Shown here: piece by piece, positions 1 through 64,000 of the stretch
Layout: each line of letters starts with the position of its first letter
How positions within the stretch are numbered: the stretch's first letter is position 1
Source of the DNA: Halostella salina
Lineage (GTDB): Archaea > Halobacteriota > Halobacteria > Halobacteriales > Natronoarchaeaceae
NCBI RefSeq assembly: GCF_003675855.1
Contig: NZ_RCIH01000001.1
Coordinates: 434,001 to 498,000, forward strand
DNA length: 64,000 nucleotides
Direction: 5' to 3'
Translations under genes and position numbers: made by a program
The notes under the pieces: generated by a model
The model's database searches: none
Seen by the model: only the letters and a program-made list of their open reading frames with translations
Told to the model about the DNA's origin: nothing

Positions 1-1
1 C

Positions 2-904
2 GCAGCGCTCGCAGCCGTCCCCGCGAGCGTGCAGGCGAGCGATTCCGAATGGACGGTTGCCGAGACGCCGACCGCGTCCACCCTGCACGGCGTCCAGACC
101 ACGACGAACGGGTACTACGCCGTCGGCGGCGGTGGAGTCGTCCTGCGGCGCGGTGCCGATGGCTGGCGGAAGGTCATCGACGGCGGCCCCACGGGCAACG
201 GCAACAGCCTCTTCGGTTCCGACGTGACCGACTACGGCTCCCGGCTCTGGTTCGTCGGCGCGAGCGGCGCGATCGGCGAGTACAACGTCAACGCGGGCAA
301 CCTGCAGGACCACTCCGCGCCCAACGACAACACGAACAACTACAACGACGTGGCCGTCACCGGCGAGGGCGGCGAGGCGAACGTGTACGTCGCGGGCGAC
401 TCCGGGAAGATCTACTACAGCTTCGAGAACGGCGAGAGCCAGACCTGGGAGTACGTCACGCCGGGCAGCGGGTCGGCGATCCAGGCGATCGACTTCCACG
501 GGCCGCGCTCCGGGCACGCGGTCGACACGAACGGGCGCGTGTTCGAGACGACCGACGGCGTCACGTGGGAGGCGATCGGCCTGCAGGACGCCAACGTGAA
601 CTTCTACGGGGTCGACAGCGACGGCGTCGACGACGTGTGGGTCTCCGGCGGCGGCGGCATGGTGTTCCACTACGACGGCGCGCAGTGGACCGCGACCGAC
701 ACCGGCGACGCCGGACTCCAGGACGTCGAGGTCGCGGCCGACGACGCCGACGGCTACACCATCGGCGGCGGCGGGAAGGTGTACGACTACGACGGCGAGG
801 ACTGGGTCGCGGTCGACACGCCGTCCGGGTCGAACCTGAAAGCCGCCCTCGACAGCCGGACCGACATCGCGGTCGGTGCCGGCGGGACGGTCCTCGAACG
901 GTAA
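2..904 (+). CDS. Secreted beta-propeller protein (Ycf48/BNR-like repeats), 5' end cut off
   Basis: The frame is open from base 2, so the true start lies upstream; an internal GTG at 29 is unlikely to be the start. The first residues (AALAAVPASVQA) read like the end of a secretion signal with a VQA cleavage site. The rest is about seven repeats of roughly 40 residues, each with a glycine-rich turn followed by a short strand: GGGGVV, GASGAIGEY, GDSGKIYY, TNGRVFETTDG, GGGGMVFHYDG, GGGGKVYDYDG and GAGGTVLER. This spacing fits blades of a Ycf48/BNR-type beta-propeller. No catalytic residues are recognisable. The role is unknown; an extracellular binding or scaffold function is inference. Confidence 0.7.
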   Translation, partial: AALAAVPASVQASDSEWTVAETPTASTLHGVQTTTNGYYAVGGGGVVLRRGADGWRKVIDGGPTGNGNSLFGSDVTDYGSRLWFVGASGAIGEYNVNAGNLQDHSAPNDNTNNYNDVAVTGEGGEANVYVAGDSGKIYYSFENGESQTWEYVTPGSGSAIQAIDFHGPRSGHAVDTNGRVFETTDGVTWEAIGLQDANVNFYGVDSDGVDDVWVSGGGGMVFHYDGAQWTATDTGDAGLQDVEVAADDADGYTIGGGGKVYDYDGEDWVAVDTPSGSNLKAALDSRTDIAVGAGGTVLER

Positions 905-1130
905 GCCGCCGGCCACGCCATCCCCGACACCCGCAGGTCCCGACCTGTCATCCCCGGCTCCCGGCCTCGTCCGCCGGATATCAGAGGCACCCGTCGCCGG
1001 GAGCCACTCGTTCCTGCCCCGTTTTCGACGCGTCCAGTTCGCCGCGTAGCTACGCCTCTCGGCCGCGTGACGGGTCACGGAATGGGGGAGTCCGAACAAC
1101 TATTTCCCGGCCCGTCCGGGGAGGGAGTAG

Positions 1131-1400
1131 ATGACGGAACTAGAGAGCGACATCGTTCGGCGGGAACTGGACCCCGAGCGGGAGAGCCCCGCGGCGGAGG
1201 TTGCGGAGATCGTAGCTGACCTGGAGGACAAGGACCAGACCGAACTGACGGCGATCTACGACTGCATCGACCACATGATTGACCACATCTTCTCGGAGCC
1301 TCCCGCCCCCGGGGCGCAGGTACAGGTCGAGTTCACCTATGAGGGGTACCGGGTCACCGTCGAGCAGGACGGCAGCGCCCAGTTCATCAGGGTGACGTAG
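1131..1400 (+). CDS. Stand-alone HalOD1 output-domain protein
   Basis: An 89-residue acidic protein matching the halobacterial output domain 1 (HalOD1) pattern: an N-terminal helix with an (S/E)P-x-x-x-V stretch, a central DxxELTxIYDxIDHMIDHIF helix region, and the closing strands VQVEFTYEGYRVTV. HalOD1 domains usually sit at the C-terminus of haloarchaeal signalling proteins or occur alone; their biochemical output is not established. The ATG follows a GAGGGAG stretch that could act as a ribosome site, and an AT-rich CAACTATTT lies at 1098-1106. Two similar small proteins occur in this window (9747-10043 and 24601-24906). Confidence 0.8.
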   Translation: MTELESDIVRRELDPERESPAAEVAEIVADLEDKDQTELTAIYDCIDHMIDHIFSEPPAPGAQVQVEFTYEGYRVTVEQDGSAQFIRVT

Positions 1401-1412
1401 GTCGTCCGCCGC

Positions 1413-1736
1413 CTATGCGCCCGTCAGTTCCTCGGCGACGGCGTCGGGACCGAGTAGCTCGGGGTCCACCGCGAAATCGACCTGTCCGCTGGCGAACTCG
1501 GGGAGGGAGTCGCGGGAGTAGACGACGACCCGGAGGTCGTCGACGAGGTCCCGGGCGATCGGGACGGCGGTCGCCTGTCCCACGTCGGTGATCACGAACA
1601 GGTCGGCGTCGACGATACCGGCGTCCTCCAGCGCGGGGCGGGTCGCCACCCCGTCGATCCGGGTGACGCTGACGCCTTCGGCTTCGAGTGCGGGGACGAG
1701 GTCGTCGGCGTCGGAACCGGTGAAGATCGCGTTCAT
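1413..1736 (-). CDS. DUF7126-type small protein with RCK/TrkA-N-like fold
   Basis: A 107-residue protein. The frame is open much further upstream, but the ATG at 1736 is the sensible start because upstream codons overlap guaAb. It begins MNAIFTGSDAD, a Rossmann-like first strand and turn. It then shows a pattern typical of TrkA-N/RCK halves: DAGIVDADLFVITDV, a helix, RVVVYSRD, and a final VDFAVDPELLGPDAVAEEL. It lies 62 bases downstream of guaAb and is probably the last gene of the pyrG-guaAb operon. I recall the family as a haloarchaeal DUF often found beside GMP or CTP synthase genes. A nucleotide-sensing role is inference. Confidence 0.7.
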   Translation of the reverse strand: MNAIFTGSDADDLVPALEAEGVSVTRIDGVATRPALEDAGIVDADLFVITDVGQATAVPIARDLVDDLRVVVYSRDSLPEFASGQVDFAVDPELLGPDAVAEELTGA

Positions 1737-1798
1737 GGGGTACGGGACGTGTTCAGGGGTTTTGTGTCTTCCTCGTTGCTTCGACGCTCGGTCGTCGG

Positions 1799-2716
1799 TT
1801 ACTCGTACTCGATGGTCGCCGGCGGCTTGTGGGTCACGTCGTAGACGACGCGGGCGACGTTCTCGTGGGAGCCGGTGATCCGCGACTGGATGCGCTGGAG
1901 GGTCTCCCAGTCGAGTTCCTGCGCGCGGGCGGTCATCCCGTCGCGGCTCTCGACGGAGCGCACCGAGACGACCCAGCCGTGGACGCGGTTGTCGCCCTTG
2001 ACGCCGGTCGCCTTGCCGATGACGGCGGCCAGCGCCTGCCACGGCTCGTACTCCTCCAGTTCCTCCTCGACGACGTGGTTCGCCTCGCGGGCCACTTCGA
2101 GTTTCTCCTCGGTCACCTCGCCGATGATCCGGACGGCGAGGCCGGGACCGGGGAACGGCATGCGCTCGGCGACCACCTCCTCGAGGTCGAGCGCCCGGGC
2201 GACCTCGCGGACCTCGTCCTTGTACAGGTCCCGCATCGGCTCGACGATCCCCTCGAAGTCGACGACTTCGGGGAGCCCGCCGACGTTATGATGGGACTTG
2301 ATCGTCCCCTCGCTCTCGATGCGGTCGGGGTAGATCGTCCCCTGGACGAGGTAGTCGGCGTCGACCTCCTTTGCGACCGTCTCGAACTCCCGGATGAACC
2401 CCTCGCCGATGACGTGGCGCTTCTCCTCGGGGTCGGTGACGCCTGCGAGCTTGTCGAGGAAGCGGTCCTTGGCGTCGACGATCCGCAGCGAGTCCATGTA
2501 ATCGAACGTCTCCCGTATCTGGGCCGTCTCGCCTTTCCGCATCAGGCCGGTGTCGACGTAGACCGGGGTGAGCTGGTCGCCCAGCGCCTCGTAGGCCAGC
2601 GCGGCGGCCGTCGAGGAGTCGACCCCGCCCGACAGCGCGATGACGGCGTTCTTGTCGCCCACGGCGTCGCTTATCTCCGCGACCTTCTCGTCGATGAACT
2701 CGTCGACGTCGACCAT
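1799..2716 (-). CDS. guaAb: GMP synthase, ATP-pyrophosphatase subunit
   Basis: Catalyses the ATP-dependent amination of XMP to GMP, the last step of GMP synthesis, using ammonia from a separate glutaminase subunit (GuaAa) that is not in this window. The PP-loop motif [18 protein letters not shown] lies near residue 30. The signature [12 protein letters not shown] and the C-terminal dimerisation region with [21 protein letters not shown] and the KPPATIEYE end are intact. At 305 residues it has the usual length for the two-subunit archaeal enzyme. Its ATG overlaps the pyrG stop (ATGA), which implies translational coupling. Confidence 0.96.
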
Positions 2717-4401
2717 CAGGCCTCCACCCCCTTCACGTCGGCCGCGTCGTCAGCGCCGTCGATCCCGGCCAGCTCCATCGCCGTCTCGACGAGACCGACG
2801 AAGGGCGGCGACGCGCGGTCCGGGCGCGACCGGAACTCGGGGTGGAACTGCGTCCCGAGGAAGTACGGGTGGTCCTCCAGTTCGAGGATCTCCATCCGGT
2901 TGCCGGCCCGACCGGAGAACACCAGATCCGTCTCCGCGAAGTCCTCGAAGTAGTTCGGGTTCACCTCGTAGCGGTGGCGGTGTCGTTCCGTGCAGGAGGA
3001 GCCGCCGTACACGTCCTCGGCGAGCGTGCCGGGGGTGATGTCGGTCTGGTGGGCACCGAGCCGCATCGTCCCGCCCATGTCCGACACCTCGTACTGCTCG
3101 GGCAGGATGTCGATGACGGGGTGGCTCGTCCCGTCGTCCATCTCGGCGCTGTGGGCGTCCTCGTAGCCCAGCACGTTGCGCGCCACCTCGACGACGGCCA
3201 TCTGGAAGCCGAGACAGAGGCCGAGGAACGGCACGTCGTTCTCCCGGGCGTACTCGATGGCGCGGATCTTCCCCTCGGTCCCGCGGGAGCCGAAGCCGCC
3301 CGGGACCACGATCCCGTCGGCCGCTTCGAGGCGCTCGCGGTGCTTTCCGCCCGCGCTTCCGTCGACCATCTCGTCGGAGTCGACCCAGTTGATGTTCACG
3401 TTGACGCCTTTCGCCAGTCCGGCGTGTTTCAGCGCCTCGTTGACCGACATGTACGCGTCCTCCAGGTCGTACTTGCCGACCAGCGCGATGTCGACCTCGT
3501 CTTCGCGCTCGCGCGTGACGATCTCCCGCCACTCGTTGTCCCGTTCGGCCGCCGGGATGGCGCGGTCGGCGAGGCCGAGTTCCTGCATCACGTACTCGTC
3601 CAACCCCTCCTCCTCGACCATCAGCGGGACGTGGTAGATGTCCTCGACGTCCGGGTTTGAGAAGACGGCGTCGGTGGGCACGTCACAGAACAGGGCGATC
3701 TTCTCTTTCGTGTGTGGCTCCAGTTTGTCGTCGGCGCGCCCGACCAGTACGTCGGGCTGGAGGCCGATCGAGCGCAGTTCCTTGACGCTGTGCTGGGTCG
3801 GCTTGGTCTTCTGTTCGCCGTTTTTCGAGTAGGGGACGAGCGTGACGTGGGTGAAGAGGATGTCCTCGTCGTCCTCCTCGTGGGCGAACTGGCGGAGCGC
3901 CTCCAGATACGGCATCCCCTCGATGTCGCCGACGGTTCCCCCGACCTCGATGAGACAGACGTCGGTCCCCTCGGCGGCCTCGCGGATGCGGCGCTTGATG
4001 TCGTTGGTGACGTGGGGGATGATCTGGACCGTCTTGCCGAGGTAGTCCCCGGCGCGCTCCTTCTCGATGACGTGCTGGTAGGTCTTGCCCGTCGTGATGT
4101 TGTGGTCGAACGTCATGTCCTCGTCGAGGAACCGCTCGTAGTTCCCCAGGTCGAGGTCGACCTCCCCGCCGTCTTTCAGGACGTACACTTCGCCGTGCTG
4201 GTAGGGGTTCATCGTCCCGGCGTCGACGTTGAGGTACGGGTCTATCTTCACCGCCGTCACGTCGAACCCGGCGTTCTTGAGGAGGCGGCCGGTGCTGGCG
4301 GCGGTGATCCCCTTGCCCAGCCCGGACATCACGCCCCCCGTGACGAAGATGAACTTGTTCCCCAATGTGGGGTCGTATTCGGATTCAGGATCGGTCGGCA
4401 T
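2716..4401 (-). CDS. pyrG: CTP synthase (glutamine-hydrolysing)
   Basis: Converts UTP to CTP with ATP and glutamine. The start at 4401 gives 561 residues and begins [20 protein letters not shown]; a 17-residue upstream extension is possible but atypical. The synthetase domain carries [13 protein letters not shown] and [15 protein letters not shown]. The class I glutamine amidotransferase domain carries the nucleophile motif FLGLCLGFQ and the C-terminal [12 protein letters not shown] with its His and Glu. First gene of a minus-strand operon with guaAb and the RCK-like small protein, so the two amidating purine and pyrimidine enzymes would be co-expressed. Confidence 0.97.
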
Positions 4402-4488
4402 ACCGATCGTGCGCAACCCCGATTCAAAACGATTTCGGAGCGCGCCACGCACCGGCCGACGCCGCGCCCTCCGCGCGCCGAAACCCCC

Positions 4489-5082
4489 CTACAGCTCTGC
4501 GGCGAGGAACTCGGCGACGAGCCCGCCGATCCGGTCGTGCTTCCCGACGAAGAAATGATCCGCGGACAGCTCCACCACGTCGTCGCCGCGCTCGCGTGCG
4601 ACCTCGACGACCGGCGTCGGGTCGGCCGTGTCGTCGCGCGTTCCGAATATCACCTGTGCCGGGCAGTCGAGCCCTTCCAGTGCCCCCGCGGCGTCCAGGT
4701 CGTCCCGGAGCCGCGCGGCGGGCGCGAGCGTCGAGACGGCCACCACCGGGCGGTCGACCGACGCCGCCGCCAGCAGCGCCATCGCGCCGCCGAAGCTGTA
4801 GCCGAAGAGCGCGACCCCGTCGTACCGGTCGGCGGCCCAGCGAACCGCGTTGCGGGCGTCCTCGCGCTCGCCGTACCCCTCGTCCCAGTCGCCGTAGTCG
4901 AAGCGCAGACAGGCGACGCCGCGGTCGACCAGAGCGTCGCCGACGGCGGTCAGCCGGGCGTCGCCACGGTGGCCGCGGTGCTGCGGATGGGGCGGGCAGG
5001 CGACGACGCAGGCCGTCGCCCCGCCGTCCGGTTCGTCGAGCGTCCCCCGAACGTCCCGCGCGCCGGGGACGAGTACGTCCAT
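4489..5082 (-). CDS. Alpha/beta hydrolase (dienelactone-hydrolase-like)
   Basis: A 197-residue single-domain alpha/beta hydrolase. It shows the oxyanion-region start VVACPPHPQHRGHRGDARL, a FDYGDWDEGYGE segment, the nucleophile elbow FGYSFGGAMAL (Ser near residue 93), the strand QVIFGTRDD for the acid residue and SADHFFVGK for the catalytic His. The triad is therefore complete. It resembles the haloarchaeal family related to YqiA/dienelactone hydrolases, but the substrate cannot be read from the sequence. It lies alone on the minus strand, divergent from pspA. Confidence 0.8.
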   Translation of the reverse strand: MDVLVPGARDVRGTLDEPDGGATACVVACPPHPQHRGHRGDARLTAVGDALVDRGVACLRFDYGDWDEGYGEREDARNAVRWAADRYDGVALFGYSFGGAMALLAAASVDRPVVAVSTLAPAARLRDDLDAAGALEGLDCPAQVIFGTRDDTADPTPVVEVARERGDDVVELSADHFFVGKHDRIGGLVAEFLAAEL

Positions 5083-5136
5083 ATCCGTCCGTTGACGGGG
5101 TTGGGATTTTAAGGTCGCGGTCCCGTAACTGGGGGT

Positions 5137-5994
5137 ATGGGAATACTCTCTCGGGCCTCCTACGTCATCCGGTCGAAGGTCAACGCGGTGCTCAACCGCG
5201 CTGAGGACCCGACGGAGACGCTCGACTACTCGTACGAGCAGCTACGCGACGAGCTACAGGACGTGAAACGCGGCATCGCCGACCTGACGACCCAGAAGAA
5301 GCGCCTGGAGATGCAGAAGCGACGGCTGGAGGAGAACGTCGACAAGCACAACGAGCAGGCCCGCGAGGCCGTCCGGCAGGACCGCGACGACCTCGCGCGC
5401 CGTGCTCTGGAGAAGAAGAAGGCGAAGATGACGCAGATCGAGGAGCTGGAGGGCCAGATCGCCGACCTCCAGCAAACGCAGGACAACCTCGTCGAGAAGA
5501 AGGAGACCCTCCAGCAGCGCATCGAGGAGTTCCGGACGAAAAAGGAGACGATGAAGGCGCGCTACGAGGCCGCCGAGGCCAGCGCCCGCGTCTCCGAGGC
5601 GATGACCGGCGCGGGCGACGAAATGGAGGACGTGGGCCGGGCCATCGAGCGCGCCGAGGACCGGACCCAGGAGATGGAGGCCCGCTCGGCCGCCATGGAC
5701 GAACTGCAGGACGAGGGCGTGTTCGAGGACGCCCTCTCGGACAAGGACCAGCTGGACCGCGAACTGGAGGAGGTCCGGACCAGCGGCGCGGTCGACGCCG
5801 AACTCGACACGCTGAAAGCCGAGATGGACGCCGAGGAGGCCGAGACGGCGGAGGGTGACGGGACCGCGGACGCGGAGACCGAGCCGACGGAGGACGTGGA
5901 GTTCGAGACGGAGGGCGGCGGCGACGTCGACGTGGACGTCGACGAGTCCGAGGTGGAGTCGGAGCTAGAGGACCTCAAAAGCGAGGAGAAGTAG
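5137..5994 (+). CDS. pspA: PspA/IM30 (ESCRT-III-like) membrane-stress protein
   Basis: A 285-residue PspA/IM30 family protein, which in other organisms forms membrane-bound helical assemblies that protect a stressed membrane. The N-terminus MGILSRASYVIRSKVNAVLNRAEDP is the typical amphipathic helix and first hairpin. Residues of about 20-215 are a long, charged coiled coil. The last 60-70 residues form an extremely acidic tail rich in Asp and Glu, a common haloarchaeal addition. Monocistronic; it converges on the next gene and shares a large inverted repeat with it at 6017-6094. Confidence 0.93.
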   Translation: MGILSRASYVIRSKVNAVLNRAEDPTETLDYSYEQLRDELQDVKRGIADLTTQKKRLEMQKRRLEENVDKHNEQAREAVRQDRDDLARRALEKKKAKMTQIEELEGQIADLQQTQDNLVEKKETLQQRIEEFRTKKETMKARYEAAEASARVSEAMTGAGDEMEDVGRAIERAEDRTQEMEARSAAMDELQDEGVFEDALSDKDQLDRELEEVRTSGAVDAELDTLKAEMDAEEAETAEGDGTADAETEPTEDVEFETEGGGDVDVDVDESEVESELEDLKSEEK

Positions 5995-6016
5995 GCTCCG
6001 CCCGGTCGCGGGGAAG

Positions 6017-6094
6017 AGTGTTTGCGCTCGCCACGTCCCGATGGTCGCCGGTACCGGTGCAGGCGACTACCGGTACCCAGTGAGAGCAAACACT
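6017..6094. terminator. Long interrupted inverted repeat between convergent genes
   Basis: The arms AGTGTTTGCGCTC (6017-6029) and GAGAGCAAACACT (6082-6094) are complementary at 12 of 13 positions. A second inner pair GTCGCC (6044-6049) and GGCGAC (6062-6067) lies between them. Placed between two convergent stop codons, this could fold as a shared bidirectional terminator or 3' processing signal. There is no long T tract. Confidence 0.45.
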
Positions 6095-6095
6095 G

Positions 6096-7124
6096 TCAGT
6101 CCACGTCGATCGTCTCCGCCCGGTCCGAGTCCCGGAGGATGAACGGTCCGATCGCGAGCGTCCGCTTCGCGACCGTGGCGATCCGGAGGACGAAGGAGAC
6201 GAGGATCAGGAACGGGAACACCGACACCGTCGCGGCGGCGCTGACGAGCCAGACGATGTTGTCGACGCCGAGCGTCGCGCCGGGGAACGACGTGGGGTCG
6301 AGAAAGAGGAGGGCGGAGGTCGAGACGAGCAGCGCCGGCACCGCGGCGTAGACGATGGCCCGCGAGAGGTTCACGAGCTCCCACTGGAAGTACAGCGTCT
6401 TGATGTGCTCCCGAGCCGGGCCGAACAGCGACAGCACGTCGACCAGGTCCTCCGCGGCCTTCGACGTCTCGTCGTCGAACTGGTCGCCGTACGTCCGTCT
6501 GAGCTGGTTCAGCTCGTAGATCTTCCAGGAGTAGTTGTAGTCGAGCGCGGCGTCTATCACGGCGAACGTGCCGAAGTCGGCGTCCTCGAGTCTGTCGCCG
6601 ACCGCCTCTGCGTTCCCGACGAGTTCGTCGACGTACCGGTTGACCTGGTCGCGGACCTCGCCGGAGCCCTCGGCTGCGTGGTCCTCGAACGCGTTCGCGC
6701 GGGTCTTCGTCGCCTCGACGAGCGCGCCGAGGAACGCTGCCGGTTCGGGCGGGGCCGCCGCGCCGATCACGTCGGCCACGTCGTCGCGGAAATCCATCGA
6801 CCCCTGCATCCGACCGCGCTGGTCGCCGAGCGGGCCGAGTTCCTGCGAGAGGACCACCTGATTGATCGTGACGACGAGGGTCACGCCAGTGATGATCGAG
6901 GTGATCATCGCCTGAAACGCGGTCTCGGCCGGGTCGGACCCCTCCATCGTCGCCCGGAGCGGCGACCCGTCGAGCGTGCCGAGAACGACGAGCGTGACGA
7001 ACACGGCCGCCGCCAGCACGCCGGCGACCGCCCACCGGTTGACGTGCATCAGGGCTCGCAGCCGGTATCGACTCTCGTCGGCCCGTTCGCGCATCGTGTC
7101 CGCCGGCGATGACTCGTCGGCCAT
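6096..7124 (-). CDS. Hypothetical four-helix membrane protein
   Basis: About 342 residues from the ATG at 7124 (MADESSPADTM); an upstream start at 7148 is possible but would lengthen a charged leader. Two hydrophobic segments lie near the N-terminus (WAVAGVLAAAVFVTLVVLG and AMITSIITGVTLVVTINQVVL). A soluble charged middle of about 140 residues follows, then two helices near the C-terminus (AIVYAAVPALLVSTSALLFL and IVWLVSAAATVSVFPFLILV). The family looks conserved in haloarchaea, but I do not recognise a function. Expressed toward pspA. Confidence 0.75.
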   Translation of the reverse strand: MADESSPADTMRERADESRYRLRALMHVNRWAVAGVLAAAVFVTLVVLGTLDGSPLRATMEGSDPAETAFQAMITSIITGVTLVVTINQVVLSQELGPLGDQRGRMQGSMDFRDDVADVIGAAAPPEPAAFLGALVEATKTRANAFEDHAAEGSGEVRDQVNRYVDELVGNAEAVGDRLEDADFGTFAVIDAALDYNYSWKIYELNQLRRTYGDQFDDETSKAAEDLVDVLSLFGPAREHIKTLYFQWELVNLSRAIVYAAVPALLVSTSALLFLDPTSFPGATLGVDNIVWLVSAAATVSVFPFLILVSFVLRIATVAKRTLAIGPFILRDSDRAETIDVD

Positions 7125-7201
7125 GCCGGATGGGTACGCGGGCATCACGGAAATGGCTACCCGACCGGAACGCTAAGGCGGTGGCCGTCCACGGCTCCGA
7201 C

Positions 7202-7390
7202 ATGCCGGACGCTCGCTACGAGTACGCCACCGAAGTGGTGTCGCTGTACCCCAACGCGCTCGACGCCGACCGGTTCGACGGGCTGTTGAACGACCGCGCG
7301 GCCGACGGCTGGGCGCTCGACCGGACGCTCGCTATCGACGAGTCGACGCTGCTGTTCGTCTTCCGCAGGCCCGCCGACACGGAGGCGTGA
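7202..7390 (+). CDS. Small DUF4177-like protein
   Basis: A 62-residue protein starting at the ATG at 7202 (MPDARYEYATEVV). The pattern YEYxTEVV, LNDRAADGWALDRTL and LLFVFRRP matches the small DUF4177 family, in which a Tyr-rich first strand is followed by LNxxGxxGWEL and a hydrophobic last strand. Its function is unknown. It starts divergently from the membrane protein ending at 6096 and lies 48 bases before the ThrRS-like gene, so the two could share a transcript. Confidence 0.75.
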   Translation: MPDARYEYATEVVSLYPNALDADRFDGLLNDRAADGWALDRTLAIDESTLLFVFRRPADTEA

Positions 7391-7438
7391 CCGGACCGCC
7401 GACGGCACCCTTTTCACCGCCCGCCGGGTTGCTCGACT

Positions 7439-8983
7439 ATGCGACTGCTGTACGCCCACGCCGACCGCGCAGCGGTCGACGCCGCCGACGGGGCGACGGC
7501 GGAACTCACCGACTGCGTGGCCGCGTTCGTCGCGGTCGAGCCGGGGGACGCCGCGGCCCCGGAAGCCGTCGCGACGAGCGCCGCTGACGAACTGCGGACG
7601 GTCGCGGACCGCCTCGGCGTCGACGGGGTCGTCCTCTACCGATGTCCGCACCTGCTCGACGCGGCGGCCGCCGAGGGTCCCGCAGCGACGGCCGTCGACG
7701 CGCTCGCCGAGCGACTCCCGGCCGACTACGACGTTCGGCGCGCACGGGTCGAGGGGGACGCCGGCGGCGCGGTCGACTGGCGCGGCCACCCGCTCGCGGT
7801 GGGCGGTTGCCGGGTCGGACCGGCGGCCGACAGCCTGCAGGCGGCTGACGACCGCGCGGTCGTAACGCCCTCTGGTGATCGGCGCGACCCGGGGACTGCG
7901 GACGGCACCCTCCGCGCGGTCGCGGACGCCGGTCGACCGTCGACGGATCCGCCGGGCGACGACCGCCTCCGCGAACTCGGCTTCCTCGCCGAGGACGGGG
8001 CGACCTGGCTCCCGCGGGGCGCGTTCGTCCGCGACGCGCTCGCCGCCCGCGCCGACGACCTGCTCGCCGAGGCGGGCGCGGTCCGCGTGGCGGCCGCCGA
8101 CTCCCACGAGGGACGGGGGCCGGCCGCATCCGTCCCGGCCGACATCGCTGACGCCGACCTGCCGGTGCGCCTCCGCGACCCGGGCGGCTGGCGCGGGGCC
8201 GACGCGCCGGAGATGGCCGTCGTCGTCGCGGACGCGACGGCCGGAGCGGACGAATTCAGACGGGCGGCTGCGATCGCCCGCGAGGCGGTCGGGGACCTCG
8301 GTGTCGACGCCGCCCCCGTCGTGCGGACGGTCGCGGGCGGGGCCGACGCCGGCCCGTCGTCGGCGGCCGTCGCCGCCGCGGTCGACGCGCCAGTCCTCGC
8401 CGAGACGCTCCCGATGCGGGTCGGGCGCTGGTCGACGGCGCTGGACTTCGTCGCCGTCGTCGACGGCCGCGCGGTTCGGACCGGCGCAGTCAGGTACGAC
8501 CCGCCGCGGAGCGACTCGGCCGACGGCGGGCCGTCGCGTCCGACCGTCCGCTGTGCGCCGGTCGGCCGGCTCGACGTGGCGATCCGGGCGACGGTCGCCG
8601 GAGATGGCGGCCTTCCGACGTGGCTCGCGCCGACGCAGGTCCGGCTCGTGCCGGTCGACGCGGGGCACGCCGAGCGCTGCGACGCCGTCGTCGCGGCGCT
8701 GTCCGAGTCGGGCGTCCGCGCGGACGTCGACGACCGCGAGCTATCAGTCGGCGACCGGATCGGCCGCGCCGAGGCGGCGGGCGTCCCCTACTACGCCGTC
8801 GTGGGGGAGCGCGAGGCTGGTGACGGGCCGCTCCCCGTGACCGAGCGGGCGAGCGGCCGCGAGTCGGCGATGACCGTCGCGGAACTGGCCGAAACCGTCC
8901 GCGAGGCGACGGCGGCCTATCCGTCGCGCCGACGGCCGCTGCCGGCGCGCCTGCGCGACTGGCCGCCGGTCGGCGGCGCGTAG
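7439..8983 (+). CDS. Threonyl-tRNA synthetase-like protein with decayed catalytic core
   Basis: A 514-residue paralogue of archaeal ThrRS. Residues 1-125 match the archaeal D-aminoacyl/serine editing domain (MRLLYAHAD start, H71 in a LYRCPHLL context, WRGHPLAV). Residues of about 170-394 still align with the class II core: WLPRGAFVRDAL resembles the motif-1 region, LPVRLRD precedes motif 2, and PVGRLDVAIRATV precedes WLAPTQV. The motif 2 FRxE and motif 3 GSxER arginines are replaced, and no Cys-His-His zinc set is visible. Residues 395-505 are a good HGTP anticodon-binding domain (DVDDRELSVGDRIGRAE, VPYYAVVG). It is shorter than a working ThrRS (about 640). Aminoacylation is unlikely; a tRNA-binding or editing-related role is inference. 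Confidence 0.8.
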   Translation: MRLLYAHADRAAVDAADGATAELTDCVAAFVAVEPGDAAAPEAVATSAADELRTVADRLGVDGVVLYRCPHLLDAAAAEGPAATAVDALAERLPADYDVRRARVEGDAGGAVDWRGHPLAVGGCRVGPAADSLQAADDRAVVTPSGDRRDPGTADGTLRAVADAGRPSTDPPGDDRLRELGFLAEDGATWLPRGAFVRDALAARADDLLAEAGAVRVAAADSHEGRGPAASVPADIADADLPVRLRDPGGWRGADAPEMAVVVADATAGADEFRRAAAIAREAVGDLGVDAAPVVRTVAGGADAGPSSAAVAAAVDAPVLAETLPMRVGRWSTALDFVAVVDGRAVRTGAVRYDPPRSDSADGGPSRPTVRCAPVGRLDVAIRATVAGDGGLPTWLAPTQVRLVPVDAGHAERCDAVVAALSESGVRADVDDRELSVGDRIGRAEAAGVPYYAVVGEREAGDGPLPVTERASGRESAMTVAELAETVREATAAYPSRRRPLPARLRDWPPVGGA

Positions 8984-9021
8984 CGCCCGACGCATTTGTT
9001 CGTCGGGACCGTACGCCCCAC

Positions 9022-9705
9022 ATGACCGTCATCGCCGACCTGCGAGTACCGCCCGCGGAGTTCGTGCTCGCGCACTCGCTGCACTCCGTCGACGACGCGC
9101 AGGTGGAGGTCGAACGCGTCGCGGCGACGGACGAGGACCACGTGACACCGTACTTCTGGGTGACCGCCGGGGACCTCGACGCGTTCGACGACGCGCTCCG
9201 CGAGGACGGCACCGCACGGGACCCGAGCCTGCTGGAGCGCAACGATCACGAGCGACTCTACCGGGTGGACTGGCACGCGCCCGACCACGGGATCGTGTCA
9301 GCCATCGCGAACTCGCTGGCGACCCTGCTGACGGCGTCCGCGGCGGACGAGTGGCACGTTCGGCTCCTGTTTCCGGACGACGAGGCGCTCTCGACGTTCC
9401 ACGACCACGCGCAGCGCTGTGACCTGACGTTCGACGTGGACCGGCTCTACCGACCGGACGACCCAGGGGAGTTCGAGCAGTACGGGCTCACGGCCGACCA
9501 GCGCGAGGCGCTGCTGGCGGTTCTCCGAGCCGGCTACTTCGACGTTCCGCGGGGATCGACGCTCGCGGCGGTCGCGGCGGAACTGGACATCTCCGACACC
9601 GCGCTATCGACCCGGCTCCGCCGGGCACACGCCAACCTCATCCGCGCGACGATCGCCCGGGGCGAGGGGCAGGGTGACTTAAAGAGCGTGAATACTCACG
9701 GGTAG
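9022..9705 (+). CDS. Bat-type HTH-10 transcriptional regulator
   Basis: A 227-residue regulator of the bacterio-opsin-activator family. The N-terminal 150 residues form the Bat-associated sensory fold (MTVIADLRVPPAEFVLAHSL, then VTPYFWVTAGDLDAFDDALR). The C-terminus carries the HTH-10 domain: LTADQREALLAVLRAGYFDVPRG followed by LAAVAAELDISDTALSTRLRRAHANLI. No PAS or GAF domain is present, so this is the short form. The signal is unknown. A HalOD1 protein follows after 41 bases and may be co-transcribed. Confidence 0.9.
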   Translation: MTVIADLRVPPAEFVLAHSLHSVDDAQVEVERVAATDEDHVTPYFWVTAGDLDAFDDALREDGTARDPSLLERNDHERLYRVDWHAPDHGIVSAIANSLATLLTASAADEWHVRLLFPDDEALSTFHDHAQRCDLTFDVDRLYRPDDPGEFEQYGLTADQREALLAVLRAGYFDVPRGSTLAAVAAELDISDTALSTRLRRAHANLIRATIARGEGQGDLKSVNTHG

Positions 9706-9746
9706 ACCATACACCGGCGGGGACCGTACGGTCGACGGGTGGAACG

Positions 9747-10043
9747 ATGATGAGACGACAGGCGATCGACGGGCAGCCGACGAGCGATGGCGGCGGGGAA
9801 CCGGACGGAAACGAGCGGGCGCGGATCGCCGACCTGACGTGTTACGAGTCCGCGAGCGCGGCAGTGGTCGACGCCGTCGCCGAGGCGGCGGGCGTGGAGC
9901 CGACGGACCTGCGGCCGCTGTTCGAGTTCGTCGACCCGGATGCGCTGGACAGCCTCGCGGCCGACGCGACCGTTCGGTTCCGGTACGCCGGGTACTCGGT
10001 GACCGTGTCGACGGACGAAGTCGTCGTCCGCGCCCCGGGCTGA
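9747..10043 (+). CDS. Stand-alone HalOD1 output-domain protein
   Basis: A 98-residue HalOD1 protein. After an acidic, disordered N-terminus of about 30 residues come the domain signatures SASAAVVDAVAEAAGVEPTD, LRPLFEFVDPDALDSL and the closing strands VRFRYAGYSVTVSTDEVVV. It follows the HTH-10 regulator on the same strand, a linkage that suggests a shared signalling role. The start ATG at 9747 could also be the next ATG at 9750. Stop codons of this gene and dgcA abut at 10043/10044. Confidence 0.82.
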   Translation: MMRRQAIDGQPTSDGGGEPDGNERARIADLTCYESASAAVVDAVAEAAGVEPTDLRPLFEFVDPDALDSLAADATVRFRYAGYSVTVSTDEVVVRAPG

Positions 10044-11084
10044 TCAGCGCGGGACTGCACCGGTCCCCGGCCGGTCGACCGACGCGAGGTCGATCACGCC
10101 GTCGGGCATCGGCACGCCGGCGAACGGGTCACGGTCGAGCAGGAGCGAGCCGTCCAGGTCGGCGTAGTCGAGCAGCGGCGCGAGGTGGGCCCCCGCGGCG
10201 ATGGAGGCGTTGCTCTCGACCATGCAGCCGAGCATCACCTCCAGCCCCTGCGCTCGGGCGGCGTGGACCATCCGTCGGGCCTCGGCGAGGCCGCCGCATT
10301 TCATCAGCTTGATCGTGACGATGTCGGTCCGGTCGGCGACGCGGGGCACGTCGTCGACGGTCACGCAGGACTCGTCGGCGGCTATCGGCAGTGCCGACCG
10401 CTCGTACACGAACTGTAGCCCCTCGGGATTCTCCGCGGGCACCGGCTGTTCGATGAACTCCACGCCGTAGTCGGCCAGCGTCTCGGACATGCGGACGGCC
10501 TCGCGGGGCGTCCACGCCTCGTTGGCGTCGACCCGGATCCGGGCGTCGGGGGCCGCCGAGCGCACCGCGTCGACGACGGCCTCGTCGCGGTCGGTGCCGA
10601 CTTTCACCTTCAGCACCTCGTGGCCGGCAGCGACCGCGTCCGCGGCCTTCTCGTGCATGCGGTCCGGGTCGTCCAGCCCGATCGTAAAGGAGGTGCTGAC
10701 GGTCCGGTCCGGGTCCAGCCCCCAGTAGCGGTACAGCGGCAGGTCGGCGCGCTTGGCGATCAGGTCGTGGAGGGCGATGCTGACGGCACAGCGCGCCGCG
10801 GGGTTGTCCCGGACCGTTTCGCGCATACGGCGCTCGATCCGCTGTCGCTGGTGGGGATCGCCCACGTCCTCGACGACGGACAGCAGGTCCGGCAGCACCG
10901 CTGCGACGGTGTCGGCCGTCTCGCCGTAGTGGCGCGCGGGGGCCGCGCCGCCGACGCCGACCCGGCCCTCGTCGTCCGCGACCCGGACGACGACGTTCTC
11001 CGAGACGGTCTGGGTGCCGCGGGCGATGGTGAAGGGAGTCTCCAGCGGCAGCTCCAGCCGCTCGAACGACGCGGAGAGCGTCAC
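10044..11084 (-). CDS. dgcA: DgcA-like N-acetyl-D-glutamate racemase (enolase superfamily)
   Basis: A 346-residue mandelate racemase/muconate lactonizing-type enzyme of the dipeptide-epimerase branch. The GTG start at 11084 overlaps the stop of the upstream gene (GTGA), so the long upstream frame is not part of it. The barrel carries the KxK base motif in EVLKVKVGTD, metal ligands in IRVDANEAW, FIEQPV and AADESC, and the second-base strand DIVTIKLMKCGG. In the DgcN-DgcA pathway known from marine proteobacteria and halophilic archaea, DgcA interconverts N-acetyl-D- and N-acetyl-L-glutamate. Direct pairing with a DUF1611 gene supports that role over Ala-Glu dipeptide epimerisation, which remains the alternative. 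Confidence 0.82.
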   Translation of the reverse strand: MTLSASFERLELPLETPFTIARGTQTVSENVVVRVADDEGRVGVGGAAPARHYGETADTVAAVLPDLLSVVEDVGDPHQRQRIERRMRETVRDNPAARCAVSIALHDLIAKRADLPLYRYWGLDPDRTVSTSFTIGLDDPDRMHEKAADAVAAGHEVLKVKVGTDRDEAVVDAVRSAAPDARIRVDANEAWTPREAVRMSETLADYGVEFIEQPVPAENPEGLQFVYERSALPIAADESCVTVDDVPRVADRTDIVTIKLMKCGGLAEARRMVHAARAQGLEVMLGCMVESNASIAAGAHLAPLLDYADLDGSLLLDRDPFAGVPMPDGVIDLASVDRPGTGAVPR

Positions 11085-12094
11085 AGCACCGCCTCCAGCA
11101 CGGCGTCGGGGTCGAATCTGACGAGGTCCGCGGCCGGCGCGTCGAGCGCATCGCCGAACTCGGCGACCGCCTCGCGGGCCGCGTCGTCGCCGGCCACGTC
11201 CATCGTGTTCAGCGCCCCGGCGACGACGGTCCCCTCGTGGACCGGCGCGGCGAGCGACTCGTACAGGTCGACGTACGTCGGGAGGGCGGGCAGACGGAAC
11301 TCCTCGTACCCGTGGATCCGCTCCCGGCCGGCGCGGTGACAGAGCACCATCCGGTCCGGCATCGCGCCGTGGAGGATGCCGCAGGTCACCGCGGAGTACG
11401 CCGGGTGGACGATGCTCCCCTGCCCCTCCACGAACAGGTAGTCGTGGTCGTCGCCTTTTTCCACGATCATCTCCTCGACCGCCCCGGCGGTGAAGTCGCT
11501 GACGACGCGGTCGACGGGGTTCCCCCACCCCTCGACCATGATCCCCGTCTGGCCCGTCGGGACCACGGCGGCGTCGTGGCCACGCTCGCGGGCGGCCGCG
11601 GCGAGTTCCATCGTCGTCGTCATCTTCCCGACCGAGCAGTCCGTGCCGACCGTGAGGATCACTTCGGCGTCGACCTCGCGGGCGACGCCGTCGGCGACGG
11701 TCAGGTCGTCTGGCGGGCGGCGCACGTCCCGGAGTTCGCAGCCGTGCTCGTCGGCGAGCCGGGCGAATTCGTCGTCGTCCGCGAGGAAGTAGTGGAGCCC
11801 GGCGACAACGTCACAGCCCCGCTCCAGCGCGGCGCGCACGTCCGACCGCCACGACTCGTCGAAGCCGCCGCCGATCGGCGCGATGCCGATCAGGAGCGCG
11901 TCGACCGCGCCGACATCGTCCATCGATCCGACGATCGGCGCGTCCTGTACGTCCGGCACGTGGTCGCTCACGCGCTCGCCGGCGCGGTCCCGGTCGAGGA
12001 CGGCGGTGACCTCGTGGTCGCCGTACCGCAGGACGCCGAGCGCCGTCTTGGCGCGGCCGGGGAACTGCTCGTGTGCGAGGATCGCGATGCGCAT
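11081..12094 (-). CDS. dgcN: DgcN-like D-glutamate N-acetyltransferase (DUF1611)
   Basis: A 337-residue DUF1611 family protein starting at MRIAILAHEQFPG (ATG at 12094). It has a Rossmann-like N-terminal domain and a P-loop-like C-terminal domain with LTVGTDCSVGKMTTTMELA, a variant Walker A, then VVPTGQTGIMVEGWG, FVEGQGSIVHPAYSAVT and LCHRAGRERIHGYEEF. DgcN enzymes acetylate D-glutamate using acetyl-CoA. It is translationally coupled to dgcA, which would racemise the product so that nitrogen and carbon can enter L-glutamate metabolism. A deacetylase for the last step is not visible in this window. Confidence 0.82.
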   Translation of the reverse strand: MRIAILAHEQFPGRAKTALGVLRYGDHEVTAVLDRDRAGERVSDHVPDVQDAPIVGSMDDVGAVDALLIGIAPIGGGFDESWRSDVRAALERGCDVVAGLHYFLADDDEFARLADEHGCELRDVRRPPDDLTVADGVAREVDAEVILTVGTDCSVGKMTTTMELAAAARERGHDAAVVPTGQTGIMVEGWGNPVDRVVSDFTAGAVEEMIVEKGDDHDYLFVEGQGSIVHPAYSAVTCGILHGAMPDRMVLCHRAGRERIHGYEEFRLPALPTYVDLYESLAAPVHEGTVVAGALNTMDVAGDDAAREAVAEFGDALDAPAADLVRFDPDAVLEAVL

Positions 12095-12147
12095 ACGCTT
12101 CCCAAGCAGGGGCGGGGGCATAAGCGCGGCGCGGGCGGCAACCCGGT

Positions 12148-13038
12148 TCAGATCCGGTACAGCGTCGTCGTCCAGAAGTCGTAGAACGCCTCCTCTAAGG
12201 CGTCCTCGGGGTCGCCGGTCGCGTCGACGGCGGCGGTCGCTGTCGCCTCGGCGTCGACGTCGTCCAGCACGGTGGACTCGCCGACGAGCACCAGCCGGTC
12301 GGCGTCGCGGTCGGCGAGCGCCGCCTCCGCGCGTTCGACGTGGTCGGCGACCTGCTCGTCCCGGCGGCGCTCGAAGCGGGCCTGCGAGAAGCCGCCCTTC
12401 GAGTGGTTCCCCTTCACGTCGCTCTCGAACGCCGTCGTCGCGACGCGCTCCCGGCCGTCGTACTCGCCGAGCGCGAACAGGTCCGCCCGGACCACGGCGA
12501 ACGCGAACCGACCCGTCGGCAGGAACCACTCGCGGTCGAGTTCGAACCCGTCGTCCCACGCGGCGAAGGTGTCCGGGGCGACCGGCGGGTCGAACGCCGC
12601 GCTCACGACGCCGGCGTCGTCCGTGACGGCGAGGCAGGGGCCGGCGCGGTCGACCAGCGGCGCGCGGTCGCCGAACACCTCGCGGACCGCGTCCGGGACC
12701 GTCCCGTCGACCATCGCGGTCAGCGCGCCCTCCGGCCCGGCGTCGACGCTGGCGAGGCGGTCCAGCACCGCGGCGAGGCGGTCGCCCCGAAGCTCCTCGA
12801 CGCCGCGGTAGTCGAGCGCCGCGTCGTCGTCGCCGCCAGCCCGCTCGACGCGGTCCTCTAGCTCGGCCACCCGGTCCTCGAGTCGGTTGACGCGCTCCTC
12901 GGCGTCCTGCCGGGCGCTGACGGCGTCGGCACGGCGCTCGGACTCGGCCTCCAGCTGCCGCTCCAGATGTCGCTTCTCCTCCTCCAGCTCGTCGATGCGC
13001 TCCTTCAGCGCCGCCCGCCCGAGCAACTCGTCGAGCAT
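12148..13038 (-). CDS. Vms1/ANKZF1-like peptidyl-tRNA hydrolase (eRF1-like VLRF1 fold)
   Basis: A 296-residue protein. Residues of about 10-65 form a coiled coil (KERIDELEEEKRHLERQLE, then heptads). The rest is an eRF1-like domain with the segment SKGGFSQARFERRRDEQ; Gln219 in GGFSQ corresponds to the catalytic Gln of the Vms1/ANKZF1 family, and RLVLVGEST lies on the next core strand. In eukaryotes these enzymes release nascent chains from stalled 60S ribosomes. An archaeal ribosome-rescue role is inferred by homology. It has the same orientation as dgcN-dgcA with a 53-base gap. Confidence 0.78.
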   Translation of the reverse strand: MLDELLGRAALKERIDELEEEKRHLERQLEAESERRADAVSARQDAEERVNRLEDRVAELEDRVERAGGDDDAALDYRGVEELRGDRLAAVLDRLASVDAGPEGALTAMVDGTVPDAVREVFGDRAPLVDRAGPCLAVTDDAGVVSAAFDPPVAPDTFAAWDDGFELDREWFLPTGRFAFAVVRADLFALGEYDGRERVATTAFESDVKGNHSKGGFSQARFERRRDEQVADHVERAEAALADRDADRLVLVGESTVLDDVDAEATATAAVDATGDPEDALEEAFYDFWTTTLYRI

Positions 13039-13168
13039 CGGATGGGACGGGACGGCGCGGCCACTTCTAGGTTCCGACGAGCGGCCACCATACGGTCGAT
13101 CGCACGTCAGCTTCGAGGGTCACCGGTCCGCCCGGTGACCCATCGGGGCACGGGTACAACCGACCGTG

Positions 13169-13525
13169 TCAGGTGTTGTCCGGCCGGCCGTCGCCCCCGG
13201 AGAGTCTGAGAAGCTGGGAGGCGCGGTCGGCCTTCGCCAGCAGCACCTCCCGGAGCGCCGGCGGGTCGCGGACGCCGTCGTCGAGGAGCGTCTCGGGGAC
13301 CGCGAGCGTGTCCGACGGGACGCCCTCCTCGCCGTGGACCGGGAAGTGTCGGGTTCCGAGCTTCATCACGAGCGGTGTGTCGAGGCGCTCGATCCCCTCG
13401 CCGCTCGCGTACAGTTGCTCGTTGACGCGTTCGTGCTGTGCCCGCTGCATCACCGCGTGCTCCCCGTCGAACGGCTCCACGTAGAGCCGCCCGAAGTAGT
13501 AGCCGCTGGAGAACTCCTCGAACAT
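13169..13525 (-). CDS. DUF5802 family protein
   Basis: A 118-residue protein starting MFEEFSSGYYFGRLYVEPF. A second ATG 15 bases upstream (13540) would add MLLHS, but the TATA-like GCTTATACC on the minus strand at 13557-13565 places transcription start near 13534, which favours 13525. The conserved YYFGRLYVEP and MQRAQHERVNEQLYASGEG segments match a haloarchaeal DUF I recall as DUF5802. No function is known. It is divergent from an ArsR-type regulator, which could control it. Confidence 0.78.
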   Translation of the reverse strand: MFEEFSSGYYFGRLYVEPFDGEHAVMQRAQHERVNEQLYASGEGIERLDTPLVMKLGTRHFPVHGEEGVPSDTLAVPETLLDDGVRDPPALREVLLAKADRASQLLRLSGGDGRPDNT

Positions 13526-13541
13526 GCTATGCAGTAGCATG
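13523..13541. promoter_or_regulatory. Inverted repeat over the DUF5802 start codon
   Basis: CATGCTA-TGCAG-TAGCATG is a perfect 7-bp inverted repeat with a 5-base centre covering both candidate start codons. It could be an operator for the divergent ArsR-type regulator or a hairpin at the start of the transcript. With a leaderless message, a hairpin here would affect initiation. Confidence 0.35.
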
Positions 13542-13686
13542 ACATGCGACGGGGCGGTATAAGCTTTCCTCCGCAGGGCTTTTGTCGACCGCTATCAGTT
13601 CCCCGTCGGGCGGTCCACGCGCGACGCCGCGAGCGGGCGGGGAAAGCAGTCACCCTTTTTACTGCTCGCCGCGAACCCCCGGTCGA

Positions 13687-14379
13687 ATGGATTCTGCCGC
13701 GCTGCTGGACCTGCTCGGCAACGAGAACCGCAGGCGGATCCTGCGGCTGCTCGCGCGCAAGCCCTGCTACGTCACCGAGATCAGCGAATACCTCGGCGTC
13801 AGCCCGAAGGCGGTCATCGAGCATCTCCGGAAGCTAGAGGAAGCGGGGCTGGTCGAGAGCCACACCGACGACCAGCGGCGCAAGTACTTCCACATCGCGC
13901 GGAACCTGCGGCTGGAGGTGAACGTCTCGCCGTACGGCTTCGGGACGAAGAGCGCCTACCCGGCGAGCCGGAGCCTCGACATCACGACCTGGCGCTACCT
14001 CTCGCTCGATATCGACCCGGCCGACGCCGTGGCGGACGACGACTCCGGCGACGGCGGCGACCCGGACACGGACGACCCCGCCGAACTCGCGGCGTCGATC
14101 GCACGGCTGGAGGAACTGGAGAACGAACTCTCGATGGCCCAGCGGTGGGTGCAGGGCCGGCTGACCGACCTGCTGGACCGCATCTCGGCGGCGACCGACG
14201 AGGAGGTCAACAGCCGGCTGTCGGCCGACGTGCTGCGCGCGCTGTCCGAGGGCCCTCACACGGTCGCCGAACTCGCCGACCGGGTCGACGCGTCGCCGGA
14301 ACTCGTCGAGCGGACGCTGGCCGCGATGGCCGAAGCCGACCTCGTCCGCCGGACCGAGGAGGGCTGGACGCTCGCCTAG
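13687..14379 (+). CDS. ArsR-type winged-helix transcriptional regulator
   Basis: A 230-residue regulator from the ATG at 13687 (MDSAALLDLLGNENRRRIL). The N-terminal wHTH is complete: YVTEISEYLGVSPKAVIEHLRKLEEAGLVES, with the wing DDQRRKYFHIARNLRLEV. A middle region VNVSPYGFGTKSAYPASR is typical of the haloarchaeal ArsR family that binds a small ligand or stays constitutive. The C-terminal 80 residues contain a helical region and a second, weaker wHTH (LSEGPHTVAELADRVDASPELVERTL). The 3' end overlaps the convergent membrane gene by 4 bases. Confidence 0.9.
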   Translation: MDSAALLDLLGNENRRRILRLLARKPCYVTEISEYLGVSPKAVIEHLRKLEEAGLVESHTDDQRRKYFHIARNLRLEVNVSPYGFGTKSAYPASRSLDITTWRYLSLDIDPADAVADDDSGDGGDPDTDDPAELAASIARLEELENELSMAQRWVQGRLTDLLDRISAATDEEVNSRLSADVLRALSEGPHTVAELADRVDASPELVERTLAAMAEADLVRRTEEGWTLA

Positions 14380-14861
14380 ATCTCCCGGGTCAGCCCGTCG
14401 CGCAGGTCCCGGCCGAAGTAGACGCCGAGCAGCCCCGCGACCCCGCCGACGACGGCGCTGATGGCGATCAGCGGCACGCCGACGCCCGCAAGCGTCAGGA
14501 GCGCGTTCCGGAGCAGCGACGCGCCGCCGCCGACGGCGATCCCGGCTAGCCCGACCTCCGCGTACCGCCGCTCCGAACTCGCCAGCCCGACGGCGAAGGC
14601 GACGGCGAACATCCCGAGCGCCCGGCCGAAGAAGGGGATCGTCGCGCCGCCGGCGACGAGGCCGACCGTCAGCAGGACGGCCGAGACGAGGAAGGTGCCG
14701 GGGTCGAACCAGCGCTCTAGTCCGGACGGCTCGTCTTCGGACTCCGCCCGTGTATCCGACTCCGTGCCGGACCGCAGGCCCCCGCCGCCGAACGTGTCGT
14801 CGAGCGACTCGTCGACCGGCTCGTCGCTCGACCGGGTGCGCTGTTCGGTGCGCTCGCTCAT
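14376..14861 (-). CDS. Hypothetical integral membrane protein
   Basis: A 161-residue protein starting MSERTEQRTRSSDEP. About 55 polar, Ser/Glu/Asp-rich residues precede four or five closely spaced hydrophobic segments: FLVSAVLLTVGLVAG, FGRALGMFAVAFAVGLA, VGLAGIAVGGGASLL, LLTLAGVGVPLIAISAVVGGVAGLLGVYFG. No motif is recognisable. The stop TAG overlaps the stop of the convergent ArsR-type gene. Confidence 0.72.
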   Translation of the reverse strand: MSERTEQRTRSSDEPVDESLDDTFGGGGLRSGTESDTRAESEDEPSGLERWFDPGTFLVSAVLLTVGLVAGGATIPFFGRALGMFAVAFAVGLASSERRYAEVGLAGIAVGGGASLLRNALLTLAGVGVPLIAISAVVGGVAGLLGVYFGRDLRDGLTREI

Positions 14862-14924
14862 GGAAACAGGTTGGTGGCCGACGGGCAAGGTCTTTTCCCC
14901 GCACCATCGACCGCCTGAACGACG

Positions 14925-15446
14925 CTACACGGGCAGGAGCACGTACAGCGAGGGGACGAGCAGCGCCACCGCGAGCCCGTACACCGCGGCGGAGACGGCC
15001 CACTGCAGGCGGATCCCGCCGCCCCGGTCGTCGTAGTCCGCGAGACGGCGCGGGCCGACCCGCGGGAGGACGACCGCGCCGAACAGGACGACGGCGAAGG
15101 CGGCCGCGGCCGCCGCGGCGAGGAGCCGCGAGACGGACACGAAGCCGAAGACGAGCAGTTCCACGTCCCGGAGGTCCCCCGTCGCGATCAGCAGGAGTTC
15201 GACGCCGACGGCGACGAGGATGCCGGCGAGGTAGTGAACCGTGTGGCTCCCGAGGGGGACGACCGCGTCCGGCACGTCCGGCCAGACGGCCGCGAGCGCG
15301 ACCTCCTTGGGCACGTCGCCCTCGGGGAGCGCAGCCATCGGGAAGTTTGCTATCGCGGCGGCACCGAACCCGGCGAGCACGGCGACCGCGATCCGAACGG
15401 GAACCGCCCGGAGTTCGGCTCCGGCCGCGTGTGCGACGACGCTCAT
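14925..15446 (-). CDS. Hypothetical five-helix membrane protein
   Basis: A 173-residue protein from the ATG at 15446 (MSVVAHAAGAELRAVPVRI); a start 27 bases upstream is possible. Five hydrophobic segments are visible, including VAVLAGFGAAAIANFPMAAL, YLAGILVAVGVELLLIATG, LLAAAAAAAFAVVLFGAVVL and AVSAAVYGLAVALLVPSLYVLLPV. The HTVHYLAGI motif in the second helix is conserved-looking. No function is recognised. Divergent from gatD. Confidence 0.7.
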   Translation of the reverse strand: MSVVAHAAGAELRAVPVRIAVAVLAGFGAAAIANFPMAALPEGDVPKEVALAAVWPDVPDAVVPLGSHTVHYLAGILVAVGVELLLIATGDLRDVELLVFGFVSVSRLLAAAAAAAFAVVLFGAVVLPRVGPRRLADYDDRGGGIRLQWAVSAAVYGLAVALLVPSLYVLLPV

Positions 15447-15589
15447 GCCGGTTCGGAGCGGCGCTCGACGCATAAAGTCTCCGAGATGCCGGAACGTGGC
15501 GACACCGACGGCTGACCTCCGCCGGACGGTCGACCCCTGCCGTCCGGAACGCAACGCTTGAAGTGCCGCGGGCCGAACCCACGGGCAAG

Positions 15590-16840
15590 ATGAACGCAGG
15601 CGACCGCGTCCGCGTCGAACGCGCGGACCAGACCCACGAGGGCGTGTTGCTCCCCTCGACGACGGCGGACCACCTCGTCGTCAAGCTCGACGGCGGCTAC
15701 AACGTCGGCATCGACCGCGCGGCGGCCGACGTCGAGGTGCTCGAAGCCGACGCCCACGAGATCGAGGAGGGCGGCGACGGCAACGCCTCGACCGTCGAGT
15801 TCGACGAGGACCTCCCGACGGTGTCGCTGATCAGCACCGGCGGCACCATCGCCTCGACGGTCGACTACCGCACCGGCGCGGTGACCGCGCAGTTCGACGC
15901 CGAGGACGTGCTCCGGGCCGTCCCGGACCTGGCGGGGCTGGCGAACTACCGCGGCCGCGTCGTCGCCAACATCCTCTCGGAGAACATGACCCCCGACGTG
16001 TGGCGGGAGCTCGCCGAGGCCGTCCACGAGGAGATCGAGGCCGGCGCGGACGGCGTCGTCGTGATGCACGGCACCGACACCATGCAGTACAGCGCCGCCG
16101 CGCTCTCCTTCATGCTCGACACGCCGGTCCCGGTCGTGTTCACCGGGAGCCAGCGGTCGGCCGACCGGCCCTCGTCGGACAACGTGATGAACGCCGTCTG
16201 CGCCGTCGAGGCCGCGAAAAGCGACGCCGCCGAGGTCATGGTCTGCATGCACGCCTCCGAGAGCGACGACGTCTGCGCGCTCCACCGGGGCACCCGCGTC
16301 CGGAAGAACCACACCTCCCGCCGGGACGCGTTCGAGACCGTCGGCGCGAAGCCGCTGGGCGAGGTCGACTACGAGACCGGCGAGCGGCCCGAGGTCTCCT
16401 TCCGCCGGGACTACGCCGAGCGCGGCGCGGCCGACCTCGCCATCGCGCCCGAACTGAACCCCGAGGTCGAACTCCTGAAGTTCGCGCCGGGGATGGACAC
16501 GAGCTTCCTCGACGCCGTCGAGGGCAAGGACGGCCTCGTGATCGAGGGCACCGGCCTCGGCCACGTCCACACCGACCTCATTCCGCGGATCGAGGACCTG
16601 GTCGACGACGGCACGACGGTCGTCATGACCAGCCAGTGCATCGAGGGCCGGGTCTGCGACCGCGTGTACGACACCGGCCGCGACCTGCTCGACGCCGGCG
16701 TCGTCGAGGCCGGCGACACCCTGCCCGGCACCGCGATGGTCAAGCTGATGTGGGCGCTGGAACACACTTCCGACCCCGAGACGACGATGGCGGAGCCGGT
16801 CGCCGGCGAACTCACCGAGCGCTCCGTCCCATGGGAGTGA
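15590..16840 (+). CDS. gatD: Glu-tRNA(Gln) amidotransferase subunit D
   Basis: A 416-residue asparaginase-like subunit of the archaeal GatDE complex, which converts Glu-tRNA(Gln) to Gln-tRNA(Gln) and releases ammonia from glutamine. The N-terminal beta-barrel AGDRVRVERADQTHEGVLLPS is followed by the asparaginase-type domain with the first catalytic Thr in VSLISTGGTIAS, the second Thr-Asp pair in VVMHGTDTMQYSAAA, and VFTGSQRSADRPSSDN. The start at 15590 (MNAGDRV) is preferred over GTG 15563. gatE is not in the window, which is normal in haloarchaea. The downstream acetyltransferase gene overlaps by 10 bases. Confidence 0.96.
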   Translation: MNAGDRVRVERADQTHEGVLLPSTTADHLVVKLDGGYNVGIDRAAADVEVLEADAHEIEEGGDGNASTVEFDEDLPTVSLISTGGTIASTVDYRTGAVTAQFDAEDVLRAVPDLAGLANYRGRVVANILSENMTPDVWRELAEAVHEEIEAGADGVVVMHGTDTMQYSAAALSFMLDTPVPVVFTGSQRSADRPSSDNVMNAVCAVEAAKSDAAEVMVCMHASESDDVCALHRGTRVRKNHTSRRDAFETVGAKPLGEVDYETGERPEVSFRRDYAERGAADLAIAPELNPEVELLKFAPGMDTSFLDAVEGKDGLVIEGTGLGHVHTDLIPRIEDLVDDGTTVVMTSQCIEGRVCDRVYDTGRDLLDAGVVEAGDTLPGTAMVKLMWALEHTSDPETTMAEPVAGELTERSVPWE

Positions 16841-17751
16841 GCGAGGTGGCGGTTCGCCCCGCGACCGCCGACGACTACGAGGACGTGGTCGCGTTCACCG
16901 AGGGGACGTGGGCCGAGCGCGGTGCCAGCGACTACATCCCCCGGATCTACCACGACTGGATCGAGGGCCCCGACGGCGGCGAGCGACAGCGCACGCTCGT
17001 CGGCGTCGTCGACGGCCGCGCGGTCAGCGTCGCGCAGGCGGTCATGCTCTCCGAGCACGAGGCGTGGTGTCAGGGGATGCGCGTCGCCCCCGAGCACCGC
17101 GGCGAGGGGGTCGGGGAAGCGGTCACGTACGGCCTGTTCGACTGGGCGCGCGAGCGCGGCGCGGTCGTCGCCCGGAACATGGTGTTCTCGTGGAACGTCG
17201 CCGGCCTCGGGCACTCCCGCGCGATGGGCTTCGAGCCGGCGACGGAGTTCCGCTGGGCACACCCCGAGCCGGCCCCCGACGCCGAACCGGCGGCGACGGT
17301 GACCGACGACCCCGACGCCGCCTGGTCGTACTGGACGGACAGCGACGCCCGCGACCACCTCGGCGGGCTGACGCTCGCGATGGACGAGACGTGGGCGGTG
17401 CAGGACCTGACCCGCGACCTGCTCCACCGCGCCGCAGACGAGACGGCGACGTTCGCGGTGCAGGACGGCGGCACGCGCGGGATGGCCTACCGCGTCCGGG
17501 ACTACGAGCGCGAGAACGAGGACGGCGAGGTCGAACACCGCGCCGAGTACGGCGTCGGCGCGTGGGACGACCCCGACGCCTGCCGCGACCTGCTGGCCGC
17601 GGTCCGCCGGGACGCCGGCGAACTCGGCGCGGACCGCGTCCGCGTGCTGGTGCCCGAGACCGCCCGCCACGTCAGCGACGTGGCGGCCACGCGGACCCGC
17701 GTCTCCGACGAGCCGGACTTCGTGATGGCGGTCGACCTCACCGACCGCTGA
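16831..17751 (+). CDS. GNAT N-acetyltransferase with C-terminal extension
   Basis: A 306-residue protein overlapping the end of gatD by 10 bases, so translationally coupled. Residues 1-145 form a GNAT domain: VAVRPATADDYEDVVAFTEG at the start, the acetyl-CoA loop in MRVAPEHRGEGVGEAVTYGLF, and NVAGLGHSRAMGFEPATEF. The second half (residues 150-306) looks like a structurally related but diverged domain, giving a two-domain layout seen in several haloarchaeal acetyltransferases. The substrate is unknown. Coupling to gatD does not itself imply a role in translation. Confidence 0.85.
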   Translation: MGVSEVAVRPATADDYEDVVAFTEGTWAERGASDYIPRIYHDWIEGPDGGERQRTLVGVVDGRAVSVAQAVMLSEHEAWCQGMRVAPEHRGEGVGEAVTYGLFDWARERGAVVARNMVFSWNVAGLGHSRAMGFEPATEFRWAHPEPAPDAEPAATVTDDPDAAWSYWTDSDARDHLGGLTLAMDETWAVQDLTRDLLHRAADETATFAVQDGGTRGMAYRVRDYERENEDGEVEHRAEYGVGAWDDPDACRDLLAAVRRDAGELGADRVRVLVPETARHVSDVAATRTRVSDEPDFVMAVDLTDR

Positions 17752-17790
17752 ACGCGGCGGCGGGGACCGCCGGACTCCGGCTCCCGCCCG

Positions 17791-18066
17791 CTACCCGCCG
17801 CTGACCGGCGGGAACAGCGCGAGTTCGTCGCCCGGCTCGACCTGCTCCTCTAATCCGTCGCCTTCGACGAGCACGTTCGTCCCGTTCCGGAGGACGTTGA
17901 TGTGGTCGCGAAGCTCGCCGTCGTCGGTCAGTACGCGCCCCTCCAGCGCCGGCCGCTCGGCCAGCAGCGCGTCGAGTGCCGCCCCGACGGTGTCGGCGTC
18001 CCCGTCGACCGGCACCTCCTTCGTCCCGGCGCGCTCGGCGAGGTCCGCGAACAGCTTCCACTGCAT
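17791..18066 (-). CDS. samp1: Ubiquitin-like small archaeal modifier protein SAMP1
   Basis: A 91-residue MoaD/ThiS-fold protein ending in VSGG, the di-glycine tail that E1-like UbaA adenylates for protein sampylation and sulfur transfer. MQWKLFADLAERAG at the start, DALLAERPALEGRVLTDDGELRDHINVLRNG in the middle and GDELALFPPVSGG at the end closely follow the Haloferax volcanii SAMP1 sequence as I recall it. It probably also serves as the MoaD subunit of molybdopterin synthase. Downstream of two RCK genes but with no obvious functional link to them. Confidence 0.93.
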   Translation of the reverse strand: MQWKLFADLAERAGTKEVPVDGDADTVGAALDALLAERPALEGRVLTDDGELRDHINVLRNGTNVLVEGDGLEEQVEPGDELALFPPVSGG

Positions 18067-18086
18067 GCCTGACGGTGGCCGGCGCG

Positions 18087-19235
18087 TCAGGAAGTAAGTT
18101 CCGCCTCCGGCGGTCCGGCGGCGGCCTCGAACGCGCGGAGGTTCGCGGGGCGAGCGACGGCGTACACCGTGTCGCCCACGGCGAGCACCCGGTCGCGGGC
18201 CGGCAGTGCCTCGACACGGCTGTTCGTCCCCGTCACGGCCGCCACCGTCACCGAGAGCGCCCCGACGGGCTGGCCGACCAGCGGACTCCCGTCGGCGAGC
18301 GTAGCAGCCCCCATCGTCTCGGGGGCGGCGCGCAGCAGCGACGCGAACTCGCGGTCGGCCGACCGCTCCGCCGGGAGCGTCACGAGCCGGTAGCTCGCGT
18401 CCGGGTCGATCGCCCGGGCCTCCGCCTCGTCCAGCGCGAGCGTCGCCACGTCGCCGACGGCGGCGCGCAGTTCGGCCGTCGTCACGCGCTCCGGCTCCGC
18501 GCCGTCGCGCCACACCTGCACGAGGTCGCCGGGCGAGGCCGAGAACGCCGGGTCGGCGCGGACGGCGACGGCGGCGCTGCCGGGCGCGAGCGTCGGCCCG
18601 AGCCCCGCCGCCCGGCTGCCGAGCGCGAGGTACTCGACGGTCCCGTCCGCCGCGACCGCGAGGTCGACGTGGCCGACGCCGTAGTCGTCGCGGAGCCGCG
18701 CCCGGATCCGGTCCTCCAGCTCGGCGACGGTGAGCCGGCGGGGGAACAGAAAGACCGTCCCGGCGACCTCCTCCTTCGTCTCGGCCGACACCGGGTCGTA
18801 CCCGTCGATGTCCTCGACAGTCTCGGGGAGTTCCACGCGGACGACCCGGCCCGCCGCTCGCACCAGCTGGCTCACCTCCCGGTCAACGTCGCGCGTGCCG
18901 GTGACCGACAGCGAATCGGTCGCCAGCCGGTCGCCGAGCCGCCGCCCGACGTCGGAGGCGATCCCGCCGACGAGAAACGCGAGGACGGTGAACGCGGCGG
19001 CCGTCGGGTCGAGCAGGTCGGACTGGCCGACGATCGCGTCCCGGAGCGCGGCGTCCGTGTTGAGCCACGCGCCGATCACGGAGAGGCCGAGCAGGATCGC
19101 GATCCCGTCGGGCACCGCTTCCCGTCCGTACCAGCGGTAGGCGAACGCGACCATCGCCGCGACGGCCCCGGCGATCGCCGCGAACACGAGGATCCGCGTC
19201 CCGGCCGCGACGGCCGGCCCGACCTGTCCGATCAC
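18087..19235 (-). CDS. Membrane protein with RCK_C (TrkA-C) domains, second of a pair
   Basis: A 382-residue protein using a GTG start at 19235 that overlaps the stop of the upstream gene (GTGA). Three or so hydrophobic segments occupy residues 5-100 (ILVFAAIAGAVAAMVAFAYRWYG, AILLGLSVIGAWL, AFTVLAFLVGGIASDVG). The soluble remainder contains PhoU-like helices and TrkA-C-type strands, for example GTVFLFPRRLTVAELE and SVTVAAVTGTNSRVEALPARDRVLAVGDTVYAVARP. TrkA-C domains bind small ligands such as c-di-AMP or nucleotides and regulate ion transport. The pair and the nearby potassium channel suggest ion homeostasis; the transported solute is unknown. Confidence 0.8.
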   Translation of the reverse strand: MIGQVGPAVAAGTRILVFAAIAGAVAAMVAFAYRWYGREAVPDGIAILLGLSVIGAWLNTDAALRDAIVGQSDLLDPTAAAFTVLAFLVGGIASDVGRRLGDRLATDSLSVTGTRDVDREVSQLVRAAGRVVRVELPETVEDIDGYDPVSAETKEEVAGTVFLFPRRLTVAELEDRIRARLRDDYGVGHVDLAVAADGTVEYLALGSRAAGLGPTLAPGSAAVAVRADPAFSASPGDLVQVWRDGAEPERVTTAELRAAVGDVATLALDEAEARAIDPDASYRLVTLPAERSADREFASLLRAAPETMGAATLADGSPLVGQPVGALSVTVAAVTGTNSRVEALPARDRVLAVGDTVYAVARPANLRAFEAAAGPPEAELTS

Positions 19236-20500
19236 TGGCCGGCCCCCCTGAACCGGTCGAAACCGTCGGTCGTCCCCGCGACGAACAGCTCGTCGCCGGG
19301 CGACAGCGGTGAGGTGCCGTCCGGCGAGAACGTCCAGCCGTCGGCCGCGGGGCCGGACCGACCGTCGCCGTCGCGCTTGACCGCGAGCACGGCCACGCCG
19401 TCGGTCGCCCGGACGTTCGCCTCGCCCAGCGTCCGCCCGTCGAGGTCGCTCCCGGACGCGACGGTCAGCCGGCGGATCCGCTTGCCGGCCCGGCGCAGCA
19501 GGGAGACGAGTTCGTACTCCCGGCGGACCCCCCGTGCGAGGACGACCACGCGGCCCCGGTCGGCCCGCAGGAGCGTGGGAGCTTTCCCCTTCGGCACGGC
19601 GACGGTCACCCGGCCCTCGCCGCCGGTCGTCGTCGGCGCGGCCGGTTCGGCGTCCCGTTCCTCCGTCTCGTCGTCGGTGCCGCCGTCGGTCGCAACGTCC
19701 CCGTCGCGACGGGCGGGCTGGGCTGCCGGCCCGGTCCCTTCGGGATCCGACTTCGCGCTGACGACCGTCCCCTCGACGCGCTCCCCGTCGGTCACGATAC
19801 GAACCCGGTCGCCGCGGGCGATCCCGGTCGGGACGAGCGCGGCGATCGAGACGGCGCGCTGGCCGGCCGGGACCCGGCGCGACAGTCCGCCCGAGGACGG
19901 CGCGGCGCTGATCGTCGCGCGCCCCCGGGAGTCGATCGACGCGGTCGCGTCCGCCAGGTCGTGCTCCGACCGGATGCGTTCGGCCAGCCGGCGCTCGATC
20001 TCCGGCAGCGGCAGGTCGGCGGGGAAGCGCCACGAGCCGTCCCGGATCGTCGCTCGCACGTCCTCCGGCAGCGGCGGGTAGCCCTCGATGTCGCCGACGC
20101 TCCCGGCGGCCGTGACCGTCACCTGCCCCATGCCGCCGACGAACTCGACCACGTCCATCGAGAGCGTCGTGCGGCCGATCGAGCGCAGCGAGAACCGCTT
20201 GGGGAGCGTCGCGCCGAGCTTGTCGCCCTGGCTGTGGGCGTACAGCGACAGCATCATCACGATCGTAACCGCGACGATCAGCCGCGGGGACCCCTGTATC
20301 GTCGGGTCGATCAGCCCGAGCAGGCCGCCGTTGACGCCGGCGACCGCGACCGCGAGGACGACGACGCCGAGTCCCGGAAGCGTCACGCCGGTGAAGTACT
20401 TGAACACGAACCCGAGCGCGCCGGAGACCAGCGCCGGGAAGATGCCGGTGAGCAGGCCCAGATAGATCCCGAGCAGCGCCTCGACGGGGAGGGATGCCAT
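19232..20500 (-). CDS. Membrane protein with RCK_C (TrkA-C) domain, first of a pair
   Basis: A 422-residue protein from the ATG at 20500 (MASLPVEALLGIYLGLLTG). Three or four helices lie in residues 5-90 (LGIYLGLLTGIFPALVSGALGFVF, LGVVVLAVAVAGVNGGLLGLI, LIVAVTIVMMLSLYA). A soluble region with an acidic, low-complexity linker near residues 260-300 follows. It ends in TrkA-C-like strands (RRLTVASGSDLDGRTLGEANVRATDGVAVLAVKRDG and LSPGDELFVAGTTDGFDRF). Overlaps its partner by 4 bases and is divergent from the potassium channel gene; the two products probably form one complex (inference). Confidence 0.8.
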   Translation of the reverse strand: MASLPVEALLGIYLGLLTGIFPALVSGALGFVFKYFTGVTLPGLGVVVLAVAVAGVNGGLLGLIDPTIQGSPRLIVAVTIVMMLSLYAHSQGDKLGATLPKRFSLRSIGRTTLSMDVVEFVGGMGQVTVTAAGSVGDIEGYPPLPEDVRATIRDGSWRFPADLPLPEIERRLAERIRSEHDLADATASIDSRGRATISAAPSSGGLSRRVPAGQRAVSIAALVPTGIARGDRVRIVTDGERVEGTVVSAKSDPEGTGPAAQPARRDGDVATDGGTDDETEERDAEPAAPTTTGGEGRVTVAVPKGKAPTLLRADRGRVVVLARGVRREYELVSLLRRAGKRIRRLTVASGSDLDGRTLGEANVRATDGVAVLAVKRDGDGRSGPAADGWTFSPDGTSPLSPGDELFVAGTTDGFDRFRGAGQ

Positions 20501-20605
20501 GGAACCGGTATGGCAGGCGACCGGTAAGACAGTTGCCCTCCGCGGGACCGCAGTGGGGTTCCGACACCGACGGGCTTTTTTCCGGACGCCGTGAGGGACG
20601 ACTGT

Positions 20606-21760
20606 ATGGCCACCCTCAGGGAACGGTTCGGGGTGCGAGCGACGGTGTGGCTGGTGCTTGCGGTCGCCGTCCTGTCGGTCGTCACCGGGATCGCCAACAT
20701 CACCGACACGACGGTGGTGTTCGGCCCCTTCGCCGACCGGATCCCGCCGGAGATTCAGCGGCTCGCCGGCTTCACCGGCGCGCTGACCGGTTTCCTGATG
20801 CTGGCGAGCGCGCTGGGGTTGCGCCGCGGCCTCCGGGCCGCCTGGTACACCACCGTGGTCTTGCTCCCGGTGACCGCCGGACAGGGGTTCGCCCAGTCCA
20901 GCGAACTCTCCTTCCCGCTGATCGTCCTCTCGCTGGCGGCGCTGCCGGCCGTCCTCCTCAACTACCGGCGATTCGACCGCGAGGTGTCGCTGACGACGCC
21001 GCAACTGGCCTCCGGGATCGCGCTCTCGGGCGTGCTGGTGTACGGCACCGTCGGCGCGTACGCGCTCCGCGAGGAGTTCGACGGCGTCTCGACGGCGCTC
21101 GACGCGTTCTACTACACCATCGTCACGGCCAGCACCGTCGGCTACGGCGACGTGACCGCGACCTCGCAGCAGGCGAAGCTGTTCTCCGTTTCCGTCGTCG
21201 TGCTCGGCACGGCGAGTTTCGCCATCGCCCTGGGCGCGCTGCTCGGCCCCGCCATCGAAGCCCGCCTCACCAAGGCACTCGGAAAGATGACAGACTCAGA
21301 GCTCGAACTCGTCGAGAACCACGTGCTGGTCCTCGGCTACGGCGACCTGACGGAACCGCTCCTGACCGAACTCTCCGACGGCGACGTCGAGTTCGTCGTC
21401 GTCGCGCCGAACCCGGAGCAGGTGGAGACGCTCCGCGAACGCGGCTTCCTCGTGATCCAGGGCGACCCGAGCGACGACGAGACGCTCGAACGCGCACAGC
21501 TCGGCGACGCCCGCGCCGTCGTCGCCGCGACCAACAACGACGCCGAGGACGCCCTCAGCATCCTGAGCGCCCGGGAACTGCGGCCCGACGCCCGGATCGT
21601 CGCCGCCGCAACCGACCGCGAGAACGTCGAGAAGCTCCGCCGGGCGGGCGCGGACGTGGTAATAAGCCCCGCCTCCATCGGCGGCCACCTGCTCATGCAG
21701 TCCGCGCTCGGCGAGGACGACACCGAGGCGATAGCGAATCGACTGATCGAGGAGACGTGA
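20606..21760 (+). CDS. Potassium channel with TrkA-N regulatory domain
   Basis: A 384-residue channel subunit from the ATG at 20606. Four hydrophobic segments precede a pore region FYYTIVTASTVGYGDVTA, whose TVGYGD is the potassium selectivity filter, flanked by two more helices, so six in all. From about residue 235 a TrkA-N/RCK domain begins, with NHVLVLGYGDLTEPLLTEL (GxGxxG-like), VVVAPNPEQVETL, GDPSDDETLERAQLGDARAVVAATNND and a second basic helix. NAD(H) or another nucleotide would gate it. A separate gene pair with RCK_C domains lies opposite. Confidence 0.92.
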   Translation: MATLRERFGVRATVWLVLAVAVLSVVTGIANITDTTVVFGPFADRIPPEIQRLAGFTGALTGFLMLASALGLRRGLRAAWYTTVVLLPVTAGQGFAQSSELSFPLIVLSLAALPAVLLNYRRFDREVSLTTPQLASGIALSGVLVYGTVGAYALREEFDGVSTALDAFYYTIVTASTVGYGDVTATSQQAKLFSVSVVVLGTASFAIALGALLGPAIEARLTKALGKMTDSELELVENHVLVLGYGDLTEPLLTELSDGDVEFVVVAPNPEQVETLRERGFLVIQGDPSDDETLERAQLGDARAVVAATNNDAEDALSILSARELRPDARIVAAATDRENVEKLRRAGADVVISPASIGGHLLMQSALGEDDTEAIANRLIEET

Positions 21761-21820
21761 GGCAGTACGTGTCCCTCGCCGACCGACTTTGCGTTGCCGG
21801 CCGACCCGACTCCGAAAGCA

Positions 21821-21829
21821 ATTTTTACT
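21821..21829 (+). promoter_or_regulatory. TATA-like box of the lipoprotein gene
   Basis: ATTTTTACT is centred about 26 bases before the ATG at 21851, the spacing expected for a leaderless haloarchaeal transcript. This supports that start over the longer upstream frame. Confidence 0.5.
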
Positions 21830-21850
21830 TCACTATATTTCCTTCTATCA

Positions 21851-22336
21851 ATGAAAAAAAAACGACGGGATTTCATCTCTGGGCTGGCCGGCTGCTCACT
21901 AGCGCTGGTCGGTGGCTGCCTCGGGGAACTGGGGGCGACGAACAACTCTACCGACGCGGCGACGACGGACGACGGGACGGCGACGAACGTGGCCGCGACC
22001 GACACAGCAACCGGGACGGCTTCCGCCGACACGACGGCGGCGTCCCCCGACACAACGGTAGACGCTACTGACACGTACGACCGGTCGGCCCCGGCAGCAG
22101 CCCTCACCATCGAGCAACACGAGGAGACGCTCCCGACGGACGTGACCGTCACGCTGGAGTCGCTCAATGCCGACCACATCCGAGTCGAAACCACCGAGCG
22201 GACGAAACGGCTCGACGAGGCCGGTGGCAGCGTCACGCTGACCGACCTCGACGGCGGACGCGTGCTGGTGATCGCCGTTCGTGGCGACGAGGAGAGCCTC
22301 ATTCAGACGTACGAAGTGACGGGAAGCGAGGCGTAA
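21851..22336 (+). CDS. Tat-exported lipoprotein, hypothetical
   Basis: A 161-residue protein. MKKKRRDFISGLAGCSLALVGGC contains a twin-arginine signal (KRRDFI) and a lipobox LVGGC, so it should be exported folded and lipid-anchored. About 65 residues rich in Ala, Thr and Asp follow as a flexible linker that could be O-glycosylated. The C-terminal 85 residues form a small beta-rich domain (AALTIEQHEETLPTDVTVTLESL, IRVETTERTKRL, GRVLVIAVRGDEESLIQTYEV). No family is recognised. The start fits a TATA-like box 26 bases upstream. Confidence 0.78.
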   Translation: MKKKRRDFISGLAGCSLALVGGCLGELGATNNSTDAATTDDGTATNVAATDTATGTASADTTAASPDTTVDATDTYDRSAPAAALTIEQHEETLPTDVTVTLESLNADHIRVETTERTKRLDEAGGSVTLTDLDGGRVLVIAVRGDEESLIQTYEVTGSEA

Positions 22337-22399
22337 CCGTCACACGCGTGCGACCGGCGCGGTGGTCGGCCGTGGCCCGACGACCCGTGAACGGGACGG

Positions 22400-23755
22400 T
22401 CATGCTAGGTGCACGACACCGACGGCGGCGTCGACCTCGTCGATCCGTTCGAACGTGGGCGGCGAGACGAACCGCGAGGCGGCGCTCCGGTCAGTGCTCG
22501 CCCCGATGAGCGTCAGGTCGAACTTCGGGGCGTCCCGCGCGATGAACGACTCGACGGCGTCGTTGACGACCCGCGTCTCGAACGACCCGTCGAACGTCTC
22601 GACCACGTCGGCGAGCGTCTCCTCGGCGGACCGCCGGTTGCGCTCGTCGTCGATACACGTCGCGACGGTGACGCGACCCGTCGGCCCCGCCAGCCGGCAG
22701 GCGAAGTCGACCTTCACGTGGGCTGCCTCACCGGCCGACCGGATCGGGACGAGAACCCGCTGCCAGCGACGGTCCTCGTCGGGGAGGCGGGCGGCGACCA
22801 CGTCCATGTCGCCGCGGAACAGCGTCCGGACGTACGACGAGAGATGTCCGTGGCGCTGCTCGTAGGGGGCGACGATCAGGTCGCAGTTCTCCTCCCGTGC
22901 GGCCCGGAGCGTCGCCACGGCGGGCGACTCCGTCGAGACGACGGCGACCTGACAGGGGACGCCGACTCGCGTCCGGACGGTCTCGGCGCGGGATTCGAGG
23001 TCGGCCGCCACGTCGTCGGGGTCGTCCTCGCCGTCCGCGAGTCCGAGCAACACTACCTTCCCCGCCTCGTGGGCGGCGGCCAGTCGCGCGCCGAGGGCGG
23101 TCGTCGCGCCGACGTTCCCCCCGCGGACCGGGACCAGCACGTGGTCGTCGCCCTTCGTCGAGCGGTAGAGGTACTTCGCGCGGTTCTCGTAGAACTCGTG
23201 CCGCCAGACGACGAAGGCCAGCGCGACGAGCGACGACGACGCCGCGACGCTGACGACGTACGCCCCCGGCGACGCGTCGATGAGCAACACGAGCAGGCCG
23301 CAGGCGTAGGCGGAGGGCTCCTCGGCGTCGAGCGACCACGTGACGAGTCCGGTGAGAAACACCGCCAGCGCGGCCCCGGCGGCGCTGGCCTGAAACCGGC
23401 CGCCGGGGTCGGCAAGCGCGAGGGTCGAGATCTCGAGTGCCAGCCAGCCGCTTGCGGCACCGGCCGTCAGGCCGAGGACGAACCTGCGGGGCGACGCGTA
23501 CTGTCCCTCCGGGTCCGAGAACAGCGTGTACGACCCCGAGGCGAGCGGCGGGAAGAGCAGGTACGACAGCGTCGGCACCGCGTTCGACAGGGCCGTGACG
23601 AGCGCGATGAGCAGCGGTACCGCGACGACCGCGGAGACGCGCACGAGGTTCTCGGTGTGTTCGAGCCAGCGGTGTACGGCCCGGATCTCCCGGCGCTCGA
23701 CGCGTCGAAGCCGTCGCACGAGGGACCGCCAGCGGCTCCGGAGCGCGTCGCGCAT
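22400..23755 (-). CDS. HPP-family membrane protein fused to UspA domains
   Basis: A 451-residue fusion. Residues of about 35-185 carry the HPP-type membrane bundle with LSYLLFPPLASGSYTLFSDPEGQYASPRRF, whose FPPLAS and ASPRR signatures identify the family, plus LLVLLIDASPGAYV. Residues 205-450 are two tandem universal-stress-protein domains (HVLVPVRGGNVGATTALGARLA; CDLIVAPYEQRHGHLSSYVRTLFRGDMDVVAARL; RVLVPIRSAGEAAHVKVDFACRLA; FDLTLIGASTD). HPP proteins have been linked to nitrite transport in plants and cyanobacteria. The cytosolic Usp pair would sense nucleotides; the combined function is unknown. Confidence 0.85.
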   Translation of the reverse strand: MRDALRSRWRSLVRRLRRVERREIRAVHRWLEHTENLVRVSAVVAVPLLIALVTALSNAVPTLSYLLFPPLASGSYTLFSDPEGQYASPRRFVLGLTAGAASGWLALEISTLALADPGGRFQASAAGAALAVFLTGLVTWSLDAEEPSAYACGLLVLLIDASPGAYVVSVAASSSLVALAFVVWRHEFYENRAKYLYRSTKGDDHVLVPVRGGNVGATTALGARLAAAHEAGKVVLLGLADGEDDPDDVAADLESRAETVRTRVGVPCQVAVVSTESPAVATLRAAREENCDLIVAPYEQRHGHLSSYVRTLFRGDMDVVAARLPDEDRRWQRVLVPIRSAGEAAHVKVDFACRLAGPTGRVTVATCIDDERNRRSAEETLADVVETFDGSFETRVVNDAVESFIARDAPKFDLTLIGASTDRSAASRFVSPPTFERIDEVDAAVGVVHLA

Positions 23756-23823
23756 GCTCGAACGGTCGGTCGACGGCAGGATATTTGTTCCGCTGGGGGC
23801 CGCGGGACGGCGACCGCGACCGC

Positions 23824-24549
23824 CTACAGTTCGGTCGTCGCGTCCAGCGTGATCTGGATGGCGCGCTCGACGTTGTTCTTGGCCTTCTCGGGGAGTTCGT
23901 CGTCGTCGGTCGCGCCCTTCTGTGTCCCCTCCACGAGATTGCCGTCCACGGTACAGATCGCGCCGGCCCGCATCCCCTTGCGCCGGGCGAGGGTAAACAG
24001 CGCGGCGGCCTCCATCTCGACAGCGAGCACGCCGGCGTCCTCCCAGGCCTCGACGTACTCGTCGGTCTCGGCGTAGAACGCGTCGTCGGTCGCGACCGCC
24101 CCGACGTGGACGTCCTCGTCGTTCTCCTCGGCGCTATCCACGAGCGCCGTCAGTACGTCGTAGTCGGGGACGGCGGGGAGCGAGACGCGCTCGTAGCGCT
24201 TCGTCGTCCCCTCGTCTTTCGCCGCGCCGGTAGCGACGACCATGTCGCCGATCTCGATGCCCGCCTGGAGCGCGCCGGTCGTCCCGACGCGGATCAGCGT
24301 CTCGACGCCGACCGCGTGCAGTTCCTCGGCGGCGATCGTGGCGGAGGGACTACCGATCCCGGTCGAGCAGATGGTCAGTTCCCGGCCGTCGTACTCGGCG
24401 TTGACGACCTTGTACTCGCGGTTCTCGGCGACGACGGTGTGGTCGTCACAGAGGTTCGCGATCCGGTCCACGCGGCCGGGGTCGCCCGGCACGAGCGCGA
24501 TGTCGGTCAGGTCGCCCTCCTCGACGAGCAGATGCGGCTGTTTGGCCAT
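23824..24549 (-). CDS. udp: Uridine phosphorylase (nucleoside phosphorylase family)
   Basis: A 241-residue PNP/UDP family enzyme that cleaves uridine, and possibly other nucleosides, with phosphate to give base and ribose-1-phosphate. Motifs are complete: LVPGDPGRVDRIAN for phosphate binding, CSTGIGSPSATIAAEEL, RVGTTGALQAGIEIGDMVVAT, and VEMEAAALFTLARRKG, the ribose-binding VEMExA motif. The substrate choice between uridine and purine nucleosides is inferred from overall resemblance to Udp. deoC lies about 1.4 kb away on the other strand and would act in the same nucleoside-salvage route. Confidence 0.92.
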   Translation of the reverse strand: MAKQPHLLVEEGDLTDIALVPGDPGRVDRIANLCDDHTVVAENREYKVVNAEYDGRELTICSTGIGSPSATIAAEELHAVGVETLIRVGTTGALQAGIEIGDMVVATGAAKDEGTTKRYERVSLPAVPDYDVLTALVDSAEENDEDVHVGAVATDDAFYAETDEYVEAWEDAGVLAVEMEAAALFTLARRKGMRAGAICTVDGNLVEGTQKGATDDDELPEKAKNNVERAIQITLDATTEL

Positions 24550-24600
24550 ATCACGGCGTTCGCGCGACGCCGAGAAAAAGCGTGTGCTTCCCTGCGGTGG

Positions 24601-24906
24601 TCACTCGCGGACGGTTATCTCGCCGCACCCCCGGACCTCGACGGTGTACCCGTCTACCTGTAGCCGGACTGTCGTCACGCTGCCGGGTGTCTCCCACCCG
24701 TCGAACAGCGCGTCAAGCGCGTCCGGGTCGACGTGGTCGTACAGCCGCGTCGTCGTCGCCGTCGGCGGCTCGTTCCGAACCGCCGCGATCGCTCGCGCGA
24801 CGGCCACGCTCGGCGGTTCGCCGTCGTCCGCCCGGCAGCGATGGGCAGCGTCGCCGCGCTTGAAGCCTGTGCTGTCGGGTCGCGCATCGGATAGTTCCCC
24901 ACTCAT
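24601..24906 (-). CDS. Stand-alone HalOD1 output-domain protein
   Basis: A 101-residue protein with a polar N-terminus of 30 residues followed by the HalOD1 pattern: PSVAVARAIAAVRNEPP, LYDHVDPDALDALFDGW and the strands TTVRLQVDGYTVEVRGCGEITV. Third such gene in this window. Its upstream AT-rich region (about 24957-24990) also carries the terminator of the DUF63 gene, so the promoter is probably ACTATTTATTC on the minus strand near 24957-24967. Confidence 0.82.
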   Translation of the reverse strand: MSGELSDARPDSTGFKRGDAAHRCRADDGEPPSVAVARAIAAVRNEPPTATTTRLYDHVDPDALDALFDGWETPGSVTTVRLQVDGYTVEVRGCGEITVRE

Positions 24907-24989
24907 TGTGTATCCCCCCTTTCGGGCGTCCCTCGGCTACTGGTGACACGTCCCCGAATAAATAGTTTCGTCAGACAGTCATAAAATAA

Positions 24990-25006
24990 CCGACAGTATT
25001 TGTCGG
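24990..25006 (-). terminator. Hairpin terminator after the DUF63 gene
   Basis: CCGACA-GTATT-TGTCGG is a perfect 6-bp stem with a 5-base loop, 34 bases past the DUF63 stop. On the minus strand it is followed by a T-rich run (GTTATTTTATGAC), giving an intrinsic-terminator-like layout. Confidence 0.5.
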
Positions 25007-25039
25007 ACAACTATCCGAAAATGGACACGATCCCGGCGC

Positions 25040-25864
25040 TCAGCCGCTGACGGCGAACAGCAGGAGGTTGTGGACGCCGGGACCGAGCCCGACCGCGGCG
25101 ACCAGACCGAGCAGCACTCGCCCCTGTCGCGGGGCGTCCCGGACGTACTCCTCGAACAGCCAGACCACGAGCAGCGCGAGCGCGACCTTGACGACGACGA
25201 ACAGCCAGCCGACGCCGATGGTGTCGGCGACCGGGAGCCGTCCCGCAAGGTCCAGCACCGCCTGCGAGGTCGGCGTCCGCTCGCCGGCCCCCAGCACGTC
25301 GACGCCGATGGCGGTCGAGACGCCGTCGAGCGAGTGTGCGAACACGACCAGCGCGCCGCTCTTGCCGGTGACGGCGGCCGCCTCGGTGACGGTGAAACTC
25401 AGGAACACCCAAGCGAGGGCGGCGACCACGCCGGCCACGACCGCGCCCACGACCGGCCAGAACGGGTTCAGCGAGCCACCCTGTGCACCCAGATACAGCG
25501 AGAACATGGTGAAGGTGATAGCGACCCCGGTGCCGATCGTCCCGACCTGCCGCGCCGTCGATGCGTTCCGGCGCATGGCCGTGAGTAGCGTGGCGACGAT
25601 CCAGACGAGTCCGGCGACGATGGCGGTCGTGACGTACACCGCGCCCGTGCTGAACAGCGGTTCGAGTATCGACGGGAACGCACCCTGCTGGTAGAGGACG
25701 TGTAACACGGCGCCGGTGGCCATCCACGGCGCGAACGCGACGACCGTCCAGTCGCTGACGGGCGGGTCGATCGCCCAGAGCAACGCGACCGTCGCGGCGA
25801 GTCCGATCCCCAGCCCCACGAGATACGGCAGCGACGGCAGCGTGAACCCTTCCGGCAAGACCAT
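25040..25864 (-). CDS. DUF63 family integral membrane protein
   Basis: A 274-residue protein with about eight hydrophobic segments. DUF63 features include [68 protein letters not shown] and [15 protein letters not shown]. The HSLDG and PGxHN pairs place His and Asp residues within membrane segments. The family is archaeal and its function unknown. The ATG at 25864 is preferred over 25885 because a T-rich box lies 27 bases upstream. Divergent from deoC. Confidence 0.85.
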
Positions 25865-25982
25865 ATCGATCCGGCCGCCCGGCAACGATGAAAATCTTCC
25901 GATAGACGAGTTGAATACAACACGACAGGAACGGTCACGGCCCTGTCACGGGACTTATTATCCGAGCGCGAAAGGGCCGGGT

Positions 25983-26618
25983 ATGGACCGCCAGACGCTC
26001 GCGGAACGCATCGACCACACTGTTCTGGGTCCCGAAACGACGCCCGCCGACGTACGGCGCGTGCTCGACGAGGCCGCGGAGTACGGGATGAACGCCTGTA
26101 TCCCGCCCTGCTACGTCGCCGAGGCGGCCGAGTACGCTCCCGACGTGACCCTCGCCACGGTCGTCGGCTTCCCCCACGGCCAGCACGCCCCCGGCGTCAA
26201 GGCCGCGGAGGCGGAAACCGTCTGGGACGAGGGTGCCGACGAGGTCGACGTGGTGCTGAACGTCGGCCGCCTGCGGGCGGGCGAGGACGACGCCGTCCGC
26301 GAGGAACTGGCGGCCGTCGTCGCCGCCGTCCCCATCCCCGTGAAGGTGATCGTCGAGGCGACGCTGCTGGACGAATCCGAACTCCGGCGGGCGTGCGAGG
26401 CGGCCGTCGACGCCGACGCCGACTTCGTGAAGACCTCAACCGGCTTCGCCGACGGCGGCGCGCGGGTCGCGGACGTCGAGGTCATGAGCGAGTACCTCCC
26501 GGTGAAAGCCAGCGGCGGCGTCGGGAACTACGAACGGGCGAAAGCGATGTTCGACGCCGGGGCCGAGCGCATCGGCGCGTCGAGCGGCGTCGCGATCGTC
26601 GAAAGCTTCGAGAAGTAG
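25983..26618 (+). CDS. deoC: Deoxyribose-phosphate aldolase
   Basis: A 211-residue class I aldolase that splits 2-deoxyribose-5-phosphate into acetaldehyde and glyceraldehyde-3-phosphate. [15 protein letters not shown] opens the barrel, [19 protein letters not shown] and [12 protein letters not shown] carry the conserved Asp, [13 protein letters not shown] follows, and the Schiff-base lysine lies in [13 protein letters not shown], with [13 protein letters not shown] near the end. The start ATG at 25983 is preferred; the long frame upstream overlaps the divergent DUF63 promoter. Works downstream of nucleoside phosphorylases such as the one at 23824-24549. Confidence 0.96.
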
Positions 26619-26627
26619 TCGGGGTCG

Positions 26628-28583
26628 TTACGCGGCGCGACGCCGGGCGACAAGCGCCACCGCGGCGAGCGCGACCAGCGCGACGACCGGGCCGAAGCCG
26701 GGCAGCGAGGAGGACGACTCGTCGCCGTCGTCGCCGTCCTCACCGCCGTCGTCGGTCTGGATGCCGAGGTAGTTACGCGCCTCCTCGGTGTCCATCTCGG
26801 GGAAGCTCTTCTCGTCGGGGCTCCAGTCGTCCGGCATGTTGACCTCGGTGTCGTCGCCGACCATCGAGAGTTCGCGCACGTCGGACTCGCTGGCGTCGGA
26901 GCCGACCGCGCCGGGCATCCGGACGTACGTGACGGTCTCGTCGCCCTCGTACTGCCCCACGGCGCTGGCGATGGCGACGTCGTCGCCGTACTGCTCGGCC
27001 ATCACGTCGCGGAACGCGGAGACGTTCTCGAAGCTCGCGCCCGCTTCGAACGTGACCTCGCCGTCACCGACGCTTGCGTCCATCCGGGCCGTCTCGAACT
27101 CCGACTGCTGGAACGAGCGGAGGAACGACCGCGCCTGCTCGTTGGGTCCGGTCGACGACTCGGTGTTCTGGAGCGCGCTGTCGATGGCGTTGTCGATCAG
27201 GCCCTCCTGGCTGAACGTCGCCGAGCCGCTGGCGACCAGCTCGCCGTTTTGGGTCTCGGCGTGGGCCTCGAAGGTGGTGTCACCGCTCCACTCGACGCCC
27301 CGCTCTTCGAGTTCGCTCACGTACGCCGCCCAGTTCTCGGTCGAACTGTCCATGCTGAACTGCATCGTCACCGTCTCCGGGTCGGGGATGTCGACTTCGC
27401 CCTCCCAGGTGACCGTCTGTTCGAGTTCGGCGGCCTGCTGGGCCTCCAGCCGGCTGCGGGCCGTGTCGATGTCCATCCCTTCGGTGTCCATCTCGGAGGC
27501 TTCGAGGATGTCGAGCGTCGCGGTGGCGGCCTCGTCGTAGTTGTCGATCCGGACGTTCCAGTTCGCGGTCGCGCCGTCGGCCTGCACGTCGACCGAGCCG
27601 GACAGCTCGGTCAGCTCGACGGACTGGATGCGGTCGGCGAGGTCGCTGGCTTCGCTCTCGGAGAGGTCCAGCTCCCGGGACTCCGAAAGCGAGGTCGCGA
27701 GCTGCTGGGAGACGGCCTCGTCGACGCCGGTGAACTCGACGGTGTACTCGATGTCGAGGCGGTTCTCGGCCTCGTCGTACGAGTACGCCTCGACGTTCAC
27801 GTCGGCGTTCCCGTCGAGCTGGTAGGCGACGGCGTTGAACTGCGCTTCGAGGGTGCGCGTCGCGTTCTCACGGGTGTTCCAGGACGCCTCGCTGTACGTC
27901 CCGACGGTGTACTCCTGTGCCGCGGTGAGGGTGTAGCCGTCGTCAGTCTCGGACAGCGTGAACGCCTGGCTCATCCGGGTACTGCTCGGGATCGCCTGGT
28001 CGCTGTCGGGGGTCACCGACACGGTGCCCTGCGTCCTGAACATCGATGCCGTCGAGGTCATCGACCCTTCAGTCGAGACGCTTCCGGTCGTCGTCGTCGC
28101 GCCAGTCGTGGAGTCGTCGACGAGCGTGGCATCGAGCGTCATCGACCCGGTGGACTCCTCGCGGGTCTGGGTCGCCGACGCGTCGAACGTCAGTTCCTCG
28201 ACCGACTCCGGCTGGGCCATCGAGAACGCGCCGGAGGCGTTCATCGACTCCGGCCCGAGGACGAACGAGGCGTTGCCGGCGAAGTCGTTCTCCATCGACT
28301 CGTCGACCGTGTCGTTGATGAAGATGTGGAACAGTCCCTCGGAGAGGTCGGCCCCGAAGTGACCGTTCGCCGTCTCGCTGTCCGCCTCGTTCCGGTAGAC
28401 GAGGACCGCGTCGCCGTCGCCGTCGACGTACACCTCGTCGGCGGGTTCGACGGAGTCGCCTTCCTGCGTACTGTTCAACGTGCCGTCGTCGGGGGCTGCG
28501 CCCATCGCCATCGCCCCGGCCGAACTCGTGACCAGGAGGAGGGCGAACGTGAGGGCGGCCCACGTCGTTCTATGTGGTCCCAT
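26628..28583 (-). CDS. PGF-CTERM surface glycoprotein, hypothetical
   Basis: A 651-residue exported protein. The start at 28583 gives a Sec-type signal (MGPHRTTWAALTFALLLVTSSAGAMAMG). The body is acidic, rich in Ser, Thr, Glu and Gln, with several NxT/S sequons and no enzymatic motif; predicted strands and helices alternate in long segments. A Ser/Asp/Gly-rich linker leads to LPGFGPVVALVALAAVALVARRRAA, the PGF-CTERM tripartite tail that archaeosortase A processes for lipid anchoring to the cell surface. It converges on deoC, with only 9 bases between the stops. Confidence 0.88.
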   Translation of the reverse strand: MGPHRTTWAALTFALLLVTSSAGAMAMGAAPDDGTLNSTQEGDSVEPADEVYVDGDGDAVLVYRNEADSETANGHFGADLSEGLFHIFINDTVDESMENDFAGNASFVLGPESMNASGAFSMAQPESVEELTFDASATQTREESTGSMTLDATLVDDSTTGATTTTGSVSTEGSMTSTASMFRTQGTVSVTPDSDQAIPSSTRMSQAFTLSETDDGYTLTAAQEYTVGTYSEASWNTRENATRTLEAQFNAVAYQLDGNADVNVEAYSYDEAENRLDIEYTVEFTGVDEAVSQQLATSLSESRELDLSESEASDLADRIQSVELTELSGSVDVQADGATANWNVRIDNYDEAATATLDILEASEMDTEGMDIDTARSRLEAQQAAELEQTVTWEGEVDIPDPETVTMQFSMDSSTENWAAYVSELEERGVEWSGDTTFEAHAETQNGELVASGSATFSQEGLIDNAIDSALQNTESSTGPNEQARSFLRSFQQSEFETARMDASVGDGEVTFEAGASFENVSAFRDVMAEQYGDDVAIASAVGQYEGDETVTYVRMPGAVGSDASESDVRELSMVGDDTEVNMPDDWSPDEKSFPEMDTEEARNYLGIQTDDGGEDGDDGDESSSSLPGFGPVVALVALAAVALVARRRAA

Positions 28584-28608
28584 AGATATCGGAGAATGTT
28601 TCTGCCGA

Positions 28609-28617
28609 ATAATAATA
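28609..28617 (-). promoter_or_regulatory. TATA-like box of the PGF-CTERM gene
   Basis: On the minus strand TATTATTAT is centred about 28-30 bases before the ATG at 28583, which fits leaderless transcription and supports that start over the one 162 bases upstream. Confidence 0.45.
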
Positions 28618-28749
28618 CCACCGACTAGCTTCACGCGCTGAAACAGTGCGCCCGGGCCGAACCGGGTTACTTCGCCCCGCTCCCTCGCCCCACGCCGCTC
28701 CCCGATCCGTCGTGCTTTTGCCCGCGCGGCCGCAACGACGGACACGCGA

Positions 28750-30000
28750 ATGGCCCGCTACCACATCGAGACGTACGGCTGCACGTCGAACCGCGGCGAG
28801 AGCCGCGAGATAGAGCGGAAGCTCCGGGACGCGGGCCACAAACCGGTCGACGGCGTCGAGGCGGCCGACGTCGCCATCATGAACACCTGCACGGTCGTCG
28901 AAAAGACGGAGCGCAACATGCTCCGCCGGGCCCGCGAACTGGAGGACGAGGCCGCGGACCTCATCGTCACGGGCTGCATGGCGCTGGCCCAGGGCGAGGA
29001 GTTCGAGCAGGCCGGCATCGACGCCCGGGTCCTCCACTGGGACGACGTGCCGACCGCGGTGCGCAACGGCGAGTGTCCCACCCCGGAGAGCGGGACCGAG
29101 CCGGTGCTGGACGGCGTCGTCGGCATCCTCCCCATCGCGCGGGGCTGTATGAGCGACTGCTCGTACTGCATCACCAAGCAGGCGACCGGCAAGATAGACT
29201 CGCCGCCGGTCGAGGCAAACGTCGAGAAGGCCCGCGCGCTGGTCCACGCCGGCGCGAAAGAGATCCGGATCACCGGGCAGGACACCGGCGTGTACGGCTG
29301 GGACGACGGCGAGCGCAAGCTCCACGTCCTGCTGGACCGGATCTGCGACATCGAGGGCGACTTCCGGGTCCGCGTCGGCATGGCGAACCCGAAGGGGATC
29401 CACGGCATCCGCGAGGAGCTCGCGGCCGTGTTCGCCGACAACGAGAAGCTGTACAACTTCATCCACGCGCCCGTCCAGAGCGGGTCGAACGACGTGCTCG
29501 GCGACATGCGCCGCCAGCACCAGGTGTCGGAGTTCGTCGAGGTCGTCGAGACGTTCGATCGCTACCTCGACCACTGGACGCTGTCGACTGACTTCATCGT
29601 CGGCTTCCCCTCCGAGACCGAGCACGACCACGAGCAGAGCATGGCCCTGTTCCGCGAGGTCCGCCCGGAGAAGGTCAACGTCACCCGCTTCTCGAAGCGC
29701 CCCGGCACCGACGCCGCCGACATGAAGGGACTGGGCGGGCAGACAAAGAAGGACCGCTCGAAGGCGATGTCCGAACTCAAGCGCGAGGTCGTCGCCGAGG
29801 CGTACGACGAACTCGTCGGCACGACCCGCGAGGTGCTCGTCGCCGAGGAGGGGACCGGCGACTCCGTGAAGTGCCGCGACGGCGCGTACCGGCAGATCAT
29901 CGTGCAGAACGCCTCCGACTACGACTTCGCGGTTGGGGAGTTCATCGAGGTCGAGGTGACGGGCCACAACACCGTGTACGCGCTGGCGGAGCCGATGTGA
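28750..30000 (+). CDS. MtaB-like tRNA t6A37 methylthiotransferase (radical SAM)
   Basis: A 416-residue archaeal e-MtaB/CDKAL1 type enzyme that adds a methylthio group to N6-threonylcarbamoyladenosine at position 37 of ANN-decoding tRNAs. The N-terminal UPF0004 domain provides three cluster cysteines (C11, C47, C76). The radical SAM core has RGCMSDCSYC with C133, C137 and C140. HAPVQSGSNDVLGDMRR and TDFIVGFPSETEHDHEQS are hallmark segments, and the last 60 residues form a TRAM domain that binds tRNA. A small lipoprotein gene follows after 3 bases. Confidence 0.94.
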   Translation: MARYHIETYGCTSNRGESREIERKLRDAGHKPVDGVEAADVAIMNTCTVVEKTERNMLRRARELEDEAADLIVTGCMALAQGEEFEQAGIDARVLHWDDVPTAVRNGECPTPESGTEPVLDGVVGILPIARGCMSDCSYCITKQATGKIDSPPVEANVEKARALVHAGAKEIRITGQDTGVYGWDDGERKLHVLLDRICDIEGDFRVRVGMANPKGIHGIREELAAVFADNEKLYNFIHAPVQSGSNDVLGDMRRQHQVSEFVEVVETFDRYLDHWTLSTDFIVGFPSETEHDHEQSMALFREVRPEKVNVTRFSKRPGTDAADMKGLGGQTKKDRSKAMSELKREVVAEAYDELVGTTREVLVAEEGTGDSVKCRDGAYRQIIVQNASDYDFAVGEFIEVEVTGHNTVYALAEPM

Positions 30001-30003
30001 GGG

Positions 30004-30372
30004 ATGCGCCTCTCCCGTCGGCACGTTCTGGGGACGCTGGTCGCGGCCGCCGGTGCCGGCTGTTCGTCGCCGAATACCGGTGCCCTCGACCTCGATCTCA
30101 TCAACAACACCTCGACCACCCACCGCGTCGATATCACCTTCGAGGATGACGACGAAACGGCGTTCGCGGAGACGTACACCGTGGACCCGGCTGCTTCGAT
30201 CGTCGAAAACGAGATACTGACCGGACGGGTGTACGCAGTGACCGTTACACTGGACACCGGCGAAACGGCACGACACCGGTATGTAGCGGACACGGACTGT
30301 ACGGACCGCGGCGTAACGGTGACGCTACTGGAGGATCCGACGATCGACATCGCACAGGAGGACTGCTCATAG
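30004..30372 (+). CDS. Small Tat lipoprotein, hypothetical
   Basis: A 122-residue protein starting 3 bases after the MtaB-like gene. MRLSRRHVLGTLVAAAGAGC combines a twin-arginine motif (SRRHVLG) with a lipobox ending at Cys20. The mature part reads as a small beta-sandwich (LDLDLINNTSTTHRVDITFED, SIVENEILTGRVYAVTVTLDTGE, GVTVTLLEDPTIDIAQEDC) with two more cysteines (C98 region and the penultimate residue) that may form a disulfide. No function is recognised. The tight spacing may reflect read-through transcription rather than shared function. Confidence 0.78.
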   Translation: MRLSRRHVLGTLVAAAGAGCSSPNTGALDLDLINNTSTTHRVDITFEDDDETAFAETYTVDPAASIVENEILTGRVYAVTVTLDTGETARHRYVADTDCTDRGVTVTLLEDPTIDIAQEDCS

Positions 30373-30419
30373 GCACCCGCGCGACGGTCACGGCTACCCG
30401 GTGTTGACGGGTCCGCCGC

Positions 30420-31346
30420 TCACTCCCCGCCCCCGAACTCCCGGAGCAGTTCGTCGGCGACCTCGTCCTCCTTCCATTCGCCGAGTTCCTTCGGGTCGAC
30501 GTGGACGTAGGCGTCGTCGACCTGTGGCAGTTCCCGGATCGACTCGATGACGGCCGTCTCGATGGCGTGGGCCTCGCGGAGGGTGCGGTCGCCCTCCACC
30601 TCGACGTGGAGACTCACGTCGATCTCCGGGCCGACGTAGTGGGCGATCACATCGTGGACACCCTCCACGTCCGGGTGGTCGAGCGCGCGTGCGACGATCT
30701 CAGCGCGGAGGTCCTCCGGCGGGGCCGCGCCGACGAGGTAGTTGACGTTGTCCCGGACGATCTCGACGCCGGTGTAGACGATGCCCACCGAGACGACGCC
30801 TGCGGCCAGGGGGTCGAGTACCGGCACCCCTGCGCCGGCTCCCACGACCCCGACCAGCGCGGCGGCCGCGGTGAGGATGTCGTTGCGGTTGTCCAGGGCG
30901 GCCGCCCGGACCGCCGGGGAGTTGTTCTCCTCGCCGACCCGCAGGCAGTAGCGGTAGAGGGCGTACTTTACGACCGCCGTCGCGACGAGAACCGTCACCG
31001 CGGCCCAGCCGTGGGTGACGGCGACGGTGCCGGCGAGAATATCCGTGACGGCGCTGTAGAACACGAACCCGCCGACGGCGAAGATCGCGAGCGCGATAAA
31101 CAGCGAGACGAACGGTTCGATGCGCTCGTGGCCGTGTGGATGCTCGAAGTCCGGCGGGCGGGTCGTCAGGTACAGTCCAGCGAGGACGACGACGCTGTAC
31201 CCGGAGTCGGCGAGGCTGTTGACGGCCTCGGAGCCGACGGCGAGGCTCCCTGTCCAGACCCACACGCCGCCCTTCGCGAGGGCGAGCGTCAGGTTGGCGA
31301 GCAGGACGACGATCCCGACCGCCCGGAGCGCCGCGCCGCGGTTCAT
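30420..31346 (-). CDS. Cation diffusion facilitator transporter
   Basis: A 308-residue CDF family metal/proton antiporter. Six helices fill residues 1-200; EAVNSLADSGYSVVVLAGLYL in helix 2 and DNRNDILTAAAALVGVVG in helix 5 carry the metal-site residues, and FEHPHGHERIEPFVSLFIALAIFA is the typical loop after helix 2. The cytoplasmic domain (residues 210-290) has VEGVHDVIAHYVGPEIDVSLHVEVEGD. In helix 2 an Asn replaces the His or Asp usually four residues before AD, so the metal (Zn, Mn, Fe) cannot be assigned. Confidence 0.9.
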   Translation of the reverse strand: MNRGAALRAVGIVVLLANLTLALAKGGVWVWTGSLAVGSEAVNSLADSGYSVVVLAGLYLTTRPPDFEHPHGHERIEPFVSLFIALAIFAVGGFVFYSAVTDILAGTVAVTHGWAAVTVLVATAVVKYALYRYCLRVGEENNSPAVRAAALDNRNDILTAAAALVGVVGAGAGVPVLDPLAAGVVSVGIVYTGVEIVRDNVNYLVGAAPPEDLRAEIVARALDHPDVEGVHDVIAHYVGPEIDVSLHVEVEGDRTLREAHAIETAVIESIRELPQVDDAYVHVDPKELGEWKEDEVADELLREFGGGE

Positions 31347-31399
31347 CGCGTCGGGGTACGCCCGGCCCCCCTAAGGGCGTGTCGACTACGCCGCGGGGT

Positions 31400-31942
31400 T
31401 CAGCCGCCGTCGATCCGGACTGCTCCCGACTCCGATACGGTCGTGCCGTCCTGTGCCGCGAACGCGTCGTGCAGGCGGTCGTACGTGTCTTCCAGCGCCT
31501 CCACAATGACCTTCGTATCGCTCAGTACGGGCATGAAGTTGGTGTCGCCCTCCCAGCGCGGCACGACGTGGGTGTGGAGATGGTCGTCGACCGACCCGCC
31601 CGCGCCGTCGCCGAGGTTCAGGCCGGCGTTGAAGCCGTCCGCGCCGAGCGCCTCGTCGAGCGCGTCGAACGTCCGCTGTTTCAGGCGGGCGTGGTCGAGC
31701 AGCACTTCGTCCGGCAGGTCGCCGTACTCCCCGGTGTGGCGGTCGGGGATCACCATCGCGTGGCCCGGGTTGTACGGGTAGTTGTTGAGCAGGACGAACG
31801 CGTGGTCGCTCCGGGCGACCACCAGATTCCCCTCGTCGTCACCGAGTTCCGGGAGTTCGCAGAACACGCAGTCGTCTATCTCGGGGTTTTTCCCCTTGCG
31901 TTCGACCCACTCGATCCGCCACGGCGCGAACACCTGGTCCAT
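31400..31942 (-). CDS. HIT family hydrolase
   Basis: A 180-residue histidine-triad protein from the ATG at 31942 (MDQVFAPWRIEWVERKGK). A Cys pair in DDCVFCELPE is the usual N-terminal motif of the archaeal and actinobacterial HIT group. LVVARSDHAFVLLNNYPYNPGHAMVIPDRH leads to GGSVDDHLHTHVVPRWEGD, the HxHxHxx catalytic triad. Such proteins hydrolyse or phosphorylyse dinucleoside polyphosphates or AMP conjugates. The exact substrate is unknown. A palindrome overlies its promoter at 31964-31978. Confidence 0.9.
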   Translation of the reverse strand: MDQVFAPWRIEWVERKGKNPEIDDCVFCELPELGDDEGNLVVARSDHAFVLLNNYPYNPGHAMVIPDRHTGEYGDLPDEVLLDHARLKQRTFDALDEALGADGFNAGLNLGDGAGGSVDDHLHTHVVPRWEGDTNFMPVLSDTKVIVEALEDTYDRLHDAFAAQDGTTVSESGAVRIDGG

Positions 31943-31963
31943 GGGGGACCGGTGCGGACGCCG

Positions 31964-31978
31964 GACAGTTATACTGTC
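31964..31978 (-). promoter_or_regulatory. Palindrome over the HIT gene promoter
   Basis: GACAGT-TAT-ACTGTC is a perfect 6-bp palindrome centred 29 bases before the HIT ATG, exactly where the TATA box should sit. It may be an operator that blocks TBP binding, or a coincidental symmetric TATA region. Confidence 0.4.
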
Positions 31979-32029
31979 GGTCGGCCCCGGATATATTAGC
32001 GCATTTATATGACAGTGGCCCCTCACTTC

Positions 32030-32103
32030 GACCGGCGTTCGAATCGGATTCCGGCCGGTCTCAAGGGGTGCTATACGGTTACAGGATCCGATTGTAGACC
32101 GGC
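32030..32103 (+). other. Candidate structured RNA or leader with alternative stems
   Basis: AATCGGAT (32042-32049) is perfectly complementary to ATCCGATT (32086-32093), and GCCGGTCT (32054-32061) to AGACCGGC (32096-32103), in A-B-A'-B' order. The B segment can instead pair with GACCGGC (32030-32036). The pairs therefore either form a pseudoknot or exclude each other, as in a switch. TATA-like sequence lies about 25 bases upstream at 32002-32010. No known riboswitch class is recognised. The strand is assumed to be that of the downstream gene. Confidence 0.3.
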
Positions 32104-32214
32104 ATCAAACGTCTCTAAGCTCTCTATAACGCTAAAAACACGATCTAAGCACCGATACGTGTCGAGTTCTAGTCCCTGCGTCGCGATCGCGTCGAAACGG
32201 TCAGAACGAAGAAG

Positions 32215-32227
32215 GGTTTTTATATCT
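32215..32227 (+). promoter_or_regulatory. TATA-like box of the zinc-ribbon gene
   Basis: GGGTTTTTATATC ends 26 bases before the ATG at 32253, the spacing for a leaderless transcript. If this is the only promoter, the structured region upstream is not part of the message. Confidence 0.5.
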
Positions 32228-32252
32228 CCCACCGACTGTAGAACGTGTATTG

Positions 32253-32453
32253 ATGGCCACGACTGACGACTCCTTCGACGGGATCACCGAGCCGTGTAGT
32301 TCGTGTGGGACGGATACGCTACACGAGGTGTCCGTTCAGATACGGACCGAGAGCCTCAAGGACGAGAACGCGCAGTTCTCACGCGAACCGTACCGCGTCG
32401 CGGAGTGTCAGCGCTGTGGCGAGCGGTCCAGCCAGCGGATGAACAACGCCTAA
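32253..32453 (+). CDS. Small zinc beta-ribbon protein (DUF7835-like)
   Basis: A 66-residue protein with two CxxC knuckles, CSSCG near residue 15 and CQRCG near residue 53, separated by about 38 residues including VSVQIRTESLKDENAQFSREPYRV. This is a zinc beta-ribbon, and the spacing matches a haloarchaeal small-protein family I recall as DUF7835. It probably binds nucleic acid or protein; its function is unknown. The ATG at 32253 is preferred to a TTG one codon earlier. Its stop overlaps the convergent map stop by 4 bases. Confidence 0.85.
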   Translation: MATTDDSFDGITEPCSSCGTDTLHEVSVQIRTESLKDENAQFSREPYRVAECQRCGERSSQRMNNA

Positions 32454-33346
32454 CGCGTCGTGACCTCACACCCGTCGGGGGTGACGATCAGCGTGTGCTC
32501 CTTCTGACTTACCAACGCGCCGTCGTCTTCCTTCAGTACGGGGTAGCCGTGGACGATGTCGTTTGCCTTCAGCCGACGTAGCGCCATCTTCGCCCGCGAG
32601 GTGTCCAGCCACCGCGTGGCGAAGGGGAGCGTCCGGAACTCCTCGGTGATCTGCTCCAGAGCCTGACGCGCCTGCCGGTTTCGGATCGACCCCTCGCGCT
32701 CCAGGGCGAATATCTCCTCGTCGGCTCCCTCGTTGACCTTCCCCGACCCGTCGGTGGCGAACGGCTCGATCGCGACCACGTCCCCGACCTCCAGGGTGGT
32801 TCCCTGTGACACCGCCCGGTTCGGGATGTTCGGCGCGGTGTGTTGCTCCCAGTGGCCCAGCCCGTGGCCGGTGAGGTTGACGACCGGGTTGAACCCGTAC
32901 CCGTCGATCACGTCCTCGATCGCGGCCCCGACCTCGCCGGTCTCGACCCCGGGTTCGACAACGTCGAGTGCGGCGTCGAGCGCCTCCTCGCTCGCCTCGG
33001 CTAACTCGTCGTGGCCCGACAGGTCGACGGTAATCGCGGTGTCGGCGAGCCAGCCGTCGACGTGGACGCCGATATCGAGGTTCACCATCTCCTCGCCGAA
33101 CGTCTCCTCGTCGTCGATGGACGGCGTGGCGTGGGCCGCCTCCTCGTCGATGCTGATGTTGACGGGGAAGGCGGGTTCGCCGCCGAGTTCCCGGATGCGG
33201 TTCTCGGCGTACTCCGCGACGTCGAGGTGGGACGCGCCGACCTCGACGCGTTCGGCCGCCTCGGCGCGAACCTGCGCCAGTATTTCGCCGGCCTCCCGGT
33301 GTTTCTCGTACTGCTCGGCGTCCAGGTCCACGTCGGTCTCTGCCAT
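32450..33346 (-). CDS. map: Methionine aminopeptidase, type II
   Basis: A 298-residue archaeal type II enzyme that removes the N-terminal Met from new proteins. Metal ligands are in place: the Asp pair in VNLDIGVHVDGWLADTAITVD, His in NLTGHGLGHWEQH, Glu in VVAIEPFATDG, and the C-terminal Glu in VSQKEHTLIVTPDG. The type II helical insertion lies between about residues 190 and 250, including RQALEQITEEFRTLPFATRWL. The length is standard. Its stop overlaps the convergent zinc-ribbon gene. Confidence 0.96.
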   Translation of the reverse strand: MAETDVDLDAEQYEKHREAGEILAQVRAEAAERVEVGASHLDVAEYAENRIRELGGEPAFPVNISIDEEAAHATPSIDDEETFGEEMVNLDIGVHVDGWLADTAITVDLSGHDELAEASEEALDAALDVVEPGVETGEVGAAIEDVIDGYGFNPVVNLTGHGLGHWEQHTAPNIPNRAVSQGTTLEVGDVVAIEPFATDGSGKVNEGADEEIFALEREGSIRNRQARQALEQITEEFRTLPFATRWLDTSRAKMALRRLKANDIVHGYPVLKEDDGALVSQKEHTLIVTPDGCEVTTR

Positions 33347-33729
33347 GTCCGTCCGTAGGCCGGACCGGCAAAAAGAGGTTGCGTCTCACCGGCCACCGTG
33401 TGCTTGCCCGGCCGCGTGCGAGCGCTTCGACGCCCGAACGGAGGGTGTTCACCGCGTCGGCCGGTGGCGACGACGGGCTGGCTATGTGTCTCACGATACC
33501 AATGATCGAGGAACGTCCGCCACGTCCGTTGCGCCCGCCCTGCGGTACGTCGCCAGTTAGGACAGCCCTGCAGGCGGGGGGTTCCGCGGTTACAAAGCAC
33601 CGTCTACCGGCGACCTCCGCGAACGGTATACTGGGTCAAACGCGGTTAAGACGCGTCGGAGAACGGGAACGGAGCGGAACGGCTCCGCTCGTTTATGCAG
33701 GGTGTCATCCTACGCTCCGAGGCCACAGC
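33347..33729. other. 383-base gap upstream of the surface-protein gene
   Basis: No gene, RNA or repeat recognised. The plus-strand frame is open through much of it, but its composition (Arg- and Pro-rich) looks like a non-coding shadow. A CGTTTATGC stretch near 33690-33698 could be the TATA element for the gene starting at 33730, giving a leader of only a few bases. The left end would hold the map promoter. Confidence 0.4.
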
Positions 33730-35478
33730 ATGAACAAGCAAGCTACGCTGGCTGTCTTTCTCACAGCCATGATGTTGCTCTCCGTCGTCCCGGCGGGAGC
33801 GATAGCGACAGGGACGCAAACGACCGACGAGACGGTATCGACCGACGGGGTCGTGCTCCAGAACGTGACCGTCGAGGAGCTGGAGGTCGGCAACGTAACC
33901 ATCGAGAACGCAACCATCGAGGAACTGCACGTCGACCAGCTGCGCACGAACGACCGCGCGTTCACGAACACGACGTTCGAGAACGTCACGTTCGAGCAGC
34001 TGACGCTGGAGGACGTCACCCTCGAAGACGTGACCGGCGAGCAGGAGACGCTCCGGGAGCTGTTCGGCGACGACATCCAGACGACCGAGGTGTCGGACGC
34101 CACGACGAACGAGACGAACGAAACGGACAACGAGACGGACGATGACGAGATGACGGAGGACACGCTGAACGTCTCGGACGAGAACGCCACTGACGACGAC
34201 AACGTGACGGTCGCCTTCGCCCAGGAGGAGAACGAGACGACCGGCAACGAGACTGGGATGCAGGAGGACAACGAAACGGCCGACAACGAAACTGTCGGTG
34301 ACGACGCCGACACCAACGAGACCGACGGCGCGATGAACGAGACGGATGACGACGCCGCCGATGGTCTGAACGAGACCGACGGGACGGACGACACGGCCCA
34401 GACCGACGACGGCGCGGGACTCGTGGTTCAGGACATGACGATCGAGCGGCTCACGGTCGAGACGCTCGTCGTCGAGGAGCTGTCGATCCAGAACGACGAG
34501 GTCGGTATCTTCGGGCAGGCCGAGGACGACGACACCGACGAGATGGACGAGACGGACGGAACGAACGAGACGGACGGCAACGAGACGGACACGACAGCAG
34601 ACAACGAGACCGACACCGCAACCGACAACGCAACTGACACCACCACGGACAACGAGACCGACACTGCGACCGGAACCCAGGAGGACGGCCGGGTGATCGG
34701 CGAACTGGTCATCGAGGAACTGTCCGTCGAGAACATGACCGTCGAGTCGATGACGGTCGAGTCGGTTTCCGCGCCGGGCCTCGACACCGGCGACGACGCG
34801 ACGAACGAGACGGACGACGAGACGCTGGCTGACGGTGGAGCGGACGACAACGAGACGACCGACGGACTGAACGAAACCGACGACAACGAAACCACGGACG
34901 AGCTGAACGAGACGGGTGACAACGAGACGACCGACGGCCTGAACGAAACCGACGACAACGCGACCGTCGGTGACGACAACACGACCGTCGGTGACGACAA
35001 CGAGACGGCGAACGACACCACCGCCGGCTGGAACGTCGCTCAGGAGGAAAACGAGACGACGACCAACGAGACCGGCACGCAGGAGGACAACGAGACGACG
35101 ACTAACGAAACCACGACCGACAACGAGACGGTCGGCGACGACACCGACGCCAACGAGACCGACGACGCGATGAACGAGACGGACGAGACGACGAACGAGA
35201 CTGACGGGATGGAGACCGACGGCACGCAGGAAGCCGACGTACAGCAGATCACGGTCGGCAACATGACCGTCGGAAACGCGACGGTGTCGCAGGCCTCCGC
35301 CGGGGATGTCGAACTCTCGTTATCGGACGACTTCGACAGCCTGGCGATCGTGGGGGTCGACCTGCCGACCGGGGTGATGATCGGCGACAGCTACAACGTC
35401 ACTGTCACCGTGTTGAACCCGACGGACGAACGGATCTCCGAGTTCCTGCAGTACCGCATCGGCGGGAGCAACTACTAG
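33730..35478 (+). CDS. Asn-Glu-Thr-Asp-rich surface protein, ended by an in-frame TAG
   Basis: Begins MNKQATLAVFLTAMMLLSVVPAGAIA, a Sec-type signal, and is extracellular. It alternates beta-helix-like clusters (VTVEELEVGNVTIENATIEE; MTIERLTVETLVVEELSI; LVIEELSVENMTVESMTVES; QQITVGNMTVGNATV) with long linkers of ETD, NETD and NET repeats that carry dozens of NxT sequons. Near the C-terminus a CARDB-like strand pattern starts (YNVTVTVLNPTDERISEFLQYRIGG), then TAG at 35476 stops it in mid-domain. The same frame continues for another 152 codons, so this looks like the 5' part of a gene broken by a nonsense mutation, unless the stop is a sequencing error. Confidence 0.7.
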   Translation: MNKQATLAVFLTAMMLLSVVPAGAIATGTQTTDETVSTDGVVLQNVTVEELEVGNVTIENATIEELHVDQLRTNDRAFTNTTFENVTFEQLTLEDVTLEDVTGEQETLRELFGDDIQTTEVSDATTNETNETDNETDDDEMTEDTLNVSDENATDDDNVTVAFAQEENETTGNETGMQEDNETADNETVGDDADTNETDGAMNETDDDAADGLNETDGTDDTAQTDDGAGLVVQDMTIERLTVETLVVEELSIQNDEVGIFGQAEDDDTDEMDETDGTNETDGNETDTTADNETDTATDNATDTTTDNETDTATGTQEDGRVIGELVIEELSVENMTVESMTVESVSAPGLDTGDDATNETDDETLADGGADDNETTDGLNETDDNETTDELNETGDNETTDGLNETDDNATVGDDNTTVGDDNETANDTTAGWNVAQEENETTTNETGTQEDNETTTNETTTDNETVGDDTDANETDDAMNETDETTNETDGMETDGTQEADVQQITVGNMTVGNATVSQASAGDVELSLSDDFDSLAIVGVDLPTGVMIGDSYNVTVTVLNPTDERISEFLQYRIGGSNY

Positions 35479-35937
35479 GCGGAACGTGCGGGCGTTCCGG
35501 CCGGTGAGACGGCGAACGTCACCTTCGAGACCGACGAGGCCGAGTTCCCCGAAGGGGAGTACTCGCAGTCGGTGAACACCAGCAAACATTCGGTGTTCGG
35601 TACGATCAGTTTCGTGGCCGAGGAGGACGAGGAGCAGCCACTCGCGGACGACGGTGACGACATGGACGGAGCCGACGACGACACCGACACCGCTGACAAC
35701 GAGACCACCGACGGGCTGAACGAAACCGACGACACGACGACGGACGACACTGCCGACAACGAAACCGTCGGCAACGACACGACGGCGGGCAACGAGACGA
35801 CCGCCGGGAACGACACCGCGGGCAACGAGACGGTCGGCGACGACACGGCGACCGGCGACGACACCACCGCGGGCAACGAGACGGCCGACGACGGGAACGC
35901 CACGGAGACCGAAACCGAGGCTGTCGTCGTCGCGTAA
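35479..35937 (+). pseudogene. In-frame 3' continuation of the surface-protein gene
   Basis: Directly after TAG 35476-35478 the same frame stays open to 35937. It first completes the interrupted fold (GVPAGETANVTFETDEAEFPEGEYSQSV, the typical second half of a CARDB-like domain), then reads VFGTISFVAEEDEEQP and another NET/DDT-rich stretch, ending TETEAVVVA. A GTG at 35572 could start a 121-residue fragment, but it has no signal peptide or visible promoter. Best read as the severed 3' part of the 33730 gene. No PGF-CTERM tail is present. Confidence 0.65.
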
Positions 35938-35948
35938 CGCCCGCCGGA

Positions 35949-36887
35949 CTATTCTTTCGCGGTCGCGGTCTGCATCGCGTCGCTGTTGAACGCCGAGCCG
36001 ACGCTCCCGTCGCGGCCAAGCACGATGACGCCGGCGTCGGAGCCGGTGATCTCGCCGAACGTCTCGATGGCGGCGTCGGCGGCGGCCGCGGCGTCGTCGC
36101 CGCGTTCGAGGCGGCGGACGGCCCGCCGGGCGAGCGTCACGCGGGCGATGTCCTCGCCGGCACCGGTCGCGCTGGCTCCGCCGGCGGGGGCGCAGTAGAA
36201 GCCGCTGCCGACCTGTGGCACGTCGCCGACGCGCCCGGCCAGCGCGAGCCACCGGCCGCCCGTCGAGGTCGCCGCTGCGAGGCGGTCGCCGGCGCGTGCG
36301 ACCGCGCCGACGGTGTCGTGATCCGACGGATCACGGCTCGACGGACCCCGTCCGTCGGCGTCGTGGTCGGTTCCGTCGCCGCCGGCGTCCCGACCGTCGG
36401 CGTCCGTCGACCCGAACCGGTCGCGAAGCCAGCCGAGGTGCTCGGCCGGCCCGCCTTCCGGCGGGTCCACCTCGGCCCAGCGGTCGCGGGTGCGCTCAGT
36501 CCAGAGGTCACAGTCGGTTTCGACGCCGTAGTCGGCGGCGAGGTCGACCCCCTGCTGACCGCTGACGAGCACGTGGGGCGTCTCCTCCAGCACCACTCTG
36601 GCGGCCGAGACGGCGTGTTCGACGCCGGGGAGCGACGCGACCGCGCCGACCGCTCGGTCGTCGGTCATCAGTCCGGCGTCGGTCCTGATCGCGCCGTCGG
36701 ACTGGACCGCGCCGCCGACGCCGGCGTTGAACCGCGGGTTCGACTCCAGGACCCTGACCGCCGCCGTCACCGCGTCCAGTGGCGATCCGGCCCCGACGCC
36801 GGTCGCGGCCGCCTCGTCGAGCACCGCCTGTCGCGCCTCGGGGTCGTCGGGCGACGCGCCAGCGCCGCCGTGGACGATGACCTGCAT
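35949..36887 (-). CDS. Isoaspartyl peptidase / L-asparaginase (Ntn hydrolase)
   Basis: A 312-residue plant-type asparaginase. It starts MQVIVHGGAGASPDDPEARQ, the usual opening of the alpha subunit; NPRFNAGVGGAVQSDGAIRTDAGLMTD is the conserved substrate region. The autocleavage site is in SDHDTVGAVARAGDRLAAATSTGG, where Thr becomes the N-terminal nucleophile of the beta subunit. The region before it (about residues 160-190) is a low-complexity Asp/Gly/Ser linker. It releases Asp from isoaspartyl dipeptides or cleaves asparagine; which one cannot be decided from sequence. Confidence 0.92.
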   Translation of the reverse strand: MQVIVHGGAGASPDDPEARQAVLDEAAATGVGAGSPLDAVTAAVRVLESNPRFNAGVGGAVQSDGAIRTDAGLMTDDRAVGAVASLPGVEHAVSAARVVLEETPHVLVSGQQGVDLAADYGVETDCDLWTERTRDRWAEVDPPEGGPAEHLGWLRDRFGSTDADGRDAGGDGTDHDADGRGPSSRDPSDHDTVGAVARAGDRLAAATSTGGRWLALAGRVGDVPQVGSGFYCAPAGGASATGAGEDIARVTLARRAVRRLERGDDAAAAADAAIETFGEITGSDAGVIVLGRDGSVGSAFNSDAMQTATAKE

Positions 36888-36972
36888 GGGTGCCGACGCG
36901 GCGGCGACCACCTTAGTTCCCCCCGTCGCCGTCCCCGAAACGCTCTTGCCGTCGCCCTGCGACGCCCCGGCC

Positions 36973-37665
36973 ATGCCAATGTACGCCCGCGAGTCCCCCA
37001 CGGGGCTACAGGTGATAGACGAGTGGGCGGACGGCGTCGGCTGGCTCGCCCATCCCGAGGAGGACGGCCGCCGGGCGAGCCACGCCGTCCGCGGCGACGG
37101 CGGCGTCTGGGTGTTCGACCCGCTCGACGCGCCCGGGCTCGACGACCTGCTGGCGTCGCTGGGCGACGTGGCCGGCGTCGTCGTCTGTTCGGACTACCAC
37201 GCCCGGGACGCCGACGCCGTGGCGACCCGCCACGACGTTCCGGTCCACGTCCCGCGCTTTCTGGACCGCGTCGCCGAGCGCGTCTCGGCACCGGTTGAGT
37301 CGGTCGGCTCCGTCGCCGGCTTCGAGTTGACCCACGTCCGGCCGCTGTACGCCTGGAACGAGGCAGTCGCCTACCGCGACCGCGACGGAACGCTGTACGT
37401 CCCGGACTACTGCTCCTCGCATTCGAAGTTCACCGTCGGAGACGAGCGACTCGGCTTCCCCACGCTCTCCCGACTCTCGCCGCCGACCGACGTGTTTGCC
37501 GGACTGGACCCTGACCGCATCCTGTTCGGCCACGGCGAAGGCGTCTTCGAGAACGCGGCCACCGCCCTCGACGACGCCCTCTCGGGCGGGCGACGGCGTG
37601 TCCCCCGTGCGCTGGTCACGAACCTCCCCGGGGAACTCCGAGCGATGCTCGGCGCGCTCCGGTAG
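36973..37665 (+). CDS. Metallo-beta-lactamase-like protein
   Basis: A 230-residue protein (ATG at 36973; a second ATG at 36979 is possible). The strand-helix order, with GVWVFDPLDAPGLDDLLASLGDVAGVVVCSDYHARDADAV and the late RILFGHGEGVFENAATAL, follows the metallo-beta-lactamase fold. The canonical HxHxDH site is altered to DYHARDAD, keeping one His and two Asp. DGTLYVPDYCSS corresponds to the ligand-bearing turn before the fourth motif. It may be a diverged hydrolase or have lost metal binding. It is divergent from the isoaspartyl peptidase; the substrate is unknown. Confidence 0.65.
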   Translation: MPMYARESPTGLQVIDEWADGVGWLAHPEEDGRRASHAVRGDGGVWVFDPLDAPGLDDLLASLGDVAGVVVCSDYHARDADAVATRHDVPVHVPRFLDRVAERVSAPVESVGSVAGFELTHVRPLYAWNEAVAYRDRDGTLYVPDYCSSHSKFTVGDERLGFPTLSRLSPPTDVFAGLDPDRILFGHGEGVFENAATALDDALSGGRRRVPRALVTNLPGELRAMLGALR

Positions 37666-37787
37666 TCGCTGGGTTGTGCGACCACCGAAACCCGCTTAAC
37701 GCCCGCTAATCGACCTCTACGGACGCCTGAATCCCGAACGGGAAATGGCAGCCCTTTTGTCCCAGTCGGCGTTCCGTAGTAACGACC

Positions 37788-39065
37788 ATGAGCTACGACG
37801 AGATCGAAGTTCCGGACTCGGGACAGCAGATCGAGGTCGTCGACGAGGAGAACGACGAGATTTCCGTCCCCGAGGACCCGATCATCCCGATCATCCACGG
37901 CGACGGCATCGGCAAGGACGTCGGTCCTGCCGCCCAGAAGGTGCTTCAGGCCGCCGCCGAGGCAACCGGCCGCGAGATCAACTGGATGCGCGTCTACGCC
38001 GGCGAGAGCGCCCGCGAGCGCTACGACGAGGACGTGCACCTGCCCGACGAGACCGTCGAGGCGATCGAGGAACACCGCGTCGCGATCAAGGGCCCGCTGA
38101 CGACGCCCGTCGGCGCGGGCTTCCGGTCGCTCAACGTCGCGCTGCGACAGACGCTCGACCTCTTCGCCAACGTCCGACCGACGTACTACCTCGACGGCGT
38201 CCCCTCCCCGATGAAAGCGCCCGAGGAGATGGACATGGTGACGTTCCGGGAGAACACCGAGGACGTGTACGCCGGCATCGAGTGGGAGCAGGGCACCGAC
38301 GAGGTCGAGCAGGTCCGGAACTTCGTCGAGGACGAGATGGGCTTCGACGAGACCATCCACGACGGTCCGGTCGGCATCGGCATCAAGCCGATCACCGAGA
38401 AGGGCAGCAAGCGCCTCGTCCGCCGCGCCATCGACTACGCCCTCGAACACGACCGCGAGAAGGTCACGCTGGTCCACAAGGGGAACATCATGAAGTTCAC
38501 CGAGGGGCAGTTCTCCGAGTGGGGCATGGAGGTCGCCGACGAGGAGTACCCTGACGACGAGGTCTTTGCCGCGCCCGACTCGCTGTGGGAGGAGCAGGAC
38601 GACATCGACATCCCGGAGGACGCCGTCATGGTCGAGGAGCGCCTCGCCGACGCGATGCTCCAGTGGATGCAGCTCCGCACCGACGAGTTCGACGTGCTCG
38701 CCATGCCGAACCTCAACGGCGACTACCTCTCGGACGCCGCCGGCGCGCAGATCGGCGGTCTCGGCATCGCGCCGGGCGGCAACTTCGGCAAGGCCCGCAT
38801 GCTCGCCGAGCCGGTCCACGGCTCCGCGCCCAAGCGCGCCGGCCAGAACAAGGCCAACCCGAGCGCGCTCATCCTCTCGGGCCGCCTGATGTTCGACTAT
38901 CTCGGCTGGGACGACGCCGCGGACCTCGTGCGCGACGCCGTCGAGGAGACCATCTCCTCGGGCAAGGTCACTTACGACCTCGAACGCCAGATCGAGGGCG
39001 GCGAGAAGCTCGGCACCACGGAGTACGCCGAGGCGATCGTCGACAACATCGAAAAGCTGTCATAG
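37788..39065 (+). CDS. icd: Isocitrate dehydrogenase, NADP-type
   Basis: A 425-residue enzyme of the citric acid cycle that oxidises isocitrate to 2-oxoglutarate and CO2. IPIIHGDGIGKDVG opens the nucleotide fold, FRSLNVALRQTLDLFANVRPTYY and VTFRENTEDVYAGIEW bind isocitrate, KGNIMKFTEGQF carries a catalytic Lys, NLNGDYLSDAAGAQIGG the metal Asp residues, and AEPVHGSAPKRAGQNKANPSA the coenzyme site with a Lys that favours NADP. The N-terminus is extended by an acidic stretch. A perfect hairpin overlaps its stop codon and a second follows. Confidence 0.96.
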   Translation: MSYDEIEVPDSGQQIEVVDEENDEISVPEDPIIPIIHGDGIGKDVGPAAQKVLQAAAEATGREINWMRVYAGESARERYDEDVHLPDETVEAIEEHRVAIKGPLTTPVGAGFRSLNVALRQTLDLFANVRPTYYLDGVPSPMKAPEEMDMVTFRENTEDVYAGIEWEQGTDEVEQVRNFVEDEMGFDETIHDGPVGIGIKPITEKGSKRLVRRAIDYALEHDREKVTLVHKGNIMKFTEGQFSEWGMEVADEEYPDDEVFAAPDSLWEEQDDIDIPEDAVMVEERLADAMLQWMQLRTDEFDVLAMPNLNGDYLSDAAGAQIGGLGIAPGGNFGKARMLAEPVHGSAPKRAGQNKANPSALILSGRLMFDYLGWDDAADLVRDAVEETISSGKVTYDLERQIEGGEKLGTTEYAEAIVDNIEKLS

Positions 39066-39076
39066 ACAGCTTTTCG
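39050..39076 (+). terminator. Perfect 11-bp hairpin across the icd stop codon
   Basis: CGAAAAGCTGT-CATAG-ACAGCTTTTCG is a perfect 11-bp inverted repeat with a 5-base loop that contains the TAG stop (39063-39065). It probably stabilises or terminates the icd message. Confidence 0.6.
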
Positions 39077-39080
39077 TGCG

Positions 39081-39103
39081 CCCGGAAATCTACGATTTCC
39101 GGG
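39081..39103 (+). terminator. Second perfect hairpin after icd
   Basis: CCCGGAAATC-TAC-GATTTCCGGG is a perfect 10-bp stem with a 3-base loop, four bases after the first hairpin. It is followed by AATATCGAGAAACTCTC, an imperfect copy of the last icd codons (AACATCGAAAAGCTGTC at 39046-39062). Confidence 0.6.
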
Positions 39104-39167
39104 AATATCGAGAAACTCTCCTGACGTAACCCGGACTCTCAGTCCCTTTTTCACGGACGACGCCGAC

Positions 39168-39440
39168 CTACAGGAACCGCCGGAACTGCCAGTACAGCCC
39201 CTGCAGCGCGTTCCGAACCGCCCGAACCGGCGAGAACCCGGTGTCCGGATCCTCGGCGGGTTCGAACGCCTCGGCCAGCACCGACGGCGGCACGCGTCGT
39301 ATCTCGCCCGTGTGTTCGCGCCGCCCGTCGGCGTCCGCGACCCGCAGGAGGGTCACGTCGTCCAGCGTCCCGACGACGCGGTAGACGCCGGACGGGTAGT
39401 CGTCGCCGGTCGCGCGGTAGTGGTCGCCAGCGTCGGCCAT
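39168..39440 (-). CDS. Small hypothetical haloarchaeal protein
   Basis: A 90-residue protein (MADAGDHYRATGDDYPSGVYRV). The first half looks like a small beta-barrel (SGVYRVVGTLDDVTLLRVADADGRREHTGEIRRV) and the second a helix and basic tail (SPVRAVRNALQGLYWQFRRF). It resembles short haloarchaeal proteins of unknown function; no motif or partner is evident. Convergent with icd and divergent from the GNAT gene. Confidence 0.7.
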   Translation of the reverse strand: MADAGDHYRATGDDYPSGVYRVVGTLDDVTLLRVADADGRREHTGEIRRVPPSVLAEAFEPAEDPDTGFSPVRAVRNALQGLYWQFRRFL

Positions 39441-39523
39441 GTGCGACGGAACGTCCCACGCCCCCGTGAAACCCCGGCCGGGCTTCGCAACGTTCTCTTG
39501 TCACCGTCGCCAACCGCGACGCG

Positions 39524-39973
39524 ATGAGCCACCACGCGGACCACGACGGGCTCGACGTGCGGGTCGTCCGGACCGACGCCGAGTACGATGACGCGCTCGC
39601 GGTGCGCTTCGCGGTGTTCGTCGAGGAGCAGGGCGTCCCGAAGGACCTGGAGGTCGACGAGTACGAGGACGACGCGGTCCACTTCGTGGCGTACCTCGAC
39701 GACGACCCGGTCGGGGCCGCGCGGCTCCGTGAGTACGGCGACGACGCCAAGGTCGAGCGCGTGGCCGTGCTCCCGCCCCACCGCGGCGAGGGCCACGGGG
39801 CGGAGATCATGCGCGAGGTCGAGGGCGTCGCGGCGGCTCGGGACTACGCCCGGATCGTCCTGCACGCCCAGACCCGCGCAGCCGGGTTCTACGACAACCG
39901 CGGCTACGAGCGCGTCGGCGAGGAGTTCGAGGAGGCGGGCATCCCGCACGTCGAGATGGTCAAGAACCTGTGA
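39524..39973 (+). CDS. GNAT family N-acetyltransferase (ElaA/YjcF-like)
   Basis: A 149-residue acetyltransferase. The segment YDDALAVRFAVFVEEQGVPKDLEVDEYEDDAVHFVAYLD is typical of the ElaA/YjcF branch; VERVAVLPPHRGEGHGAEIMREVE carries the acetyl-CoA pyrophosphate loop (RGxGxG type); IVLHAQTRAAGFYDNRGYERVGEEFEEAGIPHVEM is the C-terminal wall. The substrate is unknown. It ends one base before the convergent LOV kinase stop. Confidence 0.88.
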   Translation: MSHHADHDGLDVRVVRTDAEYDDALAVRFAVFVEEQGVPKDLEVDEYEDDAVHFVAYLDDDPVGAARLREYGDDAKVERVAVLPPHRGEGHGAEIMREVEGVAAARDYARIVLHAQTRAAGFYDNRGYERVGEEFEEAGIPHVEMVKNL

Positions 39974-39974
39974 C

Positions 39975-41411
39975 TCACGGCCCGCCGGGGTTGGGCCCGG
40001 TGTCGAACGAGAACCGCGCTCCGCCCGCGCGCCCGCCCTCGACCGAAACCGACCAGCCGTGTGCCTCGGCGACGGCGTCGACGATGGCGAGGCCGATCCC
40101 CGTGCCGCCGTCCGAGACGCCCCACTCGAACACCGCCTTCCGGTCCTCCGGGGGGATCCCCGGACCATCGTCCTCGACGGCGAACCCCGTCCGCGTCGAT
40201 TCGACGCGGACCACGGGCTTCTCCCCGCCGTGGTCCGCGACGTTGCGAAACAGGTTCTCGAACAGTGACCGGACCCGGTCGGGGTCGCCCTCGACGCTTC
40301 CGACCCCGGTTTCGACGACGAGTTCGCCGTCAGCCGGGCCCGCGACCTCCCACGCCCGTTCGGCGACCTCTCCGAGGTCGACCGGCTCCGGCTCCTCGAC
40401 GGCGGTTCCCTCCCGTGCGACGGTGAGCATACTGGCTATCAGCGCGTCCATCCGGTCGAGCGCCGCCTCGGCGTCGTCGAGGTGCCCCTCGTCGCCCGTC
40501 TCACGGGCCAGGTCGAGGTTACCGACCGCGGCGTTCAGCGGGTTGCGCAGGTCGTGGCTGACGATATCCGCGAAGCGGTCGAGCCGCTCGTTTCGCCGCC
40601 GTAGCTCCTCCTCTAGCTCCTTGCGCTCCGTGATCTCCTTCTGGAAGCCGAAGAAGTGGGTGACCGTGCCGTTCGCGTCCCGGACCGGTGCGATGTCGAG
40701 CTGGTTCCAGAACGGGGTCCCGTCACGCCGGTAGTTCAGCAGGTCCACCGCGACGCGCTCGCCGCGGTCGATCGCCGTCCGGAGCTTCGCGACGGTCGAC
40801 TCGTCCGTTTCGGGGCCCTGGAGGAACCGGCAGTTCCGGCCGACGACCTCCTCGACCCGGTAGCCGGTCATCGCCTCGAACCCGTCGTTGGCGTACACGA
40901 GCGGCTGGTCGCCGTCGGCGGTGGCTATCGTGATGCCGACCGGGGCCTGGTCGATCGCCCTGCGCTGCAGTTCGAGGTGGCTGCGTTCCCGCGCCCGCCC
41001 GACCGTCCGCAGGACCGTCGCCGCGAGCACGCGCCGCTCCCCGTCGTCGGCGTCCGGTGAGACGTGCGTGCCGCCCGCTCTGACGAACTGCTCGACCGTC
41101 GGCGGCGGAACGCGGTCGTACAGGAGGACCGGCGTCCCGCCGGGGCCCGAATCGGCGGCCAGTTCGGGGGCGTCGACCGCCGGCGGGTCGTGGGCCGCGA
41201 CGAGGCAGTCGACGGCTGCGTCGGTCGGCGGCGTGCCGTACGCGACGACGTCGAACCCCTGCTGTTCGAGGGCGGTCGCGACACCATCTGCGACCGGGCC
41301 GACCACGCCGACGGCGACCCCGTCCGGCGCCGGCCCGTCGTCCGCCGCGGTGTCGTCGAGGATCGGCTGCTGGGGGCGCTCCGCGCTGTCGGTGCCCCGT
41401 GAACGAGTCAT
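39975..41411 (-). CDS. LOV-domain histidine kinase (putative blue-light sensor)
   Basis: A 478-residue kinase. Residues 30-140 look like a receiver domain that has lost its phosphoacceptor Asp. Residues 150-262 are a PAS/LOV domain with GRNCRFLQ at 191-198; Cys194 is the residue that forms the flavin adduct in LOV photosensors. NYRRDGTPFWN (226-236) and GFQ with Gln257 complete the flavin pocket. The HisKA site is SHDLRNP with His286. The ATPase domain has an N box around N386-N390, DDGPGIP (414-420) and GGTGIGLAI. No membrane segments, so cytosolic. The cognate regulator is not adjacent. Confidence 0.9.
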   Translation of the reverse strand: MTRSRGTDSAERPQQPILDDTAADDGPAPDGVAVGVVGPVADGVATALEQQGFDVVAYGTPPTDAAVDCLVAAHDPPAVDAPELAADSGPGGTPVLLYDRVPPPTVEQFVRAGGTHVSPDADDGERRVLAATVLRTVGRARERSHLELQRRAIDQAPVGITIATADGDQPLVYANDGFEAMTGYRVEEVVGRNCRFLQGPETDESTVAKLRTAIDRGERVAVDLLNYRRDGTPFWNQLDIAPVRDANGTVTHFFGFQKEITERKELEEELRRRNERLDRFADIVSHDLRNPLNAAVGNLDLARETGDEGHLDDAEAALDRMDALIASMLTVAREGTAVEEPEPVDLGEVAERAWEVAGPADGELVVETGVGSVEGDPDRVRSLFENLFRNVADHGGEKPVVRVESTRTGFAVEDDGPGIPPEDRKAVFEWGVSDGGTGIGLAIVDAVAEAHGWSVSVEGGRAGGARFSFDTGPNPGGP

Positions 41412-41542
41412 ACTTGCGATACGTTCGGCGCGTACCTAACTGTATCGGCCTGCTACCGGTTAGCACGACTCTCCGCGTTCGGGTTCGTTCGGGGGTGACG
41501 GGTGGTGCTACGGATCCGCTGCGGACCGCGAGCAGGCGGCGC

Positions 41543-41884
41543 TCAGTCCCGCCAGTCGGGGTTCTCGCGGGGCGGGCTGAAGACGTCGACGCCGCGGACC
41601 GTCTCGTCGCCGCGGTTCTCGGCGGCGTGGGTCTCGCCGCCGGGGATCGCGTAGGAGTCGTCCGGTTCGACGACGATTTCCTCGCCGTCGTCGAGCACGA
41701 ACGTCAGCGTGCCCTCGACGAGAAAGCCCGTCTGCTCGTGGGGGTGGCTGTGGGCCGGCACCGTCGCGCCCGGTTCGATCTCGAAGTGCTGGACGTTCAT
41801 CTCGTCGCCGCCGGCGAGCACCGCCAGGTCGACGCCGTCGACGGCCTCGGTCGGGTCGCGGTCCGCGAGGGAGACGCGTTCCAT
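41543..41884 (-). CDS. Cupin-domain protein
   Basis: A 113-residue single-domain cupin. Motif 1 reads ATVPAHSHPHEQTGFLVEGTLTF with two His, a Gln or Glu position and a Gly; motif 2 reads SYAIPGGETHAAEN with the third His. The metal site is therefore intact. Single cupins of this kind are used as dioxygenases, isomerases or ligand-binding proteins, and the ending VDVFSPPRENPDW is common in haloarchaeal members. No substrate can be assigned. It is divergent from the zinc-ribbon gene. Confidence 0.9.
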   Translation of the reverse strand: MERVSLADRDPTEAVDGVDLAVLAGGDEMNVQHFEIEPGATVPAHSHPHEQTGFLVEGTLTFVLDDGEEIVVEPDDSYAIPGGETHAAENRGDETVRGVDVFSPPRENPDWRD

Positions 41885-41967
41885 AGGTCCGTGTTCACAT
41901 GAACCGACCTAAGCGTTCGCCTCGCGGAGCCGGAGCGTTCAACTGCCGGCGACGCCAACGGCCGACC

Positions 41968-42495
41968 ATGTACGCCGTGGTCGGGTGCAGCGACTGCAGC
42001 GCCCTCTGGATCGTCGAGGGGCGGCCGGACACCTCGCAGTGTCCCCGCTGTGGCTCGCGCCGGCAGTACGACAAGCGCCGGCAGTTCGTCACCACCGAGG
42101 ACGAGGACCACGCCCGGGAGGTGCGCGCCTCGATGCTCGCGAACCGCCGCGACGAGGGCGAGGCGTTCGCGGACCTGGACTCCTTCTCGGAGCTCGAACA
42201 ACAGGCGGCCGAGGCCGGGATGGACGACGACGAGTACCTCGACCGCGCGGGCGTCGACCCGGACGCCGTCGCCGCCGCCGGCGACCGCGCCGAGTCCGGC
42301 AGCGGCGGGAGCGGCCAGTCGCGCAAGGAGACGGTGCTGTCGGCCCTGCGGGAACTCGACCGGCCGACCGAGGACGAGGTCGTCGCGTACGCCGGCGAGC
42401 ACGGCGTCCCCGGCGACTACGTCCGCGACGCGCTCGACAAGCTCGCCCGCCGCGGCGAGGTCAGCGAACACCGCGGCGAGTACCGCCTGCTGTAG
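41968..42495 (+). CDS. DUF5817-like protein: zinc ribbon plus winged helix
   Basis: A 175-residue protein from the ATG at 41968. Residues 1-32 form a zinc ribbon with CSDCSALW and CPRCGSRR, followed by a basic stretch (RRQYDKRRQF). A helical, charged middle (residues 40-105) leads to a C-terminal winged helix: RKETVLSALRELDRPTEDEVVAYAGEHGVPGDYVRDALDKLARRGEVSEHRGEYRL. This layout suggests DNA or RNA binding. I recall the family as a haloarchaeal DUF; the target is unknown. A small membrane protein gene starts 1 base after its stop. Confidence 0.85.
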   Translation: MYAVVGCSDCSALWIVEGRPDTSQCPRCGSRRQYDKRRQFVTTEDEDHAREVRASMLANRRDEGEAFADLDSFSELEQQAAEAGMDDDEYLDRAGVDPDAVAAAGDRAESGSGGSGQSRKETVLSALRELDRPTEDEVVAYAGEHGVPGDYVRDALDKLARRGEVSEHRGEYRLL

Positions 42496-42496
42496 G

Positions 42497-42856
42497 GTGG
42501 CGGGGACCCGTTTCGACACCGCCGGGGCCGCGGTCGGGACGCTCGTCGGCCTCGCCGGCCTGCTGTTTCTCGCACAGCCCCTCGTCGGTAGCGTCCGGGT
42601 CGGCGGCGTCGCGGTCCCCCCGTTCGTCCTCTCGGCGGGCGTCCTCGGTGTCGGGTTCGCCCTCGGCGCGGTGCTGTTCCGGCGGCAGGGCCGCCGGACC
42701 GCGGCGCGGGTCCACGGCGTCGGCGCGCTCGCGTGGCTGGCGCTGTTCGCCGGGGCCAGCGTCGGCAGCCAGACGCTCGTCGTCGCGGGGGTGCTCGTCG
42801 TCGTCGCCGGCGCGCTCACGCTCGGGGCGGAGGCGGCCCGTCGGCGCGGGTCATAG
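42497..42856 (+). CDS. Small four-helix membrane protein, hypothetical
   Basis: A 119-residue protein with a GTG start immediately after the upstream stop (TAG-G-GTG). Four hydrophobic segments: AAVGTLVGLAGLLFLAQPL, AVPPFVLSAGVLGVGFALGAVLF, VHGVGALAWLALFAGASVG and LVVAGVLVVVAGALTLGAEA. An Arg-rich loop RRQGRRTAARV lies between helices 2 and 3. No family is recognised. The frame reading upstream through the zinc-ribbon gene is a shadow. Confidence 0.65.
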   Translation: MAGTRFDTAGAAVGTLVGLAGLLFLAQPLVGSVRVGGVAVPPFVLSAGVLGVGFALGAVLFRRQGRRTAARVHGVGALAWLALFAGASVGSQTLVVAGVLVVVAGALTLGAEAARRRGS

Positions 42857-42979
42857 CAGCCCGAGCGTTTCGAGGATACCGATCAGCATGGCGATCACGG
42901 TCAGCAGCAGCTTGACGATGTGCAGCCACCGCTGCGCACGGGACACCGGTCGCTCGTCGTCGTGAGCGTGTTCGATCAT
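42851..42979 (-). CDS. 42-residue single-helix membrane protein
   Basis: MIEHAHDDERPVSRAQRW followed by LHIVKLLLTVIAMLIGILETLGLL: a short acidic head, a basic hinge and one membrane helix. The ATG at 42979 is the only convincing start; the frame upstream is a shadow. The stop overlaps the convergent four-helix gene by 6 bases. Small haloarchaeal membrane proteins of this type occur, but I know no function for this one. Confidence 0.55.
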   Translation of the reverse strand: MIEHAHDDERPVSRAQRWLHIVKLLLTVIAMLIGILETLGLL

Positions 42980-43179
42980 GGTGAGTGGAACGCCCGCGGG
43001 TGGTCGTCCGACGGACGCACTCGAACCTACGTCCGTTCGGTGGTTAAGCGCCGGTCTTGGACGCGCAGTGAAAGTGAAACTGAAGGGTTCGGTGGGAGAA
43101 GTCGCCGGTATCCGAACCGAGGCGGTCGCTATCAGCAGGACGCAGTTCTCGCACTTCCAAGTCGACGGTGAAAGTGGTT

Positions 43180-44439
43180 CTACCGGCCGAGGTCCTCGTG
43201 GGCGCTGGAGAGGTGGCGCGAGGCCAGCGCCGCGAGCAGGGAGAGTTCGCCCGCCAGCGCGCCGGCGGCGATGACCTCCGCGAGCGCGTCGGCGTTTGAG
43301 CCGGCGGGATCGCCGCCGCCGCTGAGGCCGAGCACGTCGAGCGCCTCGGCCTGCGTCGGTAGCTTCGTCCCGCCGCCGACGGTGCCGACTTCGAGGCTGG
43401 CGAGGCTGACGCTGACGTACAGGCCGTCCTCGCGGGCCTCCGCCGTGGTGATGGCGTTCGCGCCCTCGACGACCTGCGCGGCGTCCTGTCCCGTGGCGAG
43501 GAAGACGGCGGCGACGGTGTTGGCGGCGTGAGCGTTGAACCCGAGGCTGCCGGCCTTCGCGCTGCCGACGAGGTTCTTCCGGGTGTTCGCCTCCTCGATG
43601 GCCTCGGGCGTGGTGTGGAGGCGCTCCTCGACGGTCTCCCGGGGGAGGACGGCGTCGGCGGTGACGGTCCGGCCGCGGCCCTCGACGGCGTTGATCGCCG
43701 CGGGCTTCTTGTCCGAGCAGAGGTTGCCCGACAGCGCGACCAGGTCGGCGGGTGTCTCGTCCTCCACGACGCCGGCGGCCTCGCGGGTGGCGATGGTGGC
43801 CATGTTCATCCCCATCGCGTCCTTCGTGTCGTACACGAACCGGAGGTAGACCGAGTCGCCGACGACGTAGGGGTCGACCTCCAGCAGTTCGCCGTGGCTC
43901 GTCGTCGACTCGGCGGCCGCCCGGAGCCGGTCGGCGTTGTCGCCGACCCACTCGACCACCTCGCTGGCCTCGGCGACGCCGTCGACGCTGAACACCGGCG
44001 CGCGGGTCATCCCCGACTTCGTGACGCGGGCCGTCGCGCCGCCGGCCCCGCGGATCACCGAGAGGCCGCGGTTGACGCTGGCCACGAGCGCGCCTTCCGT
44101 CGTCGCCATCGGCAGGTAGTAGTCGCCCTCGGCCGCGCCGCCGTGATCGGACCCGCCGGTCCGATCGCTCGTCGAGCTTCGCTCGTCGGTGTTGACGGGG
44201 ACCGGCCCGGCGACGCCCATCGGAATCTGCGCGCCGCCGACCATGTTCTCGATGGCCGACTCCGCGTCGGCGGCGTCGAACGCGTAGTCGGCGACGGCGT
44301 CGAACTCGGCCCCCGTCTCGTCGGCGACCACCTCGCGCCGGACGGCAGCGGCCGTTTCCGGGTCGGTTCGGTCGTCGAGTTCGTGCAGGCGGATATCGCC
44401 CTCTCGGACGCGCTCGGCCAGCATCTCGGGGTCGTCCAT
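43180..44439 (-). CDS. hmgA: 3-hydroxy-3-methylglutaryl-CoA reductase (NADPH)
   Basis: A 419-residue class I enzyme that makes mevalonate, the precursor of archaeal isoprenoid lipids. ENMVGGAQIPMGVAGPVPV and LPMATTEGALVASVNRG hold the catalytic Glu; VGSAKAGSLGFNAHAANTVAAVFLATGQDAAQVVE is the NADPH region; the catalytic His lies in HLSSAHEDLG at the C-terminus. An Asp/Ser/Gly-rich insertion of about 17 residues (84-101, from NTDERSST) lies where relatives have a short turn. It is the classic statin target in haloarchaea. Confidence 0.96.
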   Translation of the reverse strand: MDDPEMLAERVREGDIRLHELDDRTDPETAAAVRREVVADETGAEFDAVADYAFDAADAESAIENMVGGAQIPMGVAGPVPVNTDERSSTSDRTGGSDHGGAAEGDYYLPMATTEGALVASVNRGLSVIRGAGGATARVTKSGMTRAPVFSVDGVAEASEVVEWVGDNADRLRAAAESTTSHGELLEVDPYVVGDSVYLRFVYDTKDAMGMNMATIATREAAGVVEDETPADLVALSGNLCSDKKPAAINAVEGRGRTVTADAVLPRETVEERLHTTPEAIEEANTRKNLVGSAKAGSLGFNAHAANTVAAVFLATGQDAAQVVEGANAITTAEAREDGLYVSVSLASLEVGTVGGGTKLPTQAEALDVLGLSGGGDPAGSNADALAEVIAAGALAGELSLLAALASRHLSSAHEDLGR

Positions 44440-44474
44440 GCCCGCCGTTCGTCCCGGGGGCGGCCTAACGTTTT

Positions 44475-45005
44475 CTACTCGCGGCGCAGTCGGCTCACGA
44501 GGTCGGTGAGCCGGTCCAGCGAACTGCTGGTCAGCGCGTCGATCATCGTCTCGCTCCGGTCGTACATCCGCCGGAGCCGCCGGACCTTCTCCAGGTCGCG
44601 GGCCGCCTGCTCCGTGTCGGCGGCCTCCAGTTCGGCCTCGGCCTCCGCCAGCGCGCGGCTCATCACCGTCACCTCGCGCAGCACCTCGTTGCGGAGGAAC
44701 TCCTGAAACACGCGCCAGAAGTCCGTCTCGGCCTCGAAGTACGCACGCTTGCCCTCACCCGGCATCGAGCGTCGGTGGACGAGATGATAGCGTTCAAGCG
44801 CGCTCATCGCGGTGCTCACCGTCGACTTCGCGTAGCCGCTGTCGGCCACGAGTTCGTCGAGCGACCGCGGCTCGTCCGCGAAAAACAGCAGGCCGTACAG
44901 CCGCCCGTAGCTCCGCTGGAACCCGTACACCTCCGCGCTGCGCTCCATGGCCGCGATGACTCGCTCGCGTGCGGCCTCGACGCCCTCGTCCTCGGTGTCG
45001 CTCAT
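44475..45005 (-). CDS. GbsR/MarR-type transcriptional regulator
   Basis: A 176-residue regulator. MERSAEVYGFQRSYGRLYGLLFFADEPRSLDELVADSGYAKSTVSTAMSALERYHLVHRRSMPGEGKRAYFEAETDF is the GbsR-type winged helix, followed by helices with FLRNEVLREVTVMSRALAEAEAEL for dimerisation. In Bacillus GbsR controls choline and glycine betaine genes; in haloarchaea close relatives sit beside ABC exporters. Here it is divergent from such a system, with paired inverted repeats in the 66-base gap, so it probably represses that operon and itself. Confidence 0.88.
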   Translation of the reverse strand: MSDTEDEGVEAARERVIAAMERSAEVYGFQRSYGRLYGLLFFADEPRSLDELVADSGYAKSTVSTAMSALERYHLVHRRSMPGEGKRAYFEAETDFWRVFQEFLRNEVLREVTVMSRALAEAEAELEAADTEQAARDLEKVRRLRRMYDRSETMIDALTSSSLDRLTDLVSRLRRE

Positions 45006-45024
45006 CGGCGGGAGTTGGCACCGA

Positions 45025-45071
45025 AACGTCTAATACGTTGTGTTCGGAATATTCGATAAACAGCGAATATT
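45025..45071. promoter_or_regulatory. Two inverted repeats between GbsR gene and ABC operon
   Basis: AACGT-CTAAT-ACGTT (45025-45039) covers the TATA position for the regulator (ATG 45005). AATATTCG-ATAAACAG-CGAATATT (45048-45055 and 45064-45071) is a perfect 8-bp inverted repeat with an 8-base spacer; its right arm ends at the base before the ABC gene ATG. Both are likely operators or core promoter elements. Confidence 0.5.
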
Positions 45072-45872
45072 ATGAACGGTACCGATCCCTCCCCTCCCGA
45101 GGCCGAACGAGGAACCGACCGGCCGTCGCCCTCCGGCGCGGAGCCGGTGCTGCGTGCGACCGGACTGACCAAGACGTACCGCTCCCGACTCCCGTTCGTC
45201 GGCCGCACCGTCGAGGTGCTCGACGGGGCCGATATCTCCCTGTACCCCGGCGAGGTCGTCGGCATCGTCGGGGCGAACGGCTCCGGCAAGTCGACGCTGC
45301 TGAAGATCCTCGTCGGCGCGCTGGAGCCCGACGACGGCACCGTCTCGCGGGGGACGACGGTCGGCTGGTGCCCCCAGGAGACGCTACTGTACGACCGGCT
45401 GACGGTCCGGGAGACGTTCGACCTGTTCGGCGAGGCGTACGACCTCGCCGACGACCGGGTCGCCGAGCGCCGCGACGAACTCGCGGACCGGCTGGGCTTC
45501 GAGGAGTTCCTCGACTACCGGGTCGACCACCTCTCGGGCGGGAACCGGCAGAAGGTGAACCTCGCGGTCGCGCTGCTGCACGACCCCGACGTGCTCCTGC
45601 TCGACGAGCCCTACACCGGCTTCGACTGGGAGACGTACCTCGCGTTCTGGGAGCTCACCGAGGATCTCCGCGAGCGTGGCACGGCCGTCGCCATCATCTC
45701 CCACCTCATCAGCGAGCGCGAGCGCTTCGACCGGGTTCTCGAACTGAAAGACGGGAGCCTCACGGAGCAAGCGGAGGCCCCGCAGCAGGCCCGCTCGGCG
45801 GCCCACGGGAACGACGCGGCGGCCCCCGACGCTGATGGATCGGCGGGGGCGGCCGACGCGGGAGGTGAGTGA
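45072..45872 (+). CDS. ABC transporter ATP-binding protein
   Basis: A 266-residue ATPase. Walker A GANGSGKST, Q-loop CPQETLLYDRLTVRE, signature LSGGNRQKVNLAVALL, Walker B VLLLDEPYTGFDW and H-loop ISHLISERE are all present. It belongs to the group that energises ABC-2 type exporters (lipid, drug or bacteriocin export). An acidic, Ala-rich tail of about 30 residues follows the core. The next gene starts one base after its stop. Confidence 0.93.
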   Translation: MNGTDPSPPEAERGTDRPSPSGAEPVLRATGLTKTYRSRLPFVGRTVEVLDGADISLYPGEVVGIVGANGSGKSTLLKILVGALEPDDGTVSRGTTVGWCPQETLLYDRLTVRETFDLFGEAYDLADDRVAERRDELADRLGFEEFLDYRVDHLSGGNRQKVNLAVALLHDPDVLLLDEPYTGFDWETYLAFWELTEDLRERGTAVAIISHLISERERFDRVLELKDGSLTEQAEAPQQARSAAHGNDAAAPDADGSAGAADAGGE

Positions 45873-45873
45873 C

Positions 45874-46641
45874 ATGGGGCGGCTCGCCACCGGAACGCGG
45901 TCGCGGCTGGCGGAGTTCGTCAGGCAGCCGACGACGCTGGCGATGCTGGTCCTCCTCCCGCCCGTCGTCATCGAGACCTACGGCGTCGCCATGGAGTCGT
46001 TCCCGCAGGTGCTCGGCACGTCGGCCGACCCGGCGACCGTCGGACGCATGTCCGGGACGCTGTTCGCCGTCGCCTTTCTCGCGGGGCTGGTCGGGCTCTT
46101 TCAGGTTATCAGCGCCGCGAACGGCGACGAGCGGCTCTCGGTGGCGGGCTTCCCCCGGTCGGCGCTGCTGGCCTCCCGACTGGTCACGATGGTCGTCGTC
46201 GCCGTCCTCGCGGCCGTCGTCGCATTCGCCGTCCTGGCCGTTCAGGTCGAGGTGGCCGCGCCCGCGCTGGCGTTCGGCGTGCTCGGGCTGGCGGGACTGG
46301 TGTACGGCCTGCTCGGGGTCGTCGTCGGGAGCCTGCTCCCGCGCGAACTGGAGGGGTCGATCGTGCTGGTGTTTCTGGCCGACATCGACAACGCGCTGTC
46401 CTCGGGGCTGTTTCCCGTCGACGCGTCGGCCTCGCTCCCGCTCGTCGGCGAGCTGTCGGCGACCGACTTCGTGCCGCTGTACCACCCCCACGAGCTGTTC
46501 ACCGCCGCGGTGCTCGACGGCGACCTCGCGGCCGGCCACCTCGCCCCGGCGCTGGCGTGGGTCGCCGTCCTGCTCGTCGCGGCGTTTCTCGCCTACGTGC
46601 GCTCGACCGGTGACGGCGTCCTCGGGAGGTGGGGCGCGTGA
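45874..46641 (+). CDS. ABC-2 type permease, first subunit
   Basis: A 255-residue membrane protein with six hydrophobic segments (for example TLAMLVLLPPVVIETYG, LFAVAFLAGLVGLFQVISAA, LVTMVVVAVLAAVVAFAVLA and VAVLLVAAFLAYV). The topology and the GLVYGLLGVVVGSLLPRELEGSIVLVFLADIDNAL segment fit ABC-2 exporter permeases. Its stop is overlapped by the GTG start of the second permease, so the two are likely a heterodimer. The substrate is unknown. Confidence 0.88.
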   Translation: MGRLATGTRSRLAEFVRQPTTLAMLVLLPPVVIETYGVAMESFPQVLGTSADPATVGRMSGTLFAVAFLAGLVGLFQVISAANGDERLSVAGFPRSALLASRLVTMVVVAVLAAVVAFAVLAVQVEVAAPALAFGVLGLAGLVYGLLGVVVGSLLPRELEGSIVLVFLADIDNALSSGLFPVDASASLPLVGELSATDFVPLYHPHELFTAAVLDGDLAAGHLAPALAWVAVLLVAAFLAYVRSTGDGVLGRWGA

Positions 46642-47372
46642 CCCGCGTCGGCACGGCGCTGCGGCTCGGTGCCCGCGAGTTCCGGCGCACCCCACTGCTG
46701 GTCGCGCTACTCGTGGTCGCGCCGGCCTACGTCATCGGCGTGTTCACGCTCGCCGCGCCCGACGGCCGGGCCGTTCTGCATCTGGTCGGCGGGGACACCG
46801 TCCGCACGACGCTCCCCGAGGCGTTCCCGGCCTTTACGACGCCGATGACCGCCGCCCTGCTCGCCGGCATCGCGGGCCTGTTCCTGATGCACTCGGCGGC
46901 CGACGCCGACGGCCGGCTGGTCGTCGCCGGCTACCGGTCCCGGCAGGTCGTCCTCTCGCGACTCGGGCTGCTGGCCGTCGTCGCCGCCGTCGCCAGCGCC
47001 GTCTCCGTCGGGGTCATGCTCACGGCGTTCGAGCCGTCGGCGCTCGGCTGGTTCCTCCTCGGAACCGGTCTGACGGCCCTGCTGTACGGGATGGTGGGCG
47101 TGCTTGCCGGGATTCTGCTCGACAAGCTCCCCGGCGTCTACCTCATCCTCTTCGGGTCGATGATCGACCTGTTCGTCTTCCAGAACCCGATGGCGACGAG
47201 CCGCCCCGACCTGGCGACCTACCTGCCGGGTCACTTCCCGCTGGCGCTGGCGATGAACGCCGGCTTCGCCGGGAGCGTCGACCTCGCGCAGCTCGCCTGG
47301 GGACTCGCCTATCTCGGCGTGCTGACGGTCGCCGCGACGCTGGCGTTCTACCGGCAGATGCGGGTCGCCTGA
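46638..47372 (+). CDS. ABC-2 type permease, second subunit
   Basis: A 244-residue membrane protein starting at GTG 46638 in a GTGA overlap. Six hydrophobic segments, with LTALLYGMVGVLAGILLDKLPGVYLILFGSMIDLFVFQNP matching the same region of its partner (LVYGLLGVVVG ... ADIDNAL), so the two are paralogues. Ends the ATPase-permease-permease operon under the GbsR-type regulator. Substrate unknown; a stress-induced exporter is inference. Confidence 0.88.
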   Translation: MTRVGTALRLGAREFRRTPLLVALLVVAPAYVIGVFTLAAPDGRAVLHLVGGDTVRTTLPEAFPAFTTPMTAALLAGIAGLFLMHSAADADGRLVVAGYRSRQVVLSRLGLLAVVAAVASAVSVGVMLTAFEPSALGWFLLGTGLTALLYGMVGVLAGILLDKLPGVYLILFGSMIDLFVFQNPMATSRPDLATYLPGHFPLALAMNAGFAGSVDLAQLAWGLAYLGVLTVAATLAFYRQMRVA

Positions 47373-47470
47373 CGGTCCCGCCGCACCGGGCGGCGGCCGC
47401 CCGCCTCTCCGACCGCCCGCGCCCGCCCGCTTCCCAAACCGTTTTGCCGCTCCCCCACGCCGTCGCCGGT

Positions 47471-48997
47471 ATGACCGAGGCCGCGGACCTGATCCTGACG
47501 AACGCCGAGGTGCACACGCTGACGGACTCCGACGGGACGGCGGAGGCGGTCGCCGTCCGCGACGGCCGGATCGTCCGCGTCGACGACGCCTACGAGGTCG
47601 ACTTCCTGGAGGGCGTCGACACCACCGTCCGCGACCTCGACGGCGCGGTCGTGCTGCCGGGCTTCGTCGACGCCCACACGCACATGGAGCAGGTCGGGCA
47701 GTTCCGGGTCCACGCCGACCTGGGCGCGGCGAGCGACCGCGACGACGCCGTCGAGCGCCTCGCCGACGGCGCGCGCGACGACCGCGAGTGGATACTGGGC
47801 TTCGGCTACGACGAGAGCGAGTGGCCCGGCGGCGACTACCTGACCCGCGAGGACCTGGACGCCGTCAGCGATGACCGCCCGGTCGCGGCGATCCGGGTCG
47901 ACATGCACACCGCGTCGCTGAACTCGGCGGCGCTGGACCGGCTGGACCTGCCCGCCGACCACGTCGAGACCGCGGGCGGCGAGCCGACCGGCGTCGTCGT
48001 CGAGGACGCCGTCGAGGCGGTCCGGGAGGACTTCGCGCCCGGTCCCGCCGAGACGCGGGAGCTGATCGCCGCGGCGCGGGACCGCGCCCACGAACTCGGC
48101 GTCACCGGCGTCCACGACATGGTGCGGGACTCCCACGCGCCGCGGGCGTACCGCGAACTCGACCGCGCGGACGAGCTGGGGCTCCGCGTCCGGATCAACT
48201 ACTGGAGCGACCACCTCGCCGCCGTCCGCGAACTGGGTCTGCGGACCAACCACGGGAGCGACATGGTTCGCGTCGGCGGGATCAAGTCCTTCACCGACGG
48301 CAGCATCGGCGGGCGCACGGCGAAACTGTTCGAGCCGTACGCCGACGGCGACGGGACCGGGACGTGGGTCGTCGACCCCGACGACCTCCGCGCCGTGGTC
48401 GACGAGGTCGACGACGCCGGCCTGCAGATGACGACCCACGCCATCGGCGACGAGGCGATCGAGGTCACGCTGTCAGCGTACGAGTCCACCGACGACCCCG
48501 GCGCGGCCCGCCACCGGATCGAACACGTCGAACTCGCCACCGACGAGCAGATCGAGCGCATGGCCGACGCGGGCGTCGTCGCCTCCGTCCAGCCGAACTT
48601 CCACCGCTGGGCGGCCGAGAGTGGCCTGTACGACCGCCGTCTCGGCGACGAGCGCCGGCGGCGGACCAACCGCCTCGCGCGCCTCGCCGAGGCGGACCTC
48701 CCGCTGGCCTTCGGCAGCGACGTGATGCCGTTCGGGCCGCTGGAGGGCGTCCACCACGCCGTCAACGCGCCGACCGACGCGGGGTCGCTGTCCGTCACGG
48801 CCGCGCTCCGCGCGTACACGAGCGGCGCGGCGTACGCCGGGTTCGACGAGGACAGACTGGGGACGATCGAACCGGGCACCGCGGCGGACTTCACCGTGCT
48901 CGACCGTTCGCCGTGGGAGCACGCCGAGGCGATCCGCGAGGTCGACGTGCTGGCGACGGTCGTCGACGGCGACGTGGTGTACGACGCACGGGAGTGA
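47471..48997 (+). CDS. Amidohydrolase of the YtcJ type
   Basis: A 508-residue metal-dependent hydrolase. ADLILTNAEVHTLTDSDGTAEAVAVRDGRIVRV opens the composite sandwich; LPGFVDAHTHMEQVG gives the first HxH pair; KSFTDGSIGGRTAKL, THAIGDEAIEVTLSAYE, HRIEHVELATDEQI and FGSDVMPFGPLEGVHHAVN carry the other ligands and the catalytic Asp; YTSGAAYAGFDEDRLGTIEPGTAADFTVLD is the typical closing strand. These hydrolyse amides or esters of often unknown compounds. It begins about 100 bases after the ABC operon, probably with its own promoter. Confidence 0.92.
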   Translation: MTEAADLILTNAEVHTLTDSDGTAEAVAVRDGRIVRVDDAYEVDFLEGVDTTVRDLDGAVVLPGFVDAHTHMEQVGQFRVHADLGAASDRDDAVERLADGARDDREWILGFGYDESEWPGGDYLTREDLDAVSDDRPVAAIRVDMHTASLNSAALDRLDLPADHVETAGGEPTGVVVEDAVEAVREDFAPGPAETRELIAAARDRAHELGVTGVHDMVRDSHAPRAYRELDRADELGLRVRINYWSDHLAAVRELGLRTNHGSDMVRVGGIKSFTDGSIGGRTAKLFEPYADGDGTGTWVVDPDDLRAVVDEVDDAGLQMTTHAIGDEAIEVTLSAYESTDDPGAARHRIEHVELATDEQIERMADAGVVASVQPNFHRWAAESGLYDRRLGDERRRRTNRLARLAEADLPLAFGSDVMPFGPLEGVHHAVNAPTDAGSLSVTAALRAYTSGAAYAGFDEDRLGTIEPGTAADFTVLDRSPWEHAEAIREVDVLATVVDGDVVYDARE

Positions 48998-49010
48998 ACG
49001 CCGGGGCCGG

Positions 49011-49334
49011 TCAGTCCCGTCCGATCACTCGTTCTCCGGCACCGAGCGCCGCCGTCCCGACAAGCATTCCGACGGCTAGCCACAGCATCGCACCGACCGA
49101 CGCGAACACGGCGACGCCCGCCACCCAGAGGACGCCGACGACCGTGACGCCGAAGCGATACCGTGGGTCGTCGAGCGGTCGCCGGACGGCGGTCGAGAGC
49201 GGCCCGAGAACGACTCCCACCGCCAGCCACGGGACCGAGAGCGCCTCGCCCTCCAGCACGGCGGCGGCCGCCAGTAGCGCCCCGACAGCGACCGCGGCCT
49301 CGAAGTCACGCTCCGCGACCAGTCGCTCGGTCAT
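49011..49334 (-). CDS. Small three- to four-helix membrane protein
   Basis: A 107-residue protein starting MTERLVAERDFEAAVAVGALL. Hydrophobic segments: AVAVGALLAAAAVLEG, LSVPWLAVGVVLGPLST, FGVTVVGVLWVAGVAVFASVGAMLWLAVGMLVGTAALG. It ends GAGERVIGRD. No function recognised. It is convergent with the amidohydrolase, and the 190-base region upstream is AT-rich and divergent from nadA. Confidence 0.7.
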   Translation of the reverse strand: MTERLVAERDFEAAVAVGALLAAAAVLEGEALSVPWLAVGVVLGPLSTAVRRPLDDPRYRFGVTVVGVLWVAGVAVFASVGAMLWLAVGMLVGTAALGAGERVIGRD

Positions 49335-49483
49335 GGACAGTGATGGTCCCAGCGGCGTCAAAACCTTTCTGTAGCGACCTAATTCACGATCCGTGTTCGA
49401 TCGGCGGGTTTTGAGCCTGATAGACGTTGGATGTCGGTTTGTAGGGACGGAGACATTGACGCGCTTTCTCTGAAGAAGAAATT

Positions 49484-49494
49484 TTTTCATTATC
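49484..49494 (+). promoter_or_regulatory. Probable TATA element of the nadABC operon
   Basis: TTTTTCATTAT follows a purine-rich GAAGAAGAAA. It would place transcription start near 49515, giving nadA a leader of about 10-20 bases. No inverted repeat typical of a repressor site is evident here. Confidence 0.35.
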
Positions 49495-49524
49495 GGTATC
49501 CGAACTCCAGACAGGGAACTAACA

Positions 49525-50661
49525 GTGCCACGAATGGAAACGGCTGACATCGAGACGGACCTCAGCCTCTTCAAGTACGACAACCTCGAACAGTTGCCCG
49601 AGGCGTACCGCGAACTCGACGAAGACGAGCGAACGGCACGCATCGAGGCGGCCCGCGACGAACTCGGCGACGACGTGGTGGTGCTCGGCCACAACTACCA
49701 GCGCCGGGAGATCGTCGAGCACGCGGACTTCGTCGGCGACTCCTACGGCCTCTCCGTCGAGGCCGCCGAGACCGACGCCGACTACGTGGTGTTCGGCGGG
49801 GTCACGTTCATGGCCGAGAGCGCGGACGTGATCACCGACGACGACCAGTCGGTGATCCTCCCGTCGATGGAGGCGTCCTGCCCGATGGCGGGGATGGCGG
49901 AGGCGCTGCAGGTCGACGCCGCGTGGGCGGAGATCACCGCGGCAGCGCCGGACCGGGATATCGTGCCGGTGACGTACATGAACTCCTACGCCGACCTCAA
50001 GGCGTTCTGCGCCGAACAGGGCGGCGCGGTCTGCACGTCGTCGAACGCCGCCGACGTGTTCGACTGGGCGCTGTCGAAGGGCGATGCCGTCCTCTTCCTG
50101 CCGGACAAACACCTCGGCGAGAACACCGCCCACGAACTCGGCCTCGAGGACAGCGTGGCCGAGTGGGACCCCTGGGACCCCGAGGGGAAGGACGCCGGCG
50201 AGGTCGCAGCGAGCGACATCGTGCTCTGGGACGGCTACTGCCAGGTCCACGAGCGGTTCCGACCCGAGCACGTCCGGCAGATCCGCGAGGACCACGACGA
50301 CGCGAACGTCATCGTCCATCCCGAGTGCCGTCGGGAGGTCGTCGAGGCTGCGGACGTTGCGGGCAGCACCGCCACGATCCGCGAGACGGTGGCCGAGGCC
50401 GACCCCGGCGAGACGTGGGCGATCGGGACGGAGATCCACCTGACCAACCACCTCCAGTGGTGGCACCCGGAGGTGAACGTCGTCCCCCTCTGCGGCGAGG
50501 CGTGCATGGACTGCAACGCGATGCGCCAGATCGACCCCAACTATCTCGCGTGGGTGCTGGAGGAACTGGCCGCCGGCTGGGAGCGAAACGTCGTGTCGGT
50601 CAAGTCGGAGACGGCCGAACTCGCCGAACTGGCCGTCGAGCGCATGCTGGCGATAGCATGA
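49525..50661 (+). CDS. nadA: Quinolinate synthase
   Basis: A 378-residue [4Fe-4S] enzyme that condenses iminoaspartate with dihydroxyacetone phosphate to quinolinate. [27 protein letters not shown] starts the first repeat, [15 protein letters not shown] holds the first cluster Cys, [22 protein letters not shown] the second-domain Cys, and [17 protein letters not shown] the last. The GTG at 49525 or ATG at 49534 could be the start. First gene of nadA-nadB-nadC; its stop overlaps the nadB ATG (ATGA). Confidence 0.95.
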
Positions 50662-52178
50662 CGGGGGCGCGCACCGCCGACGTGCTCGTCGTCGGCAGCG
50701 GCATCGCGGGCTGTAGCGCCGCGCTCGCCGCCGCGCGGGCGGGTGCGGACGTGCTGCTCGTCACGAAGGCCGAGCGTCCCGAGGACGCCAGCACGGACTG
50801 GGCGCAGGGCGGCATCGCCACCACGCGGGGCGACCCCGAGTCGCTCAAGCGCGACGTGCTGGCGGCCAGCGACGGCACCGCCGACCCCGAGGCCGTCGAC
50901 ACGCTCATGGCGGACGCCCCGACTGCTGTTCGGGACGTACTCGTCGAGACGCTCGACGTGCCGTTCGACGGGACCGACGCGGGGTACGACTACGCCCGCG
51001 AGGCCGGCCACTCCCGCGAGCGGATCCTCCACGTCGACGCCAGCACCGGGCGGCACCTCCTCCGACCGTTCCTCCGCCACCTCGACGGCCACGAGCGCGT
51101 GACCGTGCTGGAGGACACCGCCGCGCTCGACCTGATCACGGAGGAGGGGCAGGTCCGCGGCGCGCTGCTGGACACCGCGCCGACCGGCGACCCCGTCTTC
51201 GCCGGCGCGACGGTGCTCGCGACCGGCGGCATCGGCGCGTGCTACCGGCGGTCGACGAACCCGGCTGCGGCGACCGGCGACGGGGTCGCCATGGCCGCGC
51301 TCGCGGGGGCCGACGTGGCCGACATGGCGTACGTGCAGTTCCACCCGACGGCGTACGCGGGCGACGCGGCTGGCGGCGACGACGCCGCCGGCGACACGTT
51401 CCTCGTCAGCGAGGCCGTCCGCGGCGAGGGCGCGCTCCTGCGCAACGGCGACGGCGAGCGGTTCATGCCGGGCTACCACGACGACGCGGAACTCGCGCCG
51501 CGGGACGTGGTCGCCCGCGCCGTCGCCGCCGAGCGCGACGCGACCGGCGAGGTCCGGCTTGACGTGTCCCCGCTGGAGTTCGCCGACGAGTTCCCGGACC
51601 TCGCGGCGAAGTGCGAGGAACGCGGCGTCGACCCCGACGCTGGTATCCCGGTCGCGCCCGCCCAGCACTTCCTCTGTGGCGGCGTCGCGGTCGACGAGCA
51701 GGGGCGGACCAGCCTCGACCGCCTGTTCGCCGTCGGGGAGTGCGCCCGCACCGGCGTCCACGGCGCGAACCGCCTCGCCAGCACGAGCCTGCTGGAGGGG
51801 CTGGTGTGGGGCCGCCGGGCCGGACGGGCGGCCGCCGGCAACGAGGTCGTCGAGTGCGAGTCCCCGGAACTGCGCGACAGCGACCCCGACCTCCCCGATC
51901 GTTTCGCGGCGGAGAAGTTCACTCGCCTGCGCCGCGTGATGGACGAGTACGCCGGCATCCGCCGGACGCCCGAGGGCCTCGACCGCGCGCGGAGCGTCCT
52001 CCGCCGGCTCAAGGGCGAGGTCGACGCGTACGCCCGCACCAGAACGTCGCGGGAGCTGTACGAACTCCGCAACGCCGCGGTGACCAGCCTGCTCGTGGTC
52101 CGCGCGGCCGCCGAGCACGACGAGTCGGTTGGCTGTCACTGGATCGCCGAGCCCGACCCGGCCCCGGCGGGGGACTGA
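50658..52178 (+). CDS. nadB: L-aspartate oxidase
   Basis: A 506-residue FAD enzyme that makes iminoaspartate, the unstable substrate of Nad[25 protein letters not shown] is the FAD-binding motif, [22 protein letters not shown] and [35 protein letters not shown]-type segments the substrate cap, [47 protein letters not shown] the catalytic and FAD-tail region, and the C-terminal helices are present. Overlaps nadA by 4 bases; coupling would help channel iminoaspartate. Confidence 0.95.
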
Positions 52179-52180
52179 CG

Positions 52181-52999
52181 ATGCCGGTGACGGACCGGCA
52201 GGTCGAACGCTGGCTCCGGGAGGACCTGGGCCACCACGACGCCACCAACGACGTGCCCGGCGAGACGACGGGCCGTCTGGTCGCACGGGAGGCGGGCGTC
52301 GCCGCCGGGCTGGACGCCGCCGTCGCCACCTTCGACTACCTCGGCGTCGACGCCGAGCGACAGGCCGAAGCCGGGGACTGCATCGAACCGGGCGAGGCCG
52401 TCCTGACCGTTTCCGGCGCGGCGCAGTCGGTGCTCCGTGGCGAGCGCGTCGCGGTCAACGTCGCCGGCCACGCCTCCGGCGTGGCGACGAAGACCCGCGC
52501 GGCCGTCGACGCCGCCCGCGAGGTCACCGACGACGTGGCGGTGGCCGGGACCCGCAAGACGACGCCCGGGCTCCGCGGGGTCGAGAAGCGGGCACTTTCG
52601 ACGGGCGGCGGCGACACCCACCGCCTCGACCTCTCGCACATGGCGATGGTCAAGGAGAACCACGCGGCCGAACTGGGGCTGGAAGCCGCGATCCAGCGGT
52701 TTCAGGAGCGCACCTCATTCGCGACGAAGGTGGAGGCGGAGGTGGAAGAGCCCGCCGACGCCCCGCGGGCCGCCGCGGCGGGAGCCGATATCGTCCTGCT
52801 CGACAACATGTCGCCCGCGGAGACGAGCGAGGCGGTCGACCTGCTCCGCGACGCCGCGGCCGGCGCGCTCGCGGAGGCCTCGGGGGGGATCACCGTCGAC
52901 GACGTGCCGGCCTACGCCCGGACCGGCGTCGACGTGATCTCGATGGGGTCGCTCACCCACTCCGCGCCGTCGCTGGACTACTCGTTCCGGACCGGGTGA
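52181..52999 (+). CDS. nadC: Nicotinate-nucleotide pyrophosphorylase (quinolinate PRTase)
   Basis: A 272-residue enzyme that converts quinolinate and PRPP to nicotinate mononucleotide, CO2 and pyrophosphate. REDLGHHDATN begins the N-terminal domain; GERVAVNVAGHASGVATKTRAAVDAA, VAGTRKTTPGLRGVEKRAL with its basic residues, and HMAMVKENH are the active-site stretches; IVLLDNMSPAETSEAV and DVISMGSLTHSAPSLDYSF follow. It starts 2 bases after nadB, completing the aspartate route. Confidence 0.96.
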   Translation: MPVTDRQVERWLREDLGHHDATNDVPGETTGRLVAREAGVAAGLDAAVATFDYLGVDAERQAEAGDCIEPGEAVLTVSGAAQSVLRGERVAVNVAGHASGVATKTRAAVDAAREVTDDVAVAGTRKTTPGLRGVEKRALSTGGGDTHRLDLSHMAMVKENHAAELGLEAAIQRFQERTSFATKVEAEVEEPADAPRAAAAGADIVLLDNMSPAETSEAVDLLRDAAAGALAEASGGITVDDVPAYARTGVDVISMGSLTHSAPSLDYSFRTG

Positions 53000-53050
53000 G
53001 CCGTCGCCCGCCGGGTGCGCGGTGCAGCGGAACCCGCGGGACCGTGCGCG

Positions 53051-54118
53051 TCACCCGACGTCGTGACCGGTCTGTTTCTGACAGGTCGGGTAACACGTCC
53101 CGTGCGTGAGCGCGAAGCAGATCACGCCGCAGGCGACCGCGATGGGCCACGACGCGATGTAGCGCGCGCACTTGACGCCACAGCCACCGCCTGCGGCCGC
53201 CTTGAGGACGGTGCAGAGCTTCGAACACCAGTCCGTGCAGACGCCCATCACGCAGGTGATGTGGCCCTGCGTCGAGACGCCGTCGCCGCCCGCGTCGACG
53301 GTCACGTCCTGTACGTGGCCGTCGAGGCTCCCGTCCGCGTCGCGCCCGGCGAACCCGTCCGCGAACTCGACGACGATCCGGCGGACGACGTCCTCGCCGT
53401 CGGCGACCGGGACGACGAGCCCCTTCCGGTCGTCGCGCTGGTTGTGGACGTAGGCTGTCGCCTCCTCGACGACCTCCCCGTCGGCGGCCGCCCTGGCGTC
53501 GGCGTACGCCGGCAGGTCGTCGAGGCCGTCGAGCAGCGACTCCACGGTCGGGGTTGCCACGTCGAGCACCTCCCGCTTGGTCCCGTCGACGGTCGTGACG
53601 CCGTCGCCGCGTCGGGCCCTGCCGTGGACCTTCAGTTCCCCGTCGAACAGGTCGTCGGACTTGTGGTACTCTATCACCGGCCCTGACTCGTCGTCCGAGC
53701 CGAACCGAACCTCGTACCCCGTCGCTCCGTCGACGGTGTACCTCCGCACTGTCGACAGCCCCGGTTGCTCGCCGAGTTCGTCGGCCACGTACCGCACCTC
53801 GGACGACCGGACCGCCTCCGAGACGAGCTGTCCCCGCTTCCGTCCGCGGACCTCCTCGGTCTCTATCTCCGGGCGGTCGCCCCCGTCCGCATCCCCGTCG
53901 GGCCCGGCCGCCGCGCTCACGCCCGACCCGAGCGTGAGCGCGCCGAAGGAGAGCCCGACGGTCCGGAGGAACGCCCGCCGGTCCGGGTCAGGGGCGTCCC
54001 GGAGCTCGGAGAGCGTCTCCCACGTCTCGACACAGCCGCCACCGTCGTCGATTTCCCGCTCGATCCGCTCGCGTGCTGTCGATGACGCGTCTTTTTTGCT
54101 CATGTGTGAATACTGCAT
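53051..54118 (-). CDS. Tat-exported halocin C8-like (ten-cysteine) peptide precursor
   Basis: A 355-residue precursor. After 45 acidic residues comes a twin-arginine signal, DRRAFLRTVGLSFGALTLGSGVSAAAG. Residues of about 75-275 are an acidic alpha/beta region with GRKRGQLVSEAVRSSEVRYV and VVVPVADGEDVVRRIVVEFADG-like strands. Residues 285-355 hold ten cysteines spaced C-x4-C-x3-C-x3-C-x10-C-x3-C-x12-C-x3-C-x7-C-x3-C, with hydrophobic helices between. Halocin C8 is made from a Tat-exported precursor whose last 76 residues contain ten cysteines and whose preceding region is the immunity protein; size, order and cysteine count agree here. The extra N-terminal leader is unusual. ATG 54103 is an alternative start. 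Toxin activity is inference. Confidence 0.7.
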   Translation of the reverse strand: MQYSHMSKKDASSTARERIEREIDDGGGCVETWETLSELRDAPDPDRRAFLRTVGLSFGALTLGSGVSAAAGPDGDADGGDRPEIETEEVRGRKRGQLVSEAVRSSEVRYVADELGEQPGLSTVRRYTVDGATGYEVRFGSDDESGPVIEYHKSDDLFDGELKVHGRARRGDGVTTVDGTKREVLDVATPTVESLLDGLDDLPAYADARAAADGEVVEEATAYVHNQRDDRKGLVVPVADGEDVVRRIVVEFADGFAGRDADGSLDGHVQDVTVDAGGDGVSTQGHITCVMGVCTDWCSKLCTVLKAAAGGGCGVKCARYIASWPIAVACGVICFALTHGTCYPTCQKQTGHDVG

Positions 54119-54140
54119 TATCGGTGTGTGTCCGGTAGTA

Positions 54141-54150
54141 AAAGTATTTT
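54141..54150 (-). promoter_or_regulatory. TATA-like box of the halocin-like gene
   Basis: On the minus strand AAAATACTTT is centred 27-28 bases before the ATG at 54118, the spacing of a leaderless promoter. The divergent TATA box lies only about 40 bases away in the same AT-rich stretch. Confidence 0.5.
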
Positions 54151-54181
54151 ACCGCTAGCAATTAATATTACTATAGTGAAG

Positions 54182-54190
54182 AAAAATATA
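54182..54190 (+). promoter_or_regulatory. TATA-like box of the small divergent membrane gene
   Basis: AAAAATATA is centred about 31 bases before the ATG at 54217. The region 54120-54200 is by far the most AT-rich of its surroundings, GC being near 70 percent on either side. Confidence 0.5.
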
Positions 54191-54216
54191 ACACCCTGCC
54201 GGCGGATCCCCCGGGT

Positions 54217-54420
54217 ATGGTAGAGCAGATGAACGCGGAGATCGAGCCGACGGTTCGAACCGGCGTCCTCGCGCTCGTCGCCGTGCTCGGCGTCCCCACG
54301 GCCCTCTACTTCGGGCTGCGGGGACCGCTCGGCGCGGCGACGGCCAACGCGCTCGCGCTCGGCTCCTCGGTGGTTCTCGCGGTCGCCGCCGTCGCCGTGC
54401 TGCTGTGGCGAGGGGAGTAG
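54217..54420 (+). CDS. 67-residue two-helix membrane protein divergent from halocin-like gene
   Basis: MVEQMNAEIEPTVRTG is followed by two hydrophobic segments (VLALVAVLGVPTALYFGL and ANALALGSSVVLAVAAVAVLLW) and a short charged end RGE. A second ATG at 54229 could be the start. Its stop abuts the stop of gpmI (54420/54421). Function unknown. It shares a bidirectional promoter region with the halocin-like gene, so an accessory or immunity role is conceivable, but small helical-hairpin proteins like this are common in haloarchaea. Confidence 0.7.
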   Translation: MVEQMNAEIEPTVRTGVLALVAVLGVPTALYFGLRGPLGAATANALALGSSVVLAVAAVAVLLWRGE

Positions 54421-55974
54421 CTACTCCAGCAGGCTCTCGCCGGTCATCGCCGCCGGCTGGTCGACGCCCAGCAGCGACAGCACCGTCGGGGCGATGTCCG
54501 CGAGCGTGCCGCCCGACCGGACGCTACGGCCTGCGCCCGTCCCGTCCGGGGCGACGTAGATCAGCGGCACGTCGTTGTACGTGTGGGCGGTGTGCGGGTC
54601 GTCCTCCGTGCCCATGTCGTCGGCGTTGCCGTGGTCGGCGGTGACCAGCACGTGCGCGCCGCGGTCGGTGAGGTGGTCGACGAGGCGACCGAGCTGCGTG
54701 TCGACGGTCTCGACGGCCGTCACGGCGGCGTCGTAGTCCCCGGTGTGGCCCACCATGTCGGGGTTGGCGTAGTTCAGCACGAGCGCGTCGGGGTCGTCGC
54801 TGTCGACGATCCGGACGGCGCTGTCGGTCACCTCGGGGGCGCTCATCTCCGGCTGCATGTCGTAGGTCGCCACGTCCGGCGACTCGACGATCTCGCGGCG
54901 TTCGCCCTCGAACTCCACCTCCCGGCCGCCGTTGAGGAAGTAGGTGACGTGGGGGTACTTCTCGGACTCGGCGATGCGGAGCTGGGTCCTGCCGTGCGCG
55001 GCCAGCGTCTCGCCGAGCGTGTCCTCGGGGCGGCGGGGCGGGAAGGCGACGGGCAGGTCGAACGTCTCGTCGTACTGCGTCATCGTCACCACCTCCACGT
55101 CCGGCGGCGACGTGGCAAAGTCCCACTCGGGGTCGATGTCCGCGAGCAGCCGGGTGAGCTGCCGGGCGCGGTCCGAGCGGTAGTTGAAGAAGACGACCGC
55201 GTCGCCGTCCTGGAGTGCGTGCTCGCCCCGCACCAGCGTCGGCTCGACGAACTCGTCGGTGTCGCCGCGGTCGTACGACTCCTCGACGGCGGCGACCGAG
55301 GACGCCGACGCGTGCTCAGCCTCGCGGTTGACGATGGCGTCGTACGCCCGGCGGGTCCGCTCCCAGTTCTGGTCGCGGTCCATCGCGTAGTAGCGGCCCG
55401 ACACCGTCGCCACGTCGCCGGTGCCGTGCTCGTCGAGGACGCTCTCCAGTTCGCGGAGGTAGCCCGCGCCCGCGGTCGGGTCCGTGTCGCGGCCGTCCAT
55501 GAAGGCGTGGGTGACGGCCTCGACGCCGCGCTCGGCGGCCATCTCGACGAGCGCGAACAGGTGCTCGTAGTCCGAGTGGACCCCGCCGTCGCTGACCAGG
55601 CCCATGAAGTGGACCCGGCCGTCGTGTTCCTTCGCGTACGTCGAGGCTGCCTGGAGGGCGTCGTTGGTGTGGAAGGAGCCGTCCGCGATGGCGTCGCTGA
55701 TCCGGGTGTACTCCTGTTTGACCACGCGCCCCGCGCCGATGTTCAGGTGGCCGACCTCGCTGTTGCCCATCTGTCCTTCCGGGAGCCCGACCCGGCGGCC
55801 CGACACCTCCAGCGTGCCGTACGCGCCCGCGTCGGCGAGCCGGTCGAAGTTCGGCGTGTCCGCGCCGACCACGGCGTCGCGCCCGCCCGACGCGCTGCCC
55901 GACGCCCGGTCGGACCGTCGCGGGTTTCGGTCGCTCAGCCCCCAGCCGTCGAGAATGATCACAGCCGCGTCCAT
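54421..55974 (-). CDS. gpmI: 2,3-bisphosphoglycerate-independent phosphoglycerate mutase
   Basis: A 517-residue dimanganese enzyme that interconverts 3- and 2-phosphoglycerate in glycolysis and gluconeogenesis. IILDGWGLSDRNP starts the phosphatase domain, MGNSEVGHLNIGAGRVVKQ carries the Ser nucleophile, VTHAFMDGRDTDP lies in the transferase domain, FFNYRSDRARQLTRL follows, and LNYANPDMVGHTGD with VLVTADHGNADDMG supplies the last metal ligands. An Arg/Ser/Gly-rich insertion of about 20 residues follows the N-terminal motif. The start at 55974 is clear. Confidence 0.96.
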   Translation of the reverse strand: MDAAVIILDGWGLSDRNPRRSDRASGSASGGRDAVVGADTPNFDRLADAGAYGTLEVSGRRVGLPEGQMGNSEVGHLNIGAGRVVKQEYTRISDAIADGSFHTNDALQAASTYAKEHDGRVHFMGLVSDGGVHSDYEHLFALVEMAAERGVEAVTHAFMDGRDTDPTAGAGYLRELESVLDEHGTGDVATVSGRYYAMDRDQNWERTRRAYDAIVNREAEHASASSVAAVEESYDRGDTDEFVEPTLVRGEHALQDGDAVVFFNYRSDRARQLTRLLADIDPEWDFATSPPDVEVVTMTQYDETFDLPVAFPPRRPEDTLGETLAAHGRTQLRIAESEKYPHVTYFLNGGREVEFEGERREIVESPDVATYDMQPEMSAPEVTDSAVRIVDSDDPDALVLNYANPDMVGHTGDYDAAVTAVETVDTQLGRLVDHLTDRGAHVLVTADHGNADDMGTEDDPHTAHTYNDVPLIYVAPDGTGAGRSVRSGGTLADIAPTVLSLLGVDQPAAMTGESLLE

Positions 55975-56126
55975 GTCCGGCGTGTCACGGCGGCGCGGTA
56001 ACTACCCTTCGATCCGGGGCACGTGAGCGTCCGACGCGGCCCAGCTTGCGGCGCGTCAGCACGGTCTCGGGGGCCGACCGCTCGGTCCGCTGGCTTTTTC
56101 GTGTCGGCCCCGAATCCCCGTGACAG

Positions 56127-57368
56127 ATGACGCTCGACCCGGTGCATTTCGAGGGGATCGCCCGGCTGGCCCGCAGGATCGGCCGGGACGTCGACGACGG
56201 CGACCACACGGAACTCGCCGAGGACGTCTGGGCGGACTTTCTCGAACCGCTGGTCGACGACGACGGGCGCGAGGTGGTCACCCCGCTCGACGACCGGCGG
56301 CGGCGGTCGATCGACGTGGAGGCCGCCGCACTCCGGGGGTCGCCGTTCGATTCGACCCACGGGCTGGACTCCGGGACGATCAACCCGACCACGTTCAAGA
56401 ACGGGCTGGTGCTGGACGTGGCACAGGCCGCGATGAGCGGCTGTCCCTCGGATCTGGACCTCCACCGGTCCCGGAGCCTCGTGGCGACGGTTCACGCCAG
56501 CGACGACGCCGTGAAACTGCCCGAGGAGTGGGTCACCTACGACGAGGGGTACGGTCGGCGGCGCGTGCTCCAAGCCCCGCCCGTGAACCGGTTCATGGAG
56601 GGGGTCGTCCACGCGCTGGCGCTGTACCTCGCCGAGAGCGAGCACGCGCTCGAACACGCCGACTGCGTCGACGACCTCCTCATCCTCGACGGGCCGCTGT
56701 ACCCGAAGGAGCTGCTGAACTGGCAGGACCGCGACGCCGAACTCCGGGAGCTGGCCCACGACGCAAAGCCCCGCGCCATCGTCGAGAACTACGTCCGCCT
56801 CGTCGAGCGCTTCGTCGCCGCGGACACGCCGCTGGTCGGCTTCGTCAAGAACCCCTCCTCGAAGCTCATCACCCGGACGGTCGACCGCAAGGGCCACCCC
56901 GCGCCGTGGGTCGACGACACCGCCCTCTTCGTCCGCCTGCTTGAGCGCCGCGAGGACGGCGAGCGCCGCACCGACCAGCTCACCTTCACGAACTGGTTCG
57001 TCTCGCGGGGCGGCTCCGACCGCACGCTGGCCGCCGACGGCGACGCGCTCGGCATCGACCGGGAACTCGACCCGTCGGCGTACGAGGTGACGTTCTTCGT
57101 GGTGTACGACCCCCGCGAGGACGTGCTGTACAAGGTCGAAGCGCCGTACGCGGTCACGTCGGACCCCGACGTGCGGGACCGGCTGGAGCGCCACCTGCTC
57201 GCCGAGATCGCGGCCGAGCGCGGCCCGCCCGCCGCCGTCCACAAGGCCGACTCGCTGGCCCGGATCAGCCGGGAGGAGAAGCGGTCGCTCCGCCGGACGT
57301 TCGAGCGGTCGATGGACACCGAGGAGCAGCGGACGTACGACGACGTGCGGTGGGACGCCGAGCCGTAG
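56127..57368 (+). CDS. nurA: NurA 5'-3' nuclease
   Basis: A 413-residue NurA family nuclease, the partner of the HerA translocase in resecting DNA double-strand ends in archaea. The protein starts MTLDPVHFEGIARLARRIG, and the family-typical segments are VDVEAAALRGSPFDSTHGLDSGT-like (the conserved catalytic Asp), VDDLLILDGPLYPKELLNW with its DGPL, TPLVGFVKNPSSKLITR, and the C-terminal YEVTFFVVYDPREDVLYKVEAPYAV and VHKADSLARISREEKRSL. HerA is encoded 4.5 kb downstream on the same strand. Divergent from gpmI. Confidence 0.88.
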   Translation: MTLDPVHFEGIARLARRIGRDVDDGDHTELAEDVWADFLEPLVDDDGREVVTPLDDRRRRSIDVEAAALRGSPFDSTHGLDSGTINPTTFKNGLVLDVAQAAMSGCPSDLDLHRSRSLVATVHASDDAVKLPEEWVTYDEGYGRRRVLQAPPVNRFMEGVVHALALYLAESEHALEHADCVDDLLILDGPLYPKELLNWQDRDAELRELAHDAKPRAIVENYVRLVERFVAADTPLVGFVKNPSSKLITRTVDRKGHPAPWVDDTALFVRLLERREDGERRTDQLTFTNWFVSRGGSDRTLAADGDALGIDRELDPSAYEVTFFVVYDPREDVLYKVEAPYAVTSDPDVRDRLERHLLAEIAAERGPPAAVHKADSLARISREEKRSLRRTFERSMDTEEQRTYDDVRWDAEP

Positions 57369-57401
57369 TTTCCGGGGACGGCGGCTCCCGCGGGTGGCCC
57401 G

Positions 57402-60400
57402 TCAGGGCAGCACCGCTCCGAGCACTTCCTTCTCGGCCTTCCGGAGGTGCTGGTGGAACGTCGCCGGGCTGACGCCGAGCGACTCGGCCACGTCCTCGCC
57501 CGAACTGTCGCGGGGCCACTCGAAGAAGCCGGCGTGGTACGCGGCTTCGAGCGCGGTTCGCTGGCGCTCCGTGAGCGCCTCGAGGCCGGCCCGGCCCCGG
57601 TCGTCCGGCACCTCGGCGCGCGTCCGCTGTCGCCGTTTCACCATCTCCGCGGTCGGGTAGGTCTCCTGTACCGCGTCGATCACCTGCCGGGCGTCCGCGC
57701 CCGGCGAGAGGTGCAGCCGCATCCGGTAGTCCCCGTCCTCGATGACGGCCTCGTCGACCGACCCGCCGATCGACGCGAGGGCGGCGAGCACCGGCGGGTC
57801 CGACAGCCGGAGCTCGAACCCCGATTCGTCGTCCGCCTCGGGGTCGCCGTGGAACGTCACGTCGGTCCAGTGGGGTATCGCGCCGACCAGCGTCTCGAGA
57901 TCCCCGGTGGCGTCCGGGGTCGCGTTTCCGTACACCAGGAACTCGCCGTCCTCGACCGGGACCGCGCTGTCTATTCGGATGCGGCCCTCGCGGTCCCCGT
58001 CCGCCTCGACCGCGTCGAACACGTCCGCGATCCGGAACTCGAGTTCGGTCACCTCGTCGCCCATCAGCGCGCGCTTGCGCTCGGTCGCGGCGATCGCGTG
58101 GCCGACGACCTCGCCGAGCTGGCCGACGACCGTCCGCTCGGGTTCGGCGAACGCGTCGGGGCGCTCCGCGTACACGTTCAACACGCCGTAGACGGTGTCC
58201 TCGTGAACGATCGGGATCGCCGCGGAGGAGCGTACCCCGTACTCCTCGGCCGTGTCGCGCCACGGGCTGTAGTTCGCGGCGGTCCGCACGTCGCTGACCG
58301 TCTGGATCTCGCCGGTGCGCAGCGCCCGCGCGGTGGGACCTTCGCCCCGTTCGTCCGTCTGGTCGGCCGAGATGTGCACGTCGTCGAGGTACTCCGCCGC
58401 GCCGGTCTCGGTGCGGACGGTCACCTCCTGGGTCGCCACGTCGACCTCGCCGACCCACGCGAACAGGTACGACTCCGTCTCGACCAGGCGGTCACAGACC
58501 GTCTTCTCTATCTCCTCGCGGGTCGACTGGTCGATCGCCGCGTCGGTGATCTCGCGGACGACCTCGTTGATCCCGTTCAGCGCCGCGAGCTGCTCGCGCT
58601 GGCGGCGCAGCACCTGCTCGTCCCTGTGGCGGCCGATCGCGGTCGCGAGCACGGTGGCGACCGACTGCACGAACGTCACGTCGTGCTCCGAGAACTCCCT
58701 CGTGGCGGTGTCGTGGGTGCCGAGGATCCCCCACGGCTCCTCCCGTGGCCCGATGACCACGCTGATCCCGCTCCGCACGTCGTGGTCGGTCAGCAGGTCC
58801 GGCCCGCTGAACCGCGTCTCCGTGGCGAGGTCGCTCACGACCACCGGCTCCGCGGACGCCAGCGTGTAGGCCGCCTGCGAGTCGTCGTCGACGGCCGAGA
58901 CGGTCGCCTCGCCCACGACCCCCTCGTCCCATCCGACGCCCTGCCGGAGCAGTAGCTCCTCGGCGTCGGCGTCCAGGTCGAGCACCTTGCAGTAGTCGGT
59001 GTCGAGCGTCTCGGCCACCTCCGCGGCCGCGGCGGCCATCAGGTCGTCGACGTCGGTGTCCTCCAGCGCGCGCTGGCCGAGGTCGGCGACCACCTCCTGC
59101 TGGCGGACGCGCCGCCGCAGCTCGCGCTCGCGTTCGAGGCGGTCGGACACGTCGCGGACGACGCCGCACCGACCGTAGCCGTCGCTCGTCGGCAGCGGGC
59201 CGAACCGGGCCTCGACCGGGAACTGGTCGCCGTCCCGGGTGTGGAGGTCGAACTCGAGCACGGCCGCCTCGCGGTCGCCCTCGACCACCGCCGCCGTCCG
59301 GTCGGCCGCCTCGCCCGCGAGGTCGTCGTCGTACACCGTCGAGGAAGGGCGGCCGAGCAGCTCCTCGCGCTCCCAGCCGGCCATCTCGCAGAACGCGTCG
59401 TTGACCATGACGAACCGGGCGTCGTCGTCGAGCGCGTAGATCCCGTCGTCGACCGTCTCGACGATCGTCTCGTACTGCTCCAGTTCGCGCTCGCGCTCCT
59501 TGCGCTCGGTCACGTCCCGGAAGTACACCGAGAGCCCGGTGTCGGACGGGTAGATCGTCGTCTCGAACCACGCGTCGAGCGGTTCGTACTGCGCCTCGAA
59601 CGAGCGCTGTTCCTGTTCCTCCATCGCCCGGAACGACTCCTCCTCGAACCGCGTGCCGACGACCTCCGGAAACACCTCGACGAACTTCCGTCCGGCGAGT
59701 TCGCCCGGCGTCCGGTCGAGCAACTCCGCCGCGCGGTCGCTGACGTAGGTGATGCGGTACTCCGTATCGAGGCCGACGAACGCGTCGTCGATCCGGTCGA
59801 ACACGTCGTCGAGTTCGCGCTTTAACTCGTCGCGCTGTCGGCGGACCTGCCGTTCGCGCTGCCGTCGCTCGGTCATGTCCCGCGTCACCTTCGTGTACCC
59901 CTTCAGTTCGCCGTCGTCGTCGCGGATGGCCGTGACCGTGACGTTCGCCCAGAACCGCGAGCCGTCCTTCGCCACGCGCCAGCCCTCCTCCTCGACCGAC
60001 CCGAGCCTGGCCGCCGCTTCGAGGTTCCGCTCCGGGACGGACGACACGCGGTCCTCCTCGGTGTAGAAGACGGAGACGTGCTCCCCGATGATCTCGTCGG
60101 CGTCGTACCCCTTGATCCGCTCCGCGCCGGGGTTCCAGCTCCGGACCCGTCCCTCCGGGTCCAGCCTGAAGATGGCGTACTCCTCGACGGCGTCGACCAT
60201 CGACTCGAACTGCTTCCGCTCCTGTCGACGCGCCCGCTCGGTGAGTTTCCGTTCGGTGATGTCGTAGTACAGTTCGACGCGCCCGCCGGCGTACGCGCCG
60301 GACGGTATCGGCTTGCTCCGGTGTTCGAGCCACCGCCGCTCGCGGTGCTCGCCCGTCGTCACGCGACACTCGAACCGCTCGGTTGCGGCGTTGTCGTCGT

Positions 60401-60860
60401 ACGCCGAAAGCAGCCGGTCGGTGAACCGCTCCGTGTTCTCGACGACCGGCGCGATCCGCTCGCGCACCAGCGACCGCTTGTCCCGACCGAGCACCCGTTT
60501 CCGGTCGACGCCGAAGTACCGCTGGACGGCGTCGTTGATCCAGGCGACGTCGAACTCGGCGTCGAGCACGAACACGCCGACGGCCGCCTCGTCAAGCACG
60601 TCCTCGACGACCGATTCGGCGGCCGACGCGGAGCCGCTTGGCGGTCCGGTCGCCCCCGGCCGCCACCAGACGCGGGCGCTCGCGCCGACTTTCTTCGTGT
60701 CGAGTTCGCCGTGCTCGACGAGCCGTTCCAGCCGCTCGTACGTGCTCCGCCGGCCGAGGTCGAGCGAGTCCGCCACCTCGCTCGTCGTCCGCGGCTCCCC
60801 ACCCCTGTCGAAGCGTGCGAGCGTCTCCCGGAGGCTGTCGGTCAACGCTTCGGAGGCCAT
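57402..60860 (-). CDS. Multi-PAS/GAF Bat-type transcriptional regulator
   Basis: A 1152-residue sensor-regulator without a kinase domain. Residues 1-68 form a winged helix (TTSEVADSLDLGRRSTYERLERLVEHGELDTKKVG). Four PAS domains follow at roughly 80-200, 210-335, 345-460 and 465-590, for example YAIFRLDPEGRVRSWNPGAERIKGYDADEIIGEH and IYALDDDARFVMVNDAFCEMAGWEREELLG. Two GAF domains span about 600-755 and 770-935 (VRSSAAIPIVHEDTVYGVLNVYAERPDAF). The end is the Bat-type domain with HTH-10: LTERQRTALEAAYHAGFFEWPRDSSGEDVAESLGVSPATFHQHLRKAEKEVL. DNA-binding modules at both ends are unusual. Signals and targets are unknown. Confidence 0.9.
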   Translation of the reverse strand: MASEALTDSLRETLARFDRGGEPRTTSEVADSLDLGRRSTYERLERLVEHGELDTKKVGASARVWWRPGATGPPSGSASAAESVVEDVLDEAAVGVFVLDAEFDVAWINDAVQRYFGVDRKRVLGRDKRSLVRERIAPVVENTERFTDRLLSAYDDNAATERFECRVTTGEHRERRWLEHRSKPIPSGAYAGGRVELYYDITERKLTERARRQERKQFESMVDAVEEYAIFRLDPEGRVRSWNPGAERIKGYDADEIIGEHVSVFYTEEDRVSSVPERNLEAAARLGSVEEEGWRVAKDGSRFWANVTVTAIRDDDGELKGYTKVTRDMTERRQRERQVRRQRDELKRELDDVFDRIDDAFVGLDTEYRITYVSDRAAELLDRTPGELAGRKFVEVFPEVVGTRFEEESFRAMEEQEQRSFEAQYEPLDAWFETTIYPSDTGLSVYFRDVTERKERERELEQYETIVETVDDGIYALDDDARFVMVNDAFCEMAGWEREELLGRPSSTVYDDDLAGEAADRTAAVVEGDREAAVLEFDLHTRDGDQFPVEARFGPLPTSDGYGRCGVVRDVSDRLERERELRRRVRQQEVVADLGQRALEDTDVDDLMAAAAAEVAETLDTDYCKVLDLDADAEELLLRQGVGWDEGVVGEATVSAVDDDSQAAYTLASAEPVVVSDLATETRFSGPDLLTDHDVRSGISVVIGPREEPWGILGTHDTATREFSEHDVTFVQSVATVLATAIGRHRDEQVLRRQREQLAALNGINEVVREITDAAIDQSTREEIEKTVCDRLVETESYLFAWVGEVDVATQEVTVRTETGAAEYLDDVHISADQTDERGEGPTARALRTGEIQTVSDVRTAANYSPWRDTAEEYGVRSSAAIPIVHEDTVYGVLNVYAERPDAFAEPERTVVGQLGEVVGHAIAATERKRALMGDEVTELEFRIADVFDAVEADGDREGRIRIDSAVPVEDGEFLVYGNATPDATGDLETLVGAIPHWTDVTFHGDPEADDESGFELRLSDPPVLAALASIGGSVDEAVIEDGDYRMRLHLSPGADARQVIDAVQETYPTAEMVKRRQRTRAEVPDDRGRAGLEALTERQRTALEAAYHAGFFEWPRDSSGEDVAESLGVSPATFHQHLRKAEKEVLGAVLP

Positions 60861-61102
60861 ACCCCATAACAGCGCCTTACCTATTTCAACGCTCCGCCGG
60901 TGGAGGGTGCGTAGCGGCCCGCTACTGGAGTAATTAGCGATATACAGGCCGCAAACCCGTTCGAAGCGGTTGCCATCTGGTACGTATCCTGCCGACGGCC
61001 GTGCCGGGGCGGGCCTAATCAGTTATAGCGATCGCTTACGGTGGGCAGGCCCGTCGGTACAGGTACTGCCGGCAGCCACCGGCGAAACGGAGCCAGACCA
61101 CG

Positions 61103-61429
61103 ATGTCACAGAGCACTCACGCGGCCGACGATTCGGGCACAACCCTGTCGAACAGCGAACGCCACCGGCTGCTTGCGTCGGCACAGCGGCGTGCCGTGGT
61201 CGGTGTCCTCGCGGACCGGTCGGTCCCGATTGAACTGAACGAGTTGGCGGCGGCCGTCGCCGCCGAACCAACCGACGACACGACCGACGGTCGGACCGCC
61301 CGGGAGACCGCGACCGCGCTCCACCACCACCACCTGCCGATGATGGCGGACCTCGGTGCGATCGAGTACGACGCCGAGACGAACGCCGTCGCCGCGTGTC
61401 ACGTCTGTCCGGCGGCGCTCCGGGAGTAG
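61103..61429 (+). CDS. DUF7344-like winged-helix protein
   Basis: A 108-residue protein. LSNSERHRLLASAQRRAVVGVLADRSVPIELNELAAAVAAE is a winged-helix start typical of the haloarchaeal DUF7344 group, and TALHHHHLPMMADLGAIEYDAETNAVAA completes the recognition and wing part. C-terminal CHVCPAALRE has two cysteines in a CxxC that may bind metal or be redox-active. The family is usually found near Bat/HalOD1 signalling genes. It is divergent from the 1152-residue regulator, which may control it. Confidence 0.78.
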   Translation: MSQSTHAADDSGTTLSNSERHRLLASAQRRAVVGVLADRSVPIELNELAAAVAAEPTDDTTDGRTARETATALHHHHLPMMADLGAIEYDAETNAVAACHVCPAALRE

Positions 61430-61437
61430 CCCCCGTC

Positions 61438-61782
61438 TCAGACCTCCGCGCCCGGCTCTTCCTTCCGGACCTCCACGTCCACGTCCGCACCGTCGACGCC
61501 CAGCCGGGCGAACTGCGTCCGGACGTGGTCCTTCGCGGCGTCGAGCGCCTGCTCGCGGGTGTCGAACCCGCGTGGCATCGGCGACTCGAACGCGATCCGC
61601 AGTTCGCGGCCGTCGACCTCCTGTGTCGTCCCGCCGCTCTCGACCTCGTAGAACTCGTCGCAGACCCAGACGTACGGCGCGTCCTCGTCGGGCGCGCCCT
61701 TGAACGAGGGGGCGCGCTCCCCCCGCTCGTACAGCGTGCCGGTCAGCTCGGTCCCGCCAGCACGGCCGCGAACCAGTAGCAT
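61438..61782 (-). CDS. DUF7113-like hypothetical protein
   Basis: A 114-residue protein from the ATG at 61782 (MLLVRGRAGGTELTGTLYERGERAPSFKG). The body is acidic and mixed alpha/beta: APYVWVCDEFYEVESGGTTQEVDGRELRIAFESPMPRGFDTREQALDAAKDHVRTQFARLGVDGADVDVEVRKEE. I recall similar haloarchaeal proteins as a DUF next to herA. No motif suggests a function. It starts divergently from herA and ends 8 bases from the convergent wHTH gene. Confidence 0.72.
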   Translation of the reverse strand: MLLVRGRAGGTELTGTLYERGERAPSFKGAPDEDAPYVWVCDEFYEVESGGTTQEVDGRELRIAFESPMPRGFDTREQALDAAKDHVRTQFARLGVDGADVDVEVRKEEPGAEV

Positions 61783-61856
61783 GAACCGCCGGTACGGCGG
61801 CGAGACGAATAAGGCCACGGGTCCGGCGGTTCGGAGCGCGACCGAGTGTGCGAACT

Positions 61857-61864
61857 GTTTTATC
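61857..61864 (+). promoter_or_regulatory. TATA-like box of herA
   Basis: GTTTTATC is centred 27 bases before the ATG at 61887, which supports that start and leaderless transcription. Confidence 0.5.
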
Positions 61865-61886
61865 GGAACGCTCGCATGTCGGGAAC

Positions 61887-63746
61887 ATGGCCGATCTGGG
61901 AGATTACACCGAGTACGACGGCGCGGACGGCGACGGGTCGGACGGCGGGGCGGCCGCCGACGGCCCGGACGACGCCGCGGCCGACGACCCCGACACCGGG
62001 AGCGACGACGCGGCGTCGTTCGAACCGGTCGACGCGACCGTCGTCGGCGAGGACCAGGGGATCGGCACCGTCGCCGTCTCCGAGGGCCTCTGCATCGGCG
62101 AGGACGAGGACGACACCACCCTGCGCGCGTACGTCACGGCCGAGAACCGGCCGAACGTCCGCATCGGCAAGTACCTGCTCGTCCCGTACCCCGACGAGGG
62201 CGGGCGGGGGAGCGCCGGGCGCGGCGAGAAGCTGTTCTGCCGGATCACAGCCCTGGAGTACGTCCAGGAGTACCGGAGCGACGACGCCACCGAGATCCAC
62301 GCCCGGCGGGCGATGCGCAGCGACGGCATCGACGAGGCCGACTTCAAGTTCCTCGCCACGCTGGAGCCGGTGGCGATCCTGTACGAGGAAGACGGCGACC
62401 TCAAGCGCCGGATGACCGACCGCGTCCCGAAGCCGGAGACGCCGGTCCGCGAGGCCGACGACGCCTCCGAGATCAAGACGGGGCTGAAGATGCCCGACGA
62501 CGGCGTGTTCCTCGGCCACCTCTCGGTCGGCGGCGAGAAGGTTCGCACCGCGGCCGAGCCGCCGACGATCGACTACCGGCTGAAGGACGACTACGAGGAC
62601 GGCGACCCCCTCGTCTTCCGGCACACGCTGGTCGCGGGCGGTACGGGGTCGGGGAAGACCCACGCCTCGAAGAACGTCCTCCGGCAGTTCCTCGCCGCGG
62701 ACCGCACGTACGACATGGAAGACGGCCGGGAGGCCCGGGCCGCCGTCGTGCAGTTCGACCCGCAGGACGAGTACGCACAGATGCACGACGACAACCCCGC
62801 GATGACCGACGACGACCGCCGCCGGTTCGAGCGCGAGGGGATCGCCCACGGCGGCCACGACGACACCAAGGCGCTCGTCCCGGTCGTCGACGGGACCAGC
62901 TACGGCGCGGACCACCACCGCGCCGAGCAGGTGGAGTTCACGATACCGTTCTCGATGGTGCGGACGAACCGCTGGCTCATCGCGGGCGGGAGCCTCAACG
63001 ACAACCAGTTCAACGCGCTGGACGTGCTCGTCGACCGCTTCTTCCGGCAGTACGGGGACAGCGGGACCTACGAGCAGTTCTGCTCCTTCCTCGACGACCC
63101 GGCGCTCCGCGAGGAACTCCACGAGAGCGGGCGCGTCCACGAGGCGACGTTCGACGCCGTGACGCGCCGCGTCCGCGGGTTCGGGAGCGTGTTCGACGGC
63201 GACGCCCCCCCGATCACGGACCTGGTGCCGGAACTCGTCCGGCCGGGCGGCCTGAGCGTCGTCCCGACGTACCACATCAACGACACGCGGGCGACGGAGG
63301 TGGTCGTGCTGGCGGTGTCTTCCCTGCTCGTCGACCAGAAGCTGTCGAACGCGCCGACGTACGACCGGATCAAGGAGACGCCGCTCGTGGTGGGGATGGA
63401 CGAGGCCCACAACTTCCTCACCGACGCCGACAGCGTGCAGGCCCGGAAGGTGATCGGCAAGTTCACCGACGCCGCAAAGCAGGGCCGCAAGGAGCGACTC
63501 GGCCTCTTTCTCATCACGCAGGACCCGCAGGACATCGCCGACCCCGTGTTCAAGCAGATCAACACGACGGTCGTCCTGAACCTCGGCGACGAGGACGCCA
63601 TCTCCTCGGTGAACATCCCGTCGAACCTCGAGGGGAAGGTGCCGTACATGGAGAAGGGGCAGATGGTCGTCTACTCGCCGGACAACTCCGAGCCGGTCGA
63701 GCTGATCGGCCTGCCGACCTGCGTGACGAAACATGGCCGGGAGTAG
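61887..63746 (+). CDS. herA: HerA DNA translocase
   Basis: A 619-residue hexameric FtsK/HerA-type ATPase that pumps DNA to NurA during end resection. The first 50 residues are an Asp/Gly-rich acidic leader. A HAS-barrel follows (VDATVVGEDQGIGTVAVSEGLCI, then VRIGKYLLVPYP). Walker A is LVAGGTGSGKTHASKNVLRQFL near residue 250, Walker B is LVVGMDEAHNFLTDADSVQARKVIGKF, the sensor segment is RLGLFLITQDPQDIADPVFKQINTTVVLNLGDEDAI. The start MADLGDYTEYDG is chosen by the TATA box. nurA lies on the same strand 4.5 kb upstream. Confidence 0.93.
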   Translation: MADLGDYTEYDGADGDGSDGGAAADGPDDAAADDPDTGSDDAASFEPVDATVVGEDQGIGTVAVSEGLCIGEDEDDTTLRAYVTAENRPNVRIGKYLLVPYPDEGGRGSAGRGEKLFCRITALEYVQEYRSDDATEIHARRAMRSDGIDEADFKFLATLEPVAILYEEDGDLKRRMTDRVPKPETPVREADDASEIKTGLKMPDDGVFLGHLSVGGEKVRTAAEPPTIDYRLKDDYEDGDPLVFRHTLVAGGTGSGKTHASKNVLRQFLAADRTYDMEDGREARAAVVQFDPQDEYAQMHDDNPAMTDDDRRRFEREGIAHGGHDDTKALVPVVDGTSYGADHHRAEQVEFTIPFSMVRTNRWLIAGGSLNDNQFNALDVLVDRFFRQYGDSGTYEQFCSFLDDPALREELHESGRVHEATFDAVTRRVRGFGSVFDGDAPPITDLVPELVRPGGLSVVPTYHINDTRATEVVVLAVSSLLVDQKLSNAPTYDRIKETPLVVGMDEAHNFLTDADSVQARKVIGKFTDAAKQGRKERLGLFLITQDPQDIADPVFKQINTTVVLNLGDEDAISSVNIPSNLEGKVPYMEKGQMVVYSPDNSEPVELIGLPTCVTKHGRE

Positions 63747-63804
63747 CGCGGGACCGCGTAGTTGAGAGACTTCCCGGTCGAGCCGGCGGGGCGCAGGGTC
63801 GGGG

Positions 63805-63810
63805 ATTTTT
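63805..63810 (+). promoter_or_regulatory. TATA-like box of the universal stress protein gene
   Basis: ATTTTT ends 27 bases before the ATG at 63837; the spacing fits a leaderless promoter. Confidence 0.4.
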
Positions 63811-63836
63811 CATCATGGGGAGTGCTACCGTCGCGC

Positions 63837-64000
63837 ATGGGAAAGCGGATACTCGTGGCGTACGACGGCTCGCCCCAGTCCGAGGACGCGCTGGACTACG
63901 CGCTGACGGAGCACGCCGGCGACGAACTCGTCCTGCTGTACGCCATCGACCCCGGCGAGGCCGGCTACGGCGGCCGTGCGGCGACCCCGAGCTACCCCGA
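63837..64000 (+). CDS. Universal stress protein (UspA), 3' end cut off
   Basis: The first 54 residues of a UspA-family protein, running off the window. MGKRILVAYDGSPQSEDALDYAL is the typical first strand and helix with the ATP-binding Asp, and ELVLLYAIDPGEAGYGG the second strand and loop. The ATP-binding GxxGxS motif lies beyond the edge. It is probably monocistronic with its own TATA box. Confidence 0.9.
   Translation, partial: MGKRILVAYDGSPQSEDALDYALTEHAGDELVLLYAIDPGEAGYGGRAATPSYP

Follow-up and report, generated by a model that had tools for sequence, protein, structure and literature searches.

The gene at 7439..8983 of the window, as we call the whole 64,000-nucleotide stretch of Halostella salina DNA analysed here, raises the question of what becomes of a threonyl-tRNA synthetase (ThrRS) whose active site has been gutted, and of what such a protein might still do. 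The gene and its domains are as follows.

7439..8983, plus strand: gutted archaeal-type ThrRS (ThrRS-R form), 514 aa, ATG start
7481..7798, plus strand: archaeal ThrRS editing domain (tRNA-Thr_ED), residues 15-120 (Pfam PF08915, E 9.1e-11)
8006..8602, plus strand: class II core remnant, residues about 190-388, from alignment with intact copies
8612..8905, plus strand: anticodon-binding domain, residues 392-489 (Pfam PF03129 HGTP_anticodon at 400-489, E 2.7e-17)

The first-pass annotation had traced editing, core and anticodon regions in order and had concluded that motif 2, motif 3 and the zinc ligands were gone. Both points were borne out. The two ends of the protein are matched by Pfam, the core between them has shrunk, and the Pfam family of the class II core (PF00587) found no match in the 514-aa protein. 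Alignment with intact haloarchaeal archaeal-type ThrRS, which are 609-623 aa long and thus exceed the window protein by about 100 residues, revealed that the stretch carrying the zinc Cys and the entire motif 2 loop are deleted, that the Glu and Arg of motif 3 are replaced by Asp and Val, and that the remaining zinc ligands have become Ala and Arg. The motif-1-side WLPRG..VRD segment is among the best preserved parts of the core remnant. Measured by the columns that do not vary among the 26 intact copies, retention in the window protein is 36/140 for the core, 23/51 for the editing domain and 32/37 for the anticodon domain. The NCBIfam model of archaeal ThrRS (NF003068) gives 161.6 bits over residues 256-506, below its cut-off of 484. 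The assignment to ThrRS-R is to be read as follows: the editing and anticodon domains are present; the motif 2 Arg, the motif 3 Arg and the zinc ligands are absent.

We also looked for active-site residues conserved at shifted positions, as would be expected if the protein were still an active ThrRS. None were found: the motif 2 and zinc-Cys segments are missing altogether rather than displaced, the motif 3 Arg and the zinc His are gone, and PF00587 is not recognized, so that the probability of an active enzyme with relocated catalytic residues is, in our judgement, practically nil.

The genome does contain a normal thrS elsewhere, as had been anticipated, and it is of the bacterial type (ThrRS-C). 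Indeed, C1:299624-301567 encodes a complete enzyme with TGS, tRNA_SAD, class II core and anticodon domains, whose motifs are intact (HxxxH and CxxxH for editing, MNCPGH, YRKEQRGE and GSYER). Intact archaeal-type copies are about 30% identical to the bacterial-type enzyme, and the only archaeal editing domain in the genome is that of the window gene. Since the working ThrRS is of bacterial type, with a TGS domain and an editing domain of its own, the window gene is not its duplicate. The description as a full-length pseudo-synthetase thus stands, while the term 'paralogue' does not. Judged from its sequence and position, the window gene is the displaced native archaeal-type enzyme, still in its ancestral locus.

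The order of genes in the window is PyrG, a hydrolase, PspA, a membrane protein, a small ORF and the gutted thrS, followed to the right by a BAT/HTH regulator, a HalOD1 protein, DgcA, DgcN and a VLRF1-like protein.

5137..5994, plus strand: PspA/IM30, left border of the ancestral slot
6096..7148, minus strand: 350-aa membrane-like protein, recurrent left neighbour (families f1, f4 and f8), no Pfam match
7109..7390, plus strand: small ORF, 93 aa as listed, start possibly at 7204, directly upstream of the gutted gene
10047..12094, minus strand: genes that we take to be DgcA- and DgcN-like, right border of the slot
12148-13038, minus strand: VLRF1 release-factor family (acVLRF1), conserved neighbour (E 3e-32)

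Among the loci compared, the small ORF upstream of the gutted gene occurs in the window genus only. The VLRF1-like neighbour is a further translation-related gene within the block. The slot itself is shared: the gutted copies of f1 and f4 occupy it, and in three f8 genomes (G069, G127 and G355) an intact archaeal-type thrS lies between PspA and DgcA/DgcN. The PspA side is common to the intact f3 copies (G049, G088, G141, G162, G276 and G200), and the DgcA/DgcN side to most f7 copies.

When sequences from other archaea were added as outgroups, the tree gathered all gutted copies into one clade nested in Halorussus; a Halorussus-only clade was rejected. Taken at face value, a one-clade tree requires either a single ancient event or gene transfer into the other families. 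However, the gutted groups scatter when placed one at a time, and long branches dominate, so that the gutted copies may go back to one degeneration or to several. The common slot suggests vertical descent and speaks against horizontal transfer out of Halorussus.

How widespread such copies are was determined in two rounds. The editing-domain family was first run against 116 haloarchaeal genomes, which gave 10; in the main survey, a profile of gutted copies was run against 391 haloarchaeal genomes and each gene was then read out. This yielded 26 intact and 19 gutted full-length archaeal-type copies, along with a copy split across two contig ends (G163) and fragments with stops (G337). Most of the 391 genomes lack the archaeal-type gene, which is consequently dispensable over long time scales. 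Searching the same genomes with a bacterial-type query showed that 15 intact copies are the sole ThrRS, with catalytic residues kept in all 15 genomes, and that 11 intact copies and 19/19 gutted ones sit beside a bacterial-type ThrRS. The window genus has a gutted copy in 5/5 genomes, and a relative was found in Halorussus marinus LYG-36; the plasmid records searched held no full-length relative. The copies thus form a graded series from intact and co-resident (Halorussus) through gutted and fragmentary (G337) to absent in most genomes.

Note that in G069, G127 and G355 the intact archaeal- and bacterial-type thrS genes are adjacent and divergent, about 240 bp apart, and that the archaeal-type copies there are strongly constrained (dN/dS about 0.1); each of these genomes apparently has two working ThrRS forms. 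Two Halorussus copies counted as intact carry substitutions, K121T in G173 and the core changes D428E and Q445E in G373, which may be early signs of decay in the presence of the bacterial-type enzyme. Four genomes of one non-haloarchaeal family (G398, G407, G416 and G425) encode a second archaeal-type ThrRS without editing domain (477-513 aa).

The constant company of ThrRS-C, together with the precedent of Anabaena T1/T2 (PMC4787780), could mean that the gutted protein forms a dimer with the bacterial-type ThrRS and modulates it as a subunit, the more so as class II enzymes dimerise via the motif 1 region, where WxPRG..VRD is well preserved. Co-occurrence is, however, also predicted by displacement alone, identity between the archaeal and bacterial forms is only about 30%, and the structure predicted from two sequences was unusable and was set aside (mean pLDDT 38.6). 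We hold such a subunit to be improbable.

As to the editing site, two features are relevant.

7649..7651, plus strand: H71, aligned with His83 of the Pyrococcus editing domain
7757..7762, plus strand: D107-A108, replacing the editing pair Tyr120-Lys121, from alignment

The Tyr-Lys pair had been reported absent and H71 present, and the alignment agrees: ahead of the GHPL strand, the window protein reads VEGDA in place of FGWYK. Tyr and Lys are both missing in 19/19 gutted copies. The His equivalent to H71, kept in the window protein and in some gutted copies, is lost in many relatives and is therefore not a conserved feature of the group. In the Pyrococcus domain, the Y120A and E134A variants still edit, K121M is inactive though it binds substrate, and H83A is inactive, while the corresponding substitution is moderate in Aeropyrum (PMC4491819). 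Since Y120A still edits and K121M does not, loss of the Tyr alone should be harmless and loss of the Lys probably is not; by analogy with the published mutant, in which Lys is replaced by Met and not, as in the window protein, by Ala, this loss probably abolishes editing, and the editing site of the window protein is probably dead.

These residues bear directly on whether the protein could be a trans-editing factor of the ThrRS-ed kind, clearing Ser-tRNA(Thr). Like ThrRS-ed, it has an editing and an anticodon domain but lacks a catalytic core; it has also kept H71, and Tyr120 and Glu134 are dispensable (PMC4491819). Nevertheless, Lys121, whose change to Met inactivates the domain, is lost in the window protein and in all 18 gutted relatives, the working ThrRS has its own tRNA_SAD domain with HxxxH and CxxxH, and the ThrRS-ed model gives 81.6 bits against a cut-off of 362, all of which makes a trans-editing role very improbable.

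Upstream of the gene lies a short conserved element.

7403..7414, plus strand: upstream box CGGCACCCTTTT, starting 36 bp before the ATG, common to intact archaeal-type thrS

With 9/11 matching bases as the minimum for a kept box, GGCACNCTTTT is present in 13/17 of the gutted copies examined, its first base lying 35-37 bp ahead of the ATG, and likewise in many intact copies. Across genera, positions -36 to -24 are 52% identical, compared to 25-28% in the distal upstream flanks. The window contains GGCACNCTTTT once and the genome twice, and the longer form CGGCACNCTTTTNNC is found once in the genome; the other genomic GGCACNCTTTT (G000:C3:355844, minus strand) is upstream of a Trm112-like ORF (59-64 aa). 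The box was not found within 100 bp before the start of the bacterial-type thrS. Its position fits what we take to be the arrangement of a BRE/TATA pair in a leaderless haloarchaeal transcript, and it is the probable core promoter of such a transcript.

Is the gene still under selection? Pooled dN/dS values, obtained by the NG86 method, which is crude for GC-rich genomes, came to 0.49 (0.46-0.53) across six pairs of gutted copies; pairs of intact copies gave 0.10, and the Halorussus copies that are intact but co-resident 0.25; the genes neighbouring the window pair gave 0.08-0.28, two small genes excepted. The domains of the gutted copies (core 0.52, editing 0.46, anticodon 0.37) rank in the reverse order of those of the intact copies (core 0.07, editing 0.08, anticodon 0.16). 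In the window pair, changes at third codon positions are about twice as frequent as at the first two. Internal stops are lacking in 18/19 gutted genes, whereas 2-7 would be expected per pair under random differences, and the indels preserve the frame. In G118, a member of the window genus with an incomplete assembly (89% complete), there is an internal stop at the codon before RLRASAC, and an invariant Trp of the anticodon domain is changed to Arg; this copy is perhaps on its way out, or the stop is an assembly error.

These patterns suggest that the gene has been maintained by selection, albeit weak, after catalysis was lost. Open frames, a dN/dS of about 0.5 and a kept box together point to an expressed, catalytically dead protein as most likely, rather than to a dead gene. 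A passive relic, i.e. a displaced gene without dedicated function that decays slowly and is kept for now by weak selection, for instance against a misfolded or poisonous product, would also account for a dN/dS far above the 0.10 of intact copies, for the gradient from the Halorussus copies (0.25) to the G337 fragments and to absence, and for the stop in G118. It sits less well with frames that remain open at 30-40% identity between genera, with the reversed domain constraint and with the retention of the box; it is the strongest competing reading, though we regard it as rather unlikely.

The anticodon domain is the best preserved part of the gutted copies. It had been called clean, which is correct insofar as it is well preserved; yet it is not unchanged. 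Two residues constant in intact enzymes (numbered as in the intact G049 copy) are mostly altered in the gutted clade: E541 is lost or shifted in 19/19 copies, and W554 is changed in 14/19. They align at or beside E. coli N575/E576 and R589, residues that we take to be close to the anticodon. The changes at E541 and W554 weaken the case for reading of the tRNA(Thr) anticodon: the fold would be kept, while recognition of the threonine anticodon may have been lost.

Our preferred explanation, which we consider likely, is that the window gene encodes the native ThrRS-R, displaced by a ThrRS-C encoded elsewhere, catalytically dead but still made, with a role left to its anticodon domain. The bacterial-type ThrRS-C would have taken over threonine charging from the native archaeal-type enzyme, and the displaced ThrRS-R would have stayed in the ancestral slot with its old promoter while losing the synthetic site and the editing Lys. 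Going by the published mutants, it should edit little or not at all; it would still be made and folded, its anticodon domain carrying the remaining role. More tentatively, and as our first guess at this role, the protein might bind an anticodon-arm-like RNA, either tRNA(Thr) or an mRNA mimic, and act as a regulator or holdase rather than as an enzyme. We put forward with the same reserve the broader idea that, in several haloarchaeal families, a displaced synthetase has turned into a conserved non-catalytic RNA-binding protein under its old promoter; if so, this RNA-binding shell possibly controls threonine charging or the new ThrRS.

When one synthetase form replaces another, as a rule only the before and the after can be observed, and the intermediate stage is rarely seen. 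Haloarchaea show the stages together: the archaeal form alone, both forms intact, a gutted copy with the new enzyme, fragments and loss. It thereby becomes testable what selection retains once an essential enzyme is redundant, and whether a leftover anticodon domain gains a job.

Two archaeal ThrRS forms were described in 2011, the common one in most Halobacteriales and the rare one in Halorhabdus utahensis; that survey found no archaeal genome with both and expected a phase of co-existence (PMC3191353). The two forms are also treated in PMC4427996. Our literature search, itself incomplete, found no papers on haloarchaeal genomes with both forms or with gutted copies. Compared to ThrRS-R such as that of H. 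utahensis (PMC3191353), the window protein has the same domain order, and it shares its slot and box with intact haloarchaeal copies, but it is about 100 residues shorter, has lost the synthetic and editing sites and coexists with ThrRS-C. Crenarchaeal ThrRS-ed (NF011500), a Ser-tRNA(Thr) hydrolase, likewise combines editing and anticodon domains without a working core. The architecture is therefore closer to the crenarchaeal split than had been claimed; the claimed distinctness holds for function, since the editing Lys is lost (Ala108) and the partner ThrRS-C edits by itself. Displaced or duplicated archaeal synthetases are also exemplified by the divergent LeuRS of Halobacteriales (PMC3436685) and by LeuRS-I of Sulfolobaceae, which binds tRNA without aminoacylating it and whose editing domain is damaged (PMC9437257); these are, however, different synthetases, and LeuRS-I still forms the adenylate. 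HisZ and SLIMP (PMC9437257) have a synthetase fold without aminoacylation, as here, and both have a known partner or role. Anabaena similarly has two ThrRS per genome, one with a degenerate domain, but T2 still aminoacylates (PMC4787780), which is not expected of the gutted protein. The gutted ThrRS-R belongs with the pseudo-synthetases and displaced homeoalleles, which are known kinds.
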